DNA of 64,000 bases. Origin: Ekhidna lutea (GTDB taxonomy: Bacteria; Bacteroidota; Bacteroidia; Cytophagales; Cyclobacteriaceae). The stretch spans positions 1 to 64,000 of the forward strand of contig NZ_FZPD01000005.1 of NCBI RefSeq assembly GCF_900188325.1. The letters run 5' to 3'. Every line of letters starts with the position of its first letter. Positions within the stretch are counted from its first letter, which is position 1. Under the pieces are notes generated by a model. That model searched no databases. It worked only from the letters and a program-made list of their open reading frames with translations, and was not told the origin of the DNA. The position numbers and the translations under genes are program-made. This document shows positions 1-64,000 of this stretch, in pieces.

Positions 1-3000
1 TGACGGTGACGGCCACTTCGAGCAACACGACGTTGGTACCGAATGGAAACATTACGGTGAACTATACGGACAATGGAGGCGCCTCGGCGAATGTGCTGAG
101 TCCAACCCTTGATATCACACCTGCAGCAAACTTATCCGGCACGACCACCATTACGGTGACGGTACAGGATAATGGCACGGGCACACCGAGTGCGGTGGAG
201 ACGTTTGACCTAACCGTCAATGCGGTAAACGATGACCCTACGATCAGTGCGATAGCTGACCAAAGCACGAATGAAGACACAGATAAGACCGGCATATCCT
301 TTACGGTAGATGAAGGAGGGGGCACGGATGAAGATGCACAGGTGTTGACGGTGACGGCCACTTCGAGCAACACGACGTTGGTACCGAATGCAAACATTAC
401 GGTGAACTATACGGACAATGGAGGCGCCTCGGCGAATGTGCTGAGTCCAACCCTTGATATCACACCTGCAGCAAACTTATCCGGCACGACGACCATTACG
501 GTGACGGTACAGGATAATGGCACGGACACACCGAGTGCGGTTGAGACGTTTGATTTAACAGTTAATCAAGTAGCGGAATATACTGTTTCAGCCATCTCAG
601 GAAATACAGACGAATCAGGATCAACTGCCACTTTTGATGTAGTTCTTAATTCTAAACCAGACTCTGATGTTGTCTTAAATGTAACCTCAGACGATAACGG
701 GGAAGGAACGGTAGATCAGGCGAACCTGACATTTACACCTACTAACTGGGACACGCCGCAGACCGTCACAGTGACTGGTGTAGATGACGATATCATTGAT
801 GGAGACATCACTTACAATATGACATTGAGTGTAGACGATGCAAACAGTGACGATGACTTTGATCAGCTGGCTGACCAGACGGTCTCGGTGACGAATACCG
901 ATGACGATGTAGCAGGCTACACGTTAAGCAAAACCACTTCCACGATTACGGAAGGGAACAATGATACGTTCACGATCGTGTTGGATGCAGAGCCATCAAG
1001 CAATGTGGTGATTGACTTGAGTAGTGATGACACAGGCGCAGCAACGGTGAGTCCTTCGAGCTTGACGTTTACAAGTGGCAACTGGAACAGCACACAGCTA
1101 GTCACGATCACTTCGGTGCAGGACGATGATTTACAGGATGAGACCCCTACGATCACTGCGAGTGTGAATGCGTCGAGTGACGGAGACTTCACCGGTCTTG
1201 CTAATAAGAACGTAACTATTACGGTTACCGATGATGATATTGCAAGCATTTCTATCAGCGCTATCAGTGGAAACACCAGAGAAGATGGTACCACTGCAAC
1301 CTTCACAATCGTCCTGGATTCAGAACCAATTGCAGATGTCACCATCGGTTTAAGTTCAGACAACACAGCGGAAGGAACTGTAAGTCCTGCTAGCGTGACG
1401 TTTACTTCCACCAACTGGAATGTGGTACAGACGGTGACAGTAACCGGCGTGGATGATGCCATTGATGACGGGGATGTGGTGTATACGATTGTGACAGCAG
1501 TAGCTACTTCATCGGACGCTAACTACAATGGACTTGACCCGGCAGATGTGACAGTAACGAATGAAGACAATGACGGAGTGGGTATTAGTGTCAGCGCTAT
1601 CAGTGGCAACACAAGGGAAGATGGTACCACTGCAACCTTCACGATCGTCCTGGATTCAGAACCAACTGCAGATGTCACCATTGGTTTAAGTTCAGACAAT
1701 ACAGCGGAAGGAACCGTAAGTCCTTCAAGCGTAACATTTACGACTGCCAACTGGAATATCGCACAAACGGTAACAGTAACCGGCGTGGATGATGCCATTG
1801 ATGACGGGGATGTGGTTTATACCATTGTGACTGCTGCAGCTACTTCATCGGATACGAACTATAATGGGCTTGATCCGGCAGATGTGACAGTAACGAATGA
1901 AGACAATGACGGAGTGGGTATTAGTGTCAGCGCTATCAGTGGCAACACCAGGGAAGATGGCACCACAGCTACCTTCACGATCGTCCTGGATTCAGAACCA
2001 ACTGCAGATGTCACCATCGGTTTAAGTTCAGATAACACAGCGGAAGGAACCGTGAGTCCTTCAAGCGTAACATTTACAACTGCCAACTGGAATATCGCAC
2101 AAACGGTAACAGTAACCGGCGTGGATGATGCCATTGATGACGGGGATGTGGTTTATACCATTGTGACTGCTGCAGCTACTTCATCGGATACGAACTATAA
2201 TGGGCTTGATCCGGCAGATGTGACAGTAACGAATGAAGACAATGACGGAGTGGGTATTAGTGTCAGCGCTATCAGTGGCAACACCAGGGAAGATGGCACC
2301 ACAGCTACCTTCACGATCGTCCTGGATTCAGAACCAACAGCAGATGTCACCATTGGTTTAAGTTCAGACAATACAGCGGAAGGAACTGTAAGTCCTGCTA
2401 GCGTGACGTTTACTTCCACCAACTGGAATGTGGTACAGACAGTGACAGTCACAGGTGTGGATGACAATGATGTTGATGGAGATGTAACATATACGATTAT
2501 CATATCTGCAGCTTCATCTTCTGACGCTAATTACAATGGCATTGATCCGGCAGATATTGATGTAATTAATGAGGATGACGACAGCATTGATGGTACTCCG
2601 GTAATAACAGGCCAGGTGGGTATTCCTACCATTGATGAAGATACGGACTTTACCATCTCGTTTACAGATCTGACCGTTTCAGATCCTGATAATAACTATC
2701 CTTCTGACCATACTTTGATCCTATTGACAGGCAGTGATTACGATATCAGTGGTTCTACTATTGTTCCAAAGGCAGATTACAACGGAGCATTAAAAGTAAA
2801 TCTCAAGGTAAGCGATGGTGTCAATGAATCCAATGTATACGAATATGAAGTGGATATTAGGCCGGTCAATGATAAACCGATTTTGGTAGCGGATGTGCTC
2901 ACTGTTCAATTCGGAAATACATTGGAAGGAAATCTGTTAACCAATGATAGTGATATTGAAAATGATGGGTTGCTTTTAACAGATATTAGTCCATTACCAG

Positions 3001-3719
3001 CTGGCCTTAGCTTCAATACTGATGGCAGTTTTATTTATAATGGCGATACTGAAATTGGCACAATTGAAATGGATTATGTAGTCTGTGATGATGGAGATCC
3101 GTCAGAGTGTGCACAGTCTACTTTTACATTGATTATTGAAGGTGGAGATTTTGATGGTGATGGAATCCCGGATTCGTATGAAATACAATTTGATGATGTG
3201 GATGATGATGGTGAGCCGGAATATAGAGATTTGGATTCTGACAATGATGGAATAAGTGATTCACAAGAGGCGGGAGCTGATCCTGAAAACCCTGTGGATA
3301 CCGATCAGGATGGGACACCAGATTTCCTGGATACGGATAGTGACGGAGATGGAAAATTAGACAGTGAAGAAGGAGTCGAAGACTGTGATAGAGATGGCAT
3401 ACTTAACTATATCGATAATGACGATCCATGTAAAATGAAGATAGCTGATGCGTTCTCGCCGAATGGAGATGGCAAGAATGACGAGTGGATCATTCAGGGA
3501 ATTGAAAGCTATCCGGAAAATAAAGTAACAATCTTTAATCGATGGGGGAATAAAATATTTGAGATTGACGGCTATGATAATAACAGTAGGGTGTGGCGAG
3601 GAGAGATTAACACAAATATTGGATCGGATAAAAATGCACCTTACTCAACCTACTACTTTATCATTGATTTAAAGGATGGCTCCAAGCCAATCGCCGGGAA
3701 TATATTGATTAGTAAATAA
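1..3719 (+). CDS. Giant repetitive T9SS type B surface adhesin (5' end outside window)
   Basis: This is the 3' part of a very large secreted protein. The reading frame is open from the first base and residues before the first possible GTG still match the repeat, so the true start lies upstream. In order it shows: two copies of a 115-residue cadherin-like repeat (345-bp period, copies beginning near 6 and 351); six Calx-beta-like repeats of about 112 residues (about 577-2580), the last four nearly identical; a region with tandem cadherin-like features (about 2600-3140); Asp-rich calcium-binding repeats of the DxDxDG thrombospondin-3 type (about 3145-3430); and a C-terminal gliding-motility-associated domain starting at FSPNGDGKNDEW with FNRWGNKIF. 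That last domain is the type B signal for T9SS export and surface attachment. The role is probably adhesion or gliding (inference). Confidence 0.9.
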   Translation, partial: TVTATSSNTTLVPNGNITVNYTDNGGASANVLSPTLDITPAANLSGTTTITVTVQDNGTGTPSAVETFDLTVNAVNDDPTISAIADQSTNEDTDKTGISFTVDEGGGTDEDAQVLTVTATSSNTTLVPNANITVNYTDNGGASANVLSPTLDITPAANLSGTTTITVTVQDNGTDTPSAVETFDLTVNQVAEYTVSAISGNTDESGSTATFDVVLNSKPDSDVVLNVTSDDNGEGTVDQANLTFTPTNWDTPQTVTVTGVDDDIIDGDITYNMTLSVDDANSDDDFDQLADQTVSVTNTDDDVAGYTLSKTTSTITEGNNDTFTIVLDAEPSSNVVIDLSSDDTGAATVSPSSLTFTSGNWNSTQLVTITSVQDDDLQDETPTITASVNASSDGDFTGLANKNVTITVTDDDIASISISAISGNTREDGTTATFTIVLDSEPIADVTIGLSSDNTAEGTVSPASVTFTSTNWNVVQTVTVTGVDDAIDDGDVVYTIVTAVATSSDANYNGLDPADVTVTNEDNDGVGISVSAISGNTREDGTTATFTIVLDSEPTADVTIGLSSDNTAEGTVSPSSVTFTTANWNIAQTVTVTGVDDAIDDGDVVYTIVTAAATSSDTNYNGLDPADVTVTNEDNDGVGISVSAISGNTREDGTTATFTIVLDSEPTADVTIGLSSDNTAEGTVSPSSVTFTTANWNIAQTVTVTGVDDAIDDGDVVYTIVTAAATSSDTNYNGLDPADVTVTNEDNDGVGISVSAISGNTREDGTTATFTIVLDSEPTADVTIGLSSDNTAEGTVSPASVTFTSTNWNVVQTVTVTGVDDNDVDGDVTYTIIISAASSSDANYNGIDPADIDVINEDDDSIDGTPVITGQVGIPTIDEDTDFTISFTDLTVSDPDNNYPSDHTLILLTGSDYDISGSTIVPKADYNGALKVNLKVSDGVNESNVYEYEVDIRPVNDKPILVADVLTVQFGNTLEGNLLTNDSDIENDGLLLTDISPLPAGLSFNTDGSFIYNGDTEIGTIEMDYVVCDDGDPSECAQSTFTLIIEGGDFDGDGIPDSYEIQFDDVDDDGEPEYRDLDSDNDGISDSQEAGADPENPVDTDQDGTPDFLDTDSDGDGKLDSEEGVEDCDRDGILNYIDNDDPCKMKIADAFSPNGDGKNDEWIIQGIESYPENKVTIFNRWGNKIFEIDGYDNNSRVWRGEINTNIGSDKNAPYSTYYFIIDLKDGSKPIAGNILISK
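6..577 (+). repeat. 345-bp cadherin-like tandem coding repeat (nearly two copies)
   Basis: The stretch beginning GTGACGGCCACTTCGAGCAA at 6 recurs at 351, giving a 345-bp (115-codon) period. The copies are almost identical at DNA level until about 555, where the Calx-beta-like series begins. Because the window starts inside this pattern, more copies probably lie upstream. Confidence 0.85.
1242..2585 (+). repeat. Four tandem 336-bp Calx-beta-like coding repeats
   Basis: Four in-frame 112-codon repeats occur at exact 336-bp spacing, with the GTG-GGT-ATT junction at 1578, 1914 and 2250. Comparing the second (1578-1913) and third (1914-2249) units base by base, I count nine differences, all synonymous and all in the first half. 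The last 171 bp (1743-1913 versus 2079-2249) are identical. Outer units diverge more, the last one ending in a variant tail. Confidence 0.9.
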
Positions 3720-4058
3720 GCCTTCAGATCAATAAGGTTTTAAGTGAAAAGACGAAATATACCCTCTGTCAATGTACTGCTCGAGTATATACCTTATTAG
3801 AGAGTTTTTTTAAAATGAATACTACAAGAAACTAGCCTCGGTAGTATTAAAAGTTAAGTATCTTCTGTTTCGGTCTGTTCATCCAATGTGCTTGACTATT
3901 GATAGAAAACATCCAATCAGGGTGCTTTTTTGTGTGTTAATTTGTGTAAAATGAGTGAGGAGAAGAATTACCGATTGGTTGAAGGACATTAGTCTATCAC
4001 TTTACTTTTTTAGTTATTCAATGTTCAAGAAAAGCATTCAATTGCTGTTAGTGATATA
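3720..4058. other. Intergenic region between adhesin and sprF-like gene
   Basis: This 339-bp stretch has no convincing ORF. The only structure seen is a weak hairpin before a T run near 3910-3931, listed separately. No clear promoter box was identified for the downstream operon, although an AT-rich stretch lies just before 4059. Confidence 0.5.
3908..3931 (+). terminator. Weak Rho-independent terminator-like hairpin
   Basis: CATCC (3910-3914) can pair with GGGTG (3920-3924, one G-T wobble) around a short loop and is followed by C and six T residues. The stem is only five base pairs, but it is well placed to end the adhesin transcript. Confidence 0.3.
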
Positions 4059-4976
4059 ATGTCTCGCAAGTTTCTATTTACAATATTGATACTTTCTGTT
4101 GCCGGACATTTAAATGGTCAGCAACAATTTGTGATGACGCAATACATGTTTAATGGCTTGGTATTAAACCCTGCATACGCTGGTACGCATGAATCGTGGA
4201 GCTTCACAGCCATGTCGAGGCACCAGTGGAGCGGGATTCCGGGGGCACCTTCCACTCAAACATTCACAGCCCATGGATCAATTACTCGTAATAACGAATC
4301 TTCTGCCGGAATGATTTTATCCAATGATCAATTTGGAGCCATTTCATTAAATAATTTATATGGCGTTTACGCTTACCGAATGAATTTTGATAGAGGAAGG
4401 CATCACCTTTCAATGGGACTGCAAGGGGGTTTATCTATATTCAATGTAGATCTCACTCAAGATGATTTGATTGATGCGGATGATCCTGTTTTAAACAATG
4501 ATTATAATTCGGTTATGGCCAACTTTGGCACTGGCATATTCTACAATGGGCCTAAGATATATGCAGGCCTTTCAGTCCCTTTTCTGTTAAATAACAGACT
4601 AAATCAAAGTGAACAAGATTTAAGCAAACAGGTGAGGCATTATTACCTGACAGGTGGAGCTATTTTACCAATAAATCATGATTTGAAGTATAAGCCAAGT
4701 TTTTTGATCAGGTATGCAAATGGTATTTCAGACATTGATATTACTACCAGCTTTCTTTTCAGAGATGTCATTTGGTTTGGCGTTACCTATCGGGTTGAAA
4801 ATTCAATCGATTTCATTCTTGAAGTTCAGTTTACAGATAACCTGCGCTTTGGATATTCTTATGGATTAGTAACGTCCGAGTTGGGTCAATCCACTTCTGG
4901 CTCTCACGAAATAGTACTTAACTACCGCTTTAGGAAACAACATCCAAGAGTCAATCACCCGAGAAGATTTAGATGA
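4059..4976 (+). CDS. PorP/SprF family T9SS outer membrane protein
   Basis: The 305-residue product starts with a signal peptide (about residues 1-20, ending HLNGQQQ). It continues with the family hallmark QYMFNGLVLNPAYAGTHESW followed by outer-membrane beta-strand-like segments. PorP/SprF proteins are outer membrane components linked to T9SS; SprF-type paralogues are often encoded beside large adhesins they help to export, as SprF is for SprB in Flavobacterium. Here the large type B adhesin lies directly upstream, which fits that pairing. The stop overlaps the next start (ATGA at 4973-4976), so the gene heads a translationally coupled operon. Family assignment is strong; the specific partner is inferred. 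Confidence 0.9.
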   Translation: MSRKFLFTILILSVAGHLNGQQQFVMTQYMFNGLVLNPAYAGTHESWSFTAMSRHQWSGIPGAPSTQTFTAHGSITRNNESSAGMILSNDQFGAISLNNLYGVYAYRMNFDRGRHHLSMGLQGGLSIFNVDLTQDDLIDADDPVLNNDYNSVMANFGTGIFYNGPKIYAGLSVPFLLNNRLNQSEQDLSKQVRHYYLTGGAILPINHDLKYKPSFLIRYANGISDIDITTSFLFRDVIWFGVTYRVENSIDFILEVQFTDNLRFGYSYGLVTSELGQSTSGSHEIVLNYRFRKQHPRVNHPRRFR

Positions 4977-7126
4977 GGCTAGTTCATTACATATTGTATG
5001 TTTCAATTTTTTGCATGTTTGGATACGGCCAATCGATCAAGATATTGCATAGCATGGATCCACTTGAGGAACGTGGTAATAGATCGTATAAAAATGGAGC
5101 GTATCAAGAAGCAGCAATTTTTTATGAACGGGCCTTTAAAAAGGATACAACTAACTCAGCACTTGCTTTAAAAATAGCCGAAAGCTATCATCACATCGAT
5201 CAGTTCAAAACTGCAGAAAACTGGTTTCGAATAGGAATTCAAAATAATGAACTGCCAACGGCCCAAAACATGTTGGACTTTGCCCAGGTGCTAATGGCCA
5301 ATCAAAAATATGAGGAAGCCGAGGTTTGGTTAAAAAAATATAAATCCGTTGAGGGATCACATCTTATCGCATCGAAAAAACTCTCATCAATAGAAAATAT
5401 TCATAAACATTTTCGGGATTCAGCCTCCATCGAAATTGAGCCATTAAGCATCAATACAAAATATGCAGAGTTTAGCCCATTTTATTATGGATTTGGAATT
5501 GTGTACTTATCAGACCACCACAGTAATGATGTGACCAATGTAATGGGATGGAGTGCCGAAGAGTACACCACAGTTTTTTATACCGAGGAATTAGAAAGTG
5601 GTCGAATGAGAGACCCTGAGGTGTTTCATCGGGGATTAAATTCTGAGTACCATGAAGGTCCACTGGTATTTTACGATGGAAATAAGATCATTTTCACCCG
5701 TGCGGGTATTCCCAATAAAAATAATGCCGAGAGTCACCTGGAGCTTTATTATGCAGAATATGATTCCAGAAAAGATCAATGGGTAAATATGAAGCCTTTA
5801 CCCTTCAATGATCCAAATTATTCTGTTGGTCAGCCAGCTATATCAAAAGATGGTAAAACAATCGTTTTTTCATCCAATATACCTGTTGGCTATGGTGGTA
5901 CGGATCTGTATGTATCAAAACTTCAGGATGGTGAATGGAGCGAACCTGAAAATCTAGGGGAGTTTATCAATTCTGCAGGAGATGACATGTTTCCATTTTT
6001 AATCAATGAGAATGAGTTGATTTTCTCTTCTGATGGGCATGGCGGATTGGGAGACCTGGATCTTTTTAGAGCCCCACTAAATGCATCCGGCCATGATGAG
6101 GTGGAAAATCTAGGCTATCCATTTAATTCTTCATATGCTGATTTCGGATTTATCTCCGATTCCCTCGGAAGAACCGGATTCTTTACTTCCAATCGAGAAA
6201 ATGGAGGATTTGATGATGATATTTATCGCTTTACCGCCAAATGGTCTCGCGTTCAGTGTGTGGTTAGTACTGTTTCAGGAGAAACTTTAAGCAATGCAAA
6301 AGTTAACTTTATTGTGGGAGGGGTGGTCAGAGATTCTCGTTTTACGGATGCAAACGGAACGACAGATTTTTTGGCGCTACCCGGGGAAGAGATTAAACTG
6401 GAGGTCAGCAAGGAAGGTTATGTTTCACAAAGTGATGTGATTGCTTCGAATGAATTATTTGCGGGAATGGCAATGACCTCAACCATCACATTAGAAAAAG
6501 AACCTGTTGCCAGACCGGAAAGAGTTGACCCGGATGTAGAGTTACAGGAGTTATATAATAGAAGAAAAGCCATGGTCCAAGTAAATGGACGGGTATTTGA
6601 ATACAGGGAGGTAGGAAACAGCCGATTCATCGTCAATGCGGACGAAAAAATCCTACTTTCAAACACACCTGCTGACGATGGCCAGACAGTTGAAGAGCGC
6701 GCCAAACAAGCAGTGGAGGAAAAAGGTTTGAATATGCAGGAAATGTACTCGCTTAAGAATATATATTTTGATCTTGACAGCAACGAATTGACCGAGCAAG
6801 GCAAGGAGGAATTAAATAAGGTGGTAAAGATTATGACGGTAGATCAGAAGATCGCGTTTTCAATCAACTCCTATGCGGACAGTAGGGGAAGTATGAAATA
6901 TAATGACGAGTTGGCGTTTAAGCGATCTCAAAAGATTGCTAGATATCTTATTGAAAATGATGTTCCCGGAAGTAGATTGATTTTGGATAGCTATGGCGAG
7001 CAGGGGATCTTGAATCACTGCGATGATAACACTGAATGTGAAGAAAGATTTCATGCAGTAAACAGAAGGGCAGAATTAGAGTTAGTAATGAGGAAACTTT
7101 ACACCAATGAAGAACAAGTGGATTAG
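4973..7126 (+). CDS. TPR-PD40-OmpA family protein (PorE-like)
   Basis: The 717-residue envelope protein has a signal peptide, then N-terminal TPR-like helices (about residues 30-125, ALKIAESYHHIDQFKTAENW), PD40/WD40-like beta-propeller repeats (about 230-420; for example DGKTIVFSSN and LGDLDLF), a carboxypeptidase-regulatory-like beta-sandwich (about 425-510), and a C-terminal OmpA peptidoglycan-binding domain (about 595-710) with YFDLDSNELTEQG and a terminal NRRAEL motif. This architecture matches T9SS-linked PorE-type proteins that connect the outer membrane complex to peptidoglycan. It overlaps the upstream PorP/SprF gene by 4 bp and the next gene by 20 bp. The function as T9SS anchor is inferred from architecture and context. 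Confidence 0.85.
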   Translation: MRLVHYILYVSIFCMFGYGQSIKILHSMDPLEERGNRSYKNGAYQEAAIFYERAFKKDTTNSALALKIAESYHHIDQFKTAENWFRIGIQNNELPTAQNMLDFAQVLMANQKYEEAEVWLKKYKSVEGSHLIASKKLSSIENIHKHFRDSASIEIEPLSINTKYAEFSPFYYGFGIVYLSDHHSNDVTNVMGWSAEEYTTVFYTEELESGRMRDPEVFHRGLNSEYHEGPLVFYDGNKIIFTRAGIPNKNNAESHLELYYAEYDSRKDQWVNMKPLPFNDPNYSVGQPAISKDGKTIVFSSNIPVGYGGTDLYVSKLQDGEWSEPENLGEFINSAGDDMFPFLINENELIFSSDGHGGLGDLDLFRAPLNASGHDEVENLGYPFNSSYADFGFISDSLGRTGFFTSNRENGGFDDDIYRFTAKWSRVQCVVSTVSGETLSNAKVNFIVGGVVRDSRFTDANGTTDFLALPGEEIKLEVSKEGYVSQSDVIASNELFAGMAMTSTITLEKEPVARPERVDPDVELQELYNRRKAMVQVNGRVFEYREVGNSRFIVNADEKILLSNTPADDGQTVEERAKQAVEEKGLNMQEMYSLKNIYFDLDSNELTEQGKEELNKVVKIMTVDQKIAFSINSYADSRGSMKYNDELAFKRSQKIARYLIENDVPGSRLILDSYGEQGILNHCDDNTECEERFHAVNRRAELELVMRKLYTNEEQVD

Positions 7127-8372
7127 TATAGTCTTATTGTGGCCAATATTAGCCTCCCATAGTTATGGGCAGGAGGTTGGGTGCGAAGCTGCTAAAGCAA
7201 GATTCCTGAGCTTTGATGCCAAGTGTATCAGTAGGATCGCTTCCAATAATTGTGTAAACCTCGACATTACGGATTCATATGATTTTGAAGGAAAGGAATT
7301 CGTTTTCAAGTGGGATATGGGCGATGGGACGATCCTTGAGGGATTAAACATCAACCACTGCTACAATAATCCTGGCTTGTATGTGGCCAAACTAAGCCTT
7401 GAAGACCCAATAACAAAAGCTGTAATTCAGGAGGAAGCTGAAATAGATGTAGTCATAAAAGGCTCTTTTGGGTTGACAATGAATCCATTAGAAGATGTGC
7501 GAACGGATATTGAGGAAAACGCATCGTTTACTTTGGACTATCCGGATTCAGCGTATCAAATCAAATACACGTATTGGGATTTTGGAGATGGAAACTTCTC
7601 ATGCGAAGGAAGTCCAAACTATAGCTATTCGAAAACGGGCACTTATTATCGATCATTATTGGTCAGACTGGAATCATCCATTGATCAGGTGTTGTTATGC
7701 GCCAGCGACAGTGTTACTGTTAAATTGGCTGACCCTACAGCCGGATTGCTTACAGATGCGATTGCTCAAATAGAGATCGATTCACGATTTTTAGAGGACA
7801 AGCCTACCTACTTTCTCATGAAGAAAACGGGTGATACATACAAAGAGGTGGAAGGACAAGATGAGCTAACCGGAAATGCAACTTACAGGATCATTACCTA
7901 CCGAGGTAATCTTATTTATGATTCAGAAGACGTCATTGTACCTGATGGCGCAGACCTTAAAGCAGTACAGACGGTAATAAGTGAAAAGACAATGCAACTG
8001 GCAGAGGGAAGTCCTTCTAGTTTGCAAGCGATGTTCTTTGAATTAGATCAAAATGAGCTATCCCGAAAAATTAAAAAGATCTTGGATGATAACGTTGAAT
8101 TACTGCAAAACCTTCCAATGATGGATGTTGAAGTAGGCGTTTATACCACATCAGGAGGCTCATACAATAAGGGGGTTGCACTTTCAATCAAGCGTGCGCA
8201 GTTAATTAAGCAATACATGGTAGATGAAGGCGTGAAGGCTGACAGAATAAAAGTAAGCAGTCCCCAGACAGCCAGGTCCTTAATAAATAGTTGTCTTACC
8301 GGATCCAATTGTGATTACGTAGACGAATTGCTCAACAGACGTGCAGATTTTAAATTTAAAATGGGAAGGTAA
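7107..8372 (+). CDS. PKD-domain secreted protein with degenerate OmpA-like C-terminus
   Basis: The 421-residue product has a signal peptide (cleavage near SHSYGQ). It carries two PKD-type segments recognised by WDMGDGT (about residue 70) and WDFGDGNF (about residue 155). The C-terminus (about residues 305-421) resembles an OmpA-like domain (FFELDQNEL, a helix with IKRAQLIKQYM, and terminal LLNRRADF). That domain looks divergent, so peptidoglycan binding is uncertain. Start 7107 lies 20 bp inside the preceding gene, and 4 bp separate its stop from the next start. It is probably a periplasmic or outer-membrane partner of the PorP/SprF-OmpA pair, by context only. Confidence 0.75.
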   Translation: MKNKWISIVLLWPILASHSYGQEVGCEAAKARFLSFDAKCISRIASNNCVNLDITDSYDFEGKEFVFKWDMGDGTILEGLNINHCYNNPGLYVAKLSLEDPITKAVIQEEAEIDVVIKGSFGLTMNPLEDVRTDIEENASFTLDYPDSAYQIKYTYWDFGDGNFSCEGSPNYSYSKTGTYYRSLLVRLESSIDQVLLCASDSVTVKLADPTAGLLTDAIAQIEIDSRFLEDKPTYFLMKKTGDTYKEVEGQDELTGNATYRIITYRGNLIYDSEDVIVPDGADLKAVQTVISEKTMQLAEGSPSSLQAMFFELDQNELSRKIKKILDDNVELLQNLPMMDVEVGVYTTSGGSYNKGVALSIKRAQLIKQYMVDEGVKADRIKVSSPQTARSLINSCLTGSNCDYVDELLNRRADFKFKMGR

Positions 8373-8376
8373 GCCT

Positions 8377-9354
8377 ATGAAGACAGCAAGAAAAATACTA
8401 ACATTATTTTGCTTATCGATAACCATTTCAAGTTATTGTCAACGCATTCCCAATGAAATTGAGAACATCGATTATCTGGTGACATTTGGTGGAAATGCAC
8501 CTGCATCTTGGGGAGATGATGATCACATTCAAATTTTCTTCTTTTTAGTTCCTGATGAGTTTACAGAGCCCGTGTATTTGCGTGTTTTTGATCCGGATGT
8601 TGGTGGTGATATTGATGAGATCAAAGGCGAATGGAATTCAGTACATCGTATTTCCATTTTTGGAGGAAAGGGTGCTCATTCGCACAAAGACTCAAGGAAA
8701 GTCGATCCGGTGGGGGAGTTCAAGAGTGGAAATCTTCTCGCTTCAAAGGTATTTCGAAACAATCCGGAATTTGATGGAAAGTGGTTCACATTTGGTCCAT
8801 TCAATCCAGTTGAAGGAGAAGTCGATCCGGAAATACCAAATGGTAGAATATTCAAAGTGATAATGGAAGGGTTGCAAGGGGATGATGGTAATCTTTATCA
8901 ATATTTTCTCAGTGCAAACCCGGATGTGAATGAAGAGGTAGAGGGATCCAATGCCTTTACCTATGAATATTCATTTCGATTGCCGGTGGCAAGCGGAGAA
9001 ATCAGCCATATTTATCCGTTTCTTGATAAGAATGTGGTTTCTATTACCCAACATAATTTTGATTTTGATTATGACGGAGAGATTGTAATTTATAGTGCCG
9101 CTAAAAACAGGCATAAAGTAAAAAAATCTGCCGACCTGAAGTGGGCGAGCTCTATGCATGAAATAACCCCTGAAGAACAGAACTCGACCATAGAAATTCA
9201 GATCATAAAGCAAGGAAAACCAAACAACAACATGGTATTCTATATTCGAAATCAATATGAAGAGGCTGTTAGATTCTTCAGTATTCCTATTGGTGGCCCA
9301 CCAAGATACAAGTACGTCGTGAATCTGAAATATTATCAGGATGATAAGAATTAA
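8377..9354 (+). CDS. Secreted protein of unknown function in the sprF-like operon
   Basis: I chose the ATG at 8377 (MKTARKILTLF) because it begins a typical signal peptide ending near SSYCQ; an upstream in-frame GTG at 8341 would lie within the previous gene. The mature protein of about 305 residues is rich in beta-type sequence, with acidic and aromatic motifs such as YLVTFGGNAPASWGDDD, RVFDPDVGGDIDE and WFTFGPFNPVEGE. I do not recognise a named domain. It is sandwiched between an OmpA-like protein and a sensor kinase, starting 4 bp after one and overlapping the other by 14 bp. This suggests that it acts with them at the envelope, possibly as the ligand-sensing or surface component. Confidence 0.75.
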   Translation: MKTARKILTLFCLSITISSYCQRIPNEIENIDYLVTFGGNAPASWGDDDHIQIFFFLVPDEFTEPVYLRVFDPDVGGDIDEIKGEWNSVHRISIFGGKGAHSHKDSRKVDPVGEFKSGNLLASKVFRNNPEFDGKWFTFGPFNPVEGEVDPEIPNGRIFKVIMEGLQGDDGNLYQYFLSANPDVNEEVEGSNAFTYEYSFRLPVASGEISHIYPFLDKNVVSITQHNFDFDYDGEIVIYSAAKNRHKVKKSADLKWASSMHEITPEEQNSTIEIQIIKQGKPNNNMVFYIRNQYEEAVRFFSIPIGGPPRYKYVVNLKYYQDDKN

Positions 9355-12300
9355 GGTTGTAATTCTAGCACTATTTTCCTACTGCCTGGCTGGAGCCACT
9401 GTCCAGCAGTATGACATCAGACACTTCAATCCGGAGGCAGGCCTAAATGGAACCTACATTTATACTACAATACAGGGACCTAATGGGTATAAGTGGGTTG
9501 GGACAGACTATGGCCTCACGCGATTTGATGGATTGAAGTTTGAATTGATGGATGCCAACGATTCAACCAAAAAGAATTTTGCTTCTTCTGCATTTACGCA
9601 TAATGGGAAAATATATTTTGGCTATTTCAATGGAACAATAAAGGTCTTTGATGGAAAAGGATTCAATGTCATACGTGAGGAGTTGTACGAACAGAGTCCA
9701 ATAACTTCAATTTTTAAAAGTCAGAATCATTTAATAGCCGTAAGTCAAAATAATGGCCTTTTTCGGATTCTTGATGATACACTTGAGGTTTATGAACCAG
9801 CAGAATTGAAGTATAAGAAAGTAAATTTTGCCAAACCTTTCAAAGAACTGATCCTGGTTGGGACGAATGAAGGTCTCCTCGCTTATAAGTTTAATGATTC
9901 TAACAGATTGGTATATGCCGGAAGTATTTCGGGCTTAAACTTTATGTCTATTCAGTCGCTTGAAAGAAATAAGGCAAAAGAGAATTCCTTTTGGGTTGGT
10001 ACAGATTATGGGTTGTATCATTTGGATATGGATATCGAAGGCGCTGGTATTTCAGGCACAGTAGAGAAGGCTGGATTTCTTGAAAAGGAATCTATAAGTG
10101 CATTAAGAGAAACTGGAAATTTGGATCTGTGGGTAGGTACAAAGTACAATGGACTTGTTAAAATTAATTTTAATCGGGATAATACCAAGTCTATCCAATT
10201 CACCTTTTTAAACAAAAAACATAATTTCCCAGGCGATTTTATCAGCACCATCAACATGGATGAAGATGAAAGTATATGGGTAGGTACTATCGGAGATGGT
10301 TTGGTCCAGGTTGCAAAAAAAGGACTTATATATTACAGTTTTGAAGACTTTAGAACCAGGTCTGTCAATAGTATCAGTGGAAACTCACATCACGAATTCT
10401 TTTTTGGAACAGATGTGGGACTTATAAAAGGGTATTACACAGGTACAGTAGATAGCATCAATTTTGAATTAATTAAAGATAAGAAAAGCAGGGGCAATAT
10501 CACTGCCATATACGTTGACAAGGATGATCGGATATACTACTGCGTTGAAGATGTTGGTCTATTCACCGCGGATTCAGATTTATCCAATATTGAGCAAATC
10601 AATTTTGATTATGGCGGAGGGAAGTTAATGATCCGTCAAATCATTAAAAGCCCGGATGGAAATTTGTGGCTCTCTTTAACCCAAAAAGGTGTCTTTGAAT
10701 TAGATCCAAAAGGCAAACTGCTAAACAATTATTCAACGAGCACAGGCTTTTATCACAATGAAATCTATCACATTCACTTTGATAGAAAAGGAAATACCTG
10801 GTTTGCCTCTCATGGTGCCGGGTTAGCCGTGATGCGATCAAATGGAACAATTTTGTATTTGACAAAAGATGGATTGTTCCCCTCTCATGATGTAAACGAT
10901 ATATCAGAAGATGAGTATGGAAATTTATGGATTGGCACACATGGAGATGGAATCTATGAATACAAGGATGAGGAGTTTATTCGATTTTCTACTAAAGAAG
11001 GACTCCTAAATGACTTTTGCTCAGCCGTAATCAGTGATAAAAGTAACCATGTTTGGGCTACACATAGGACTGGTTTGAGCAGAGTAGATGAATTTACTGA
11101 TGCGGTATCAACGATTCAAAAGAAGGATGGATTGGTAGTTGCCGAATTCATTCACAATTCAATTTTTACGGATCAGGATCACAACATATGGATTGGAAAC
11201 AGAAATGGGGTAACCTTTTTAAGCACTCCGGATGAGTTATTTGAATCTAAAATTATCGAACCAATAATTTCTGACGTGAAAGTTGGATATGATGTCCTTG
11301 ATCTCTGGCAGTATTCTTCAGATTCAGTCAGTGGAAGCAGGGTTCCTAAAAATATTGAATTCACACATGATCTTAATAATTTAACATTCGAATATATTGC
11401 CATAAATCTCAGAAACCCTGCTGCTAACCTTTATCAATATAAGCTTGAAGGTCTTGAAGAAAATTGGTCTCCAATCACAAAAAATGGCCAGGTTACGTAC
11501 AATAATCTAGGTGCGGGAACATACACATTTCATGTAAGACAATCAGACAATCCGAACCACTGGGGTGAAAATATTAGCAGCGTCAATATTAGAATCAAGC
11601 GAGCATGGTGGGAAACCTGGTGGGCTATTTTGCTTTTTTTACTGTGTGGTTTTGGGCTGGTTTACGGATTCATAAAATGGCGAACGGATCGACTAAACAT
11701 AAGACTGAAAGAGAAACAACGATTGATCTCGATAACGGAAAGTCAAAACAAACGGTTAAAAGAGTTTTCATTCATTACTTCGCATAATACCAGATCATCT
11801 GTTTCCAATATTCGAGGATTAATCACAGCGCTCGAATCAGATCCCGGAAATCAGGACTTCATAAAAATGCTTAAAAATTCATCTGATCGGTTAAATGGAA
11901 CAATCAGGCATATCAACGAACTTCTGAACTTTGAGAATGATAGGGAAAGCCTCAATAAAGTTTCATGTAATGTAAAAGAATCGATCGATCGTGTATTGAA
12001 ATCGAATGAAGAAGAAATCCGGAAACATGGCGCAAAAGTTATAACAGAGATCCCAGCAGACATTTCAGTAAATGGAGTGCCGACCTACTTCGAAAGCGCA
12101 CTGAATAACCTGATTTCGAATGCGCTAAAGTTCGGCATAACCGAAGACTCCAAAGAGATAACCTTATCAGCAGAAAGTCTTGATGATGAGGTAATGGTAA
12201 AGATCCAGGATCATGGGGTTGGAATTGATTTAAATCGTTTTGGAAAAAAATTATTTAGCCTCGGGTCTCGATTTCACCCGGAAATATCAGAAGGAGATGG

Positions 12301-12448
12301 GTTGGGTATGTTTATTTCCAAAAACCAAATAGAGGGAATGGGAGGTAAAGTTGAAATCGCCAGTAAGGAGGGAGAAGGCACGACCATCTACATTTATCTA
12401 AAGAAGCCCAACCATGAAGACAGTGGAGGTTTGGCTGATGCACCTTAG
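9341..12448 (+). CDS. Two-component regulator propeller sensor histidine kinase
   Basis: The 1035-residue sensor has a signal peptide and a large periplasmic beta-propeller region (about residues 20-660) with repeated WVGT/G motifs (for example KWVGTDYGLTRFDG, FWVGTDYGLYHLD, SIWVGTIGDGLVQV, LWIGTHGDGIYEY). These are followed by a Y_Y_Y domain (about 685-755, ending near GTYTFHVRQ) and a single membrane segment (WWAILLFLLCGFGLVYGF). The cytoplasmic kinase has an H-box with His near residue 815 (FITSHNTRSSVSN), an N-box (ALNNLISNALKF), a G1 box (DHGVGID) and a G2 box (GDGLGMFI). There is no receiver or HTH domain, unlike hybrid one-piece regulators, and no response regulator is adjacent. It overlaps the upstream unknown secreted gene by 14 bp, so the operon probably couples an envelope complex to signalling. 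Confidence 0.9.
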   Translation: MIRIKVVILALFSYCLAGATVQQYDIRHFNPEAGLNGTYIYTTIQGPNGYKWVGTDYGLTRFDGLKFELMDANDSTKKNFASSAFTHNGKIYFGYFNGTIKVFDGKGFNVIREELYEQSPITSIFKSQNHLIAVSQNNGLFRILDDTLEVYEPAELKYKKVNFAKPFKELILVGTNEGLLAYKFNDSNRLVYAGSISGLNFMSIQSLERNKAKENSFWVGTDYGLYHLDMDIEGAGISGTVEKAGFLEKESISALRETGNLDLWVGTKYNGLVKINFNRDNTKSIQFTFLNKKHNFPGDFISTINMDEDESIWVGTIGDGLVQVAKKGLIYYSFEDFRTRSVNSISGNSHHEFFFGTDVGLIKGYYTGTVDSINFELIKDKKSRGNITAIYVDKDDRIYYCVEDVGLFTADSDLSNIEQINFDYGGGKLMIRQIIKSPDGNLWLSLTQKGVFELDPKGKLLNNYSTSTGFYHNEIYHIHFDRKGNTWFASHGAGLAVMRSNGTILYLTKDGLFPSHDVNDISEDEYGNLWIGTHGDGIYEYKDEEFIRFSTKEGLLNDFCSAVISDKSNHVWATHRTGLSRVDEFTDAVSTIQKKDGLVVAEFIHNSIFTDQDHNIWIGNRNGVTFLSTPDELFESKIIEPIISDVKVGYDVLDLWQYSSDSVSGSRVPKNIEFTHDLNNLTFEYIAINLRNPAANLYQYKLEGLEENWSPITKNGQVTYNNLGAGTYTFHVRQSDNPNHWGENISSVNIRIKRAWWETWWAILLFLLCGFGLVYGFIKWRTDRLNIRLKEKQRLISITESQNKRLKEFSFITSHNTRSSVSNIRGLITALESDPGNQDFIKMLKNSSDRLNGTIRHINELLNFENDRESLNKVSCNVKESIDRVLKSNEEEIRKHGAKVITEIPADISVNGVPTYFESALNNLISNALKFGITEDSKEITLSAESLDDEVMVKIQDHGVGIDLNRFGKKLFSLGSRFHPEISEGDGLGMFISKNQIEGMGGKVEIASKEGEGTTIYIYLKKPNHEDSGGLADAP

Positions 12449-12536
12449 ATGGATAATGAAGAGTTAATGGCTGCATGGTCTCATTGCAATATGCTATTTT
12501 TAACTATGCAATCCTTGCAAAGCAAAACACAACATT

Positions 12537-12845
12537 ATGATCGCGCGAATATGGCATGGAAGGACAAGTGCTAATGATTTTGAGGACTACACAAAGTTCA
12601 TGAAGGAAAGAGCTGTTCCTGATTATCAAAACACACCAGGCTTTATCAAGCTGAGTTTTCTAAGAAGATTGGAAGGAAAGGAAGCTCACTTTACGTTAAT
12701 CACATATTGGAAAAACCTGGATGTCATAAAGAATTTTGCGGGGGAGGATTTTGAAAAAGCAAAGTACTATCTTGAGGATGAGGAATTTCTTTTAGAATTT
12801 GAAGAAAAAGTCATCCATCATGAAGTCTTTTCCGAAATAGCCTAA
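12537..12845 (+). CDS. ABM/ferredoxin-like fold small protein
   Basis: The 102-residue protein begins IARIWHGRTSANDFEDYTKF and contains PGFIKLSFLRR and FTLITYWKNLDVIKNFAG. This pattern of two beta-alpha-beta units with a conserved Trp is typical of the antibiotic biosynthesis monooxygenase (ABM) superfamily. Many members have unknown substrates, so no reaction is assigned. It is a short stand-alone gene after the sensor kinase, separated by 88 bp. Confidence 0.7.
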   Translation: MIARIWHGRTSANDFEDYTKFMKERAVPDYQNTPGFIKLSFLRRLEGKEAHFTLITYWKNLDVIKNFAGEDFEKAKYYLEDEEFLLEFEEKVIHHEVFSEIA

Positions 12846-12945
12846 TACATGCCTATGACGAAACACCGAATCTATACCAGTTTTTTGGTTTTATATTGAA
12901 ATTAGTTGATCTACGAATACAATTTCAAAACCACCCATAATAATC

Positions 12946-13236
12946 ATGTACATCATAGACTTAAACTACATCGTTCCACTGGAAGAATTGGATGCCCACA
13001 TGACCGAACATGTGAAGTATCTTCATAAATACTACAAACAGAACAAGTTCGTAGCATCCGGTCGGAAAGTACCGCGAACAGGTGGGATTATTCTGGCGCT
13101 CGCTGACTCACAGGAGGAGGTTGAGCAGATTATTTCAGAAGACCCATTTTTTATCCATAAGCTGGCGGAATTTACAATCACTGAATTCCTCACCTCGCAA
13201 ATGCATCCGGATTTGAAGCCTTTGCTGAAGTCTTAA
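12946..13236 (+). CDS. YciI-like protein
   Basis: The 96-residue protein fits the YciI family: the N-terminus MYIIDLNYIVPLEELDAHM is followed by EHVKYLHKYYKQNKFVASG and GIILALADSQEEVEQIISEDP, the DPF segment being typical. The family has a ferredoxin-like dimeric fold with a conserved His-Asp pair, and here candidates lie in the H-hydrophobic-L helix and the EDPF turn. The biochemical role is generally unknown. It stands alone between an ABM-like gene and a toxin-antitoxin pair. Confidence 0.75.
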   Translation: MYIIDLNYIVPLEELDAHMTEHVKYLHKYYKQNKFVASGRKVPRTGGIILALADSQEEVEQIISEDPFFIHKLAEFTITEFLTSQMHPDLKPLLKS

Positions 13237-13257
13237 ATTAATTCCGCTGCTTTTGTC

Positions 13258-13278
13258 ATGCCGGACTTGATCCGGCAT
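13258..13278. repeat. Short palindromic intergenic repeat
   Basis: ATGCCGGA (13258-13265) and TCCGGCAT (13271-13278) are perfect inverted arms around a 5-nt loop. It resembles the GTCATGCCGGACTTGATCCGG class of dispersed intergenic palindromes seen across bacteria. No T run follows, so a terminator role is unlikely. Confidence 0.6.
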
Positions 13279-13340
13279 CTTCATACGCCTCACCTCATGT
13301 CTCCACAAACCAAAAAGGTTTGATGAATGGCTTGCCTGAC

Positions 13341-13376
13341 ATTGTACAACTAATTGTACAATTTTTCGTATGTTTG
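13341..13376 (+). promoter_or_regulatory. YefM/YoeB operator palindrome and -7 box
   Basis: Two TTGTACAA octamers (13342-13349 and 13354-13361) form a perfect palindrome around CTAA. Each holds the TGTACA core known from the yefM-yoeB operator of E. coli. A TATGTTTG box (13369-13376) matches the Bacteroidota -7 element TAnnTTTG, so the palindrome covers the upstream promoter region. Transcription would then start at or next to the antitoxin ATG at 13381, implying a leaderless or nearly leaderless message (inference). Confidence 0.7.
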
Positions 13377-13380
13377 TCCT

Positions 13381-13632
13381 ATGGATATTACGACGTATTC
13401 AAATTTCAGGCAAAACTTAAAATCCTTTATGGATAAGGTGGTAAAATCGAGAGCTCCTTTGTTTGTAACGAGAGCCAATGGGGAAGATGCTGTTGTTTTG
13501 TCTAAAGAGGAATATGATGGAATACAGGACACCTTACACTTATTAAGCAGTCCCAAAAATGCCCAACGATTAAAAGAAAGCATCGAAGAGTTTGAAAGAG
13601 GTGGGGGAGAAACGAAAGAGCTTATTGATTAA
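13381..13632 (+). CDS. yefM: Type II antitoxin, Phd/YefM family
   Basis: The 83-residue product begins MDITTYSNFRQNLKSFMDKV, matching the N-terminal DNA-binding fold of Phd/YefM, with FVTRANGEDAVVLSKEEYDG typical of the family. The acidic C-terminal tail (IEEFERGGGETKELID) is the probable toxin-neutralising segment. I prefer the ATG at 13381 over the upstream TTG at 13354, because the latter lies inside the operator palindrome and before the -7 box. The stop overlaps the toxin start by one base (TAATG), the usual coupled arrangement. The pair is probably autoregulated through the TGTACA palindrome upstream. Confidence 0.9.
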   Translation: MDITTYSNFRQNLKSFMDKVVKSRAPLFVTRANGEDAVVLSKEEYDGIQDTLHLLSSPKNAQRLKESIEEFERGGGETKELID

Positions 13633-13886
13633 TGCAAATTGTATTTCTCACCCATGCCTGGGAAGACTACCTCTTTTGGCAGAAGCACAATAAGAAAATG
13701 CTTAAGAGGGTGAATGAATTGATTAAACAATGTGTGAGAACCCCATTCGTAGGAATAGGAAAACCGGAAGCGTTAAAGAATGATTTATCTGGATGGTGGT
13801 CCAGACGGATTGATCAGGAACATCGACTTGTCTATAGGGTAGAGAAAGACAGGCTTTACATCGCACAGTGCAGAAAACACTATTAA
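13632..13886 (+). CDS. yoeB: Type II toxin YoeB/Txe, ribosome-dependent mRNA endonuclease
   Basis: The 84-residue product has the same length as E. coli YoeB. It contains the family signature WWSRRIDQEHRLVYRVE, with the catalytic Arg/Glu region, and ends CRKHY, supplying the terminal His-Tyr pair used in mRNA cleavage. The toxin cleaves mRNA in the ribosomal A site when freed from YefM. It is translationally coupled to the antitoxin gene. No inactivating change is visible, so the module appears intact. Confidence 0.92.
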   Translation: MQIVFLTHAWEDYLFWQKHNKKMLKRVNELIKQCVRTPFVGIGKPEALKNDLSGWWSRRIDQEHRLVYRVEKDRLYIAQCRKHY

Positions 13887-13998
13887 TGCAATTCATTCGA
13901 CCCACACTATTCTATATTATTTATAGTAAGTTTTCTAATACTAAAGCAACCAAGTGACGGTGGGCTGCATCATGTTCGAAACAAAAACTACCTAACCC

Positions 13999-14655
13999 AT
14001 GCACACACTTCAAGAACAAAAAAATGCCGTAACCTGGCTGAGAATCATTTACCCACTTTGGGCAGTTCTGGGAATGTTCAGTCTCTTGTATGTCCCGTCC
14101 CAATTAATCGTTTTGAGCGATCCGGAGCTCACAGCTTCGAACATCATGGCGAATGAAATGCTTTTTAGGCTTGGTATAGCTGGCAGTTTAATAACCCAAT
14201 TATTTAGTGTTGCAGCGGTTTGGTTTCTATACAAGCTGTTTTATTCCACATATAGGGATGCTACCATTCTCATGGCCATTTTCGCTTTTCTGGGAATTCC
14301 GATAGCTATGCTCAGTACCGCTGATCAGCTAATGGTGCTAGAGGTTCTGGATCAGCCTGATCAAGTGGTTTCTTTACTTAAGCAAAGCTCAAGAGGCACC
14401 ATCATCGCTACAATTTTCTGGGGCTTATGGTTACTGCCTCAAGGTTATATGATCATTCGCTCACCCTTATTTCCGCGCATTATTGGCTGGTTTATGATTC
14501 TGGCCGGTGCAGGATATACCATATCGGCATTCGCCTACTTCCTGGGTATCAAAGGATCATTGATGGACGTGCTGGATTATCTCACTTTTGGTGAAGTGAT
14601 CTGGATGTTATGGGTGCTCATTATGGGTGCTCGCTGGAAGACATTGGATAGTTGA
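13999..14655 (+). CDS. DUF4386 family integral membrane protein
   Basis: The 218-residue protein has about six hydrophobic membrane segments (for example IIYPLWAVLGMFSLLYV, ILMAIFAFLGIPIAML, TIIATIFWGLWLLPQGYMI and WFMILAGAGYTISAFAYF). The motif FWGLWLLPQGYMIIRSPLFP followed by GWFMILAGAGY is typical of DUF4386 proteins, whose role is unknown. It is a stand-alone gene downstream of the toxin-antitoxin pair. Confidence 0.8.
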   Translation: MHTLQEQKNAVTWLRIIYPLWAVLGMFSLLYVPSQLIVLSDPELTASNIMANEMLFRLGIAGSLITQLFSVAAVWFLYKLFYSTYRDATILMAIFAFLGIPIAMLSTADQLMVLEVLDQPDQVVSLLKQSSRGTIIATIFWGLWLLPQGYMIIRSPLFPRIIGWFMILAGAGYTISAFAYFLGIKGSLMDVLDYLTFGEVIWMLWVLIMGARWKTLDS

Positions 14656-14775
14656 TGCGGGTAGTTTGAGTTTAATTCGGTAATCTGATAATTAAGATAC
14701 TTTCAATTTATAGGCCATTTTGAGGTCTTACTCAGTTATTCATTAAATTTGATAAGGCCAGTTGTTGAAAGCGTC

Positions 14776-16368
14776 ATGAGATCTCTGATTGTAATTTGGA
14801 TCATTTTTTCTTTTTATTGCTCCTTTGGGCAAGATCCAAAATCGATCCCCCTACCCATGCATATGAGGTGTGATGGCTCAGCGGCTCTTATGCCGGATTC
14901 TTCAATGATTATCACTCAATACAATATGGTTGGTGTTAATAAGACCACCAGGTATGTTTTTAAGGATAATCAGTGGATTGAAGAATCGAACAAGCTAGTA
15001 GATATTATTAATGCTACACTCACCGATGGTCACATTCACTTTCGCTTCTCGCATGATTTTACTAGACTCTTTGTATTAGTCCATGAAGACTCAGGTCAAC
15101 ATTTTTATGAGCTTAGCAAAAATGAGGAGGGAATATGGGGACTTCCCCAAGAAGTTTTGATTGACAATAACAGAAAAACCAATTCAGTACCTTCTTATTC
15201 ATTTGACAACTCAAAACTATTTACAACGATCGAAGGAAGGAATGATTGGTCCGTAATCGAAGTATGGGGAGGAAAGAACTATTCAGAAATAATTGAAAAG
15301 ATCAAAGTGCCTAAGTTGAAAGAGATTATTCAGGTAATTTCAATTGGTGAAAAGTCATTATTGCTTTTTGCTGCTAAAAAAAAGCAGAAAGAATATGTTT
15401 GGTATTTGATTAAGGAAACCGCGGACAATTCATGGACAGCTCCGGTCCAAATTAGCAGCCTCAAAATGTACTTTTTTGGACTAGCAACTACCGCGTTTCC
15501 GGAGTGGATGATCTATTCCAATTTTGAAAATTCTACACTTTATCTACACCCAACTCCACCTCTGTTAAAGGCTGAACTAAAAACTCCAAAAAGAAACAAT
15601 GAAATTGCGATTTCCCAGAATGAAAAAGCTCAAAACATCAATCAAATGGTTAAGCCAGGAGGTAAATACCATGCTGTTTTGATAGGTAACTCTGATTATC
15701 AAATGGATAAGCTGGATTTGGTGAATCCAACAGATGATGTGGATGAGCTGAAACAAATTCTGACTAATAAATACTCATTTAATACGGAAAACATTATCAC
15801 ATTAAAAAACGCTACCAGAGACGAAGTTCTGGAGGTTTTATATAGGCTTAGAAAGGAGATCAGTGTAACTGATAACCTATTAATATTTTATGCCGGTCAT
15901 GGTTACTGGGATGACAAAGTGGAGCAAGGATATTGGTGGCCTGTAGACACTGATCCTGCCAATCCTTCCAACTGGTTATCGAATAGTGATCTCAAGGAGC
16001 AAATAAGAGCCATAAGAAGTGCACATACATTACTCATTTCTGATGCGTGTTTTAGCGGTGGTATTTTTAGGGCACGAGGCAATGAAATCAGAAGCGCATC
16101 AAGAGATATTCAATTGCTTTACAGACTTCCCAGCAGGCGCGCAATGAGTTCAGGGAATATGTCTTCAGTTTCAGATAATTCTGTTTTTTTTAAATACCTG
16201 ATTAAGTATCTGGATGAAAATACAGACCAGTTCCTTTCTTCCAGCGATCTATTTACAAAGGTTCGCAGGGCAGTTTTGAGTAATAGCTTAACTGTTCCTC
16301 AGGATGGCGTGATCATGGGGACGGGGGATGAAGGAGGCGATTTCATTTTTATCCAACAAAAGGAATAG
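14776..16368 (+). CDS. Secreted caspase-like (peptidase C14) protein
   Basis: The start at 14776 (MRSLIVIWIIFSFYCSFGQ) gives a clean signal peptide; an upstream in-frame TTG at 14749 is less likely. The N-terminal part (about residues 25-290) resembles a beta-rich sensor region without a firm family, containing PD40-like phrases such as RLFVLVHEDSG. The C-terminal domain (about 300-525) is a caspase/metacaspase fold: YHAVLIGNSDYQMDKLDLVN, the catalytic His in LLIFYAGHGYW and the catalytic Cys in TLLISDACFSGG. The dyad is intact, so proteolysis is plausible. Localisation is outside the cytoplasm by the signal peptide; targets are unknown. No obvious partner gene is adjacent. Confidence 0.88.
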   Translation: MRSLIVIWIIFSFYCSFGQDPKSIPLPMHMRCDGSAALMPDSSMIITQYNMVGVNKTTRYVFKDNQWIEESNKLVDIINATLTDGHIHFRFSHDFTRLFVLVHEDSGQHFYELSKNEEGIWGLPQEVLIDNNRKTNSVPSYSFDNSKLFTTIEGRNDWSVIEVWGGKNYSEIIEKIKVPKLKEIIQVISIGEKSLLLFAAKKKQKEYVWYLIKETADNSWTAPVQISSLKMYFFGLATTAFPEWMIYSNFENSTLYLHPTPPLLKAELKTPKRNNEIAISQNEKAQNINQMVKPGGKYHAVLIGNSDYQMDKLDLVNPTDDVDELKQILTNKYSFNTENIITLKNATRDEVLEVLYRLRKEISVTDNLLIFYAGHGYWDDKVEQGYWWPVDTDPANPSNWLSNSDLKEQIRAIRSAHTLLISDACFSGGIFRARGNEIRSASRDIQLLYRLPSRRAMSSGNMSSVSDNSVFFKYLIKYLDENTDQFLSSSDLFTKVRRAVLSNSLTVPQDGVIMGTGDEGGDFIFIQQKE

Positions 16369-16437
16369 CATTCAAGCAAACAACTCACAAATTCAAAAAA
16401 TGTAATGACTGTAAGTTTTATTGGGTACCTTGGTTAA

Positions 16438-16650
16438 ATGGGAGAACTCCTTGATAAACAGCACAGGTTTTATCTTCAGCATGAGCAGAAGCTTGTTGAG
16501 AAATACAAGGGTCAATTCATAGTTATTCATGATGAAAAAGTGGCTGAGTCCTTTGGTTCAGAACGAGATGCCTACATCTACTGTGTCAAGCATTTTCCTA
16601 TGGGAACGTTCTTAATTAGAAAGGTACTTGCCAAATCTTCCCCAGCTTAA
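16438..16650 (+). CDS. DUF5678-like small protein
   Basis: The 70-residue protein has the pattern YKGQFIVIHDEKVAESFGS followed by AYIYCVKHFPMGTFLIRKV, close to DUF5678 proteins (a short beta-rich domain often linked to protease or toxin-type contexts). It has no signal peptide. It stands 70 bp after the caspase-like gene on the same strand and may be cotranscribed with the next fragment. Function unknown. Confidence 0.6.
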   Translation: MGELLDKQHRFYLQHEQKLVEKYKGQFIVIHDEKVAESFGSERDAYIYCVKHFPMGTFLIRKVLAKSSPA

Positions 16651-16659
16651 CACCAATAC

Positions 16660-16881
16660 ATGCTGAGTATCACCAATTCCATATCGATCAAAAAACCTCT
16701 ATCGGAAGTTTTTGCATTCGTTAGCGACCAGCGAAATAACCCCAAATGGAATTACAACATCGTTAATGTGAAGAAAACAAACGAAGCTGAAGGAGTGGGG
16801 GCCGAATATCTCCAAATCCGAAAAAGCGATAAGCAGCCACTCGCCTCGGTTCGTGTCCCCACAAATCGAAAGATTAATTAA
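16660..16881 (+). pseudogene. 3'-truncated SRPBCC (START-like) gene
   Basis: The 73 codons read ISIKKPLSEVFAFVSDQRNN and PKWNYNIVNVKKTNEAEGVG, the usual N-terminal half of SRPBCC/polyketide cyclase-like proteins, which normally run to about 140-150 residues. The frame ends soon after residue 60 with unrelated residues. No continuation is visible in the other frames before the convergent haloperoxidase gene begins at 16916. The distal half therefore seems to have been lost or replaced; a short functional protein is possible but unlikely. Confidence 0.6.
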
Positions 16882-16915
16882 TGGTTTGATAGTGCATGAT
16901 TTCAATTCATATACA

Positions 16916-18238
16916 CTATTGCACAGGTCTGATAAACTCCCTACTCGCATATTCACCAATTTTAGCTCCCAGTTGGTGTCCTTCTTCAGAGTCGTACCTG
17001 AAGTGAATGCCAAGGTAGACCCTGGACATAGATGCTTCCAGTCCTGCAGTAGAAAAGCTATCGAATGAACGAGTAGGCGGATCCATTTTGATTTTTCCTG
17101 AAAAGGGCCCTGCTTTATCCACTTCCTCTGTTGTCATTGTGAATGCATATTTGTCTCCTGTTCCTAAGGTGTTAGCAAGCACAGTCATGGCAGCAGTACT
17201 GGCAGTGCCATGTGCGGAAGGATAAGAGGGAAATGCATAGGTATGTTTATGCAAATTGTTCCAGGCAGTATCAGGTTCTGTGTCACTATTCTGATCATGA
17301 GCCGCCCAGCGAATGGCTGTATAGGGTCTCCAATGATTATAATGGAACTTGTTATCAAATACATTCACATAAGCATCGTATATAGTCATATTAAGCAAGG
17401 CAAAAAGCCTTGCGGATTCCCATAGATTAAGGTTTTCTTTAATGACTAGTTTTCGTGCCAGTCTGTTGTGAGAATTTTCCACAAAATCTTTCCACCACAT
17501 CGCTAAATGCGTTTGATCTTCAGACCGTATGTCACTTTCAAATTTCCCGTACGCTTTTACTTCATTGAAAGCATTTGTGTATTCATCGCTTGTGATGTCA
17601 GGCGGAGGTGGTGATCTGAATTGATCCTGTGATTTCAGCATAAAAGGTTTGGCCTTAGCCCATCCAGCTCCGAAGATAAATCCCTCGGGCGTACCGCTAT
17701 GTTCGTTAAACTCTGCATACACGCCGGGTGCCATGGGATGCCACTCATAGCTTGCTTCACCTGCGAAATCATCTTCGGATCGCATGCGGAGTATTTCCAT
17801 TGCGGATGCTTTTCCAATTCTTATGCCCTCCGCTTTCGATTTGCCGTCATCTATTATTGCAAGCCATCGATTCAGTTCGTTTTTCAGTTCCTCCGTGTTG
17901 TCAGGGAATTGATTAGCAGCTACTTCATAAGCCGACTGAGCTACAGCAGCTAGTGGGTTAGCTTCAGGAGAAGATTCAGCGAACACATAAGGTGTGTAAA
18001 CAGATTCTATGCTGTTGAGTGCATCATTTATGGCGATATGCATCATGGCCTCAGTTCTTACTCCCTTGAGTGTGAGAAGGCCATCCTCTGACATGGCCAT
18101 TTCCATTACTTTTTGATTCCAGGCAATAAGAGGTGTTGAGTCATAATCATTTGGTGAACCGGATTCGGATTTGCAGCTACATAGTAGAGGTGCCAAAAGG
18201 ACAATTAGCCATGTTGTTGGTAGTAGGTTCGCTTTCAT
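16916..18238 (-). CDS. Vanadium-dependent haloperoxidase-like lipoprotein (PAP2 superfamily)
   Basis: The 440-residue protein has a lipoprotein signal (LLAPLLCSCKS, lipidated Cys near residue 22). It retains all three PAP2/haloperoxidase signatures: KFHYNHWRP (K-x6-RP), PSYPSAHG (active-site His loop) and SRVYLGIHFRYD (SRx5Hx3D). These residues coordinate vanadate in haloperoxidases or form the phosphatase site in PAP2 enzymes. The length and the AMMHIAINDALNSIESVY helix fit the bacterial haloperoxidase-like group. Enzyme specificity, halide or phosphatase, cannot be decided from the sequence. It is encoded convergently with the truncated SRPBCC fragment. Confidence 0.88.
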   Translation of the reverse strand: MKANLLPTTWLIVLLAPLLCSCKSESGSPNDYDSTPLIAWNQKVMEMAMSEDGLLTLKGVRTEAMMHIAINDALNSIESVYTPYVFAESSPEANPLAAVAQSAYEVAANQFPDNTEELKNELNRWLAIIDDGKSKAEGIRIGKASAMEILRMRSEDDFAGEASYEWHPMAPGVYAEFNEHSGTPEGFIFGAGWAKAKPFMLKSQDQFRSPPPPDITSDEYTNAFNEVKAYGKFESDIRSEDQTHLAMWWKDFVENSHNRLARKLVIKENLNLWESARLFALLNMTIYDAYVNVFDNKFHYNHWRPYTAIRWAAHDQNSDTEPDTAWNNLHKHTYAFPSYPSAHGTASTAAMTVLANTLGTGDKYAFTMTTEEVDKAGPFSGKIKMDPPTRSFDSFSTAGLEASMSRVYLGIHFRYDSEEGHQLGAKIGEYASREFIRPVQ

Positions 18239-18332
18239 TACAAGAATTTTAGCGATCTAAGGTACCTTGACCGAAGTAAAATGAATTTGGAATCTGACTC
18301 AAAAAATATGCTATGAATATCAAACAAGGATG

Positions 18333-19196
18333 TCAGGCGAAAGCTGATTTTCTGTATTTTAATGGCGAATCATTATAACATTCCTTGAAAATTTTAATAA
18401 AGTGTGAGGTGTTCTCCAGGCCAATCTCCATGGTGATTTCGTTGACACTCAAATCTGTGGTTTCCAACAAATGTTTCGCGTATTCAAGTCTCTTTTGTTT
18501 TAGCCATTGACCAGGAGAAGTTTGAAATGTTTTGGCAAAATCACGATGAAAGGTTGCAAGACTTCTACCGCTTAACCGGGCAAAGTCAGTCAAGTTGAGG
18601 TTAAAGGTGAAGTTCTCCTCCATGACAGCTTTCAGGTCAATTTTGGTGCAGTATGCGATTTTTGAGAAACACTCTGCCAATGCAGGATTGGTTTTACCTG
18701 TAGCAATATTTACCACTAATTCTCTCAATTTGACTTTAAGCAGACTCTTGGAAGGCGTAGTGGATTGTGAAAAGTAATTCAATACGGAATGAAAATAATC
18801 GAGCAGACTTTGGTCAAGAGAAATGGGGATAATTGATTCGATGGCCTGATTTTGGAGTGATTTGTCCTTCACATCAACATCCGTTTTTATAACTGTGCTT
18901 ATGAACTCATCAGGCATAAAGATGAGCAATGCACAGAATTCACCTTCTTGAATTTTTAACACCCGGTGCGCACCTTTTTTTAGAAAAACAGCGTCACCAA
19001 CCTTAAAAAGAAACTCTTCTTTTCATGTTTTCCACTTGGCTCCTCCTTTAATAATAAAACAGAAGTAATTTTTATCAACCCAGTAGGCTAATGGTGATTC
19101 CTCCAGAGGACAGTCGTAAGCAGTAAACAAAAATTCATCTACTTTGAATTGCCTGAATTGAGGATTGTCTTTTACAAAATGATAAAAATCAAGCAT
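18333..19196 (-). pseudogene. AraC family transcriptional regulator interrupted by an in-frame TGA
   Basis: Read from the ATG at 19196, the frame gives an AraC-type N-terminal cupin (MLDFYHFVKDNPQFRQFKVD ... YFCFIIKGGAKWKT), then a TGA at 19023-19025 (codon 58). The same frame continues without a shift as KEEFLFKVGDAVFLKKGAHR into the DNA-binding domain (GRSLATFHRDFAKTFQTSPG, two HTH motifs), ending at 18333. The full 288-codon length is normal for the family. A restart at the internal GTG near 18962 would lack the cupin front. This is probably a recent nonsense mutation, a sequencing error, or a gene now expressed as a truncated DNA-binding part. Confidence 0.75.
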
Positions 19197-19362
19197 GGAT
19201 AGTAGCGTATACCACTTTAAATGTACAAAAATCTATCGCCTCAATTCGTTTCCTTCGGACCTATGTTATCATATCATCGCTAATTAACTGGCACGTATTC
19301 CTCATCATTTTCTTTGTCCAATCCCAAAATTATTAATTCACTAATTCAGAATTCAACTTTCC

Positions 19363-19377
19363 CCCACCACCTCCCAC
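19363..19377 (-). promoter_or_regulatory. Reverse-oriented MraZ-type box pair 1
   Basis: CCCAC at 19363-19367 and 19373-19377 are exactly 10 bp apart; on the minus strand they read GTGGG-N5-GTGGG, the spacing reported for MraZ (TGGGN repeats separated by 5 nt). The orientation is opposite to mraZ. Confidence 0.55.
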
Positions 19378-19394
19378 CAAATACTCTATCTAGT

Positions 19395-19411
19395 CCTCGT
19401 TTGTAACGAGG
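19395..19411. repeat. REP-like hairpin within the mraZ upstream region
   Basis: CCTCGTT (19395-19401) and AACGAGG (19405-19411) are perfect arms around TGT. The hairpin centre TTTGTAAC resembles the TTGTA centre of the hairpins flanking the transposase gene near 47.4-48.0 kb. No T run follows, so it is unlikely to be a terminator. Confidence 0.6.
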
Positions 19412-19449
19412 ATTCCTAAACCTAATTTAATTACCCCTGACAAATCTTC

Positions 19450-19464
19450 CCCACCAACTCCCAC
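19450..19464 (-). promoter_or_regulatory. Reverse-oriented MraZ-type box pair 2
   Basis: CCCAC at 19450-19454 and 19460-19464, again exactly 10 bp apart, give GTGGG-N5-GTGGG on the minus strand. It may be a MraZ binding site or part of a repeat unit that also contains pair 3. Confidence 0.55.
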
Positions 19465-19478
19465 ATTCTTCAATCCTC

Positions 19479-19493
19479 CCCACCATCTCCCAC
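19479..19493 (-). promoter_or_regulatory. Reverse-oriented MraZ-type box pair 3
   Basis: CCCAC occurs at 19479-19483 and 19489-19493. The local context (CCCACC-ATCT-CCCACCAAATAC) closely repeats pair 1 (CCCACC-ACCT-CCCACCAAATAC), so the two pairs probably arose by duplication of a longer unit. Confidence 0.55.
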
Positions 19494-19661
19494 CAAATAC
19501 CTCAAATTCCAATTTTCAAGTTCCAAATCACAAAATTTATTCAAAAAAGTAGTCTAACCGCCTCATTTTCATAACTCACTCATTCACAGAACATTCATTT
19601 AAAGCTTAAAATCATCGATTTAATGCACAAATAAGCATTTTTTAATATTTTGTGTATGAAA

Positions 19662-19704
19662 GTGGGGGAGAGTGGGGGAAAATAGGAAAAGTTGATTACA
19701 TTTG
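19662..19704 (+). promoter_or_regulatory. mraZ promoter with forward MraZ box pair
   Basis: GTGGG at 19662-19666 and 19672-19676 has the 10-bp periodicity of MraZ sites. A TACATTTG box at 19697-19704 matches the Bacteroidota -7 consensus TAnnTTTG; no good -33 TTTG is seen, and the MraZ boxes sit where it should be. This layout suggests autorepression of the dcw operon by MraZ. Confidence 0.6.
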
Positions 19705-19735
19705 TCTCGGTGGTTTATATTTTTCAAGGCTCAGT

Positions 19736-20179
19736 ATGACGTTTTTTACAAGCGAATATGAGTGTAAGTTGGATACTAAAGGAAGGTTGGTCTTGCCTGC
19801 AAAGATCAAGGTCAACCTTCCGGAGGTCTCCACTGCAGAACTGATAATTCGGAAGGGATTCGAGCCGAACCTAATCCTCTACCCAATGGTGGAGTATAAA
19901 AAGATACACCACAAGATCTCATCATTGAGTGAATTCGATCCGGAGCAACGGAAGTTGAAACGGACATTTTTCAGGAGCATCGCGCAGGTGGAGCTGGATA
20001 ATGCAAACCGCATCCTGATCCCGAAACAGATGCTCGCTCATGCACAGATAGACAAGGAGGCACTCCTCATCGGCACGGGCAACTATATAGAAATGTGGAA
20101 TCCTGAAGTATTTGATAAGCACATGATCAGTGACGATAGCGAATACTCAGAGCTGGCACAGAAGTTCCTTGACGAATGA
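19736..20179 (+). CDS. mraZ: Transcriptional regulator MraZ
   Basis: The 147-residue protein has two SpoVT-AbrB-like repeats: EYECKLDTKGRLVLPAKIK near the N-terminus and ELDNANRILIPKQMLAHAQI in the second half, each with the MraZ D-x-K/N-x-R pattern. I chose the ATG at 19736, because the longer frame from 19652 would run through the operator and -7 box and add residues foreign to the family. MraZ is the first gene of the dcw cluster in most bacteria and binds GTGGG repeats upstream of itself, which are present here. Confidence 0.95.
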   Translation: MTFFTSEYECKLDTKGRLVLPAKIKVNLPEVSTAELIIRKGFEPNLILYPMVEYKKIHHKISSLSEFDPEQRKLKRTFFRSIAQVELDNANRILIPKQMLAHAQIDKEALLIGTGNYIEMWNPEVFDKHMISDDSEYSELAQKFLDE

Positions 20180-20196
20180 GTGTAGTTGAAGTTAGT

Positions 20197-20249
20197 CTTC
20201 GACAGGCTCAGACTGACACAGCGGGTTGTCATCCTGAGTTCATCGAAGG
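20197..20249. repeat. Inverted pair of dispersed palindromic repeats between mraZ and rsmH
   Basis: CTTCGACAGGCTCAGACTGA (from 20197) is followed by the near-reverse complement TGTCATCCTGAGTTCATCGA (from 20227). The unit is of the widespread TCATCCTGAGxTTxTCGAAGG kind. The same two units in the opposite order occur just after ftsZ at 35998-36047. Confidence 0.7.
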
Positions 20250-20270
20250 GTGCAGGGAAGGAGGAGAGAG

Positions 20271-21251
20271 ATGAGCGAATACCACAACCCGGTCATGTTG
20301 CAGGAATGCCTGGACGGGCTGGACATAAAACCAGATGGAGTATACGTGGATGTGACCTTCGGAGGTGGCGGACACAGCAAAGCGATACTCGACAAGTTGA
20401 CAACCGGACACCTCATTGCTTTTGATCAGGACAAAGACGCTGAGCAAAATGCAACAAAGCTTGCTGAATTACTCGAAAAGGGTGAACCTCCCTTCTCCTC
20501 GGGGAGAAGGGTCGGGGATGAGGGGCAAGCGAAACGTTCTTTTACATTTATTGAGTCGAATTTCAGATACCTGAAAAAGTATCTCAGACTACACGGCATC
20601 ACAGAAGTTGATGGCATCCTGGCCGATTTGGGAGTTAGCTCCCATCAGTTTGATGAGCCAGAGCGCGGATTCACCATTAGGGCAGAAGGTGAGCTGGATA
20701 TGCGCATGGATCAGGCCGCTGCTAAAAGCGCCAGGGAGGTAGTAAACGAGTACGAAGAAAAGGATCTGATACATATTTTGAGTGCATACGGCGAAATCAG
20801 AAATGCGCGAACCCTCGCGAGAGAGATTGTGAGTTTCCGGATGAACCAACCCATTGAGACCAACGAGCAGCTGAAAGCAATTGCGATGAAGAACGCTCCA
20901 AAAGGTCGGGATCTCAAATACCTCGCACAGGTCTTTCAGGCCATACGTATAGAGGTAAATGATGAAATGGACGCACTCAGGGAGTTTTTGGTGCAGGCTG
21001 GCGAAGTGCTAAAGGCAGAAGGCAGGCTGGTGGTGATGAGTTATCATTCACTGGAAGACAGACCGGTCAAAAACTTCATCAATAAAGGAAACATTAAAGG
21101 GGTCGATGAAAAAGACTTTTATGGGAATCCAATCAGGGTGTTAGACCCGGTGAACCGAAAGCCCATCATCCCCACAGCGGCAGAAATTAAAGAAAACAGC
21201 AGAGCGAGAAGCGCTAAGCTGCGTATTGGCAAGAAAAGAAGTGTGAAGTAG
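20271..21251 (+). CDS. rsmH: 16S rRNA (cytosine(1402)-N4)-methyltransferase
   Basis: The start at 20271 (MSEYHNPVMLQECLDGL) is preceded by an AGGAGGAGAG ribosome binding site; an upstream ATG at 20250 adds unconserved residues. The product methylates C1402 of 16S rRNA with S-adenosylmethionine. Visible signatures are VYVDVTFGGGGHSKAI (SAM site), DGILADLGVSSHQFD, RGFTIRAEGELDMRMD and VVMSYHSLEDRPVKNF. At residues about 72-87 a segment PPFSSGRRVGDEGQ is encoded by a palindromic repeat (20490-20526) and seems to be an in-frame insertion in a surface loop. The function is probably retained, since all downstream motifs are intact. Confidence 0.95.
   Translation: MSEYHNPVMLQECLDGLDIKPDGVYVDVTFGGGGHSKAILDKLTTGHLIAFDQDKDAEQNATKLAELLEKGEPPFSSGRRVGDEGQAKRSFTFIESNFRYLKKYLRLHGITEVDGILADLGVSSHQFDEPERGFTIRAEGELDMRMDQAAAKSAREVVNEYEEKDLIHILSAYGEIRNARTLAREIVSFRMNQPIETNEQLKAIAMKNAPKGRDLKYLAQVFQAIRIEVNDEMDALREFLVQAGEVLKAEGRLVVMSYHSLEDRPVKNFINKGNIKGVDEKDFYGNPIRVLDPVNRKPIIPTAAEIKENSRARSAKLRIGKKRSVK
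20488..20526. repeat. Palindromic repeat inserted in frame within rsmH
   Basis: The perfect arms CCCTTCTCC (20490-20498) and GGAGAAGGG (20503-20511) flank a 4-nt loop and are followed by TCGGGGATGAGGGG. This is the form of the noncoding CCCTTCTCC...GGAGAAGGGxCGGGGxTGAGGG element common in intergenic DNA. Here it lies entirely inside the rsmH coding sequence without breaking the frame. Confidence 0.75.
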
Positions 21252-21275
21252 GAAGCTAGAAGATGGAAGTGATTC

Positions 21276-21308
21276 CAGCTTCAAACTCCCAGCTTCAAAC
21301 TTCAAACT
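21276..21308 (+). repeat. Short direct repeats before ftsL
   Basis: CAGCTTCAAACT occurs at 21276-21287 and 21290-21301, followed by a partial third copy TTCAAACT (21301-21308). They fill most of the rsmH-ftsL gap. No function is evident. Confidence 0.7.
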
Positions 21309-21316
21309 TTTAAGAA

Positions 21317-21682
21317 ATGAAGAACACCTACAAATTACCCCAAAGAGAAGAGCGAGGAGGCTTATTCCGTCTCATCAATCGCTTTCTACGCATGGACAGC
21401 TCCATGAGCGAGGTGATACACGTGCGTTTTCTTCCCCAAATTCTATTTCTGGCATTCTTATGTCTGCTGTACATCGGCAACCGCCATTACGCGGAAAAGA
21501 AGGTTCGTGATATCAACCATCTCGAAAACGAGGTGGAGGATTTACGAGCAGATTATACTACCCTGAAAGCAGATTTCATGTATGAAAGCAAGCAATCGGA
21601 GGTGGCAAAACGAGCGGCAGAGCTCGGATTAAAAGAGAGTAAAGAGTTACCCGTATTAATCAAGCAAGTTGAAACAAAGTGA
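21317..21682 (+). CDS. ftsL: FtsL-like cell division protein
   Basis: The 121-residue bitopic protein has a short cytoplasmic N-terminus, one membrane segment (FLPQILFLAFLCLLYIGN, about residues 38-56) and a periplasmic coiled-coil (INHLENEVEDLRADYTTLKA). FtsL sequences are poorly conserved; the call rests on topology and on its place between rsmH and ftsI. It should act with FtsQ and FtsB-like proteins in the divisome. No ftsB is seen in this window. Confidence 0.8.
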   Translation: MKNTYKLPQREERGGLFRLINRFLRMDSSMSEVIHVRFLPQILFLAFLCLLYIGNRHYAEKKVRDINHLENEVEDLRADYTTLKADFMYESKQSEVAKRAAELGLKESKELPVLIKQVETK

Positions 21683-21725
21683 TTACAGGTAACAAAATAA
21701 CATTTTTTGAAATTGACCAACGGTC

Positions 21726-21768
21726 AGTCCACAGTCTATCAGTCGACTGTCGACGGATGGCTGTTGAC
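21726..21768 (+). repeat. Interspersed ~44-bp repeat, copy 1 (before ftsI)
   Basis: The stretch running from AGTCCACAGT (21726) through CAGTCGACTGTCGAC to ATGGCTGTTGAC (about 21757-21768) recurs in inverted orientation at 34334-34377, between ftsA and ftsZ. It ends 8 bp before the ftsI start. Confidence 0.75.
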
Positions 21769-21776
21769 CTAAAAAA

Positions 21777-23876
21777 ATGAGCATAAAACGAGACATAGTA
21801 CTACGCGTGCGTATCGCATTCATCCTCACCTTTTTGGTGGCGGGAGCAGTCGTGTTTCGTATTGCCAAGATCCAGTTCATTGAAGGAGAGGAGTGGAGAA
21901 GTCTGGGCGAAACCCTGGGCATGCAGGTAATGAATGTAAAAGCAACACGTGGTAACATCTATGCAGATGATGGAAGCTTACTGGCGACATCATTACCATT
22001 TTACCGGTTAGCGATTGATCCATATCTACCTACCAACGGACTTTACAAAAACAATATTGACTCATTGTGTTATCTGCTTTCTCGCTACTACGGCGATTTG
22101 ACACCAACCCAATACAAGCGAAAAATAGATCGCGCACGAAAGGATGGTCGCCGTTACCTGACCCTCAATCGTCAGGAAATTGGCTATCAGGATAAGAAAC
22201 ACATGGAAAACTGGCCGCTCTTCAGGGAAGGTAGGTTAAAAGGAGGGGTGCTGTTCGAAAAGGTGGAAAAACGATTTCTACCCTTTTCGCATTTAGGCAT
22301 CCGAACCATTGGAAGTGTAAATGCAAACGATCGGGGTACGGTTGGGCTGGAATACAGCTTCAACAAACAGCTGGCCGGTGTAAACGGTAAAGGGCTCTAT
22401 CAAAAAATGGCCGGTGGAGGCTGGAAGCCCATCTATGACGGTACCGAGAAACGTCCGGTCGATGGGTATGATATCCAAACAACTATTAATGTAGATCTCC
22501 AGGATGTGACAGAATCAGCTTTGTTGGATGAGCTTCAAAAGCACAATGCAGACTATGGCGTGGCAATCGTGATGGAAGTGAAAACCGGGGAAATCAAAGC
22601 GATTTCTAATCTGAGCAGGAATACCGACGGAGATTACTATGAAAGATACAACTATGCGGTAGGAAACCAGGGTTCGAGGGAACCGGGTTCTACGTTCAAA
22701 CTGGCCAGCATGATCGCCTTGCTGGAGGAGGTCGATATTAAGTTGACGGATACGATCAACACTGGTGACGGAAGCCTCGAGTTTTTTGACAAGACCATGC
22801 GGGATCATAAGCCGGGGGGCTTTGGCACACTCACGGTACAGGAAGTTTTTGAAAAGTCATCCAACATTGGTGTGGCGAAGTTGATTTCTCAACATTTCGG
22901 AAATGAGCCAGAGAAATTCATCAACTATCTAAAAAGAATGAACCTGCACCAACCACTTGATTTTCAAATGGTAGGAGAGGGTAAGCCATACATCAAAGAT
23001 CCATCAGATAGCACCTGGAGTGGGGTTTCACTTCCATGGATGTCTCACGGATATGAGTTGAAAATGACACCTCTTCAAATGCTCACGCTTTACAATGCGG
23101 TAGCCAACAATGGAAAAATGGTGAAGCCGATGATTGTGAAAGGCGTGATGAAAGCCGATCGAATGGTAGAAGAATTTGAAACGGAAGTGATCAACGATCG
23201 CATCGCATCCAAAGAGACGTTAAGAAAAGTAAAGATGATGATGGAGGGAGTTGTGGAGCGAGGTACTGCCCAAAACATCAATCATTCGCACTACAAAATC
23301 GCTGGTAAAACAGGTACAGCTAAGAAGGTGAAGAACGGACGATATGTGCGCGAATATTATACTTCATTCGCCGGATATTTTCCGGCTGAAGCACCTCGGT
23401 ATAGCTGCATCGTAGTGATCGACAATCCGAAAGGATATCAGATCTATGGTAGCGATGTATCTGCCCCGGTATTCAAAGAAATAGCAGATAAAATCTACTC
23501 GCTGGAGCTGGATATGCATGAAGTTGGTACACAGGAGCGGACTTATGTAACTGGTGTGTTCCCACATATCAAAGCTGGCAAAAGAGATGAGCTGACGATG
23601 ATCTGCAATGAGCTTGGTATCTCCAACCATGCAAAAACAGAAGCTGAATGGGTGAAAACTGATGTCATCAATGATGCAGTGTACTGGAAAGGGAATACGG
23701 TGAAATACGAAGTAATTCCTGATGTACGTGGCATGACACTTCGCGATGCAATTTATGTATTGGAAAATTTAGGCCTGAAAGTAAAAGTGAACGGAAGAGG
23801 GCGTGTAGCCACTCAGTCGCTCGCTCCGGGTGGACGAATAGCCAAAGGTTCAACCATTAAACTTCAGATGAGCTGA
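21777..23876 (+). CDS. ftsI: Peptidoglycan transpeptidase FtsI (PBP3) with PASTA domain
   Basis: The 699-residue protein has an N-terminal membrane anchor (IAFILTFLVAGAVVFRIAKI), a PBP dimerisation domain and a transpeptidase domain. The three active-site motifs are intact: GSTFK with Ser near residue 305, SSN in FEKSSNIGVAK, and KTGT in AGKTGTAKK near residue 512. A single C-terminal PASTA domain (about 640-699, IPDVRGMTLRDAIYVLENLG) follows. It cross-links septal peptidoglycan. The stop overlaps the murE start (TGATG at 23874-23878), indicating coupling. Confidence 0.95.
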   Translation: MSIKRDIVLRVRIAFILTFLVAGAVVFRIAKIQFIEGEEWRSLGETLGMQVMNVKATRGNIYADDGSLLATSLPFYRLAIDPYLPTNGLYKNNIDSLCYLLSRYYGDLTPTQYKRKIDRARKDGRRYLTLNRQEIGYQDKKHMENWPLFREGRLKGGVLFEKVEKRFLPFSHLGIRTIGSVNANDRGTVGLEYSFNKQLAGVNGKGLYQKMAGGGWKPIYDGTEKRPVDGYDIQTTINVDLQDVTESALLDELQKHNADYGVAIVMEVKTGEIKAISNLSRNTDGDYYERYNYAVGNQGSREPGSTFKLASMIALLEEVDIKLTDTINTGDGSLEFFDKTMRDHKPGGFGTLTVQEVFEKSSNIGVAKLISQHFGNEPEKFINYLKRMNLHQPLDFQMVGEGKPYIKDPSDSTWSGVSLPWMSHGYELKMTPLQMLTLYNAVANNGKMVKPMIVKGVMKADRMVEEFETEVINDRIASKETLRKVKMMMEGVVERGTAQNINHSHYKIAGKTGTAKKVKNGRYVREYYTSFAGYFPAEAPRYSCIVVIDNPKGYQIYGSDVSAPVFKEIADKIYSLELDMHEVGTQERTYVTGVFPHIKAGKRDELTMICNELGISNHAKTEAEWVKTDVINDAVYWKGNTVKYEVIPDVRGMTLRDAIYVLENLGLKVKVNGRGRVATQSLAPGGRIAKGSTIKLQMS

Positions 23877-25327
23877 TGCAGACGTTGAAAGACATATTGT
23901 TTGGCGTTTCGCTCCAGTCGATCACCGGAAATAGGGAAGAGGAAGTTCATGGTGTAGCTTTTGATTCACGAAAGGTGGAATCTGGGTTCCTGTTTGTGGC
24001 GGTGAAAGGATTGACTGTAGATGGTCATGACTTCATTGAATCCACGATAGATAAAGGAGCGAAGATCATCGTTTGCGAAAAAGCACCTAAAAATTTACCA
24101 AAAGGAATTACGATTGTTCAGACAGACAATTCAGCGAAAGCCTTGGGCATCATCGCTTCGAATTTTTACGGACGACCATCAGAAAACATTAAGCTTGTAG
24201 GTATCACGGGCACGAATGGCAAGACCACTTGTGCTACGTTACTGTTCGAGCTTTTCCAAAACCTGGGCTACTCGGTGGGCTTACTTTCAACAGTAGAGAA
24301 TAAGATTAACCATAAGGTCTTAGACACCAGCTTTACCACACCCGATGCGATGCAACTTAACCAGCTTTTGGCCGATATGGTCGAAGGTGGTTGTACGCAT
24401 TGTTTTATGGAGGTAAGCTCCCACGCCTTGGTACAAAATCGTGTTGCCGGGATTCATTTTACCGGAGGAGTATTTACGAATATCTCCCACGATCACCTGG
24501 ATTACCACAAGACATTCGATGAGTACATCGCTGCGAAGAAGCTATTGTTTGATGGCCTTTCATCTGAATCTTTTGCATTGGTAAATGTGGATGACAAGCG
24601 GGGCATGGTGATGCTGCAGAATACCAAAGCAGATAAGCACAGATTGGGCATTCGCTCCATGGCAGATTTTAAAGTACGAATCATTCACAATACACTTCAG
24701 GGCTTGGAATTGAATTTCGATGGGGTGGATGTGTGGTTCAAACTCATAGGCGAATTCAATGCCTACAATCTGTTAACAGCTTATGCAGTGGCAATCCTAT
24801 TGGAAGAGGAGAAGGAAGATGTGCTAAGCGGGCTGAGCACTACATCGGGTGCAAGTGGTCGCTTCGAGATAGTAGAAAACACCTCCAATGTCATGGCCAT
24901 CGTGGATTATGCCCATACGCCGGATGCATTGGAGAACGTGCTGAAAACAATAGACGATCTACGCACCAAGAATGAGATGTTGGTCACTGTGGTAGGCTGT
25001 GGTGGGGATCGAGACAAAACGAAGCGTCCAAAGATGGCTGAGATCGCTGCACGCTTTAGCGATAAGATCATTCTCACGTCTGACAATCCACGGACAGAAG
25101 ATCCGCAGCAGATTTTGGAAGACATGAAAGTGGGAATTCCAAAATCAAAGGAGCGGAACGTGATGATCATTTCGGACAGAAAAGAAGCGATCAGAACGGC
25201 CTGTAATCTGGTTAGCGATCAGGACATCATTTTGGTCGCCGGAAAAGGGCATGAGACCTATCAGGAAATTAATGGAGTGAGGAATCACTTCGACGACAGA
25301 GAAATATTGAAAGAGCAATTGAATTGA
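23876..25327 (+). CDS. murE: UDP-MurNAc-L-Ala-D-Glu:meso-diaminopimelate ligase
   Basis: The 483-residue Mur ligase has the ATP loop GITGTNGKTTCATL and HTTP-like SFTTPDAMQLN. It also carries SDNPRTEDP, whose DNPR motif selects meso-diaminopimelate rather than lysine. It adds the third residue of the stem peptide in the cytoplasm. It overlaps ftsI by one base and is followed by a 103-bp gap holding a GC-rich palindrome. Confidence 0.96.
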   Translation: MQTLKDILFGVSLQSITGNREEEVHGVAFDSRKVESGFLFVAVKGLTVDGHDFIESTIDKGAKIIVCEKAPKNLPKGITIVQTDNSAKALGIIASNFYGRPSENIKLVGITGTNGKTTCATLLFELFQNLGYSVGLLSTVENKINHKVLDTSFTTPDAMQLNQLLADMVEGGCTHCFMEVSSHALVQNRVAGIHFTGGVFTNISHDHLDYHKTFDEYIAAKKLLFDGLSSESFALVNVDDKRGMVMLQNTKADKHRLGIRSMADFKVRIIHNTLQGLELNFDGVDVWFKLIGEFNAYNLLTAYAVAILLEEEKEDVLSGLSTTSGASGRFEIVENTSNVMAIVDYAHTPDALENVLKTIDDLRTKNEMLVTVVGCGGDRDKTKRPKMAEIAARFSDKIILTSDNPRTEDPQQILEDMKVGIPKSKERNVMIISDRKEAIRTACNLVSDQDIILVAGKGHETYQEINGVRNHFDDREILKEQLN

Positions 25328-25356
25328 TGAGGATTAAGAGAAAATATAATGCACAG

Positions 25357-25396
25357 TTAATTCCCCTCCTTGGAGGGGTTAGGGGTGGGTTAATTC
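25357..25396. repeat. GC-rich palindromic repeat between murE and mraY
   Basis: CCCCTCC (25363-25369) pairs with GGAGGGG (25372-25378) around TT, followed by TTAGGGGTGGGTTAATTC. It belongs to the same shape class as the elements at 28411-28466 and 30798-30855: a C-run/G-run hairpin followed by a second G-rich block. Confidence 0.7.
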
Positions 25397-25430
25397 TCAA
25401 TCTAAAATCTTATAAATCTAAAATCGAAAG

Positions 25431-26606
25431 ATGCTGAACTACTTATTTGAATATCTCAATCAAATAGACTTCCCCGGAGCGGGACTGTTCCAGTATATCT
25501 CATTCCGAGCGGGAATGGCAGCATTGCTATCGCTTTTGATCACGATCACTTTTGGTAAGTATCTAATCGAGATGCTGAGAAGATACCAATTAGGGGAATC
25601 AATTCGTGACCTGGGATTGGAAGGTCAGATGGAAAAGAAAGGAACGCCTACCATGGGCGGCATCATCATCATTTCTGGCATAGTAATCCCAACGCTACTC
25701 TTTGCTGATCTCAGCAACATCTACATCATTCTGTTGATCATCTCCGCTCTTTGGATGGGCAGTATCGGCTTCCTGGACGATTATCTGAAAGTAAAAAAGA
25801 AAAACAAAGAAGGTCTACGTGGCAAATTCAAAGTGATCGGGCAGATCGGGCTTGGTTTGTTGGTTGGACTTGTCATGGTGTTCCATGATGATATTGTTGT
25901 AAGAGATTTCTCCGGAGAGGCGTTTAAAGATGAAAACTCACTGTTAACAACCATCCCATTTGTGGCAAACAATGAGTTCCAATACGATTGGCTATTGCCG
26001 GAATTCTTAGTGGATTATTCATGGGCACTCTATGTATTGGTCGTCATCTTTATTGTTACTGCTGTTTCCAACGGTACCAATATCACCGATGGGTTGGATG
26101 GTTTGGCCGCAGGAACGTGTGCGATAATTGGTTTGACACTTGCTGTGCTCGCCTACCTATCCGGTAACGCCATTTTCGCAGATTACCTCAACATCATGTT
26201 CATTCCAAACTCAGGAGAACTGGTGATTTTTTGTACAGCCTTTGTTGGAGCTTGTATTGGCTTCTTGTGGTACAATGCATACCCGGCTCAGGTTTTTATG
26301 GGGGATACTGGCAGCCTTTCACTAGGAGGTATTATAGCTGTGTTGGCTTTTGTCATTCGAAAAGAATTATTGATTCCGATACTATGCGGAATTCTGGTCA
26401 TCGAAAATTTATCGGTGATTATTCAGGTGTCTTATTTCAAATACACCAAAAAGAAATACGGAGAAGGAAGACGCATCTTTTTAATGTCGCCGCTTCACCA
26501 TCACTACCAAAAGAAAGGGCTTCATGAGGCCAAGATTGTAGCCCGCTTCTGGACGGTAGGGATACTCTTAGCCATTTTCACATTAGCAACTCTAAAAATC
26601 AGATAA
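25431..26606 (+). CDS. mraY: Phospho-N-acetylmuramoyl-pentapeptide transferase
   Basis: The 391-residue, ten-helix membrane enzyme forms lipid I from UDP-MurNAc-pentapeptide and undecaprenyl phosphate. Seen are [13 protein letters not shown], the catalytic DD in [40 protein letters not shown] and the [12 protein letters not shown] loop. The length is slightly longer than the E. coli enzyme, as is usual for Bacteroidota. The stop TAA overlaps the ATG of the next small gene (TAATG at 26604-26608). Confidence 0.97.
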
Positions 26607-26974
26607 TGACAGTAACAGAAATCCATGAATTAAACGAGAAGTTCCAAAAGGGTGCGGTGCAGCTTTCAGAATTGATCCCAACAGGCACTTTGGTGCAAGC
26701 CACTTCTATGCTGATAAGAAGTGCAAGAAAGATTGACAACCAGTTTTTAAAGCTTTTGAAAGCACCATCCCATTCGGTCTTCAATCAGATAATGGGTCAA
26801 TTGGAAGATGAGACGGATGAGATTCTTTTCATCCTTGATCAGTTGGAGTTGGCGAACAAAAAGCAGAAGATCAGCCTGATTGATGATTTCGTGAAGGAGG
26901 GATATGATTTGATGGCCATCTACTCAAGATGCTTCGACTTGATTATTGGTAAAAAAGTAAAAGAAGAAGAATAA
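26606..26974 (+). CDS. Unrecognised small helical protein encoded between mraY and murD
   Basis: The 122-residue cytoplasmic protein has no signal or membrane segment. It is predicted by eye to be almost all helical (LNEKFQKGAVQLSELIP, VQATSMLIRSARKIDNQFLK, QLEDETDEILFILDQLELAN), loosely like four-helix-bundle proteins of the S23 type. I do not recognise a named family. It overlaps mraY and murD by one base on each side (TAATG both times), so it is translationally locked into the dcw cluster. This suggests a role in precursor synthesis or division (inference). Confidence 0.8.
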   Translation: MTVTEIHELNEKFQKGAVQLSELIPTGTLVQATSMLIRSARKIDNQFLKLLKAPSHSVFNQIMGQLEDETDEILFILDQLELANKKQKISLIDDFVKEGYDLMAIYSRCFDLIIGKKVKEEE

Positions 26975-28353
26975 TGAACGAACGCATAGTCATATTGGGT
27001 GGAGGTGAGAGCGGCGTTGGTGCCGCCATGCTTGCTCGTCAAAAGGGCTATGAGGTATTCCTTTCTGACGGAGGAAACCTGGCTTCTGATCGCAGAAGAA
27101 CGTTGAAAAGTCAGAAAATTGATTTTGAAGAGGGTGGACATTCTGAAGAACTACTTCTGAATGCGTCTTTGGTGGTGAAAAGCCCGGGCATCCCGGATTC
27201 AGCTCCGCTGGTTCAAAAACTGGTTGGCAATAACATTCCTGTCATTTCTGAAATAGAGTTTGCATACCGATTTATCGATAAAGCAAAAGTTATTGCTATC
27301 ACAGGTACCAATGGAAAAACCACTACCTCCTTACTTGCGCATCATCTGCTTAAAACAGCAGGGTATAAAGTGGCATTAGGTGGTAATGTCGGTAGGAGCC
27401 TTGCGAGGCTCGTGGCTGAAGGTGGCTATCATTATTATGTTGTAGAGGTCAGCAGCTTCCAACTGGATGGGATTGATAATTTCCGACCGGATGTGGCGGT
27501 CTTGCTGAATATCACTCCGGATCATCTGGATCGGTATGAGTACAACTTCGACAAATATGTCACCTCCAAATTCAGGATCATAGAAAACCTGACCAACGAG
27601 CAGGTTTTTATTTACTGTGCGGATTCTGCCCCGGTGACGGAGGAAATAAGTAGAAGAAAAATAGAAGCCAGCATGTTTGCCATGTCAGCTTCGAACAACA
27701 ATAAGCTAAGCGCTTACCTGAAGGATGAGCACCTGATTTTCAACTTTCAGTACAAGCACGATGCTGCTGAATTCCAGATTCCGGTCTCTGAGATTTCATT
27801 GATTGGAAAGCACAACATGGTCAATAGCATGGCGGCCGTATTGAGTGCACTTTGCATGGAAGTGCCAATGGAAATGGTCCTGAAAGGACTTAAGAATTTC
27901 AAAAACGCGCCACATCGATTGGAATTTGTGAAGGAGATCGATGGTGCGGCATACATCAATGACTCTAAAGCGACGAATGTAGATTCTGTCTACTATGCTT
28001 TAGACGGAGTGAAGGGCGATATCATTTGGATTGCGGGTGGCATTGACAAAGGAAACGACTACACACAGATCGAAAAGTTGGTGAAGAAGAAGGTGAAGGG
28101 GCTGATCTGCATGGGTAAGGATAATCGGGCTTTGACAAGTTATTTCGGTTCAAAACTGAATAAGATCGCTGAAGTAGATTCTGTTAAAAAGGCCATAGAT
28201 CAGGCACATGAATGGGCCGAAGAGGGTGATGTGGTATTGCTATCCCCAGCTTGTGCAAGCTTTGACTTGTTCAGCAACTACGAAGATCGTGGAGATAAAT
28301 TCAAGCGTGCAGTGAACAAGCTTGCCAAGACATTAAAAGCCAAAGAAGCATGA
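26974..28353 (+). CDS. murD: UDP-MurNAc-L-alanine:D-glutamate ligase
   Basis: The 459-residue Mur ligase adds D-Glu to UDP-MurNAc-L-Ala. Motifs seen are the N-terminal Rossmann-like VILGGGESGVGAAMLA, the ATP loop AITGTNGKTTTSLLAHHLL, YVVEVSSFQLDG, LNITPDHLDRY, and the C-terminal INDSKATNVDSVYYAL and LLSPACASFD motifs. It is coupled to the preceding small gene and followed by a 133-bp gap carrying two hairpins before ftsW. Confidence 0.96.
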   Translation: MNERIVILGGGESGVGAAMLARQKGYEVFLSDGGNLASDRRRTLKSQKIDFEEGGHSEELLLNASLVVKSPGIPDSAPLVQKLVGNNIPVISEIEFAYRFIDKAKVIAITGTNGKTTTSLLAHHLLKTAGYKVALGGNVGRSLARLVAEGGYHYYVVEVSSFQLDGIDNFRPDVAVLLNITPDHLDRYEYNFDKYVTSKFRIIENLTNEQVFIYCADSAPVTEEISRRKIEASMFAMSASNNNKLSAYLKDEHLIFNFQYKHDAAEFQIPVSEISLIGKHNMVNSMAAVLSALCMEVPMEMVLKGLKNFKNAPHRLEFVKEIDGAAYINDSKATNVDSVYYALDGVKGDIIWIAGGIDKGNDYTQIEKLVKKKVKGLICMGKDNRALTSYFGSKLNKIAEVDSVKKAIDQAHEWAEEGDVVLLSPACASFDLFSNYEDRGDKFKRAVNKLAKTLKAKEA

Positions 28354-28390
28354 TATTCTCAGTATTTGAAATATTGTCATCGGCTATTCA

Positions 28391-28409
28391 CTCTAAACTC
28401 GGTTTAGAG
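28391..28409. repeat. Perfect hairpin after murD
   Basis: CTCTAAAC (28391-28398) and GTTTAGAG (28402-28409) are perfect arms around TCG. No T run follows on either strand, so a plain terminator is unlikely; it may be RNA-stabilising or part of a mobile repeat. Confidence 0.6.
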
Positions 28410-28410
28410 G

Positions 28411-28466
28411 AGAAGTCCCCCTTCGAAGGGGGGTGCGAAGGTGTGTGCGATAGCAGGGGGATGTTT
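28411..28466. repeat. GC-rich palindromic repeat before ftsW
   Basis: CCCCCTTCGAAGGGGG (28417-28432) is a perfect palindrome, followed about 20 bp later by GCAGGGGGATGTTTT. The same architecture and the GGGGGATGTTT end occur at 30798-30855. Confidence 0.75.
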
Positions 28467-28486
28467 TATCCAAAACAATTTGTACT

Positions 28487-29638
28487 ATGAACGAAGTGAA
28501 AAATTGGGCATATCGAAATCTGAAAGGAGACCCGGTGATCTGGTTCATCGTGCTGATCCTTTCACTATTCAGCATTTTGGTGGTGTACAGCGCCACAGGC
28601 AGTCTGGCCTACAAAATGATGGATGGTAACACCGAGTATTATCTCATTAAGCACTCGGTTCTCGTGATAGTGAGTTTAGGAGCAATCTGGCTTGCACACC
28701 GAATCGATTACCGATACTACTCAAAAATTTCACGCCTTGTACTTTGGCTATGTGTGCCGTTGCTATTGTTTACCTGGATGTTTGGTACCAATATCAATGA
28801 GGCATCACGTTGGTTAACAATTCCTGTGATCAATCAGGCATTTCAGCCTTCGGATTTGGCTAAACTGGCCTTGCTGGTAACATTAGCCAGTATGCTTTCC
28901 AAACGTCAGCAATCCATTGATGATTTTCAAAAAGCAATTGTTCCGATGTTGTTTTGGATCGGTCTGATATGTGGCCTAATCGCATTGACCAATTTTTCGT
29001 CAGCAATCCTTTTATTTCTGACTTGCATGCTGGTACTTTTCATTGGCCGGGTTCCAATGAAATACCTCGGCATGCTTGTCGTGATTTGTGCCTCCTTTGG
29101 TTCTGTGGCCTTCATGGTGGGGCAAAGAGGCGGAACGGCCATTTCCAGAGTGGAGGACTATATCAACAATGATACCCCGTACCAGGCCAAGCAAGCATAC
29201 ATCGCAATTGCCTCTGGTGGAGTGATTGGCAAGGGTCCGGGACAAAGTGATCAAAGAAATTTTTTACCTCATCCATATTCAGATTTCATCTACGCAATCA
29301 TTTTGGAAGAATACGGAATGATTGGGGGTGTGCTTATCCTGTTTTTGTATCTCGCACTTCTTTATCGAGGAATGAAAGCCGCTGAGCAAAATGATCGGGC
29401 ATATGGAGGTTTACTTTCAGCTGGATTGAGTTTTGCTCTTGTGGTACAGGCATTGGTGAATATGGGAGTAGCTGTAGGGCTCGGGCCGGTGACCGGACTG
29501 ACACTTCCTTTCATCAGTATGGGAGGTACATCACAGCTTTTTGCCGGGGTGGCATTGGGAATTATTCTGAGTGTGAGCAGAGGTGAGATTGATAATTTTG
29601 GTGGAGCAATAGGGAATCAATATAAAGAAGCAGCGTAA
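28487..29638 (+). CDS. ftsW: Lipid II polymerase of the SEDS family, FtsW
   Basis: The 383-residue integral membrane protein has about ten hydrophobic segments. SEDS signatures seen are the N-terminal WFIVLILSLFSILVVYSATG, FQPSDLAKLALLV, GKGPGQSDQRNFLPHPYSDF and PFISMGGTSQLFAGVALG. FtsW polymerises septal glycan with FtsI, its partner transpeptidase encoded upstream. The ATG at 28487 was kept; the gap to murD is occupied by repeats. Confidence 0.95.
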   Translation: MNEVKNWAYRNLKGDPVIWFIVLILSLFSILVVYSATGSLAYKMMDGNTEYYLIKHSVLVIVSLGAIWLAHRIDYRYYSKISRLVLWLCVPLLLFTWMFGTNINEASRWLTIPVINQAFQPSDLAKLALLVTLASMLSKRQQSIDDFQKAIVPMLFWIGLICGLIALTNFSSAILLFLTCMLVLFIGRVPMKYLGMLVVICASFGSVAFMVGQRGGTAISRVEDYINNDTPYQAKQAYIAIASGGVIGKGPGQSDQRNFLPHPYSDFIYAIILEEYGMIGGVLILFLYLALLYRGMKAAEQNDRAYGGLLSAGLSFALVVQALVNMGVAVGLGPVTGLTLPFISMGGTSQLFAGVALGIILSVSRGEIDNFGGAIGNQYKEAA

Positions 29639-29664
29639 TCGAAAAGGAACGAACATATCGCATC

Positions 29665-30744
29665 ATGATTAGCGGTGGCGGCACGGGCGGTCACATCTAT
29701 CCGGCTATTTCCATTGCGCAGGCCTTGAAAGATATGCTTCAATCCGTTGAAATTCTTTTTGTAGGAGCAAAAGGAAAAATGGAAATGAAGAAAGTCCCGG
29801 AGGCTGGTTTTGAGATTGAAGGCTTGTGGATTAGTGGGATCCAGCGTAAGCTATCGACCGATAACCTGATGTTCCCATTCAAACTGTTATCAAGTATTCG
29901 ACAGGCTTCAAAGCTTATTAAGAAATTTAAGCCGGATGCGGTTGTTGGTGTTGGGGGATACGCTAGTGGCCCTTTGCTTTATGTGGCTGGTAGAAAAGGA
30001 ATCCCCACACTTATTCAGGAACAAAACTCCTATGCCGGATTGACCAATAAATGGCTTTCAAAATCAGCTAACACGATCTGTGTAGCGCATGAAGGCATGG
30101 AGAAATACTTCCCAGCTAACAAAATAGTAGTTACGGGGAATCCTGTAAGAAAAACGATCAAGCTAAATCCTAACCGTAAAGCTGAAGCATTCAAACATTT
30201 TGAACTCGATGAGAAGCAAGCCACCCTTTTAGTTATTGGTGGAAGTTTAGGCGCACGTACATTGAATGAAAGCGTACTATCCGGCTTAGAGAAGCTGGAA
30301 AAAGAAGGCGTTCAATTAATCTGGCAATGTGGTGGATTTTATAAGGATGAGATGGAGAAACGAGCAGAAGGCAAAGGAGGTAAAGTGGTTTTGAAGGACT
30401 TCATCCTTCAAATGGACTTTGCATATGCATGTGCGGATGTTGTGATTTCAAGAGCAGGAGCGCTTTCCATTGCTGAATTAATGCTCACAGCAAAACCATC
30501 CATCTTAGTTCCTTCTCCTAATGTGGCTGAAGATCACCAGACGATTAATGCCTTGGCCTTAGTCGACAATGACGCTGCTGAGATGGTAAAGGATAGTGAG
30601 GCAATGGATAAGCTGATCGATGAAGCGATGACTTTGCTGAAAAATAAAGAGCGACAGGAAAAACTGTCTGAGAATATTGGAGCCATGGCACATGAAAATG
30701 CCGCCATTGATATCGCAAACGAAGTAATGAAACTGGTAGAATGA
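29665..30744 (+). CDS. murG: UDP-GlcNAc:lipid I N-acetylglucosaminyltransferase
   Basis: The 359-residue GT28 enzyme converts lipid I to lipid II at the cytoplasmic face. Motifs are MISGGGTGGHIYPAISIAQA, VGVGGYASGPLLYVAG, LVIGGSLGARTLNESV and ISRAGALSIAELML with LVPSPNVAEDHQTINA. The codons before 29665 continue in frame (EKERTYRI) without ATG, GTG or TTG, so the start is the ATG at 29665, although homologues often carry such residues. A rare non-standard start cannot be excluded. Confidence 0.95.
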   Translation: MISGGGTGGHIYPAISIAQALKDMLQSVEILFVGAKGKMEMKKVPEAGFEIEGLWISGIQRKLSTDNLMFPFKLLSSIRQASKLIKKFKPDAVVGVGGYASGPLLYVAGRKGIPTLIQEQNSYAGLTNKWLSKSANTICVAHEGMEKYFPANKIVVTGNPVRKTIKLNPNRKAEAFKHFELDEKQATLLVIGGSLGARTLNESVLSGLEKLEKEGVQLIWQCGGFYKDEMEKRAEGKGGKVVLKDFILQMDFAYACADVVISRAGALSIAELMLTAKPSILVPSPNVAEDHQTINALALVDNDAAEMVKDSEAMDKLIDEAMTLLKNKERQEKLSENIGAMAHENAAIDIANEVMKLVE

Positions 30745-30797
30745 TAAAAATGGAAAGAAATATCGTTCCTCATATTGCCAAATTTCATTCGGTAGCT

Positions 30798-30855
30798 ATT
30801 CCCCCTTTGAAGGGGGGTGAGGAGGCTATGCGTCTAGGTAGGGGGATGTTTAAAA
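30798..30855. repeat. GC-rich palindromic repeat between murG and murC
   Basis: CCCCCTT (30801-30807) and AAGGGGG (30810-30816) pair around TG; after about 25 bp follows GTAGGGGGATGTTTAAA. It matches the element before ftsW in order and end sequence. Confidence 0.75.
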
Positions 30856-30868
30856 CCAATCATCAATC

Positions 30869-32263
30869 ATGAAACTAGCCGAAGTAAATAGCGTCTATTT
30901 CATCGGTATCGGAGGTATCGGCATGAGTGCATTGGCTCGATGGTTTCATGCGAAGCAGATTCCGGTTGCCGGGTACGACAAAACTGAATCCGATCTGACG
31001 AAGAAGTTGGTCGAAGAAGGGATCGACGTGCATTATGAAGATCAGCTCGATTTGATCGATGACAAGTTTTTAGCAAAAGAGGGTACACTGGTTGTCTATA
31101 CGCCAGCTATTCCCGCTGAGCATATAGAACTAAACTATTTCCGTGACAATGGCTTTACCGTAATGAAGCGATCAGAGGTTCTTGGTATGATCACTGAAAA
31201 TCACTTCACCATCGCTGTGGCCGGAACGCACGGAAAAACCACAACAACTTCAATGATCGCACATTTGTTGAGCCATTCCAGAAAAGGATGTTCAGCATTT
31301 GTAGGAGGCATCATGGCCAACACAGGCACCAATCTGATTATTGGTGATGAGAATGCTCCGGTTGTCGTGGAAGCCGATGAATACGATCGTTCCTTCATGC
31401 GACTCAACCCAAACTATACGATTATTACCTCGCTCGACCCGGATCATTTGGATATCTACGGTGATGAGACTGCCATGCTGGATACCTATGAGGAATTCGT
31501 GAAGAAAACCCCAAAGGAAGGTAAAGTACTCATGCATTCAGACGCTGGTTTTAAAATCAACCCGGGCAACAAATACATCTCTTATGCGATCCGAAATGGA
31601 GATGCCGTGGCAGATGCCTTGAGAATTGTAAATGGTGCGTTTGTCTTTACCTATCGGTATGGTATGGAGAAAATCTCTGATGTTCATCTGGAATTTCCTG
31701 GGTATCATAATGTCGAAAATGCCCTGGCTGCAATCACAGTCGCTGTAGATATGGGAATGGATGGACGCGAGATCAGGAAGCTAATGAGGTCATACAAAGG
31801 TGTGAAGCGCCGCTTCGAATATGTCTTCAGAAGTCCACACGCCACACTAATTGATGATTATGCACATCATCCGGAAGAAATTAATGCGTTCCTGAAGTCA
31901 GTAAGATCACTGGCCGGTAAGCGTAAGATCACGGTTATTTTCCAGCCGCATCTCTATTCGCGTACAAATGACTTCAAGAAAGGTTTTGCAGAAGCATTAG
32001 ATAAAGCTGATGAGATTATTTTGTTGGATATCTATCCTGCAAGAGAGGAGCCAATTGAGGGGGTATCATCAAAATCTATTTTTGATTTGATGGAGAATGA
32101 GAAGAAAGTGATGGTTGCTAAAGAATACTTGCTGGATGAATTAGAAAATCACAACCTGGATATTGTAGTGACCATTGGCGCAGGCGATATTGATCGGGAG
32201 GTTCCAAAGATTGCTGAGTACATGAAAAATAAGTTCAACCCTAAATCAACTGAAGATGAGTAA
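30869..32263 (+). CDS. murC: UDP-MurNAc:L-alanine ligase
   Basis: The 464-residue Mur ligase adds L-Ala to UDP-MurNAc. Motifs seen are VYFIGIGGIGMSALARWFHA, the ATP loop AVAGTHGKTTTTSMIAHLL, VVEADEYDRSFMRL, TSLDPDHLDIYGD, and DDYAHHPEEINAFL in the C-terminal domain. It overlaps ftsQ by 8 bp and lies 124 bp after murG, across the repeat at 30798-30855. Confidence 0.96.
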   Translation: MKLAEVNSVYFIGIGGIGMSALARWFHAKQIPVAGYDKTESDLTKKLVEEGIDVHYEDQLDLIDDKFLAKEGTLVVYTPAIPAEHIELNYFRDNGFTVMKRSEVLGMITENHFTIAVAGTHGKTTTTSMIAHLLSHSRKGCSAFVGGIMANTGTNLIIGDENAPVVVEADEYDRSFMRLNPNYTIITSLDPDHLDIYGDETAMLDTYEEFVKKTPKEGKVLMHSDAGFKINPGNKYISYAIRNGDAVADALRIVNGAFVFTYRYGMEKISDVHLEFPGYHNVENALAAITVAVDMGMDGREIRKLMRSYKGVKRRFEYVFRSPHATLIDDYAHHPEEINAFLKSVRSLAGKRKITVIFQPHLYSRTNDFKKGFAEALDKADEIILLDIYPAREEPIEGVSSKSIFDLMENEKKVMVAKEYLLDELENHNLDIVVTIGAGDIDREVPKIAEYMKNKFNPKSTEDE

Positions 32264-33014
32264 GGAAGAAAAGAAAAATATCCTGATCTACTCTTTCAGC
32301 GGATTATTGTTGATTACGCTGATCACTTTTGCGGGTATTAAAAACAATGGGAGGGAGGTCGAAGAAGTGAAAGTAGAAATCCTTGATCAGGAGGGAAATT
32401 TCTTCACCGATCACCTGGAAGTGGTAGACCTTATGACCGATAAAAGCACCGATTATGTCATCGGTGTGGAAATGGGAGACCTGGATCCGAAGGTGCTGGA
32501 AGAGCGAGTGGAAGCAAATCCATTTGTAAAAGATGCGCAGGTATACCGCGATCTGAAAGGCAACTTGAAAGTGAAAGTAGAGCAGAGCAAACCCATTGCA
32601 CGGTTATTTATTGACGGTCAAAAAGACCGCTACATAGATTCAGATGGAAGGGTATTGCCAGTCAATGCGAAGCATACGGCCAGAGTCCCATTGATGGAGA
32701 CTGAGTTTGAGTTTATGTGGGAGAAGAATTTAAAGGAAAGCAAGTATGGAAAGCAGGTTTTTGACCTGCTGACCTTTATTGAGAAAGACGAATTCTGGAG
32801 AGCTCAGATTGCACATATCTTCATTCGGAAGGATGGAGAGATAGACATGTATCCACAGGTAACGAAGCAGGTTATTGAGTTTGGGAGACCTGAGGATTTG
32901 GAAGGAAAGTTTTCAAAACTGATGACTTTCTACAAAGAGATTTTACCTAAGAAAGGTTGGAATACCTATGACCGGGTAAATCTGAAATTTGAGAATCAAA
33001 TTATTTGCGAATAA
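32256..33014 (+). CDS. ftsQ: Cell division protein FtsQ
   Basis: The 252-residue bitopic protein has one N-terminal membrane helix (ILIYSFSGLLLITLITFAGI) and a periplasmic POTRA-like part (LEERVEANPFVKDAQVYRDL, LKVKVEQSKPIARLF, DSDGRVLPV), as in FtsQ/DivIB. It links early and late division proteins. It overlaps murC by 8 bp and precedes ftsA by 21 bp. Confidence 0.92.
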   Translation: MSKEEKKNILIYSFSGLLLITLITFAGIKNNGREVEEVKVEILDQEGNFFTDHLEVVDLMTDKSTDYVIGVEMGDLDPKVLEERVEANPFVKDAQVYRDLKGNLKVKVEQSKPIARLFIDGQKDRYIDSDGRVLPVNAKHTARVPLMETEFEFMWEKNLKESKYGKQVFDLLTFIEKDEFWRAQIAHIFIRKDGEIDMYPQVTKQVIEFGRPEDLEGKFSKLMTFYKEILPKKGWNTYDRVNLKFENQIICE

Positions 33015-33035
33015 TCACCGAGAAATAAAGAAATT

Positions 33036-34331
33036 ATGGAGGATAAAATCATCGTTGGACTAGACATTGGCACTACAAAGATTTGTGCCATTGTAGGTAA
33101 GAAAAATGAATACGGAAAGCTCGAGATACTCGGCATGGGCAAGGCAGTATCTGATGGTGTGATCCGTGGAATCGTCACCAATATCGACAAGACTGTTCGT
33201 GCCATTGAAAAGGCCATTGCGGAAGCAAGTGAACAGTCAGGAATCGATATCGGGGTGGTGAATGTCGGCATTGCCGGGCAACACATCAAAAGTGCTGTTC
33301 ATCATGGTGGCATTACCCGTGAAAATAAAGATGGTGAGATCACCATTGAGGATTTAGCTCGACTCAACAGCGACATGCATCGCATTGTCACTCCTCCGGG
33401 TAGCGAAATCATTCACGTGATGCCGCAAGACTATATCGTAGATTATGAAGACGGCATCATGGATCCGGTAGGGATGACAGGAGTGAAGCTGGAGGCTGAC
33501 TTCCACATCATCACTGCACAGACCAACGCGATCAACAACATAAACAAGTGTGTGAAAAAAGCTGGGCTCCAGATTGAGAATCTCATTTTGGAACCACTCG
33601 CGTCCAGCTTATCTGTTCTTTCTGACGAAGAGAAAGAAGCAGGTGTTTGCCTGGTGGATATTGGAGGCGGCACCACAGATGTGGCGGTATTCTATGAGAA
33701 CATCATCCGACACACGGCAGTCATTCCATTTGGTGGCAACATCATCACCTCTGATATTAAGCAGGGTTGTATGGTGATGGAACATCAGGCTGAGTTGCTG
33801 AAAACAAAGTTTGGCAAGGCTATCTCTGAAGAAGCAAGTCCGAACGAGATCGTTTCCATTCCTGGTTTAAGAAACCGTCCTCCTAAGGAGATTTCGATCA
33901 AAAACCTTGCGCACATTATCGAAGCAAGAATGGAAGAAATCATTGAGTTGGTGCACACTGAGATCATCAGCTCAGGTTTCAATAAGAAGCTTGCGGCAGG
34001 TATTGTGGTGACCGGTGGTGGATCAATGCTTACTAATTTGAGTCAACTGTTTGAATACATGACCGGACTGGATACACGCATTGGCTATCCGAACGAGCAT
34101 CTGGGTAGAAGCAAGGTAGATGCAGCAAAGAGCCCAATGTTTGCGACCACTGTCGGACTGGTACTTTCAGGCTTTAAAGCGCTGGACATCCGTCAGGCAA
34201 GGTATTCGGAAGCTCCTTCATACAAGGGAGATGGAAAGAAAAAATTAAAGCAGGGCAATAAGTTCTTTTCCAACATTTTGGAGAAAACGAAGGGCCTTCT
34301 GATCGATGATTTTGATGATAAGATTAATTAA
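33036..34331 (+). CDS. ftsA: Cell division protein FtsA
   Basis: The 431-residue actin-like ATPase tethers FtsZ to the membrane. Seen are the phosphate-1 motif IIVGLDIGTTKICAIVG, VCLVDIGGGTTDVAVF (phosphate 2), GIVVTGGGSML (adenosine motif), and a basic amphipathic C-terminal region FFSNILEKTKGLLIDDF probably for membrane binding. A 61-bp gap with an interspersed repeat separates it from ftsZ. Confidence 0.96.
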   Translation: MEDKIIVGLDIGTTKICAIVGKKNEYGKLEILGMGKAVSDGVIRGIVTNIDKTVRAIEKAIAEASEQSGIDIGVVNVGIAGQHIKSAVHHGGITRENKDGEITIEDLARLNSDMHRIVTPPGSEIIHVMPQDYIVDYEDGIMDPVGMTGVKLEADFHIITAQTNAINNINKCVKKAGLQIENLILEPLASSLSVLSDEEKEAGVCLVDIGGGTTDVAVFYENIIRHTAVIPFGGNIITSDIKQGCMVMEHQAELLKTKFGKAISEEASPNEIVSIPGLRNRPPKEISIKNLAHIIEARMEEIIELVHTEIISSGFNKKLAAGIVVTGGGSMLTNLSQLFEYMTGLDTRIGYPNEHLGRSKVDAAKSPMFATTVGLVLSGFKALDIRQARYSEAPSYKGDGKKKLKQGNKFFSNILEKTKGLLIDDFDDKIN

Positions 34332-34333
34332 CA

Positions 34334-34377
34334 GTCAACAGCCATTCAGTCGACTGTCGACTAAGTAACTGTGGACT
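34334..34377 (-). repeat. Interspersed ~44-bp repeat, copy 2 (between ftsA and ftsZ)
   Basis: Reverse-complemented, this stretch reads AGTCCACAGT...AGTCGACAGTCGAC...ATGGCTGTTGAC and aligns along its length with 21726-21768. The copies differ at a few positions and by a short indel near the middle. It fills most of the ftsA-ftsZ gap. Confidence 0.75.
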
Positions 34378-34392
34378 TTAAATAATACAATT

Positions 34393-35952
34393 ATGGCAGA
34401 AAATATGTATCAATTCGACTTACCGTCACATCATAAATCCATCATTAAGGTGGTGGGTGTTGGTGGCGGAGGCAGCAACGCTGTTAATCACATGTACAGC
34501 CTGGGGATCCGGGATGTAGAGTTCGTGGTTTGTAACACAGATCACCAGGCGCTCGAAAGTAGCGCAGTACCAAACAGGCTTCAGATTGGAACCAATCTGA
34601 CAAGCGGTTTGGGTGCAGGAGCAAATCCTGAACGAGGCAAAAATGCCGCTATCGAAAGTAAAGAAGAGATTCGTGACCTACTCTCGCAAGACACGAAAAT
34701 GGTCTTTATTACGGCAGGAATGGGTGGTGGTACCGGTACAGGTGCTGCTCCGGTCATCGCTCAGGTAGCGAGTGAGTTGGACATTCTCACTGTTGGGATT
34801 GTGACCGCTCCGTTTGCTTTTGAAGGAAAGAAAAAAATGAAAGCCGCTGAAGACGGTATCAAAGAACTGAAGAAGTATTGTGATACCGTTTTGGTCATCA
34901 TGAATGATAAGCTTCGGGAGATTTATGGAAACCTTTCCATCAGCGAAGCATTTGGTCAGGCTGACAATGTATTGACAACCGCAGCAAAAGGAATCGCCGA
35001 GATCATTACCGTTCCTGGTTATGTGAACGTCGATTTTGAAGATGTGAAGACCGTAATGAAAGGAGCCGGACCTGCAGTAATGGGTTCAGCGAAAACCATA
35101 GGAGACAATAGAGCAAGAAGAGCCGCAGAAGAGGCGCTTAACTCGCCGCTATTGAATCAGCAGGATATCTATGGCGCTGAGAAGATCTTACTTTCCATTA
35201 TCTCTGGTGACGAAGCAGAACTTCAAATGGATGAGTTGACCGATATCACGGATTACATCCAGGAATATGCAGGAGATAATGCAGAGGTGATCTTCGGTCA
35301 CGGTGTGGATAGTTCTTTAGGCGAGAATATCAGTGTAACTGTTATTGCAACAGGTTTTGGCAAAGTAGATGAAGATGGAGAGTACATCTCCAAAGAAGAG
35401 GAAGCGAAGCGATTTGATCTGTTATCTCAAAAAGAGATTGATGAGTCAAAGAAAAAAGGAAATACTTCTGATTTCATGTTTGAATTGGAAGATGATACGG
35501 ACAAAGATGGTGTTGAGGATTGGGACTATGAATTCAGTTCGCTGAAGGATGAGATCAAGCGAGAAGTTGAAGAGGAAGATCAGCGCAGCAAGCGACCTGC
35601 TAAGCAATCTTCTTTCGAGTTTGACTTCACCAATGGTTTTGACAATGATGAGGACGAAGAAGTGAATGAAGATGAGGTGAATATCTCCGATGCTTTTGAA
35701 GCTTCTCCAAGTTCAAAGCAAGTGCGATTAGCTCAGGAGCGAGCGGAGCGTGAGGCGATGTTCAACGACAAGAAGTTTGACATGCCAACGGAGGAGTTCA
35801 AAGAGCGACTGGATGTTCCTGCCTACGAGCGTAAGAAGATCAAGCTTCAGAACGTACCTCACTCAGCAGAGCGAAACATCTCTAAGTTCAACCTGAACGA
35901 GGAAAATCAAATTTTAGGGAACAATAAATTCTTGCACGATAACGTGGACTAG
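34393..35952 (+). CDS. ftsZ: Cell division GTPase FtsZ
   Basis: The 519-residue tubulin homologue forms the Z ring. Seen are KVVGVGGGGSNAVNHM, the GTP-binding loop AGMGGGTGTGAAPVIA, and the synergy-loop area NVDFEDVKTVMKGAGPAVMG. The C-terminal part (about residues 330-519) is a long acidic linker and a basic tail (YERKKIKLQNVPHSAERNIS), much longer than in E. coli but typical for Bacteroidota. A 6-bp-stem hairpin overlaps its stop codon (35949-35964). Probably last gene of the dcw operon; a terminator follows at 36097. Confidence 0.97.
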   Translation: MAENMYQFDLPSHHKSIIKVVGVGGGGSNAVNHMYSLGIRDVEFVVCNTDHQALESSAVPNRLQIGTNLTSGLGAGANPERGKNAAIESKEEIRDLLSQDTKMVFITAGMGGGTGTGAAPVIAQVASELDILTVGIVTAPFAFEGKKKMKAAEDGIKELKKYCDTVLVIMNDKLREIYGNLSISEAFGQADNVLTTAAKGIAEIITVPGYVNVDFEDVKTVMKGAGPAVMGSAKTIGDNRARRAAEEALNSPLLNQQDIYGAEKILLSIISGDEAELQMDELTDITDYIQEYAGDNAEVIFGHGVDSSLGENISVTVIATGFGKVDEDGEYISKEEEAKRFDLLSQKEIDESKKKGNTSDFMFELEDDTDKDGVEDWDYEFSSLKDEIKREVEEEDQRSKRPAKQSSFEFDFTNGFDNDEDEEVNEDEVNISDAFEASPSSKQVRLAQERAEREAMFNDKKFDMPTEEFKERLDVPAYERKKIKLQNVPHSAERNISKFNLNEENQILGNNKFLHDNVD

Positions 35953-35964
35953 GCTATCGCCTAG
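35949..35964. repeat. Hairpin overlapping the ftsZ stop codon
   Basis: CTAGGC (35949-35954) and GCCTAG (35959-35964) are perfect arms around TATC. The TAG stop of ftsZ lies inside the left arm. No T run follows. Confidence 0.5.
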
Positions 35965-35997
35965 TGGAATATAACAATGTCTGAGCTTTAACCCGAG

Positions 35998-36047
35998 TGT
36001 CATCCTGAGCTTGTCGAAGGATAGACAGTTGAACGACTCAGACTGAC
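35998..36047. repeat. Inverted pair of dispersed palindromic repeats after ftsZ
   Basis: TGTCATCCTGAGCTTGTCGA (from 35998) is followed by GACTCAGACTGAC (36035-36047). These are the same two units seen at 20197-20249, but in the opposite order, so similar repeat pairs bracket the dcw cluster. Confidence 0.7.
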
Positions 36048-36096
36048 TTTAAAGACATGGTTAACAGTAGGTGTTAGTCATATTCTGCCAAGAATG

Positions 36097-36129
36097 AGCC
36101 CCGGCCAAGGTCGGGGCTTGATTGTTTTC
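36097..36129. terminator. Rho-independent terminator after the dcw cluster
   Basis: AGCCCCGGCC (36097-36106) pairs with GGTCGGGGCT (36109-36118) with one wobble around AA, followed by TGATTGTTTTC on the plus strand. It is the only strong terminator after ftsZ and may also serve the convergent methyltransferase gene. Confidence 0.7.
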
Positions 36130-36165
36130 TGCCATGATAAATGATTTTTATCATTTGTAAAGCAG

Positions 36166-36939
36166 TTAGTAAAGTGATTGATAAAATTTTAATTTTCTAT
36201 CACCTCTTGCAGCAATTATAAATCCGAATCTTTTCTTATTGAATACCCATTTTCTTTTAGCGATTAAGTGAATGACAAATCCACTCCAGAATGATTTATT
36301 CAATCTGATAAGTTTCGAAGTAAAACCTTTATTAGCCAAAAATTCAGATATAACAATGTGATCCCTTCTACCATTTATTTCACCCATTTTACTTGTTCTA
36401 CCTGAAGCTATAGTTAGGTTGAGATTCTCACATTTTTCAAAAATGGTTTCCATTCCCAAAAGTGTTTCATACTCAGCTCCATTATTTGTTATGCAGATAT
36501 GTTTAATTAGTGAGTAATCTATATTCAAGGCTTCAACCATATTATCCAAGGTATCCATCTCAACTTCAATAGAATCATTTGTATAGCTTGGTGAGCTATC
36601 ACTTTGAACAATATCCAACTTGTTGTATGATGATCGTGTACCTAAAATGAGCTTGTTACTTGTTTTTTTAGAATAGGTCGCTTTCTGAATCAATGTAAAA
36701 TTTAATTTTTTACGCTCCATGACCTCCTTAAGCCGCTCATGATTTGCAGGGTCAGGGTCAATCGCTATGACCATTCCAGTAGGGGATACTCTACTGCTCA
36801 TTCTAAATAGATCTGAAGTAAGGTTTTTCTGCGAAAGATCAAATCCAACCTGAATGCCAATTTCCCCGGACTTCAAATTAGGAAACCTTAAAATGCCTTC
36901 AATTTTATTTAAACTTCTAGTTAGAATATTTTCATTCAT
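36166..36939 (-). CDS. FkbM-type methyltransferase
   Basis: The 257-residue protein fits FkbM methyltransferases: a SAM-binding start (GEIGIQVGFDLSQKN), AIDPDPANHERLKEVM, and the family's MDTLDNMVEALNIDYSLIKH followed by ICITNNGAEYETLLGME. The usual family wording for the last motif is IDVEGxE; here it reads ITNNGAEYETL, so the catalytic site is diverged. It sits alone between ftsZ and pyrE and seems more AT-rich than its neighbours. The substrate, perhaps a glycan or lipid, is unknown. Confidence 0.75.
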   Translation of the reverse strand: MNENILTRSLNKIEGILRFPNLKSGEIGIQVGFDLSQKNLTSDLFRMSSRVSPTGMVIAIDPDPANHERLKEVMERKKLNFTLIQKATYSKKTSNKLILGTRSSYNKLDIVQSDSSPSYTNDSIEVEMDTLDNMVEALNIDYSLIKHICITNNGAEYETLLGMETIFEKCENLNLTIASGRTSKMGEINGRRDHIVISEFLANKGFTSKLIRLNKSFWSGFVIHLIAKRKWVFNKKRFGFIIAARGDRKLKFYQSLY

Positions 36940-37036
36940 TCAGTTATAAGCTAAGAATAATTAACTATTACAACATTTTTCTTGATTTGCTGCGCAAATC
37001 AATATTCGAGTTAAAAGATTGATTCATCAGTCATAA

Positions 37037-37684
37037 TCATTTCCAATTCCCCGGGTTTTCCCTCCATTCTTTTAGTGTTTTAAGCACCTCATTTTCAAAC
37101 ATGCGCTCATCTTGTGCATGATCTAACAGGTGATGATAGTCACTAAGCACTATCAGATCTACACCTTTTTCTTTGAAGTTGTCTTCCGATATCTTAAATC
37201 CATAGGTAAAAATGGCAATCATACCCACAACTTCAGCGCCTGCTTCTTTAAGCGCATCAGCAGCGGCCAGAGAACTACCTCCAGTAGAGACAAGGTCTTC
37301 CACCAAAAGAACTCGTTGACCATTTTCTATTTTCCCTTCAATCATATTTTGCAATCCATGTCCTTTAGACTTGGAGCGAACGTAAATAAATGGGAGCCCA
37401 AGCTCCTCAGCTACAAGAGCACCTTGAGGAATACCGGCTGTAGCCACTCCGGCTATCACATCTATACCATCGAAGGTATTTGATATGGCTAATGCCAATG
37501 CTGTTTTGATCTTTGATCGTACATCCGGGTAGGATAAGCTCAAACGATTGTCACAATAAATTGGAGATTTCCAACCGGAAGCCCAAGTAAAGGGTTTATC
37601 TGGACTGAGTTTAATAGCTCCAATTTTCAATAGATCTGCAGCGATTTCTGCTGCAAGCTTAGGGTTGTAAATTTTAATGCTCAT
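37037..37684 (-). CDS. pyrE: Orotate phosphoribosyltransferase
   Basis: The 215-residue enzyme of UMP synthesis converts orotate and PRPP to OMP. Seen are FTWASGWKSPIYCDNR, YVRSKSKGHGLQNMIEG and the PRPP-binding loop VLLVEDLVSTGGSSLAA. I chose the ATG at 37684 (MSIKIYN) over the one at 37708, because a TATTTTTG -7 box (minus strand, 37692-37699) lies between them. The message would then be nearly leaderless. Confidence 0.93.
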   Translation of the reverse strand: MSIKIYNPKLAAEIAADLLKIGAIKLSPDKPFTWASGWKSPIYCDNRLSLSYPDVRSKIKTALALAISNTFDGIDVIAGVATAGIPQGALVAEELGLPFIYVRSKSKGHGLQNMIEGKIENGQRVLLVEDLVSTGGSSLAAADALKEAGAEVVGMIAIFTYGFKISEDNFKEKGVDLIVLSDYHHLLDHAQDERMFENEVLKTLKEWRENPGNWK

Positions 37685-37691
37685 GCGGGTG

Positions 37692-37699
37692 CAAAAATA
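37692..37699 (-). promoter_or_regulatory. Possible pyrE -7 box
   Basis: TATTTTTG on the minus strand matches TAnnTTTG and lies 7 bp before the chosen ATG at 37684. No matching -33 element was found at 17-23 bp, so this is tentative. Confidence 0.35.
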
Positions 37700-37781
37700 A
37701 AACTCCATAATTACCGATCCATAATCTGTAATGTTTGTTTGGTTTTTATTTTATCATTTAATTGCCGGTTGATTTTGCAGA

Positions 37782-38456
37782 ATGAAAATTTTCATCAACG
37801 ACATTCCCGTTTACATTCTCTCAGAGAAAAAAATAAACATGAAGCGAGCTTACGGACTAGTGGTGCGCGAGTTTGAAGATATCGTCCCGGAAGTGCTGGT
37901 TGATGATGTGCTCATCATGAATGCTTCTTTTGATCAGATTGATGGCTTACTAAAATTGATGACGGATAAAAAAGTGAAAAAAGTTCACTCGATATTCATC
38001 TCTTCCAGGAAGAAGCGTGATTTGATTGACTATATCAAAAGCAAATTCAAGGTGATTGAAGCGGGAGGAGGAATAGTAGAGAAGGAAGGAAAGCTATTGA
38101 TGATCTACCGCCGTAAGGTATGGGATATACCTAAAGGGAAGCTTGATAATGGGGAATCTATTGAAGAATGCGCCATACGAGAAGTGGAGGAAGAGACAGG
38201 GGTAAAAGCAAAAATTGATCATAAAATTGATGCGGTGTGGCATACTTATGTGACCAAGAAGAAGTATGTTCTTAAAAAAACACACTGGTTTGCAATGCAA
38301 TGTGTTGATGATTCGCAAATGGCACCACAAAAAGATGAAGGTATCAAAAAAGTTGAATGGATGGATTTGGATCAGGTCAGAAAGGCACTACATGACTCTT
38401 ACAGATCTATCCGATATGTGATGCAGGAGTACACTAAGATGATCCCGGAAGCTTAG
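37782..38456 (+). CDS. NUDIX hydrolase with N-terminal extension
   Basis: The 224-residue protein has a complete Nudix box in the second half (GKLDNGESIEECAIREVEEE-TGV), preceded by VWDIPKGK. The N-terminal 90 residues (MKIFINDIPVYIL, KKVHSIFISSRKKRDL) form a separate region seen in related Bacteroidota NUDIX proteins. Substrate unknown. It is divergently placed with pyrE, with a 97-bp gap shared by both promoters. Confidence 0.88.
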   Translation: MKIFINDIPVYILSEKKINMKRAYGLVVREFEDIVPEVLVDDVLIMNASFDQIDGLLKLMTDKKVKKVHSIFISSRKKRDLIDYIKSKFKVIEAGGGIVEKEGKLLMIYRRKVWDIPKGKLDNGESIEECAIREVEEETGVKAKIDHKIDAVWHTYVTKKKYVLKKTHWFAMQCVDDSQMAPQKDEGIKKVEWMDLDQVRKALHDSYRSIRYVMQEYTKMIPEA

Positions 38457-38496
38457 TCAAATACAGAACTCCTTTCTTTAATTTGCCTACAAAGAT

Positions 38497-38949
38497 CTAT
38501 ACTTCATAAGGTAAAAATGGATTTACATCACCGCCATATCTGTGAACTTCTCTGATGATGCTTGAGCTTATTGGGGCTAGTTCGGGTGAAGTAATTAAAA
38601 AGATCGTCTCCAGGTCTTCATTTAAATAGCGATTGATCTGGGATATACTATTCTCATACTCAAAGTCAGTGGTATTTCTTAAACCACGTACCATGAATTG
38701 AGCATCGTATTTTTTAGCCAGTGAAGCAGTTAGTTCATCATAGACTTCAATATCTACTCGACTTTCATTTGCAAAAGCTTCATTGATTTTATCCACCATC
38801 CATTCCAGTTCAAAGTAGCGTTTATTCTTTTTGGTGTTGTGTCCGATGGCAATAATGACTCGATCAAAAAGATCCAGACTTCTCATTACAATATCAAAAT
38901 GTCCTTTAGTAAAGGGATCAAAAGATCCGGGAAAAATGGCAGTTTTCAT
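38497..38949 (-). CDS. coaD: Phosphopantetheine adenylyltransferase
   Basis: The 150-residue nucleotidyltransferase catalyses the penultimate step of coenzyme A synthesis (4'-phosphopantetheine and ATP to dephospho-CoA). Seen are IFPGSFDPFTKGHFDIVMR (the GxFDPxHxGH-type motif), VIIAIGHNTKKN and IRGLRN-like MVRGLRNTTDFEYE, ending with ISSSIIREVHRYGGD (ISST-type loop). It lies 63 bp downstream of the DUF3822 gene on the same strand. Confidence 0.95.
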   Translation of the reverse strand: MKTAIFPGSFDPFTKGHFDIVMRSLDLFDRVIIAIGHNTKKNKRYFELEWMVDKINEAFANESRVDIEVYDELTASLAKKYDAQFMVRGLRNTTDFEYENSISQINRYLNEDLETIFLITSPELAPISSSIIREVHRYGGDVNPFLPYEV

Positions 38950-39012
38950 ACTTTCAAAGTCTGTAAAATGGTCAGTTTGATAGCGCTTTAATTATTGATA
39001 GAGCCTCCAGGC

Positions 39013-39903
39013 TTATACACAAAGATACCCACTCAGCACATCAAAGTACTGGTGATCCTCAACTTCATCGTACAGATAGCTAAATCTAAGGAAAGACGGC
39101 TTGGAGCCAAAAGAGATGTTTCGGATGTAACGCTTAAGTAGCGACATCTCTTCCGAGCTTGGTTTAATGAATCCCCACAAGAATACATGACTTTCCTTGC
39201 CACTCATACCAAGCTCATTAAACACGAGCATGATGTATTTTAGGTAGTCTTCTTTCTTACGAGCTGCAAACTGGTTGTAGTAAAGTAGCTTTTTGCCCTC
39301 TGTTGCCACAATATGGAGAATTCCCCTGTCTACATAGCAGTACATGCTTTTTTCTTCTATGTGGTCTGCATGTTTGAGAAACCCTTCAATTAGTGCACTT
39401 CCCTGATGAATAACATGTACTTTTTTCTTTTTGTAGATCGATTCAATCCATCTGCAAAGTTTAGTTTCAGCGGCAAAGACATTAACTGAGTCTACAGCTA
39501 TTTGCTTGTAATAGTTTACTTCCTCAAAAGCTGTTTTGATCTCACTGTTGATTGCCAGGTAATCGGCAGCAGATTCCTGCACGAACATACTTGCAGGCAC
39601 GAGTGAAAATTTGTGAGATTTGAGACACAGCTTGACATCTTTCCAAAAGCCTGCGGTCAGGTACTCATGGTTATCAAGTATTTCTTTAATCAGCCTAAGG
39701 CGACCGTTTACGGTCTTTATACCCTCTAACCGATAGTCTTCAAGACCCATGACCACATTATCCTGTGAGTCTACAACGGCAAATTGCAGGTCGTAGATGC
39801 CAACCTGCATGATAAGCGAGTAATGGTCAAGTTCATCAATTGTAAACTTGGTATCCTTTACTCGCTTAATCAGCTTATATGTCGATGTGTCTTGTGCAAT
39901 CAA
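39013..39903 (-). CDS. DUF3822 family protein
   Basis: The 296-residue protein matches DUF3822, a Bacteroidota-restricted family with an actin-like ATPase-like fold usually encoded next to coaD, as here. Visible landmarks are YSLIMQVGIYDLQFAVVD, KFSLVPASMFVQESAADYL and FEEVNYYKQIAVDSVNVFAA. No enzymatic motif is obvious. It lies 6 bp after the upstream membrane protein gene, suggesting one transcript of three genes ending with coaD. Confidence 0.8.
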   Translation of the reverse strand: MIAQDTSTYKLIKRVKDTKFTIDELDHYSLIMQVGIYDLQFAVVDSQDNVVMGLEDYRLEGIKTVNGRLRLIKEILDNHEYLTAGFWKDVKLCLKSHKFSLVPASMFVQESAADYLAINSEIKTAFEEVNYYKQIAVDSVNVFAAETKLCRWIESIYKKKKVHVIHQGSALIEGFLKHADHIEEKSMYCYVDRGILHIVATEGKKLLYYNQFAARKKEDYLKYIMLVFNELGMSGKESHVFLWGFIKPSSEEMSLLKRYIRNISFGSKPSFLRFSYLYDEVEDHQYFDVLSGYLCV

Positions 39904-39909
39904 AATATA

Positions 39910-40503
39910 TTATTCCCAGTTACCCGCAGTTGTTACACTGGTTCGTGAGCCAAATCTAAGAGGTTTTTTGGTGTTGTATTCACTATCCTCGTCTCTGCTT
40001 GGGTCAACAGGTCTTGGGTTCTTCACTTCTATAGCGTTAACAAAAAGACCAGCTTTAGAAATCTTGTCAGCCCACACATCAAACTTAACCGGCGGCTCAG
40101 TGCCAGGAACGTAAGGAAGGGTTGCCAGATTAAATCTTGGCCATTTACTTGCTTTAAATAGTGAATCCATTACAGGAACAGTCCCCAACGTGTCAATATC
40201 TACAACTACACTGTCTTTTCCATAAGGTAGTGTGATAATGGTTTCGCTTTTTTCGGTCAGATAAAATTTACCTGTATCAACAAACGCTAATAGTTTGTCC
40301 CAATCGCTTGTATATTGCCCATTTACAGACATATAAGCGATCTCAGCTTCACGGATCATCTTCAGTTGCTCAATGATTCGAGCTTCTGCTCGCTCAATTC
40401 GCTTAGCTTCATCTATGGATGATTTGATACTGTATACTAAAAATACGGCCAATGACACCCATACCACGAGCATGACCACAGAAACAATTTTCGTTTTACT
40501 CAT
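39910..40503 (-). CDS. Membrane-anchored protein of unknown function
   Basis: The 197-residue protein has one N-terminal membrane segment (IVSVVMLVVWVSLAVFLVYS) followed by a helix (IERAEARIIEQLKMIREAEI) and AYMSVNGQYTSDWDKLLAFV, a pattern shared with Bacteroidota proteins of unknown function and loosely with pilin-like N-termini. The rest is likely periplasmic. It is the first gene of the set with DUF3822 and coaD. Confidence 0.7.
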   Translation of the reverse strand: MSKTKIVSVVMLVVWVSLAVFLVYSIKSSIDEAKRIERAEARIIEQLKMIREAEIAYMSVNGQYTSDWDKLLAFVDTGKFYLTEKSETIITLPYGKDSVVVDIDTLGTVPVMDSLFKASKWPRFNLATLPYVPGTEPPVKFDVWADKISKAGLFVNAIEVKNPRPVDPSRDEDSEYNTKKPLRFGSRTSVTTAGNWE

Positions 40504-40576
40504 TGCTAAATTTCTTTTTCGCTAGGTTTTTGCAATTATAAATATTTAATGGTGATTCTTGAAGCACCGAATACTA

Positions 40577-41068
40577 TTAATGCTTAAAAGTAATCAAACC
40601 CCTAAGATCGGTAATTTTATCTCTTGCACCAGCGGCAAGAAATGCATTATGAATGGTGAGTTCAGGTAAGTTATTCAATTCTTCCGGTGAGAAAAACCTA
40701 ATTTCAGAAAGAATCTGCTCATCGTCAGCCAATTCAGGGTCTTTCCCTAGCTGCAAATTCCCCGAAATACGCTCTACCGTAAAAAATAACTCTATTGCAT
40801 GATGCTTTTCGCTGATAAATTCATTGGTAAATAGATAATCACCCACAGCTACTTCTAAGTTGGTTTCTTCTAAAAACTCTTGTTTTAGCGTTTCTTCAAC
40901 ACTAGCGCCAAATGATACTCCGCCACCAGGTGGAGACCATAAATAACCTGCTGGACCGATTTGGTCATGTTTTAGAAGGAGGATTTCCTCATTTTCTTTC
41001 AAAAGGCCGCAGACTCTAACACGCACCTTGTTTTCAAATGGGTTGTTGGTATGATTTTGGTCTAACAT
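40577..41068 (-). CDS. NUDIX hydrolase
   Basis: The 163-residue protein has VRVRVCGLLKENEEILLLKH, WSPPGGGVSFGASVEETLKQ-EFLEETNLEV (a complete Nudix box with G-x5-E-x7-REUxEE-type spacing, with QEFLEET in place of REUxEET). The ATG at 41068 (MLDQNHTNN) was preferred to 41128, which would be an overlap with the start region of the divergent DUF1573 gene. Substrate unknown. Confidence 0.88.
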   Translation of the reverse strand: MLDQNHTNNPFENKVRVRVCGLLKENEEILLLKHDQIGPAGYLWSPPGGGVSFGASVEETLKQEFLEETNLEVAVGDYLFTNEFISEKHHAIELFFTVERISGNLQLGKDPELADDEQILSEIRFFSPEELNNLPELTIHNAFLAAGARDKITDLRGLITFKH

Positions 41069-41085
41069 ATCAAAAAGATGTTCGT

Positions 41086-41093
41086 TAACTTTG
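41086..41093 (+). promoter_or_regulatory. Possible -7 box of the DUF1573 gene
   Basis: TAACTTTG matches TAnnTTTG, 35 bp before the ATG at 41129. A TTTG at 41056-41059 is upstream, but the 26-bp spacing is longer than usual. Confidence 0.4.
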
Positions 41094-41128
41094 AAGCAGA
41101 CTTTAATATTAAATAAACACTTATACAC

Positions 41129-41527
41129 ATGAAGTATCTAGCGACACTACTGTTGATAGGATTTGCATTTGCTGCAACAGCACAGGAAGAAGAGCCTATG
41201 ACAGGCCCTAAGATTTCATTCACAGAAAAATCTTTTGATTTTGGAGAAATCACTCAAGGAGAGAAAGTAGAGCATGTTTTTGAATTTGAAAACATCGGTA
41301 CGGAACCACTTGTTCTTTCAGATGTACGTACCACATGTGGGTGCACGGCACCAGAATGGCCAAGAGAGCCAATCGCTCCTGGTTCAAAAGCAAAACTGAA
41401 AGTGGTTTTTAACAGCGCAGGAAAAATGGGCATGCAGAATAAAGTGATCACTGTAATGTCAAATGCGGTGAATAACCCTGAGCGAGTAAAAATCGTAACG
41501 AATGTGATGCCTCCGGATAATAAGTAG
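41129..41527 (+). CDS. DUF1573 domain secreted protein
   Basis: The 132-residue protein has a signal peptide (MKYLATLLLIGFAFAATAQ). The DUF1573 fold shows KSFDFGEITQGEKVEHVFEF, NIGTEPLVLSDVRTTCGCTAP and PGSKAKLKVVFNSAGK-MG. The domain is an immunoglobulin-like fold with a conserved Cys-Gly-Cys, present here as CGC, and its role is not established. It is divergent from the NUDIX gene and convergent with yggS, 1 bp apart. Confidence 0.85.
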   Translation: MKYLATLLLIGFAFAATAQEEEPMTGPKISFTEKSFDFGEITQGEKVEHVFEFENIGTEPLVLSDVRTTCGCTAPEWPREPIAPGSKAKLKVVFNSAGKMGMQNKVITVMSNAVNNPERVKIVTNVMPPDNK

Positions 41528-41528
41528 A

Positions 41529-42197
41529 TTAATAATTTCTGGCGCCAAAAATGGCGCTACCGATTCTGACCATATTACTTCCTTCTTCGAGGGCAATTTT
41601 ATAATCGCCGCTCATACCCATGGAGAGGGTGTTCATCTGAACATTGGTATGGTCAGAATTTTTTGTTTCTTCATAAATTGACTTTAGCAACCTGAATTCT
41701 CTTCGAATTTGATTTGTGTCTTCAGTAAAGGTTGCCATACCCATTAAGCCTTTGATGCAAACATGAGCTAGGTCTTTCAAGTCCTTTCCGGATAATATTT
41801 CTTCAAGCTCAATTTTGTCAAAACCAAACTTCGTATCCTCTTCGGCAATATGAACTTGTAAGAGACAATCAATAACCCTGTCCGATTTTCTTCCTTGTTT
41901 ATTAATTTCTTTCAGAAGTTTGAAAGAATCCACTCCGTGAATAAGGTGAACAAATGGGGCAATGTATTTTACTTTATTTCGCTGTAAGTGGCCTATCATG
42001 TGCCATTTGATGTCTTTAGGGAGTTCTTCAGCTTTTCGTGTGAGCTCCTGCACCTTATTTTCTCCAAAATCTCTATGTCCTGTATTATATGCTGATAAAA
42101 TATCTTCGACCGGCTTAGTCTTACTTACCGCAACTAAAGTGCACAATTCAGGAAGGCTTTCTTTTAAATCTTTAAGTTGGCTTGATATTTCGCTCAT
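41529..42197 (-). CDS. yggS: PLP homeostasis protein YggS/PLPBP family
   Basis: The 222-residue TIM-barrel protein binds pyridoxal 5'-phosphate at the Lys in LVAVSKTKPVEDI. Other landmarks are RDFGENKVQEL, WHMIGHLQRNKVKYI, LLQVHIAEEDTKFGF, LMGMATFTED, and the C-terminal LSMGMSGDYKIALEEGSNMV-RIGSAIFG. It balances PLP supply and has no catalytic activity. I preferred the ATG at 42197 (MSEISSQLKDLK); 42248 adds residues outside the family pattern. Confidence 0.93.
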   Translation of the reverse strand: MSEISSQLKDLKESLPELCTLVAVSKTKPVEDILSAYNTGHRDFGENKVQELTRKAEELPKDIKWHMIGHLQRNKVKYIAPFVHLIHGVDSFKLLKEINKQGRKSDRVIDCLLQVHIAEEDTKFGFDKIELEEILSGKDLKDLAHVCIKGLMGMATFTEDTNQIRREFRLLKSIYEETKNSDHTNVQMNTLSMGMSGDYKIALEEGSNMVRIGSAIFGARNY

Positions 42198-42257
42198 TAT
42201 TGTCTCTTTTACATCCCTTAAATTTGAAAACTCAATAATAAGTTTCAATCGGATTGA

Positions 42258-43811
42258 ATGGCAATTTTAGGGACATTACTCAAGAAGGGTATCATGTTGA
42301 GAGAAAGTTTGGAGCAACTTTACACTTCTCCGGCTGATTTGCAGAAACAAGAGCTTAGAAACTTGCTGATCCATTGCCAGGAAACCAAGTTTGGGCATGC
42401 ACATTCTTTCAACCAAATACTTACATCTTTTAAGGGACCGAAAGACGAATACTACGATTCTTTCAAGTCAAGCATACCTATCTATGATTATGATAAAATC
42501 TTTGAAGAATGGTGGCATAAGGCTAAAGATGGGCAAAGAGATGTTTGCTGGCCAGGTAAAATCAAATACTTTGCATTGAGTTCCGGCACATCAGGTGCCT
42601 CATCCAAATACATTCCTATCACACGTGAAATGGTGAAATCTATTCGCAAAACATCAATGCGACAGATTCTGACCATGAGTAAATACGACCTACCTGCATC
42701 ACTTTTTTCCAAGGGAATTTTGATGTTGGGAGGAAGTACAGACCTGAAAAAGAGCGGGCATTATTTTGAAGGTGACCTCTCGGGAATCACTGCCGCGCAA
42801 ATTCCGTTTTGGTTTCAACACTTTTACAAGCCCGGAAAGAAAATTGCCAAAACAAAAAATTGGAATGAGAAGCTGGACGAGATTGTAAAGAAGGCACCAG
42901 AATGGGATATTGGTATTATTGTAGGAGTGCCGGCCTGGTTGCAGATGTTGATTGAGAAGGTGATTGAAAAGTATAAGGTGGAAACCATTCATGACATTTG
43001 GCCTAACCTTCAGATTTTCGTTCACGGAGGTGTTTCTTTTGAGCCTTATAAACGTGGTTTTGAAAAATTATTGAGTCGTCCCTTATACTACATGGAGACC
43101 TATCTGGCCTCTGAAGGATTTATTGCTTTCCAGGCTTACCCTAACCGTAAGTCTATGAGGCTGGTACTCAATAATGGGATCTTTTACGAGTTTGTGCCTT
43201 TTACTGAGACCAACTTTGACGAGGATGGGAAGTTGAAAAAAGGGGTTGAAACACTAAAGATAGATCAGGTTAAAGAAGATAAAGAATATGCTCTGCTGAT
43301 TTCAACCAATGCAGGTGCCTGGCGTTACATGATAGGCGATGTGGTCAAATTCACATCCATTGAGGAAAATGAAATAGTGATAACAGGCCGAACTAAATTA
43401 TTCATGAGTTTATGTGGTGAGCACCTCAGCCTTGATAACATGAATAAAGCCATAGAGCTGGTAGAAGATGAGTTGAAGATAGACATTCGTGAGTTTACCC
43501 TGCTGGGCGAGCGATCTGGAAGTATGTTTGCACATCATTGGTACATCGGAACGGATGATACAGTGAACGAAAATGAACTAAGAGATCGAATTGATTTCCA
43601 TTTAATGAATCTAAACGACGACTATAAAGTAGAGCGAGGCTCAGCGCTGAAAGAATTGAGGGTTAGCGTATTACCTTCAAGTGTTTTTTATCAATGGATG
43701 GAAGCACAGGGAAAAGTGGGAAGCCAAAATAAATTTCCTCGTGTGCTTAAAAAAGAAAAGGCACAACTTTGGACTAATTTCCTAACTGAACAAAACATCC
43801 AAACCAGCTAG
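42258..43811 (+). CDS. GH3 family acyl-adenylate-forming enzyme
   Basis: The 517-residue protein has the GH3 fold: LSSGTSGASSKYIPITREMV (ATP-binding loop), WWHKAKDGQRDVCWPGKIKY, YMETYLASEGFIAFQ and GAWRYMIGDVVKFTSIEENE, ending ITGRTKLFMSLCGEHLS. Plant GH3 enzymes conjugate acyl acids to amino acids; the bacterial substrate is unknown. It is followed after 1 bp by a LysE-type exporter, which suggests that a conjugate or metabolite is exported (inference). Confidence 0.85.
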   Translation: MAILGTLLKKGIMLRESLEQLYTSPADLQKQELRNLLIHCQETKFGHAHSFNQILTSFKGPKDEYYDSFKSSIPIYDYDKIFEEWWHKAKDGQRDVCWPGKIKYFALSSGTSGASSKYIPITREMVKSIRKTSMRQILTMSKYDLPASLFSKGILMLGGSTDLKKSGHYFEGDLSGITAAQIPFWFQHFYKPGKKIAKTKNWNEKLDEIVKKAPEWDIGIIVGVPAWLQMLIEKVIEKYKVETIHDIWPNLQIFVHGGVSFEPYKRGFEKLLSRPLYYMETYLASEGFIAFQAYPNRKSMRLVLNNGIFYEFVPFTETNFDEDGKLKKGVETLKIDQVKEDKEYALLISTNAGAWRYMIGDVVKFTSIEENEIVITGRTKLFMSLCGEHLSLDNMNKAIELVEDELKIDIREFTLLGERSGSMFAHHWYIGTDDTVNENELRDRIDFHLMNLNDDYKVERGSALKELRVSVLPSSVFYQWMEAQGKVGSQNKFPRVLKKEKAQLWTNFLTEQNIQTS

Positions 43812-43812
43812 A

Positions 43813-44433
43813 ATGCCTCCAATTATAAACGGACTCATTTTTGGCCTCATTTTTCTATTTGCTCTGGGGCCGGCATTTTTTGCACTCATTCAAACCAGCA
43901 TACAGCAAGGGTTCAAAAAAGCCATATTCATGGCTATTGGTATTTCAACCAGTGATGTTTTCTATGTTGTTTTGGTTTTGTTGGGTATGGCTAAAGCGCT
44001 GGAAACGGATGACTTTAAGATTTGGATGGGAATTTTCGGGGTTGTGATGTTGGGGGCATATGCCGTCTATTCCTGGTTTAAAGTGCCTAAAGTGCACAAC
44101 GATGACACGATGATGAAAGAGTCCAGTCTTGCACGCCAATTCGCAAAAGGATTATTTCTCAACGGCCTAAATCCTTTTATAATCGTATCATGGGCAACAT
44201 GGGTCAGTGCAATCGCAATCAACTTTGAGTATAGTTTCAATGAACAGCTTCAATTTTTTGGAGGAATGCTTATAACCATTCTTACAATGGACATCACAAA
44301 AGCTTTCATTGCTCATCGACTAAAGCATTTGGTTACGGTCAAGTTTGTTAGACGAATGAACCGTACAGTCGCAATTATCCTGATTCTTTTCACTTTTCAA
44401 ATACTCTACTTCCTGATCACTAACTATGCCTAA
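43813..44433 (+). CDS. LysE family transporter
   Basis: The 206-residue membrane protein has about six helices with the LysE/RhtB start IFGLIFLFALGPAFFALIQT, SIQQGFKKAIFMAIGISTSD and the conserved FLNGLNPFIIVSWATWVSAI. The family exports amino acids or similar solutes. Its start is 1 bp after the GH3 stop, indicating cotranscription. It ends convergent to the PlsC-like gene, 65 bp apart, with no strong terminator visible in the gap. Confidence 0.88.
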   Translation: MPPIINGLIFGLIFLFALGPAFFALIQTSIQQGFKKAIFMAIGISTSDVFYVVLVLLGMAKALETDDFKIWMGIFGVVMLGAYAVYSWFKVPKVHNDDTMMKESSLARQFAKGLFLNGLNPFIIVSWATWVSAIAINFEYSFNEQLQFFGGMLITILTMDITKAFIAHRLKHLVTVKFVRRMNRTVAIILILFTFQILYFLITNYA

Positions 44434-44498
44434 GTGAAGTTTTCTTACATTTCAGCTCTTTTAAAGCCAGTAAATCAGAAAAATAATTTATCTCGTTA

Positions 44499-45236
44499 TT
44501 ACGAAGCTGTGGTTGAATGATCTTCTCCAATAGCAACACCAATCTTTTTCACCAACTCTTCTACCGAATCATTTTCGTAATCAATATCTAATGGGTCACC
44601 GAATTTTATGGAAAGGGTTACTCCTTTCTTAATCCGCTTGATTCCGGTTTTGTCAAACGCTTCTCTAAAGCCATCCACACGCACAGGAATTACAACCGGT
44701 TTATGTTGCTTGATAATATGAGCTGTTCCTTTACGCACAGGCGCACCTTTCCGCGTGGTTCCTTGTGGAAACGTTACTACCCAACCATCTTTAATTGCCA
44801 TCCCGATTGATTTGGTATCATCAGGATTTACTTCTCTTTTGATCATCTCATCTCCCTTTCGCCATGTTCTATCTACAGTGACTGCACCAGCTAATGCAAG
44901 TATTTTAGCTAAAAAGCCTTTTTCCATTGTTTCTCGTGCAGCTACATAGTAAACGTTAACCTTTGGGTTTTTCAGGTAGCTCCAGTCCTCGATGGAATCA
45001 ACTTGGCCATTGAGAGCGGCAAACATGGCATGGAACATTGCAATTACATCAGTAAAAATGGTCTGATGATTAGCAACAAATAGTACATTCATGTCAGGAA
45101 TCTCAGTCAAAATCTTACTCCCGGAAACCACAACTTTATTGGGTCTGAGTAGATACCATCGGACTAGCCTTCCTACTGTCTGAAAAATTTTCTTTTTGAA
45201 CCAAATCGACTGACCGAAAACATTCTTCTTAGCCAT
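44499..45236 (-). CDS. 1-acyl-sn-glycerol-3-phosphate acyltransferase (PlsC family)
   Basis: The 245-residue membrane-associated acyltransferase has VLFVANHQTIFTDVIAMFHA, an HX5D variant of the usual HX4D motif that is typical for the Bacteroidota branch, and VTFPQGTTRKGAPVRKGTAH (FPEGTxx-like). It would acylate a lysophosphatidic acid or another lipid acceptor. An orphan minus-strand terminator lies 50-90 bp upstream of its start, so its leader might be attenuated. Confidence 0.85.
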   Translation of the reverse strand: MAKKNVFGQSIWFKKKIFQTVGRLVRWYLLRPNKVVVSGSKILTEIPDMNVLFVANHQTIFTDVIAMFHAMFAALNGQVDSIEDWSYLKNPKVNVYYVAARETMEKGFLAKILALAGAVTVDRTWRKGDEMIKREVNPDDTKSIGMAIKDGWVVTFPQGTTRKGAPVRKGTAHIIKQHKPVVIPVRVDGFREAFDKTGIKRIKKGVTLSIKFGDPLDIDYENDSVEELVKKIGVAIGEDHSTTAS

Positions 45237-45286
45237 GAAATTCTTTTTTATTCACTCGAAATTAAAGAACATGGGTGGAAGATTTC

Positions 45287-45323
45287 AGGAATAAAAAAGA
45301 ACCCCAACAAATCGTCGGGGCTC
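45287..45323 (-). terminator. Orphan minus-strand Rho-independent terminator
   Basis: On the minus strand, arms GAGCCCCGAC and GTTGGGGTTC pair (two G-U wobbles) around GATTT and are followed by TTTTTT. The wobbles work only on the minus-strand RNA, which fixes the orientation. No coding gene ends here; the PlsC-like gene begins about 50 bp further on. Confidence 0.6.
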
Positions 45324-45456
45324 ACATAGTAGAGTAAGTTAGCGATTGGGCGCTATGGTCCAATTACATTTTGAGTTTTTGACCTCTCGACAAAGTAGAT
45401 ACTATTCTCATGCCATGAATATTAAGTGTCAGTAAATCAGTGAATTATGATAAAAT

Positions 45457-45508
45457 TAGTTTTGTCATAATGTTCGGTTACGAACATAAATTGATAGAAT
45501 ACGAACAT
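45457..45508 (+). promoter_or_regulatory. Promoter with operator-like palindrome for the thioredoxin-like gene
   Basis: TAGTTTTG (45457-45464) matches the -7 consensus. ATGTTCG (45470-45476) and CGAACAT (45481-45487) form a perfect inverted repeat around GTTA, at the predicted transcription start. A further CGAACAT copy (45502-45508) lies exactly 21 bp downstream of the right arm, two helical turns away. This suits a dimeric repressor. Confidence 0.5.
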
Positions 45509-45547
45509 ACTGTTGTGCAAATGAGCGTTTTTAGGGAAATTTCCAGC

Positions 45548-46711
45548 ATGAAGAAACTGATGCTGATATTTCTGATCATCCCACTCGGTTTGAGTGCCCA
45601 AATAAAGTTTGAAAATTCATGGGATGAGGCCGTCTCTAAGTCGAGAATGACAGGAAAGCTCATATTCATGGATGCCTATGCGGAGTGGTGTGAGCCATGT
45701 AAGGAAATGGAGGAATATACCTTCACAGATCTTGAAGTAGCTAATTACTACAATATGAATTTCATCAATCTTCACCTCGATATGGAAGACTATCCCGGTG
45801 TTGAGCTTGCAGAGGAATATGCTGTCGGAGTGTTCCCATCATTTCTTTTCATTAACGGAAATGGAGAAGTTGTACACAGAGGATGTGGAGCAATGGATGC
45901 CGGCCAGTTTCTAATGTTAGGAGAAGAAGCCCTGACGGATAGTGTCACACTCCTGGCGATGGAAAAGCGATATGACGATGGCGATCGAACCGCTGATTTT
46001 ATGCTGGATTATTTGGAAATGCTGGAAGATGCCTGTCTGGATGCTGAGCGATTTGCTGCAGGATATTTAAAAGGTGTGGTGTTGAGTGATTTGACTAAAG
46101 AAACACCCTGGGAGGTATTTGCTGCGTACCAGTGGGATATATATAGCAGAGAGTTTCAATATGTGCTGAAAAACAAAGCTCTATTTGATGAGGAAGTAGG
46201 AGCGCGAATGGTGAACGCAAAACTTTACGATACGTATTTGTCCCAATACCAGGAAGTATATGAAGCAGAAGAACTACACGATTATGGGATGCGGGCACTT
46301 CTTCACTCGATTAAAGAAGTAACGTTTACAGGTTCAGATACGCTCAAAGTAATGATGAACTTGCATTATGCAGAGTTTACTGAAAATTGGCCTGAATATG
46401 CGGAATACGCCGTTGAACTGGTAGGAATGACCGGAGTGGAAGACCCGGAAGAGTTGAATGAGCTTGCCTGGAAGTTTTATCTTTTTGTTGACAATAAAAA
46501 CCAACTGGAAATAGCTTCCTCCTGGGCGCAAGAGGCAGTTACGAAAATGCCTGAACCTTCGATCATAGATACGTATGCTTCGCTGCAGTTTAAGCTTGGA
46601 AATAAAAAGAAGGCTATAGATCTGGAAAAAAGAGCTTTGGAGCTTGCACGTGAACTATATGATGACACTTCTCACTTTGAGTATCAATTGAGAAAGTTTG
46701 AAGGAAAATGA
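45548..46711 (+). CDS. Secreted thioredoxin-fold protein
   Basis: The 387-residue protein starts MKKLMLIFLIIPLGLSAQ (signal peptide); the longer frame from 45440 would cross the operator. A thioredoxin fold follows (about residues 25-130) with the active site AEWCEPCKEME (CxxC) and cis-Pro in GVFPSFLFINGNGEVV. The C-terminal 250 residues are helical, TPR-like (LASWAQEAVTKMP-type phrases), and end with IDLEKRALELARELYDD. It may be a periplasmic redox protein handling disulfides; partners are unknown. Confidence 0.85.
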   Translation: MKKLMLIFLIIPLGLSAQIKFENSWDEAVSKSRMTGKLIFMDAYAEWCEPCKEMEEYTFTDLEVANYYNMNFINLHLDMEDYPGVELAEEYAVGVFPSFLFINGNGEVVHRGCGAMDAGQFLMLGEEALTDSVTLLAMEKRYDDGDRTADFMLDYLEMLEDACLDAERFAAGYLKGVVLSDLTKETPWEVFAAYQWDIYSREFQYVLKNKALFDEEVGARMVNAKLYDTYLSQYQEVYEAEELHDYGMRALLHSIKEVTFTGSDTLKVMMNLHYAEFTENWPEYAEYAVELVGMTGVEDPEELNELAWKFYLFVDNKNQLEIASSWAQEAVTKMPEPSIIDTYASLQFKLGNKKKAIDLEKRALELARELYDDTSHFEYQLRKFEGK

Positions 46712-46716
46712 AATGA

Positions 46717-47115
46717 TTATCGCTTTGTCAATTCAATCGTCGGTCCGGACCCCATTATCCTTAAAGTATAATCCAGTTTATTAGACATTTTCCTTTCAAA
46801 ATAGAACCTGATTCGTATCTGATCCTCAATTATTGTCGAAAACTGGTACAAATCTGCTGTTTTAAAGTCTTCGTGTGCATCCGGGTAGGCTTTTGAGAAG
46901 TTTATAACTGTATCTTCCATTGCAAGCCTAATGTTGTCTATCTCGAATCTAAAATTGGTTGTATTAGAATCATCTATCCAATTCCCAATCAGCCAGGAGG
47001 GAGGACTGAAAACACTTTCTGGTTCAGGAAGTGATTGTGCACCATTCAAATCAAGATTATCCTCGCATGAAAATGAAATCACGGTAACTAATGCAATAAG
47101 TTGAATCGTTTTCAT
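46717..47115 (-). CDS. Small lipoprotein of unknown function
   Basis: The 132-residue protein has a lipoprotein-type signal (ALVTVISFSCEDN, lipidated Cys at residue 17) and a short beta-rich body (PPSWLIGNWIDDSNTTNFRF), similar in style to lipocalin-like Bacteroidota lipoproteins. No family is assigned. It is convergent with the thioredoxin-like gene, only 5 bp apart. Confidence 0.65.
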   Translation of the reverse strand: MKTIQLIALVTVISFSCEDNLDLNGAQSLPEPESVFSPPSWLIGNWIDDSNTTNFRFEIDNIRLAMEDTVINFSKAYPDAHEDFKTADLYQFSTIIEDQIRIRFYFERKMSNKLDYTLRIMGSGPTIELTKR

Positions 47116-47235
47116 AATACCTTCCTTTAAGAAACGTATTTTATATACGATAATAACTCTTATGGCTATTGGAAAGTTTGAATAATTGTCACTCTCATAT
47201 TAATTAGATGCTGATTTGAAACAGTGAGAATGAAA

Positions 47236-47258
47236 AGAGTCCACAAAATGTGGACTCT
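47236..47258 (-). terminator. Terminator after the truncated FtsX copy
   Basis: AGAGTCCACA (47236-47245) and TGTGGACTCT (47249-47258) are perfect arms around AAA. Reading on the minus strand, a TTTTCATT run follows. It ends transcripts of the truncated permease copy and is unrelated in sequence to the terminator after the intact gene. Confidence 0.6.
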
Positions 47259-47281
47259 AAATTAACTTTTCGGAGTTTTAG

Positions 47282-47404
47282 CTATTCATCCCTCAGCGAA
47301 TTTACTGGGTTGGATAGCGCAGCGCGGATAGACTTGTAACTTACTGCTATCATCGCCACAAGAAGGGCCCCTATACCGGCAAAAAGATAGATCGCCAGGT
47401 TATC
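47282..47404 (-). pseudogene. 123-bp 3'-terminal fragment of an FtsX/MacB permease gene
   Basis: The fragment aligns base for base with 49389-49511, the 3' end of the intact permease gene, with five differences in 123 bp (about 96 percent identity). It encodes the last about 40 residues (ending NPVNSLRDE and a stop). Identity stops abruptly at 47404, just before the left hairpin of the RAYT unit. It is either a remnant of a second permease gene or a duplicated 3' end. Confidence 0.85.
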
Positions 47405-47415
47405 CTTCTGCTGGT

Positions 47416-47432
47416 GCGAGCTTGTAGCTCGT
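47416..47432. repeat. Left hairpin inverted repeat of the RAYT unit
   Basis: GCGAGCTTGTAGCTCGT is a palindrome (CGAGCT/AGCTCG around TGT). Its reverse complement occurs at 48011-48027 on the other side of the transposase gene, and the flanking CTGGT/CCAG bases extend the match. This is the usual layout of REP sequences around a RAYT gene. Confidence 0.75.
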
Positions 47433-47442
47433 ACCTCTTACA

Positions 47443-47988
47443 TCAAACAAAATCAATCTCAAGCATTCCTTTGCCTCCTGCATAGTCAATAGCACTGCTA
47501 TACTTCCAATGCTCTGGTTCTGATACAAAACCTGCTTCCACGGGATTTTTATGAATGTAGTCTACTTTCTGATCAATTACTTCTGGACTCCAAAGTTCAA
47601 TCGGTTTATTATGCTGCTGCCAAAATTGTCTATTTGAAACATTACTATTTGATTTGCCCGCCCGCTCCATCATCCATAATACCCATTCCTTTCTGCTTTC
47701 CTTATTATTTTCTTGTACTTGTTTCTGTAACTTTTTAGAAGTGTATGTTTTAAAATCTCTTAGTATGTCCCCTGGATTTTCATCTTTAGCTCGAAAAATT
47801 AAATGAATATGACTAGTCATAATGCAGTAAGCATAAATTTCCATTCCTTTCTCTTTTCTACAATAATTCAGGCTCTCTATGACAGTATTGAAATACTCAT
47901 CTCTAACAAATACATCTATCCAATTAACTGTAGCAAAACTGATGAAATAGAGTCCTTCTTTATTGTAGAATTTATATTTCCTGCTCAC
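47443..47988 (-). CDS. REP-associated tyrosine transposase (RAYT, Y1 HUH family)
   Basis: The 181-residue protein begins with GTG at 47988 (VSRKYKFYNKEG, the usual RAYT N-terminus SRKYKF), preferred over the longer GTG at 48012. It has the HUH motif in MTSHIHLIFRAK and a likely nucleophilic Tyr in VDYIHKNPVEAGF, with WQQHNKPIEL in between. RAYTs nick single-stranded REP hairpins and are domesticated relatives of IS200/IS605 transposases. Matching hairpins flank it. It appears intact. Confidence 0.9.
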   Translation of the reverse strand: MSRKYKFYNKEGLYFISFATVNWIDVFVRDEYFNTVIESLNYCRKEKGMEIYAYCIMTSHIHLIFRAKDENPGDILRDFKTYTSKKLQKQVQENNKESRKEWVLWMMERAGKSNSNVSNRQFWQQHNKPIELWSPEVIDQKVDYIHKNPVEAGFVSEPEHWKYSSAIDYAGGKGMLEIDFV

Positions 47989-48010
47989 AAAGCAAAAATA
48001 TATAATGGAC

Positions 48011-48027
48011 ACGAGCTACAAGCTCGC
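48011..48027. repeat. Right hairpin inverted repeat of the RAYT unit
   Basis: ACGAGCTACAAGCTCGC is the exact reverse complement of 47416-47432, followed by CAGCA, which also matches the left end after a two-base gap. It lies just upstream of the transposase start. Confidence 0.75.
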
Positions 48028-48044
48028 CAGCAATGGGATTGTTC

Positions 48045-49103
48045 TTAGTTATCAAGATTATTTTCCCATTCTTCATCCAATCCTTGGCCGTAGAAGCGTT
48101 CATTCATAAGATCATATAGACACTTTGTATATCCATAATACCAGTCTGGGGAACCTTTAAATGCAGTTTTCTTCCAGAGTTGAGCGTTAAACCGACATCT
48201 GTTAGTACAGAAATGACTGCTATTGTTAGAAGATATTGGACAATCGATAACCTTCCCATCTTGAAGTTTCTTGAAAATTGAGTAGTTGTGTTTGTTTTCT
48301 AAATCTCGAATTTGAAAATCCGTTTTATTTCTAATCCAATCACGTCCTTTGTTCATATACCTCTCAAAGTGTTTCTTTTTTTTCCTTTTGTGATCAATGA
48401 TTTTGAATTCTTTATCTCGTCTTTCTTTTTCTTGCTCAATCTCTTTGTTAACCACCTTTTCAATGTCGGTGATTCTTAGATTTGCCTGTTCGTTATTTAT
48501 CCATTCCGTGATAGGATCATTAAGCAACAATTCTTTGAGTGATTCTTTAGTTATTGAGCGATCAGTATTTTTTAGGTAGATCTCGATTGCGTCGATTTCA
48601 TTTTGTTTTAGAAAATCAATTTTTGCTTGCTCAACTTCATGTGTTACATAGATTTCAATATGAACTTGTCTGTCATCACAAATCAAAATCAAATCAGGTC
48701 TAAAGCGACCAACTTGCTGTTCAATAAGACATTTTTTAATTCTAATCTTCTGAGGTTTTACAATCTCGTCAAATCGGTCGATAATTGGCCCCCAGCCTCT
48801 ATACTTCTCGTCTTTTTCATAGAATCTATGATAAATAGGAGGGAGGACATAATGATCTAGTTCGGAAAATACCTCCTTAGCTAACAAGTGTACAGAGGTT
48901 TCAACCGCATGTTCACATTCTAGAGATTTATAGTGCTGGAAGTGGGCTCTTACTTTGTTTTTTGGATTGTTCTTGGCGATTAATTGGGCATTGCAGGCTG
49001 GACAAGTACAGTTACAAGCTAAGCCATTCGGAACATCCAGAATGTTAACAAGTTTCTGTTGTCCGTCAATAAGTTGGTATGCGTTCTCAAGTTTAACACC
49101 CAT
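48045..49103 (-). CDS. CoiA-like zinc-finger/nuclease protein
   Basis: The 352-residue protein has an N-terminal zinc-finger-like part (CNCTCPACNAQLIAKNNPKN, AHFQHYKSLECEHAVETSVH) typical of competence protein CoiA-like families. A restriction-endonuclease-like core follows (VGRFRPDLILICDDRQVHIE-IYVTHEV, with D..., E-x-Y). The C-terminal half is highly charged (KEIEQEKERRDKEFKIIDHK) and ends in CPISSNNSSHFCTNRCRF, a second Cys cluster. CoiA proteins act in recombination of incoming DNA; here the role is unproven. It sits between the RAYT unit and two upstream hairpins in a segment flanked by a permease-gene repeat. Confidence 0.7.
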   Translation of the reverse strand: MGVKLENAYQLIDGQQKLVNILDVPNGLACNCTCPACNAQLIAKNNPKNKVRAHFQHYKSLECEHAVETSVHLLAKEVFSELDHYVLPPIYHRFYEKDEKYRGWGPIIDRFDEIVKPQKIRIKKCLIEQQVGRFRPDLILICDDRQVHIEIYVTHEVEQAKIDFLKQNEIDAIEIYLKNTDRSITKESLKELLLNDPITEWINNEQANLRITDIEKVVNKEIEQEKERRDKEFKIIDHKRKKKKHFERYMNKGRDWIRNKTDFQIRDLENKHNYSIFKKLQDGKVIDCPISSNNSSHFCTNRCRFNAQLWKKTAFKGSPDWYYGYTKCLYDLMNERFYGQGLDEEWENNLDN

Positions 49104-49162
49104 GTTCCAGTTAAAATTGAGAAATAATTTCTGGAAATCTACAAATGATCCCTAACAATAAC

Positions 49163-49184
49163 ATAAACGCCATGTGGCGTTTAT
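49163..49184. repeat. Perfect hairpin upstream of the CoiA-like gene
   Basis: ATAAACGCCA (49163-49172) and TGGCGTTTAT (49175-49184) are perfect arms around TG. It is about 60 bp upstream of the CoiA-like start and adjoins a second hairpin at 49197-49218. Confidence 0.7.
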
Positions 49185-49196
49185 TTACCTTTCAAA

Positions 49197-49218
49197 TATA
49201 GCGGATGTGCCCGCTATA
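49197..49218. repeat. Second hairpin upstream of the CoiA-like gene
   Basis: TATAGCGG (49197-49204) and CCGCTATA (49211-49218) are perfect arms around ATGTGC. Both hairpins have ATGTG in or next to the loop, so they may be related. Confidence 0.7.
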
Positions 49219-49338
49219 AGACATAACTGAGCATTATTACGTGTCAATTCGATTCGTTCTTAGGGCAATTAAGCGTATTAATAAACGTATATAAACGTTT
49301 TTAAATGTATAATAATACGGTTAATCAAAACCAATAAA

Positions 49339-49369
49339 CATCAAAGCCCTCCAGAGGAGGACTTTGATG
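49339..49369 (-). terminator. Terminator after the intact FtsX-like gene
   Basis: CATCAAAGCCCTCC (49339-49352) pairs with GGAGGACTTTGATG (49356-49369) with one wobble around AGA. On the minus strand it is followed by TTTATT; on the plus strand by AAACTCTTTTT, so it may work both ways. Confidence 0.65.
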
Positions 49370-49388
49370 AAACTCTTTTTAATTGTAA

Positions 49389-51785
49389 TTATTCATCCCT
49401 CAGCGAATTTACCGGGTTGGATAGCGCAGCGCGGATAGATTTGTAACTTACTGCTATCATCGCCACAAGAAGGGCCCCTATACCGGCAAAAAGGTAGATT
49501 GCCAGGTTATCAATACCCCATAAATCGATGCGGTACTGGAAATCACTGATCCATCCTTTCAGGAAGTAGAAAGCTATTGGCCAAGCGATGACATTAGCCA
49601 GAATTATCAGGATAACAAATTCTTTCATTAGTAGCTGCACAATCTGCCGTACGGTAGATCCCAATACCTTCCGTACGCCTATTTCTTTTTTGCGTTGCTC
49701 CACCATAAAAAAGGAAAGCCCAAATAAGCCAAGAGCTGAGAGCACAATGGAAAGCAAAGTGAATGTATTCACCAGTCGGGCAAACAATTCATCAGAAGCG
49801 AAGATCTGATTGAACTCCTGATCAAAGAATTGGTAATCAAATGGATAATTGGGAAAGGTTGCATTCCATTCCGCTTCCAGGAAATCCAAGGTCTCACGTA
49901 CGTTCGTAGGGCTGACCTTAAGAACGAGATTATTGTTAGGACCGGGGTTGTAATAGATCATCAACGGCTCAATCTTATGCCGCATGCTGGAAAAATGAAA
50001 ATCCTTAATCACGCCAACCACTTTTCGCGTGGTGTTATTTCCGAAAACCAGATTTTTACCTACAGCTTCATCCCAGCCCAGTGATTCCATCATGGCTTCA
50101 TTGATAATAATCGACTCTTGCTGATCCGCGCCGAAGCTTGGGTCATAATTCCGACCGGCAGCCAGCTCCATACCCATCGCATCCAGGTAGTTTTCATCCA
50201 TCGACATGACACTTACAATCCATGGCTCATCCTCATTGCCACCCTCTACATTCACACCCCCTCGTCCAAAGGTGTTTCCCGGCATGTTGTTGGAATAGCC
50301 GGTACTGATAACATTGGAATAGTTGTCCAGACTTTCTTTAAAGTTTTCCATCCCACTGGCAAGCCCGGGATTTCCAACATTTATGTTGATCACCTGATCC
50401 TTTTCAAATCCGAGGTGTTTGTTCTTGATGTAATCAATTTGTTTAGAGACAATCAATGTGGTGCATATCATGCCTATCGCAGCAACAAACTGCAGAACTA
50501 CCAGCGTTTTTCTGAGCCATATTCCTTTTGAGCTGGTCTGGAATTTACCTCTCAGGATATTAACCGATTTGATGCTGGAAAGTATGAATGATGGGTAAAT
50601 ACCTGCCAGCGTGCCAATGAGAATACCAAGAAGGAGGAATGCCGGAAGTAGGATTGGTGAGTTCCCCATCAGGGTAAGTAAATCGAAGTTTAAGTTCAGG
50701 CTGTTGCTGTTGGTGAGCATGGAAACCAGAAATAGAGAAATAACCATTGCCATGGTTGCAAGCAGAATAGATTCAATCATATGCTGACCGATCAGCAATG
50801 CTTTTGAGCTACCTACTACTTTCCGTATCCCAACTTCCTTGGCGCGGGTAGTTGATTGAGCAGTGGTCAGGTTTACAAAGTTGAAAGCTGCAATGAGTAA
50901 AATGAAGATTGCTACTCCTGATAGTGCATATACATACACCTGATCGCCTTTGTTTTGATGGTAATAATCAAACAGAAGGCCTGCAGAGCCAAGATGTATT
51001 TCCTCAAGTGGTTGCAATTGCGGAACCCAGAAATCATTGACATCATTGGCAAGCGCAATATCTGCCATCTTCTTTTCCACTTCCAGTTCATCTGCTCCTT
51101 CCGATAGTACGGCATACCCCAGCATCCCAAGACCACCCCAGCCATTAATGTATTGGGCCAGGGAAGAATCGGATTGAGCAGGGTAGAGGGACATTAATGC
51201 GTCAAATCCCAGATGCGAATTCTGGGTGATATTGTCCATAAGTCCTACCACTTCCCATGATTGATCATTGATGGTTAAAATCTGTCCAACTGACCCTTCA
51301 TCACCAAATACCTTTTCAGCGTAGGCTTCCGTCAAGATAAGCTTATGGGGCTGGTTGAATTTTCCCAATGTTTCCTCTCTTTCGCGGACCGGCAAGTCAA
51401 AAATCTCGAAGAAATCATTTTCAACGTAAAGTGCATGTTCGGAGTAATACCCGACATCTCCTTTTTCCATCCGTTGTTCACCTGCGTAGATCATCCGTGA
51501 AGCGATCTCAACTTCTGGAATTTCCTCTTCTGCGGCTTGCGGCATTCGGGGATTGGTAATGGCTACCTCATTGCTGGAAACCCCAATGGCTTCATCAATG
51601 GTTGTGAAACGATAGATTCTTGCTGATTTCTCATGCCATCGATCGTATGAAATTTCATTGTATACAAATGAGGCTAACACTACGAAAGTGGAGAAGCCCA
51701 ATATCAACCCAATGGCATTGATTGAGGTGGATAGTTTGTTTTTCTTAAAGCTCCGGAGAGCTACGAGCATAAATGTCTTTAGCAT
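49389..51785 (-). CDS. FtsX/MacB-type ABC transporter permease
   Basis: The 798-residue permease has two FtsX halves: an N-terminal helix (TSINAIGLILGFSTFVVLASFV) with MacB periplasmic core-like domain, a first three-helix block (about residues 280-420), a second periplasmic domain and the C-terminal three-helix block (LSIVLSALGLFGLSFFMVEQ, RKKEIGVRKVLGSTVRQIV). The paired EVGIRKVVGSSK and EIGVRKVLGSTV motifs are the ATPase coupling loops. No ATP-binding subunit is encoded next to it. Such proteins form mechanotransmission-type transporters. Its last 123 bp are duplicated at 47282-47404. Confidence 0.92.
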   Translation of the reverse strand: MLKTFMLVALRSFKKNKLSTSINAIGLILGFSTFVVLASFVYNEISYDRWHEKSARIYRFTTIDEAIGVSSNEVAITNPRMPQAAEEEIPEVEIASRMIYAGEQRMEKGDVGYYSEHALYVENDFFEIFDLPVREREETLGKFNQPHKLILTEAYAEKVFGDEGSVGQILTINDQSWEVVGLMDNITQNSHLGFDALMSLYPAQSDSSLAQYINGWGGLGMLGYAVLSEGADELEVEKKMADIALANDVNDFWVPQLQPLEEIHLGSAGLLFDYYHQNKGDQVYVYALSGVAIFILLIAAFNFVNLTTAQSTTRAKEVGIRKVVGSSKALLIGQHMIESILLATMAMVISLFLVSMLTNSNSLNLNFDLLTLMGNSPILLPAFLLLGILIGTLAGIYPSFILSSIKSVNILRGKFQTSSKGIWLRKTLVVLQFVAAIGMICTTLIVSKQIDYIKNKHLGFEKDQVININVGNPGLASGMENFKESLDNYSNVISTGYSNNMPGNTFGRGGVNVEGGNEDEPWIVSVMSMDENYLDAMGMELAAGRNYDPSFGADQQESIIINEAMMESLGWDEAVGKNLVFGNNTTRKVVGVIKDFHFSSMRHKIEPLMIYYNPGPNNNLVLKVSPTNVRETLDFLEAEWNATFPNYPFDYQFFDQEFNQIFASDELFARLVNTFTLLSIVLSALGLFGLSFFMVEQRKKEIGVRKVLGSTVRQIVQLLMKEFVILIILANVIAWPIAFYFLKGWISDFQYRIDLWGIDNLAIYLFAGIGALLVAMIAVSYKSIRAALSNPVNSLRDE

Positions 51786-51913
51786 AGTCTTTTGAGTTTT
51801 TGAGTCAGATTAAGCTAGCGACAATACTCGATTGTATCAAAAATGGTTACACGAAAGGATTCGGGTTGGGATGAAGGGTGTTAAAAAAACGTTAAAATTT
51901 AGAAAGCATAAAA

Positions 51914-51936
51914 AAAGCCGGTCTGAAACCGGCTTT
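51914..51936 (-). terminator. Terminator after sdhB
   Basis: AAAGCCGGT (51914-51922) and ACCGGCTTT (51928-51936) pair around CTGAA. On the minus strand it is followed by TTTTTTTA, as expected for the end of the sdhCAB transcript. Confidence 0.8.
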
Positions 51937-51955
51937 GTAATGAGTTGATTTGAGT

Positions 51956-52717
51956 TTAGCTAATGCTGCTCTTTAAATACTCCCGATTCATGCGGGCAAT
52001 GTTCTCGAGAGAGATTCCTTTTGGACATTCTACTTCACAAGCTCCCGTGTTGGTACAGTTTCCAAATCCTTCTTCGTCCATTTGCTTCACCATGTTTTGT
52101 ACACGCTCTTTCGCTTCCACTTTTCCCTGTGGGAGCAAAGCGAGCTGAGAAACTTTAGCGGATACAAATAGCATTGCTGACGCATTCTTACACGTAGCAA
52201 CGCACGCGCCACATCCAATACACGTTGCAGCATCAAATGCTTTGTCCGCATCATGTTTGTCAATTGGAATGGCGTTGGCATCCTGGGTGTTTCCTGAAGT
52301 GTTTACACTCACAAAACCACCAGAGGCCATGATTCTATCAAAAGAACTTCTGTCCACAACCAAATCTTTGATCACTGGGAAAGCCTTAGCTCTCCATGGC
52401 TCAATGTAGATTGTTTCGCCATCTTTAAACTCACGCATGTGAAGCTGACAGGTGGTGATCATCTCACCGGGACCATGTGCTTCGCCATTTATAAACATGG
52501 AGCAGCTGCCGCAGATACCTTCTCTACAATCATGGTCAAAAGCCACCGGCTCTTTGTCCTCTGCAATAAGCTGTTCATTCAATATGTCCATCATCTCCAG
52601 AAAAGAGCTGTCAGGTGAGATGCCTGAAACCTGATAGGTTTCCATCTTACCTTTTTCTTTGTCACTTTTCTGTCTCCAGACTTTCAGTGTTAAATTCAAT
52701 CCTTCTGTTGCTGACAT
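51956..52717 (-). CDS. sdhB: Succinate dehydrogenase/fumarate reductase iron-sulfur subunit
   Basis: The 253-residue subunit has the 2Fe-2S ligands [15 protein letters not shown], a second cluster set [13 protein letters not shown], and a further set [15 protein letters not shown]. It carries electrons from SdhA to the quinone site in the membrane. It follows sdhA by 6 bp and is the last gene of sdhCAB. Confidence 0.95.
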
Positions 52718-52723
52718 AATATC

Positions 52724-54733
52724 TTATTTATAAGAACGTGTTTTCAGTTCTATGTTTTCGTATTTCAAATCTTCCTTGTGCAGTTTAGCCTTCGATGGCT
52801 CACCGGTATACTCCCAGGCTGCTACGTAGGTAAAGTTTTTGTCATCACGCATGGCTTCACCTTCTTCCGTTTTATACTCTTCTCGGAAGTGACCACCACA
52901 AGATTCCTTTCTTTCCAGCGCATCCCTGGCGAAAAGCTCTCCTAATTCAAGGAAATCAGCCACTCGAGCGGCTTTCTCAAGCTCCTGATTAATTCCGTTA
53001 GCATTACCCGGAACACTCACTTCTTTCCAGAATTGTTCACGAATTTCTTTGATTTCTTCGATTGCTTCTTTGAGGCCTTTCTCATTCCTGGCCATCCCTA
53101 CTTTGTTCCACATCACTTTTCCGAGTCGCTTGTGGAAGTAGTCAACTGAATGTTTTCCCTTATTGTTGATGAAGAAATCCATTTGCTCCTGCACGCTTTT
53201 CTCAGCTTCTTCAAATTCCTTTGAATCCGTTGGAATTGCTCCGGTTCGGATATCATCCGCCAGGTAATCACCAATGGTGTAAGGAAGTACGAAGTACCCA
53301 TCGGCCAGACCTTGCATCAAAGCAGATGCTCCAAGTCTGTTTGCCCCATGATCAGAGAAGTTTGCTTCACCAATCGCATAACATCCGGGGATTGTCGTCA
53401 TTAAGTTATAATCAACCCAAACACCACCCATGGTATAGTGTACCGCAGGATAAATTTTCATTGGTGTTTCATACGGATTATCCGCTGTGATTTTCTCGTA
53501 CATCTGGAAAAGGTTGCCGTACTTGGCTTCAACCACTTTCGTTCCGAGTTCTTTGATCTCAGTTTCGGATGCATTGTGAATGCCTTTTATATTAGCTTCT
53601 TCCTTCCCATAACGCATGATAGCAGAACTGAAATCCAGGTATACAGCTTCTCCGCTCTCATTAGTGCCCACGCCGAATCCAGCATCGCATCGTTCTTTTG
53701 CAGCTCGTGAAGCTACATCTCTAGGTACCAGGTTACCAAAAGAAGGATACCTTCTTTCCAGGTAGTAATCCCGATCTTCTTCTTTCAGGTCTGTTGGTTT
53801 CAATTTTCCAGCTCTGATGGCTTCCGCATCTTCTTTCTTAGCAGGCACCCAAATTCTTCCGTCATTTCTTAGCGACTCTGACATTAATGTCAATTTCGAC
53901 TGCTGATCGCCATGCTGAGGAATACAAGTAGGGTGTATCTGAGTGTAACAAGGATTAGCGAAGAATGCACCCTTCTTGTGGATTTTCCATGCTGCTGAGA
54001 CATTCGACCCCATCGCATTGGTTGAAAGGAAGAATACATTACCGTATCCACCTGAACCTATAACCACAGCGTGTGCTGAATGTCTTTCCAGTTCTCCTGT
54101 TACTAGATTTCTTGCAATAATTCCTCTTGCTTTCCCATCCACAACTACTACATCCATCATTTCGTGACGGTTGTACATTTGGATTTTTCCTTTTCCAATT
54201 TGGCGGGACATAGCAGAATATGCACCTAGAAGCAATTGCTGACCGGTTTGTCCTTTAGCGTAAAAAGTTCGGGAAACCTGCACACCACCAAATGATCGGT
54301 TGTCAAGCAACCCACCATAATCTCTCGCAAACGGAACGCCCTGAGCTACACACTGGTCAATGATATTTGCCGATACTTCTGCCAAACGATACACGTTTGC
54401 TTCCCTGGATCGGTAATCACCACCTTTCACCGTATCATAAAAGAGTCGATAGGTGGAATCACCATCGCCTTGATAATTTTTTGCGGCATTGATACCACCC
54501 TGAGCAGCAATGGAGTGCGCTCGTCGGGGAGAATCCTGATAGCAGAATGCTTTTACATTGTAGCCCAGCTCCGCAAGTGATGCGGCAGCAGATCCTCCTG
54601 CTAGTCCTGTCCCAACCACAATCACATCAATGGATCGCTTGTTAGCTGGATTAACCAACCGAATGTTGTTCTTATAATTGGTCCACTTCTCAGCTATTGG
54701 ACCTTCAGGTACTTTTGAATCTAATGTTGACAT
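52724..54733 (-). CDS. sdhA: Succinate dehydrogenase/fumarate reductase flavoprotein subunit
   Basis: The 669-residue catalytic subunit has a dinucleotide-binding start ([20 protein letters not shown]), the FAD-linking His region [16 protein letters not shown], and active-site stretches [12 protein letters not shown] and [16 protein letters not shown]. It interconverts succinate and fumarate. The length and insertions match the Bacteroidota type B (three-subunit) enzyme rather than the E. coli one. It begins 13 bp after sdhC. Confidence 0.95.
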
Positions 54734-54746
54734 ACCTATTTATTTC

Positions 54747-55415
54747 TTAAAGGGAATTGACATAATGAAAAACGGCGATGAAAATGAATCCAACAGGAAT
54801 CAAAATCGCGTAAGCACGACCAATTTTCTCAATTGCCGGCGTGTATTTATCGTGACGTGCACCCATCGATTGAAAAGCGGACTGAAATCCGTGAAGCAGG
54901 TGCAGCGCAAGAAATACGAATGACAGGCAATAAATGATTACTCTGACTGGATTCTCGAACATGTGAACCACTTCATCATAGTATCGATCCGGGTCTTCAG
55001 CCTTTACTTCGATGTACTTGTAGTTCATTTCCGGAATCCAGAAGTCATTAAAGTGGAATCCTAAAAAAAACAGAATGAATAAACCACTCCAGATCATATT
55101 TCTCGACATCCACGATGAATTAGCTGCTCCATTGTTCTTGGCATATTTCACAGCTCGCGCATTGCGATTCTTAATTTCTAAAACAAACCCCATGATGAAG
55201 TGGAAGGCCACACCAAACATAAGAATTGGTTGCATGACAAACTGAATGAGTGGATTTGTGCCCATGAAATGGGATAGCTCATTGAATGTTTTTTCACTAA
55301 AAACTGACGTGAAGTTTATTGTGAAATGCTGCAATAAAAATATGATCAGGAAGAGCGCCGATAGCGCCATGGCAAATTTTCTGCCGATGCTGCCTGAAAA
55401 AAGTTGCTTGCTCAT
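54747..55415 (-). CDS. sdhC: Succinate dehydrogenase cytochrome b subunit
   Basis: The 222-residue protein has five hydrophobic helices with heme-ligand candidates (FLLQHFTINF, FHFIMGFVLE, LGFHFNDFW, LALHLLHGFQSAFQS). It anchors the complex and binds heme b and menaquinone. As first gene of the operon it has a -7 box (55442-55449) upstream. Confidence 0.92.
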   Translation of the reverse strand: MSKQLFSGSIGRKFAMALSALFLIIFLLQHFTINFTSVFSEKTFNELSHFMGTNPLIQFVMQPILMFGVAFHFIMGFVLEIKNRNARAVKYAKNNGAANSSWMSRNMIWSGLFILFFLGFHFNDFWIPEMNYKYIEVKAEDPDRYYDEVVHMFENPVRVIIYCLSFVFLALHLLHGFQSAFQSMGARHDKYTPAIEKIGRAYAILIPVGFIFIAVFHYVNSL

Positions 55416-55441
55416 TTAGTTTAAGGTTATTGGATTTGCGC

Positions 55442-55472
55442 CAAAGGTAATTTCAGAATGCTTGTCAGACAA
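55442..55472 (-). promoter_or_regulatory. Likely sdhCAB promoter
   Basis: On the minus strand, TACCTTTG (55442-55449) is a full match to TAnnTTTG and lies 20 bp downstream of TTG (55470-55472), within the 17-23 bp spacing reported for Flavobacterium promoters. The start codon at 55415 follows after about 26 bp. Confidence 0.6.
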
Positions 55473-55636
55473 TTCCAAATTTCATTTTGAATGGTTCTAA
55501 ATAATATTCTTACTCAATGTAGGTATTAAAACTCTTGACATTGTTCAGTAAATAACTTTTAAAGCACAATTCTTGTTCGATATTTACTTATTGTGTTTTA
55601 AAAGCGTTATAGATTTACACTAGTTCAAACATCTCT

Positions 55637-58450
55637 ATGCGGTATCTAAGGTATTTATTTCTTTCGATCTTCACTTTATTAGCGCTTATTTCAAAGGCAA
55701 CACACATTCGTGCTGGTGAGGTTATTGCAAAACGGGTTTCGGGGCTAACCTACCAGTTCACTTTTATCGGATACAGGGATGTAGAAGGTGTTCCTTTTGG
55801 TCAAGGCGTATTTGATTTTGGAGATGGAGAACTCTATGGAGACGATCCGGGTGAAACGATACCCTGGGGGCAAATAGAAGATTTAGGAAATGGGGTGGAG
55901 AAATGGCAGTTTACCTTAACACATACGTACGCGGGAGGAGCTAACTATCTGGTGAGTTATAAGGAAGATTTTAGAAACGCTGAAATTCAAAACATTGCAG
56001 GGTCTATTAGCACCTCATTTTATGTAGAAACTTTAGTGGTTATCGACCCACTTATTGTCAATAGTACTCCATTTTTTACCGTACCACCGATTGATCAGGG
56101 AGTTGTTGGGGCAATCTTTGAACACAATCCCGGTGCTTTTGACCCTGATGGTGATAGCCTGTCCTATTTTTTTACTACTCCAAAGCAAGATGAAGGGTTG
56201 GAGGTCAATGGTTATCAGTCGTTGATTGATCCATCCTTTTACGATGTTTTTAATGAAGGAAATAGTATGAGAGATGGCCCTCCTGAATTAAGAATAAACC
56301 CAGTAACAGGCACACTTATATGGGATGCACCAGGAGGAGCTACCATTCCCGATATGGAGAACCGTGAGTTTAATGTTGCTTTTGTGGTTGAAGAATGGCG
56401 AAGAGTAAACGGCGAGTTGATACGACTGGGTTTTGTAACGCGTGATATGCAGATCATTATTTGGAACTACGAAAATGACCCACCTGAGCTAGAGGTTCCG
56501 GAAGATACCTGTGTGATTGCCGGAGAAATAGTTACCGGAGTAATTACAGGTACAGATCCCGATGGTGATCCTGTAAAGATCGAGGCTTTTGGAGGACCGT
56601 TCGAGCTAAGTCCTTCACCAACAGTTGATCCGGATCCCGGACAATTTCAGGGCCCACCGTCTGTCTTAAACTTCGAATGGCAGACATCATGCGGCCAGGT
56701 GCGATTGGCACCCTACGAGGTACAGTTCAAAGCTACGGATGATCCCAATATTCCTGACGTGCCAAATGCTCCCGGGCAGGTAAACTTTGAAACCTGGCGT
56801 ATTACAGTGGTAGGGCCACCACCTACGGGCTTGGTTGCTGATACCAAGCCAGGAAGAAGGATTGAGCTTAATTGGGATCCCTATTCATGTAGTAATGCAG
56901 ACTCAATGCAGGTGTGGCGAAGGGTAGGGGCGTTTGATATTGACCCAACGTGTAATCCGGGCATACCTGAAAATTCCGGATATGAACTGATTGAGACGCT
57001 GGATATCTCAGAAACCTCATACCTGGATACAAATAGTCCGCTAGGGTTAGCTCCGGGCTCCAAGTATTGTTACAGATTGGTAGCCTCCTTTCCTGATCCT
57101 GCCGGAGGGTTGAGTATTGCCTCTGCAGAGGCTTGTGATAGCCTTGTGATAGATGTGCCTATCATCACCACGGTAGATGTGAAAGAAACAAGTGAGACCA
57201 ACGGAGAAATAGAGGTAAGGTGGACACCTCCGTATGAAATAAACCAGGCTGCTTTTCCGCCGACATATACTTATGAGGTTTTGAGGAAAGAAGGTCAGGG
57301 ATTTGGTGGAAGCTTTACTTCAGTTCGCGGACCTTCTACAGATACCACTTTTAGCGATACAGGCCTCAATACAATGGATAAATCCTATTCCTATCGGATT
57401 GTGTTGTATGACAATACAAATCAGGCGGTCGATACCTCACAGCAGGCATCTTCGGTTTGGTTGAGTCCGGCTCCATTGGTTGGTGGCATTCGACTAAACT
57501 GGGAGGCGAATGTGCCCTGGTCGAACAATGTTCAACAGTTCCCATATCACTACATCTACAGGGATAATGTAGATGCCCGTGAAATTTTTGGATTACAGCT
57601 TATCGATTCAGTGGATGTAACTGGAGAAGGGTTTAGCTACCTTGATGATGGAAGGTTTAATGGCATAGATCTGGATGAGGAAATAGAATATTGTTATTAC
57701 ATCACCACACAAGGTTCCTATGACAATGATTTGTTACCAGAGCCATTGATTAACAGTTCACAGATCATCTGTGCTCAGCCCAATGATACCATACCTCCTT
57801 GTCCACCAATATCAATAACATTTAATGCTTCATTAACATGTGAGCAGCAGCTAGAATCTATCCCATGTGGGATAACAGATCAGTTTGCCAATGAGTTTAC
57901 CTGGCAAATGGATGGCGCGGCTGAATGTGATGATGATATCCAATTCTATCGCATCTATTTTTCCAGGAGTGGTGATGAAGGGACATTTACGTTACTGGAT
58001 CAAACAAATCAAATGGGTTATATACATGGTGGGTTAAGCTCCCTGGCAGGTTGTTATATGATTACCGCAGTGGACCGGTCAGGTAATGAAAGCCAACTAT
58101 CTGAGGTAATCTGTAATGATAATTGCCCACGATATGTTTTACCGAATGTAATAACGCCCAATGGTGATGATAAAAATGATGTCTTCAGACCTCTAAAAGA
58201 TGCTGATAACTGCAATAGATTCGTTGAATCTGTGGTGTTTAAAGTTTTCAATAGGGCAGGGGCTGAAGTATTTGAGCACGATTCAAAAGACACAGAAAAG
58301 ACCATTTTTATCAATTGGAATGGCACGAATAAATCTGGCAAGGAATTACCTGCTGGTGTATACTATTACTCAGCAGAAGTTAGATTCACCAGATTAAATC
58401 CCGAAGATGAAGTTGAAGTCATAAACGGATGGGTGCAGATTATTCGGTAG
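55637..58450 (+). CDS. T9SS type B secreted surface protein
   Basis: The 937-residue protein begins with a signal peptide (YLFLSIFTLLALISKATHIRA) and an N-terminal domain of the ATHIRAGEVIAKRVSGLTYQ type common in Bacteroidota gliding-associated proteins. Middle parts contain cadherin-like (FDPDGDSLSYFFT) and fibronectin-III-like stretches (about residues 395-730). The C-terminus is the type B sorting domain (LPNVITPNGDDKNDVFRPL, FKVFNRAGAEVFE, NGTNKSGKELPAGVYYY). Export by T9SS to the surface is expected; the binding target is unknown. It overlaps the next gene by 22 bp. Confidence 0.9.
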   Translation: MRYLRYLFLSIFTLLALISKATHIRAGEVIAKRVSGLTYQFTFIGYRDVEGVPFGQGVFDFGDGELYGDDPGETIPWGQIEDLGNGVEKWQFTLTHTYAGGANYLVSYKEDFRNAEIQNIAGSISTSFYVETLVVIDPLIVNSTPFFTVPPIDQGVVGAIFEHNPGAFDPDGDSLSYFFTTPKQDEGLEVNGYQSLIDPSFYDVFNEGNSMRDGPPELRINPVTGTLIWDAPGGATIPDMENREFNVAFVVEEWRRVNGELIRLGFVTRDMQIIIWNYENDPPELEVPEDTCVIAGEIVTGVITGTDPDGDPVKIEAFGGPFELSPSPTVDPDPGQFQGPPSVLNFEWQTSCGQVRLAPYEVQFKATDDPNIPDVPNAPGQVNFETWRITVVGPPPTGLVADTKPGRRIELNWDPYSCSNADSMQVWRRVGAFDIDPTCNPGIPENSGYELIETLDISETSYLDTNSPLGLAPGSKYCYRLVASFPDPAGGLSIASAEACDSLVIDVPIITTVDVKETSETNGEIEVRWTPPYEINQAAFPPTYTYEVLRKEGQGFGGSFTSVRGPSTDTTFSDTGLNTMDKSYSYRIVLYDNTNQAVDTSQQASSVWLSPAPLVGGIRLNWEANVPWSNNVQQFPYHYIYRDNVDAREIFGLQLIDSVDVTGEGFSYLDDGRFNGIDLDEEIEYCYYITTQGSYDNDLLPEPLINSSQIICAQPNDTIPPCPPISITFNASLTCEQQLESIPCGITDQFANEFTWQMDGAAECDDDIQFYRIYFSRSGDEGTFTLLDQTNQMGYIHGGLSSLAGCYMITAVDRSGNESQLSEVICNDNCPRYVLPNVITPNGDDKNDVFRPLKDADNCNRFVESVVFKVFNRAGAEVFEHDSKDTEKTIFINWNGTNKSGKELPAGVYYYSAEVRFTRLNPEDEVEVINGWVQIIR

Positions 58451-58845
58451 AAAAACCAATCATTTTTTTTGACGGAGTTTGTAACCTGTGCAACTCTTCT
58501 GTTCTTTTTGTTATCAAAAGAGATCCAAAAGAAAAATTCTTATTTGCCTCATTGCAGTCAAAGTATGCGCAGGAAAACCTACCCTCAACCTTTACTGGTG
58601 AAGATTCAATTCAAAGCATTGTATTAAAACAACGATCTGGCATCAAGACGAAAAGTAGTGCAGCTCTGACTATTGCTAAGAACATTTCAGGAGGATGGCC
58701 AATAATGTACGCCTTCATCATTATCCCCAAATTCTTAAGGGATTGGGTTTATGATATCATTGCGAAAAACCGCTACAAATGGTTTGGTAAAAAGGATCAA
58801 TGCATGATTCCATCACCTGAATTGAAAAGTCGGTTTCTCGATTAA
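58429..58845 (+). CDS. DCC family thiol-disulfide oxidoreductase
   Basis: The 138-residue protein has the DxxCxxC signature in IIFFDGVCNLCNSSVLFVIK and FASLQSKYAQENLPS, as in DCC1-like (DUF393) proteins, which are thioredoxin-fold. The ATG at 58429 lies within the preceding reading frame (22-bp overlap), suggesting cotranscription. The substrate is unknown. Confidence 0.85.
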   Translation: MGADYSVEKPIIFFDGVCNLCNSSVLFVIKRDPKEKFLFASLQSKYAQENLPSTFTGEDSIQSIVLKQRSGIKTKSSAALTIAKNISGGWPIMYAFIIIPKFLRDWVYDIIAKNRYKWFGKKDQCMIPSPELKSRFLD

Positions 58846-58855
58846 ATGGATTGGC

Positions 58856-58863
58856 TACTTTTG
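58856..58863 (+). promoter_or_regulatory. Possible fabD -7 box
   Basis: TACTTTTG matches TAnnTTTG and lies 21 bp before the fabD ATG. No TTG at 17-23 bp upstream was found; only TTTC at 58834-58837. Confidence 0.45.
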
Positions 58864-58884
58864 TAGCTGTATAAACAAATACCT

Positions 58885-59763
58885 ATGAGCAAAGCATACG
58901 TTTTCCCAGGCCAGGGAGCCCAATTTTCAGGAATGGGCAAGGAACTTTATGATAACCATTCATCAGCAAAAGCCTTAATTGATCAATCGAATGACATTCT
59001 CGGTTTCGATATTAAAAACATCATGTTTTCAGGGTCGGATGAAGAGTTGAAGCAAACAAAAGTGACCCAACCAGCTATTTTTATTCATAGCGTGGTTGCA
59101 GCACTCACCTCAGATGATTTCAATCCGGACATGGTAGCAGGTCATTCGTTAGGGGAATTTTCAGCCTTGGTTGCTAATGGTGTTTTGAGTTTTGAAGATG
59201 GATTATCTCTGGTTTCTAAACGGGCAATGGCTATGCAGAAAGTCTGTGAGATGCAGGAATCTACCATGGCGGCAGTTCTCGGACTGGAAGATGAAGTTGT
59301 AGAGAGAGTGTGTGCAGAGACTGACGGAGTGGTTGTTGCAGCAAATTACAACTGTCCTGGACAATTGGTGATAAGTGGAGAGGTCGCGGCAGTTAATGCA
59401 GCTTGTGAAAAATTAAAGGAAGCTGGAGCAAAAAGAGCGTTAGTGCTCCCTGTTGGAGGTGCTTTTCATTCACCTTTGATGGAGCCAGCACGGGAGGAAT
59501 TAGCAGAGGCCATTAAAAATACTAACTTCAGTGATCCAAAATGTCCTGTCTATCAAAATGTGGATGCAAAAGGTTATTCTGATGTTGACAATATCAAAAA
59601 GAACCTTGTGCTCCAATTAACATCTCCTGTAAGGTGGACACAATCTGTGCAAAACATGATGGCTGATGGTGCCTCAAGCTTTACAGAGTGTGGACCAGGA
59701 AAAGTGTTACAGGGTTTAGTTAAAAAAGTAGACAGAGCAATGGAAGTTTCAGGAATATCGTGA
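58885..59763 (+). CDS. fabD: Malonyl-CoA:ACP transacylase
   Basis: The 292-residue enzyme transfers malonyl groups to acyl carrier protein for fatty acid synthesis. Seen are YVFPGQGAQFSGMGKELYDN, the catalytic Ser in VAGHSLGEFSALVANG, KRAMAMQKVCE (substrate Arg region) and VGGAFHSPLMEPAREEL (catalytic His). The stop shares bases with a GTG start of the next small ORF. Confidence 0.95.
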   Translation: MSKAYVFPGQGAQFSGMGKELYDNHSSAKALIDQSNDILGFDIKNIMFSGSDEELKQTKVTQPAIFIHSVVAALTSDDFNPDMVAGHSLGEFSALVANGVLSFEDGLSLVSKRAMAMQKVCEMQESTMAAVLGLEDEVVERVCAETDGVVVAANYNCPGQLVISGEVAAVNAACEKLKEAGAKRALVLPVGGAFHSPLMEPAREELAEAIKNTNFSDPKCPVYQNVDAKGYSDVDNIKKNLVLQLTSPVRWTQSVQNMMADGASSFTECGPGKVLQGLVKKVDRAMEVSGIS

Positions 59764-59912
59764 GAATTTCAAAGACCATATTGATGTTGATTCTTGGAGT
59801 CATTTTAATTGGATCTGAAGGGTGCAGGAAGGGACCTTCTTCTTCCCACAACAAAAACAAAAAGAAAATTAAAAGAGGTAAGCCCATCCCTTGCCCGATC
59901 AAAGATTGTTAA
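59760..59912 (+). CDS. 50-residue putative lipoprotein between fabD and cmk
   Basis: From GTG at 59760 the frame reads a hydrophobic signal (ILMLILGVILIGSEGC) with a candidate lipidated Cys near residue 22, a basic middle (HNKNKKKIKRGKP) and a terminal IPCPIKDC with two cysteines. Its start overlaps the fabD stop (GTGA) and its stop overlaps the cmk start (TAATG), so translation is coupled on both sides. Internal ATG at 59784 is an alternative start. Function unknown; the call rests on coding-like signal and context. Confidence 0.55.
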   Translation: MRISKTILMLILGVILIGSEGCRKGPSSSHNKNKKKIKRGKPIPCPIKDC

Positions 59913-60577
59913 TGAAGAAGATTGTAATCGCTATTGATGGCTATTCTGGTACTGGAAAAAGCTCTACAGCCAAACAAGTGGCCAGTCGGCTTAGTTACAC
60001 GTACATTGATAGTGGAGCGATGTATCGGGCGGTAGCATGGTTTTTCATTCAAAACAAGATTGACTACTCTAATAACGAAGAATTAGTCAAAGGTCTGGAG
60101 CAATGCCACATTGAATTTCAAGGCAAGAAGCTCTTATTGAATAACCAACCTCTTGATGGAGAGTTGAGAACTATGGAGGTGAATAACCACGTAAGTTCGG
60201 TTAGCACCATAGAGAAAGTGAGGGAAAAGTTAGTAGATCAGCAACGTGAGATGGGTAAGGAAAAAGGAGTTGTGATGGACGGTAGAGATATTGGGACTGT
60301 AGTTTTTCCAGATGCTGAGCTCAAGCTTTTTATGACTGCAGATATGGATATAAGAGCAGAACGTAGGAAGAAAGAACTGGATGTAAAAGGAATCAATGAA
60401 TCACTACAAAAGATCAAGGAAAATCTCAAAGAGAGGGATAGGGTTGATAGTTCGAGAAAATATAGTCCATTGAAGCAAGCGGAAGATGCAAAAGAAATTG
60501 ACACTTCTCATCTAACTTTGAATCAACAGATTGATAAAATTGTTGCATTAGCTGAATCGATAATTTATGCAGGTTGA
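59912..60577 (+). CDS. cmk: Cytidylate kinase
   Basis: The 221-residue kinase phosphorylates CMP and dCMP. Seen are the P-loop IAIDGYSGTGKSSTAKQVA, SYTYIDSGAMYRAVAW, VVMDGRDIGTVVFPDAELKL and RRKKELD. I chose ATG 59912 over the upstream TTG at 59891, which lies in the small lipoprotein frame. It overlaps ispH by 11 bp. Confidence 0.94.
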   Translation: MKKIVIAIDGYSGTGKSSTAKQVASRLSYTYIDSGAMYRAVAWFFIQNKIDYSNNEELVKGLEQCHIEFQGKKLLLNNQPLDGELRTMEVNNHVSSVSTIEKVREKLVDQQREMGKEKGVVMDGRDIGTVVFPDAELKLFMTADMDIRAERRKKELDVKGINESLQKIKENLKERDRVDSSRKYSPLKQAEDAKEIDTSHLTLNQQIDKIVALAESIIYAG

Positions 60578-61457
60578 GATAGACGAAAATTCTGGATATT
60601 GTTTCGGTGTTGAATTCGCCATTCAAATGGCTGAAGATGAAATGGCCGAAGGTCAGGAGCTTTATTGCCTTGGAGATATTGTACACAATTCAATGGAGGT
60701 GGAGCGCCTTTACAATAAAGGCTTAAGGACAATCACCAGAGATGAACTTAAAGACCTAAAAGACTGTAAAGTCCTAATCCGTGCACATGGTGAACCGCCT
60801 GAGACTTATCAGATAGCAATTAAAAACAATATTGAACTTGTTGACGCTTCATGTCCGGTTGTTCTCAAACTCCAAAACCGAGTGAAGAATGCATACGATG
60901 TTGTGAAAAATAAAAACGGACAGCTTGTCATTTATGGAAAACCGGGTCACGCTGAGGTAATTGGTTTGACTGGTCAAACCGGAAATGATGCAATCATTGT
61001 AACTACAGAGGAGGATTTAGATAAGATAGATTTTTCCAGACCAATTACGCTTTACTCACAAACAACAAAGAGCACCAAAGGCTTTTACCAGCTAAAAGAG
61101 CAGATCGAAAATCGGATTGAGTCCAAAGGGCTACTTACTGTATCTGAAGACTTTAATGCCAATGACAGCATTTGCCGACAGGTTTCTAATCGAGAGCCAC
61201 ACATGGAAAGATTTTCTCAGAAGCACGATGTGATCATATTTGTAGCGGGTAGAAAAAGCTCAAATGGAAAAGCACTTTATAATGTATGCTTAAGCAATAA
61301 TCCGAGAAGTTATTTTGTAGAAAGCGAGAAAGAAATCGATCTTGAATGGATAAATCCGGGTGATTCCATCGGAATTTGTGGTGCTACATCTACACCAACA
61401 TGGTTGATGGAGCAGGTTGCAGATTTCCTGAAAGATAACGAACCAATTCCTGCTTAA
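60567..61457 (+). CDS. ispH: 4-hydroxy-3-methylbut-2-enyl diphosphate reductase
   Basis: The 296-residue iron-sulfur enzyme makes IPP and DMAPP in the last step of the MEP pathway. Cluster cysteines are seen in NSGYCFGVEFAIQMA, VDASCPVVLKLQNRV and NDSICRQVSNREPHM, with His and Glu motifs LIRAHGEPPETY and GHAEVIGLTGQ. The start overlaps cmk by 11 bp, so fabD, the small ORF, cmk and ispH form one coupled operon. Confidence 0.95.
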   Translation: MQVEIDENSGYCFGVEFAIQMAEDEMAEGQELYCLGDIVHNSMEVERLYNKGLRTITRDELKDLKDCKVLIRAHGEPPETYQIAIKNNIELVDASCPVVLKLQNRVKNAYDVVKNKNGQLVIYGKPGHAEVIGLTGQTGNDAIIVTTEEDLDKIDFSRPITLYSQTTKSTKGFYQLKEQIENRIESKGLLTVSEDFNANDSICRQVSNREPHMERFSQKHDVIIFVAGRKSSNGKALYNVCLSNNPRSYFVESEKEIDLEWINPGDSIGICGATSTPTWLMEQVADFLKDNEPIPA

Positions 61458-61554
61458 TTCATCAAATATTGGTGAAGCCACCTGGTTATCAATTCAAACA
61501 AGACTAAACCGCTTTTTTATTGAACTTTTGACGGGCGTTAAAAACTAGATTGAT

Positions 61555-61562
61555 TAAGTTTG
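61555..61562 (+). promoter_or_regulatory. Possible nqr operon -7 box
   Basis: TAAGTTTG fits TAnnTTTG, with TTG at 61528-61530 separated by 24 bp, slightly more than the usual spacing. It lies 34 bp before the nqrA ATG. Confidence 0.45.
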
Positions 61563-61596
61563 CCTCGTTTTTTAGACGTTCTCCCAAGTAAGAAAT

Positions 61597-62961
61597 ATGT
61601 CTCAGACAATTAAGCTGAAAAAAGGGTTTGATTTAAACCTGGCCGGAAAGGCAGAAAATAAGACAATAGAAGTACCGAAACCGGATACCTACGCATTAAA
61701 GCCTACAGATTTTAATGGTCTAAACAGACCGAAGGTGATAGTGAAAGAAGGTGACAATGTGAAAGCCGGTTCGCCATTGTTTTTCGAACGAAACGTTGAA
61801 GATATTCTATACACTTCACCTGTGAGTGGAGAGGTAGTAGAAATCAAACGTGGTGAAAAACGTAAGGTGCTTGAAGTGAAAATCCTTGCAGATAAAGAAA
61901 TTGAATTTGAAAAATTCAAAAAGTATTCTCCATCAGATATTAACGGTATATCTAAAGAGGATGCCCTGGAGCAACTGAAAAAGTCTGGTGGATGGACTAA
62001 TGTGATCCAGCGACCATATGGATGTGTTGCTGATCCTACTGATACCCCAAAAGCTATTTTCATTTCCACTTTTGATTCCAGCCCACTTGCGCCAGATTAT
62101 GCCTTTGTCCTTCAGGGGCAGGAGCAATATTTTCAAGCCGGTGTTGATATTCTAAAGAAATTTACCGCTGGAACCATTCATATGAATGTGGATGGGAAAG
62201 CTGAAGTATCTCAACTGTTCTCTCAGACAAAGAACGTACAGCTAAATAAAGTATCCGGGCCTCATCCGGCTGGCAATGTAGGTGTTCAGATTCACCACCT
62301 AGATCCAATTTCAAAGGGCGACATTGTATGGACTGTAAACCCTGTAGGCGTTGCTTTGATTGGTAAACTTTTCATTGAAGGTGTTTACGACACCTCAAGG
62401 CTAGTAGCGCTTACCGGATCTCAAATGAAAGAACGGGGTTACGCCAAAATGTATGCAGGTGCTTGCCTGAATAAACTTGCTGAAAATGTGGAGGGAACTG
62501 AAAACAGGTTTGTCTCAGGAAATGTGCTGAGTGGTGAAGGTGTTGGAGCAGAGGGTTACCTTGGCTACTACCACAATCAAATCACCGTTATTCCAGAAGG
62601 AAAATACGAGGAGTTTATGGGATGGATATTGCCCTCTACTAATAAACTTAGCTTCCATCGTGCATTTGGTATGCTTACTTTCCTTAATGGTAAAAACAAA
62701 GAATTTAAGGTAGATACCAACACCCACGGCGAAGAAAGAAACTTTGTGGTGACAGGCACCTTTGAAGAAGTGATGCCGATGGATATTTTACCAACTTACT
62801 TATTCAAGGCAATATTGGCAGAAGATTATGATGACATGGAAGCCTTGGGTATTTACGAAGTAATTGAAGAGGACGTAGCACTATGTGAATTTGTAGATGT
62901 TTCTAAAAACCCTCTTCAGGAAATACTTAGAGAAGGAATCGAATTAATTAAAGAAGGATAA
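61597..62961 (+). CDS. nqrA: Na+-translocating NADH:quinone reductase subunit A
   Basis: The 454-residue soluble subunit begins MSQTIKLKKGFDLNLAGKAE and contains FNGLNRPKVIVKEGDNVKAG, a biotinyl-lipoyl-like start, HPAGNVGVQIHHLDPI and IGKLFIEGVYDTSRLVALTG. NqrA is the ubiquinone/menaquinone-interacting subunit of a sodium-pumping respiratory complex. It is followed after 7 bp by nqrB. Confidence 0.95.
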   Translation: MSQTIKLKKGFDLNLAGKAENKTIEVPKPDTYALKPTDFNGLNRPKVIVKEGDNVKAGSPLFFERNVEDILYTSPVSGEVVEIKRGEKRKVLEVKILADKEIEFEKFKKYSPSDINGISKEDALEQLKKSGGWTNVIQRPYGCVADPTDTPKAIFISTFDSSPLAPDYAFVLQGQEQYFQAGVDILKKFTAGTIHMNVDGKAEVSQLFSQTKNVQLNKVSGPHPAGNVGVQIHHLDPISKGDIVWTVNPVGVALIGKLFIEGVYDTSRLVALTGSQMKERGYAKMYAGACLNKLAENVEGTENRFVSGNVLSGEGVGAEGYLGYYHNQITVIPEGKYEEFMGWILPSTNKLSFHRAFGMLTFLNGKNKEFKVDTNTHGEERNFVVTGTFEEVMPMDILPTYLFKAILAEDYDDMEALGIYEVIEEDVALCEFVDVSKNPLQEILREGIELIKEG

Positions 62962-62968
62962 GGCACAC

Positions 62969-64000
62969 ATGAAATTTTTGCAGAAAAAATTTGATCAGTT
63001 AAAACCTCTTTTTGAAAAAGGAGGGAAATTCGAAAAGTTCTATCCTATCTATGAGGGTCACAGAACCATATTTTTTGCTCCCGACATAATTACCGGAAAA
63101 AAAGGAGCTCAAATAAAAGACGCAACTGACCTGAAGCGCTTAATGATGACGGTTATCATTGCCATGATTCCTTGTCTGATTTTCGGAATGTGGAATGTTG
63201 GACATCAACATTTTATTGCAACCGGAGTAGAAGCCACTCTTTTGGACAAGTTTTGGATCGGAATACTTAAAGTAGTTCCAATTATAGCAGTATCATACGG
63301 TGTTGGTCTTTTAACGGAGTTTACATTCTGTGTGATTTACCAAAGACCAGTTGAAGAAGGCTTCTTAGTGACGGGGATGCTGATCCCACTAGTCATGCCT
63401 GCAACCATACCACTATGGCAGGTTGCGATGGCTACAGTTTTTGCTGTGGTAATTGGAAAAGAAGTTTTTGGCGGTACAGGAATGAATATTTTGAATGTGG
63501 CATTGACCGCCAGGGTGTTCCTGTACTTCGCGTATCCATCACAAATCTCAGGAGATGTATGGACGTATTTAGGAGATAAAACTCCGGTAGACGGATTTTC
63601 AGGAGCAACAATCCTTGCATACGGTGCAGAAGCAGCTGCAAACAATACAAATATGATGGAATTGGCTGCAGGCCATTGGTATTCAGGCATGTTCGATTTT
63701 TGGAATATGTTCATGGGTATTATCCCGGGAAGTATCGGTGAAACATCTGTTTTGATGTGTTTGATTGGTGCGATAGTGTTGATAGCAACAGGGGTAGGCA
63801 GCTGGAAAATAATGTTGAGCGTAGTACTTGGAACATTGGCGATGGGCGGACTGTTCAACTTGACAGGAGGTAATAGCTTTATGGAAATGCCAGCTCATTA
63901 TCACTTGGTGATTGGAGGTCTGGCTTTCGGTGCAGTGTTTATGGCCACAGACCCTGTTAGCGCAGCGCATACAGAAACAGGCAAATGGATTTATGGATTC
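62969..64000 (+). CDS. nqrB: Na+-translocating NADH:quinone reductase subunit B (3' end outside window)
   Basis: The 344 codons present run to the window edge. The start is the ATG at 62969 (MKFLQKKFDQLKPLFEKGG). Several membrane segments are seen (LMMTVIIAMIPCLIFGMW, VPIIAVSYGVGLLTEFTFCV, TVFAVVIGKEVFGGTGMNIL). The flavin-attachment motif is seen in VDGFSGATILAYG, whose Thr carries covalent FMN in NqrB. The gene continues beyond 64000. Confidence 0.95.
   Translation, partial: MKFLQKKFDQLKPLFEKGGKFEKFYPIYEGHRTIFFAPDIITGKKGAQIKDATDLKRLMMTVIIAMIPCLIFGMWNVGHQHFIATGVEATLLDKFWIGILKVVPIIAVSYGVGLLTEFTFCVIYQRPVEEGFLVTGMLIPLVMPATIPLWQVAMATVFAVVIGKEVFGGTGMNILNVALTARVFLYFAYPSQISGDVWTYLGDKTPVDGFSGATILAYGAEAAANNTNMMELAAGHWYSGMFDFWNMFMGIIPGSIGETSVLMCLIGAIVLIATGVGSWKIMLSVVLGTLAMGGLFNLTGGNSFMEMPAHYHLVIGGLAFGAVFMATDPVSAAHTETGKWIYGF

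Follow-up and report, generated by a model that had tools for sequence, protein, structure and literature searches.

The question raised by this locus is why the last part of one permease gene occurs twice, with a transposase gene and a putative nuclease gene lying in between. The window, that is, the whole stretch of 64,000 nucleotides of Ekhidna lutea (Bacteroidota) analysed here, contains, as the original prediction had it, a 123-bp repeat at 47282-47404 and 49389-49511 in the same orientation (118/123 identical, five differences), and a RAYT (NF047646) and a CoiA-like gene (tblastn) are present between the copies. The features of the locus are the following:

47236..47258, minus strand, hairpin terminator T2 behind repeat copy 2, its loop in register with that of T1 (terminator comparison, letters checked)
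47282..47404, minus strand, repeat copy 2, an orphan permease 3' end of 40 codons and TAG (repeat comparison, C-terminus search)
47409..48032, minus strand, RAYT unit, ends approximate, with the transposase ORF 47443-48012 flanked by a pair of inverted REP-like hairpins
48045..49103, minus strand, CoiA-like nuclease gene, probable cassette cargo (tblastn to plasmid CoiA-family genes)
49146..49204, minus strand, attI-like site of 59 bp comprising an integrase tail, a hairpin and a G^TT core (site models R1 and R2)
49185..49199, minus strand, putative end of a lost integrase gene, codons I F E R stop (the same codons end the integrases of G002, G007 and G009)
49268..49325, no strand, palindromic AT-rich stretch (90% over 49 nt to the region ahead of the G002 integrase gene)
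49339..49369, minus strand, hairpin terminator T1 behind repeat copy 1 (terminator comparison, letters checked)
49389..49511, minus strand, repeat copy 1, the last 123 bp of the full permease gene (repeat comparison)
49389..51785, minus strand, FtsX/MacB-type ABC permease of 798 aa (MacB_PCD and FtsX domains)

In a whole-genome search the repeat found its other copy at 97% (E 6.7e-53), and the remaining matches were at chance level (E 0.1 or worse). All five differences are synonymous, the stop codon included (TAG vs TAA), an outcome with a probability of about 0.001 (all types) to 0.005 (transitions only) under random substitutions, and at four informative codons the full permease gene is the same as that of the syntenic relative G005, whereas the fragment deviates. 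Past the stop codons a weak likeness continues into the terminators, 27 of 46 positions agreeing in register against at most 25 for the ends of other genes (3321 pairs). In addition, the permease C-terminus has 33 matches in the genome, of which only 47285-47404 is in a short open frame (51 aa), while the remaining 32 are in frames of 796-1194 aa, that is, no second orphan tail is found among the 33. Furthermore, six bases, GATAAC, are common to the start of the fragment and the end of the CoiA-like gene. The repeated tail is most likely an ordinary recombination scar, not an insertion target: an illegitimate join at GATAAC would have left a second permease 3' end at the locus, and this end would most simply be a displaced allele from recombination with the DNA of a close relative, a model borrowed from homology-facilitated illegitimate recombination as given in PMC5361080. 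Two other origins were rejected. A classical tandem duplication of the segment would give the same terminator behind both copies, but the terminators differ, and a simple in-place copy with later drift is ruled out by the synonymous nature of all the differences.

A lost second permease gene, which had also been proposed, is kept as a rival explanation, possible but rather doubtful. It supposes that two full permease genes were adjacent, that the second lost its 5' part on the arrival of the RAYT and CoiA-like genes and that gene conversion kept the 3' ends alike. Two formerly working permeases fit both the synonymous-only differences and the weakly similar terminators in register, and permease genes are plentiful in the genome, as the C-terminal matches indicate; however, the G005 locus has a single such permease, and the CoiA-like gene and the RAYT unit leave no space for a further permease remnant beside the fragment.

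The RAYT is an ordinary REP-flanked unit. It reaches 97 bits with NF047646 in the profile search against a cut-off of 80, inverted REP-like palindromes flank this REP-associated tyrosine transposase, and nothing notable separates it from the known RAYT/REPtron units. Its relatives in the genus have REP-like ends of their own, and by inspection no permease tail was seen in the ends of three of these (L067-L069). The unit is located behind the CoiA stop codon, where a cassette end is expected.

The kinship of the predicted CoiA-like protein with the CoiA family is supported by its tblastn relatives, plasmid genes annotated as CoiA family (E down to 4e-26), and by a conserved core: the N-terminal Cys residues are conserved, and P136, D137, E150 and T154 of the P-D ... 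E-x-x-x-T motif are invariant among four aligned relatives. It gives only 17.1 bits with Pfam CoiA_N, below the cut-off of 26.3, and its C-terminal part is divergent. CoiA relatives were found in 4 of 394 other genomes of the phylum searched; there were none in scans of genome contigs, viral contigs and phages and few in one further scan. No annotated permease stood beside the CoiA relative in the three plasmid records read, of 54 with a relative.

What lies ahead of the CoiA-like gene gives a different account of the segment, since the gene is downstream of the 59-bp attI-like site, whose hairpin arms are 49175-49183 with 49164-49172 and whose core G^TT is at 49154-49156. Leave-one-out model R2, from which the window row was excluded, recovered this site with E 9.8e-12. 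Of 245 genomes of the family, 21 contain matches to the site, 62 in all. Rfam gave no match over 46500-52000. In some related genomes the same site is found at the end of a tyrosine recombinase (integrase) gene, but most dispersed sites are without a neighbouring integrase, and in the window no integrase ORF exists between the repeat copies. What is left of the platform in the window is the attI-like site, the CoiA cassette and a probable integrase promoter, the AT-rich palindromic stretch at 49268-49325 being probably its relic; the chance control for this palindrome included the query itself among its loci and was not used.

Moreover, the sites in relatives and at other loci of this genome have a hallmark of integrons, that is, the first 9 nt from the core recur reverse-complemented at the end of the cargo, and such complementary R''/R' boxes bound the cassettes. 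The R'' box was exact at 9/17 sites against 0/272 exchanged-pair controls, and had 2-4 mismatches at 7/17, among which G002 and L096 have an exact box beyond the tested stretch. Integrase-adjacent sites picked by eye had the signature at 5/10 against 1/88 (L096 additionally at 2.8 kb). At the named integrase loci it was present at 38/55, and with a second script at 39/55 against a permuted mean of 4.9 and a maximum of 12 in 500, so that 16-17 of the 55 are without it, and chance would account for about 5 of the positives; an automated pass gave an exact box at only 5/30 integrase loci and found no hairpin with GTT at 13. Complete attC-like sites and second cassettes are also present, and the bottom strands of two attC sites fold into structures with R''/R' and L''/L' arms (z -3.9 and -2.5). 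For the CoiA-like gene itself the best R'' box has 3/9 mismatches, like controls, and there is no attC relic in 44001-52500; its right end, interrupted by the RAYT unit, fails the R'' test.

The cargo behind the sites includes Shedu, NACHT, AbiU2 and CoiA genes, and at first the conserved site was read as the common promoter or 5' leader of a defence regulon and not as a place of recombination. Many defence-type genes after the site, together with TATATTTG, which we take to resemble the Bacteroidetes -7 element, speak for this reading, but the overlap of the site with integrase 3' ends and the R'' results overturned it, as a promoter leaves the mirrored edge downstream of the cargo unexplained, and it is now considered very unlikely.

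Judging from these comparisons, the CoiA-like gene is probably a cassette stranded in a decayed integron-like platform with an I2-less integrase. The integrase would capture circular cassettes at the G^TT core, like IntI, via folded single-stranded attC; at the window locus its gene would have been deleted and the RAYT unit would have inserted at the CoiA cassette end. More generally, integron-like platforms driven by a Xer-like integrase seem to be present in Bacteroidota. At the I2 place none of 80 integrases has more than 5 additional aa, where IntI1 has additional runs of 31 and 11, and all catalytic motifs searched are kept in 78/80; the 80 were retrieved by similarity to an I2-less query and are no unbiased survey. 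The alignments to IntI1 and 2a3v show gaps at I2, among solved structures XerA 5hxy is the nearest in sequence, and the platform integrase gives 203 bits with TIGR02249 against a cut-off of 265. Alternatively, a canonical IntI elsewhere moves the cassettes, and the adjoining recombinase without I2 is only a bystander of Xer type. A foreign IntI can act on attC sites, since IntI1 recombines those of archaeal integrons (PMC9668308), but no IntI (TIGR02249) was over the cut-off in any of ten genus genomes (six-frame search, which scores pieces) and in many genomes the attI-like site directly adjoins a recombinase gene, which makes this alternative unlikely.

The idea that a CoiA nuclease and RAYT element targeting gene 3' ends entered the permease and restored its end is barely credible. 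The segment is flanked by the repeat, close identity stops at the stop codon, the differences are synonymous, and an FtsX-type permease is directly ahead of 2 of 10 integrase-less att sites with readable cargo in this genome (the window site and one on contig 13). Against this, the edges of the segment agree with an integron site at one end and the terminus of a RAYT at the other, the 32 further matches to the permease C-terminus include no orphan, and L092, the other permease-adjacent att site, has no direct repeat of at least 40 nt. Elements integrating at gene 3' ends (e14/icd type) contain an integrase of their own and recur at a target gene, in contrast to the window segment. Of the original prediction the mobile DNA in the segment stands, and no evidence was found for the repeat as its insertion target. 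The syntenic relative G005 has one permease and neither CoiA-like gene, RAYT nor second tail, which speaks against a nuclease and RAYT module directed to permease ends, and in the relatives' loci read no CoiA-like gene with flanking permease tails was seen.

Compared with known integrons, the platforms share a site beside the integrase, the G^TT core, cassettes bounded by complementary R'/R'' boxes, hairpins like those of attC, several successive cassettes and defence-type cargo. They differ from them in the lack of the IntI-specific I2 insertion, in an attI-like site that consists of a hairpin and extends over the 3' end of the integrase gene, and in many sites per genome without integrase. 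Cassettes without integrase are also found in CALIN (attC clusters), but here the attI-like site is retained and the loci read have one or few cassettes. The integrase resembles XerA/XerC/XerD in lacking I2, but unlike them it is followed, at 38-39 of the 55 loci tested, by an attI-like site and cassettes.

The extra domain of integron integrases is reportedly necessary for activity, as the title of Messier and Roy (2001) has it. According to PMC9668308, IntegronFinder requires a match to a profile of the domain and would thus overlook integrases that lack it. PMC9024848 names one complete integron in Bacteroidetes, although PMC8618304 and PMC2426708 list Bacteroidetes among the phyla with integrons. 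If an I2-less integrase indeed goes with real cassettes, the descent of integrons from Xer recombinases could be tested directly, and there would be a large reservoir of cassettes, many of them defence-related, that searches have not yet covered. A wider reading, given even chances, is that integrons are phylum-wide in Bacteroidota, with I2-less Xer-like integrases, attI in the integrase 3' end and strongly anti-phage cargo, as a living intermediate between Xer and IntI. In G494, integrase tails are found in a decayed state within att sites, which may hint at the origin of attC.

The CoiA-like gene is preceded by a dispersed attI-like sequence, and it is probably a stranded cassette of the integron-like platform proposed here. 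The segment contains, in minus-strand order:

49389-49511, minus strand, 3' end of the full FtsX/MacB-type permease gene
49339-49388, minus strand, terminator
minus strand, integrase-promoter-like palindrome (49 nt, 90% to genome G002)
minus strand, about 64 nt, standing where some 900 are expected
49146-49204, minus strand, attI-like site: integrase tail, hairpin, core GTTAGGGATCA
minus strand, CoiA-like gene, its stop followed by GAACAATCCC
minus strand, RAYT unit, with GATAAC beyond it
47282-47404, minus strand, orphan permease 3' end
47236-47281, minus strand, terminator

A 20-nt pattern of the attI-like sequence (up to two mismatches) had 10 matches in the genome versus 0 for the reversed control. 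Across 245 family genomes, the covariance model R1 of the site, built from 14 rows including the window's, matched 62 times in 21 genomes, with 11 of these matches in the window's genome. When the window's row was omitted from the model, 49146-49204 was still recovered (67.7 bits, E 9.8e-12), and nothing else in the window matched strongly. On its left the R1 site begins with the 3' end of a tyrosine recombinase gene, and this gene is complete or almost complete in front of the site in G002, contig 8 of the window's genome (G000) and G007, as well as in G547, G480, G591, G649, G606 and G488. Of the ten att sites that have readable cargo but no integrase, two, at window position 49204 and at locus L092 (contig 13), lie directly behind FtsX-type permease genes, and one, at L091, lies behind a groEL-looking gene.

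The G002 integrase, a protein of 299 aa with Phage_integrase and SAM-like domains, has XerA as its closest solved structure. Its alignment with 2a3v, the integron integrase of Vibrio, falls into two parts, with 25 residues between them where 2a3v has 68, and it scores 203 bits with TIGR02249, under the cut-off of 265. At the place of I2, the IntI-specific additional domain, IntI1 runs of 31 and 11 residues are absent from five integrases compared, and at most five extra residues occur in 15/15 relatives and, separately, in 80/80, which is no survey of frequency as the integrases were retrieved by an I2-less query. The catalytic motifs are complete in 78 of the 80. A predicted structure (pLDDT 84, pTM 0.69) is without helix at residues 199-214, and its best matches by E-value are XerA and 2a3v. 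No gene in 10 genus genomes scored above the cut-off for IntI. Furthermore, the G002 protein just reaches the cut-off of NF040815 (220 vs 220 bits). NCBI calls this family "site-specific tyrosine recombinase/integron integrase", and as a label the connection of such proteins with integrons is therefore not new. Among the titles and abstract openings listed in searches on CoiA defence, integrons or their integrases, no description of integrons without I2 was found; all preprints on bioRxiv and many papers under subscription fall outside this coverage. In L066:2892-3323 and L131 (contig 8 of G000), a small Cys-rich gene diverges from the integrase, the two being separated by an AT-rich palindrome, and similar DNA precedes several of 12 integrase genes compared.

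Integron cassettes have complementary ends: the bases that follow the recombination point can pair with those at the opposite end (boxes R'' and R'). When the 9 nt from the core were compared with the stretch from -12 to +130 nt around the cargo stop at 17 sites, the end box was exact at nine, had one mismatch at one and two to four mismatches at seven, while swapping heads among sites gave 0/272 exact and 3/272 with one mismatch. One of the nine exact sites has a TTT core, and G002 and L096 also have an exact box, beyond the stretch tested. Four of the ten sites of the window's genome are exact (contig 13, C11:565931, NACHT and contig 12); the CoiA cassette has no exact end box in this test. 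Several loci, such as L063, L065, L066 and L097, continue with additional cassettes and complete sites, and the bottom strands of two attC sites fold as those of an integron would. An automated pass over 30 integrase loci gave five exact boxes, the hairpin and GTT being missing at 13; with the site picked by eye at ten loci (L154 and L155 excluded, as the contig ends there), five were exact within about 1.4 kb vs 1/88 in the control. In named genomes, where 55 loci were left from the best 80 of 556 integrase relatives after dropping 25 with less than 600 nt downstream, the signature was found at 38/55; 40/182 GTTs were positive vs 16/626 within integrase genes, and a second script gave 39/55 vs a permuted mean of 4.9 (maximum 12). 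These best 80 relatives are mostly Bacteroidota, including Ekhidna, Algoriphagus, Pontibacter, Aquimarina, Maribacter and Winogradskyella, and a few draft genomes carry other labels. At L149 and L145 of genome G494 att sites are clustered, and each of three read at L149 follows an integrase 3' end that has decayed and contains stops; att sites with such relics inside them may reveal the origin of attC sites.

The first-cassette genes were collected at the 10 R1 sites of the window's genome with readable cargo, leaving out the contig 8 site (contig end) and two weaker sites of the 20-nt pattern.

First-cassette products and their PADLOC matches
CoiA-like: none
PDC-S41 helicase: 4e-289
HSDR_N/Avs2-like: 5.5e-16
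NACHT with PDC-S60: 2.6e-9
Shedu SduA: 8.7e-161
AbiU2 HEPN: Pfam only
DUF4268/PDC-S11: 1.2e-13
three remaining: no match

Ten neighbouring window genes, a small and non-random control, gave 0 PADLOC matches. The proteins of a functional screen for defence, carried out in E. coli, include a CoiA domain (PMC9519451). A second cassette, L063:5784-6578, has a penicillin-binding transpeptidase domain (PF00905, 1.3e-32), and its product is possibly a class D β-lactamase. Behind a cassette in L091:4623-6114 there is a direct repeat (99% identical, about 828 bp spacing), and a REP-like hairpin sequence occurs in many copies around two cassettes in L089:5597-15129.

The intact end box expected behind CoiA, TGATCCCTAAC, was not found there. 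A gap of about 13 nt separates the CoiA stop from the RAYT (NF047646, 97 bits), which is flanked at both ends by inverted REP-like hairpins, has similar units in relatives and adjoins the permease fragment on its other side; GATAAC is common to the fragment start and the CoiA gene end. This arrangement is only suggestive of a CoiA cassette end box that may have been split by the RAYT. The CoiA gene had no match in 58 other genomes searched and was matched in 4/394 others in a second, wider search.

The original prediction that the last 123 bp of the permease gene recur in direct orientation holds, 118 of 123 positions being identical; a search of the 4.2-Mb genome gave no third copy above chance. 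The orphan copy is the sole short open frame among 33 permease C-terminal matches in the genome. Because all five differences are synonymous, the copies probably diverged while still within a working gene, which argues against fresh in-place copying. Most likely, DNA of a close relative recombined with the recipient allele, by homology on one side and through a short match arising by chance on the other, and the fragment is that allele's displaced 3' end. The main rival explanation is that a second permease was formerly present and is now lost. In the syntenic relative G005 the gene order is kept (acyltransferase, permease, thioredoxin-like gene, permease, TPR gene, small ORF, the window's permease, sdhBAC), with one copy of the window's permease (84.5% protein identity; 27% for the two other permeases), while RAYT, CoiA and a second permease tail are absent from the locus. 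Among 9 other genus genomes, only G005 has matches placing the permease beside sdhB; in G001, G003, G004, G006 and G007 the thioredoxin-like gene and sdhB match 0.1-0.9 kb apart on one contig, and permease relatives in G001, G004 and G006 (58-60% identity) are at other genomic places. At four informative codons the full permease matches G005 and the orphan fragment differs, an agreement which may be taken as a weak hint. In an unplanned comparison, 27 of the 46 nt 3' of both stops are equal, the maximum among 3321 other gene-end pairs being 25; in the terminators there the stems differ and the loops are in register.
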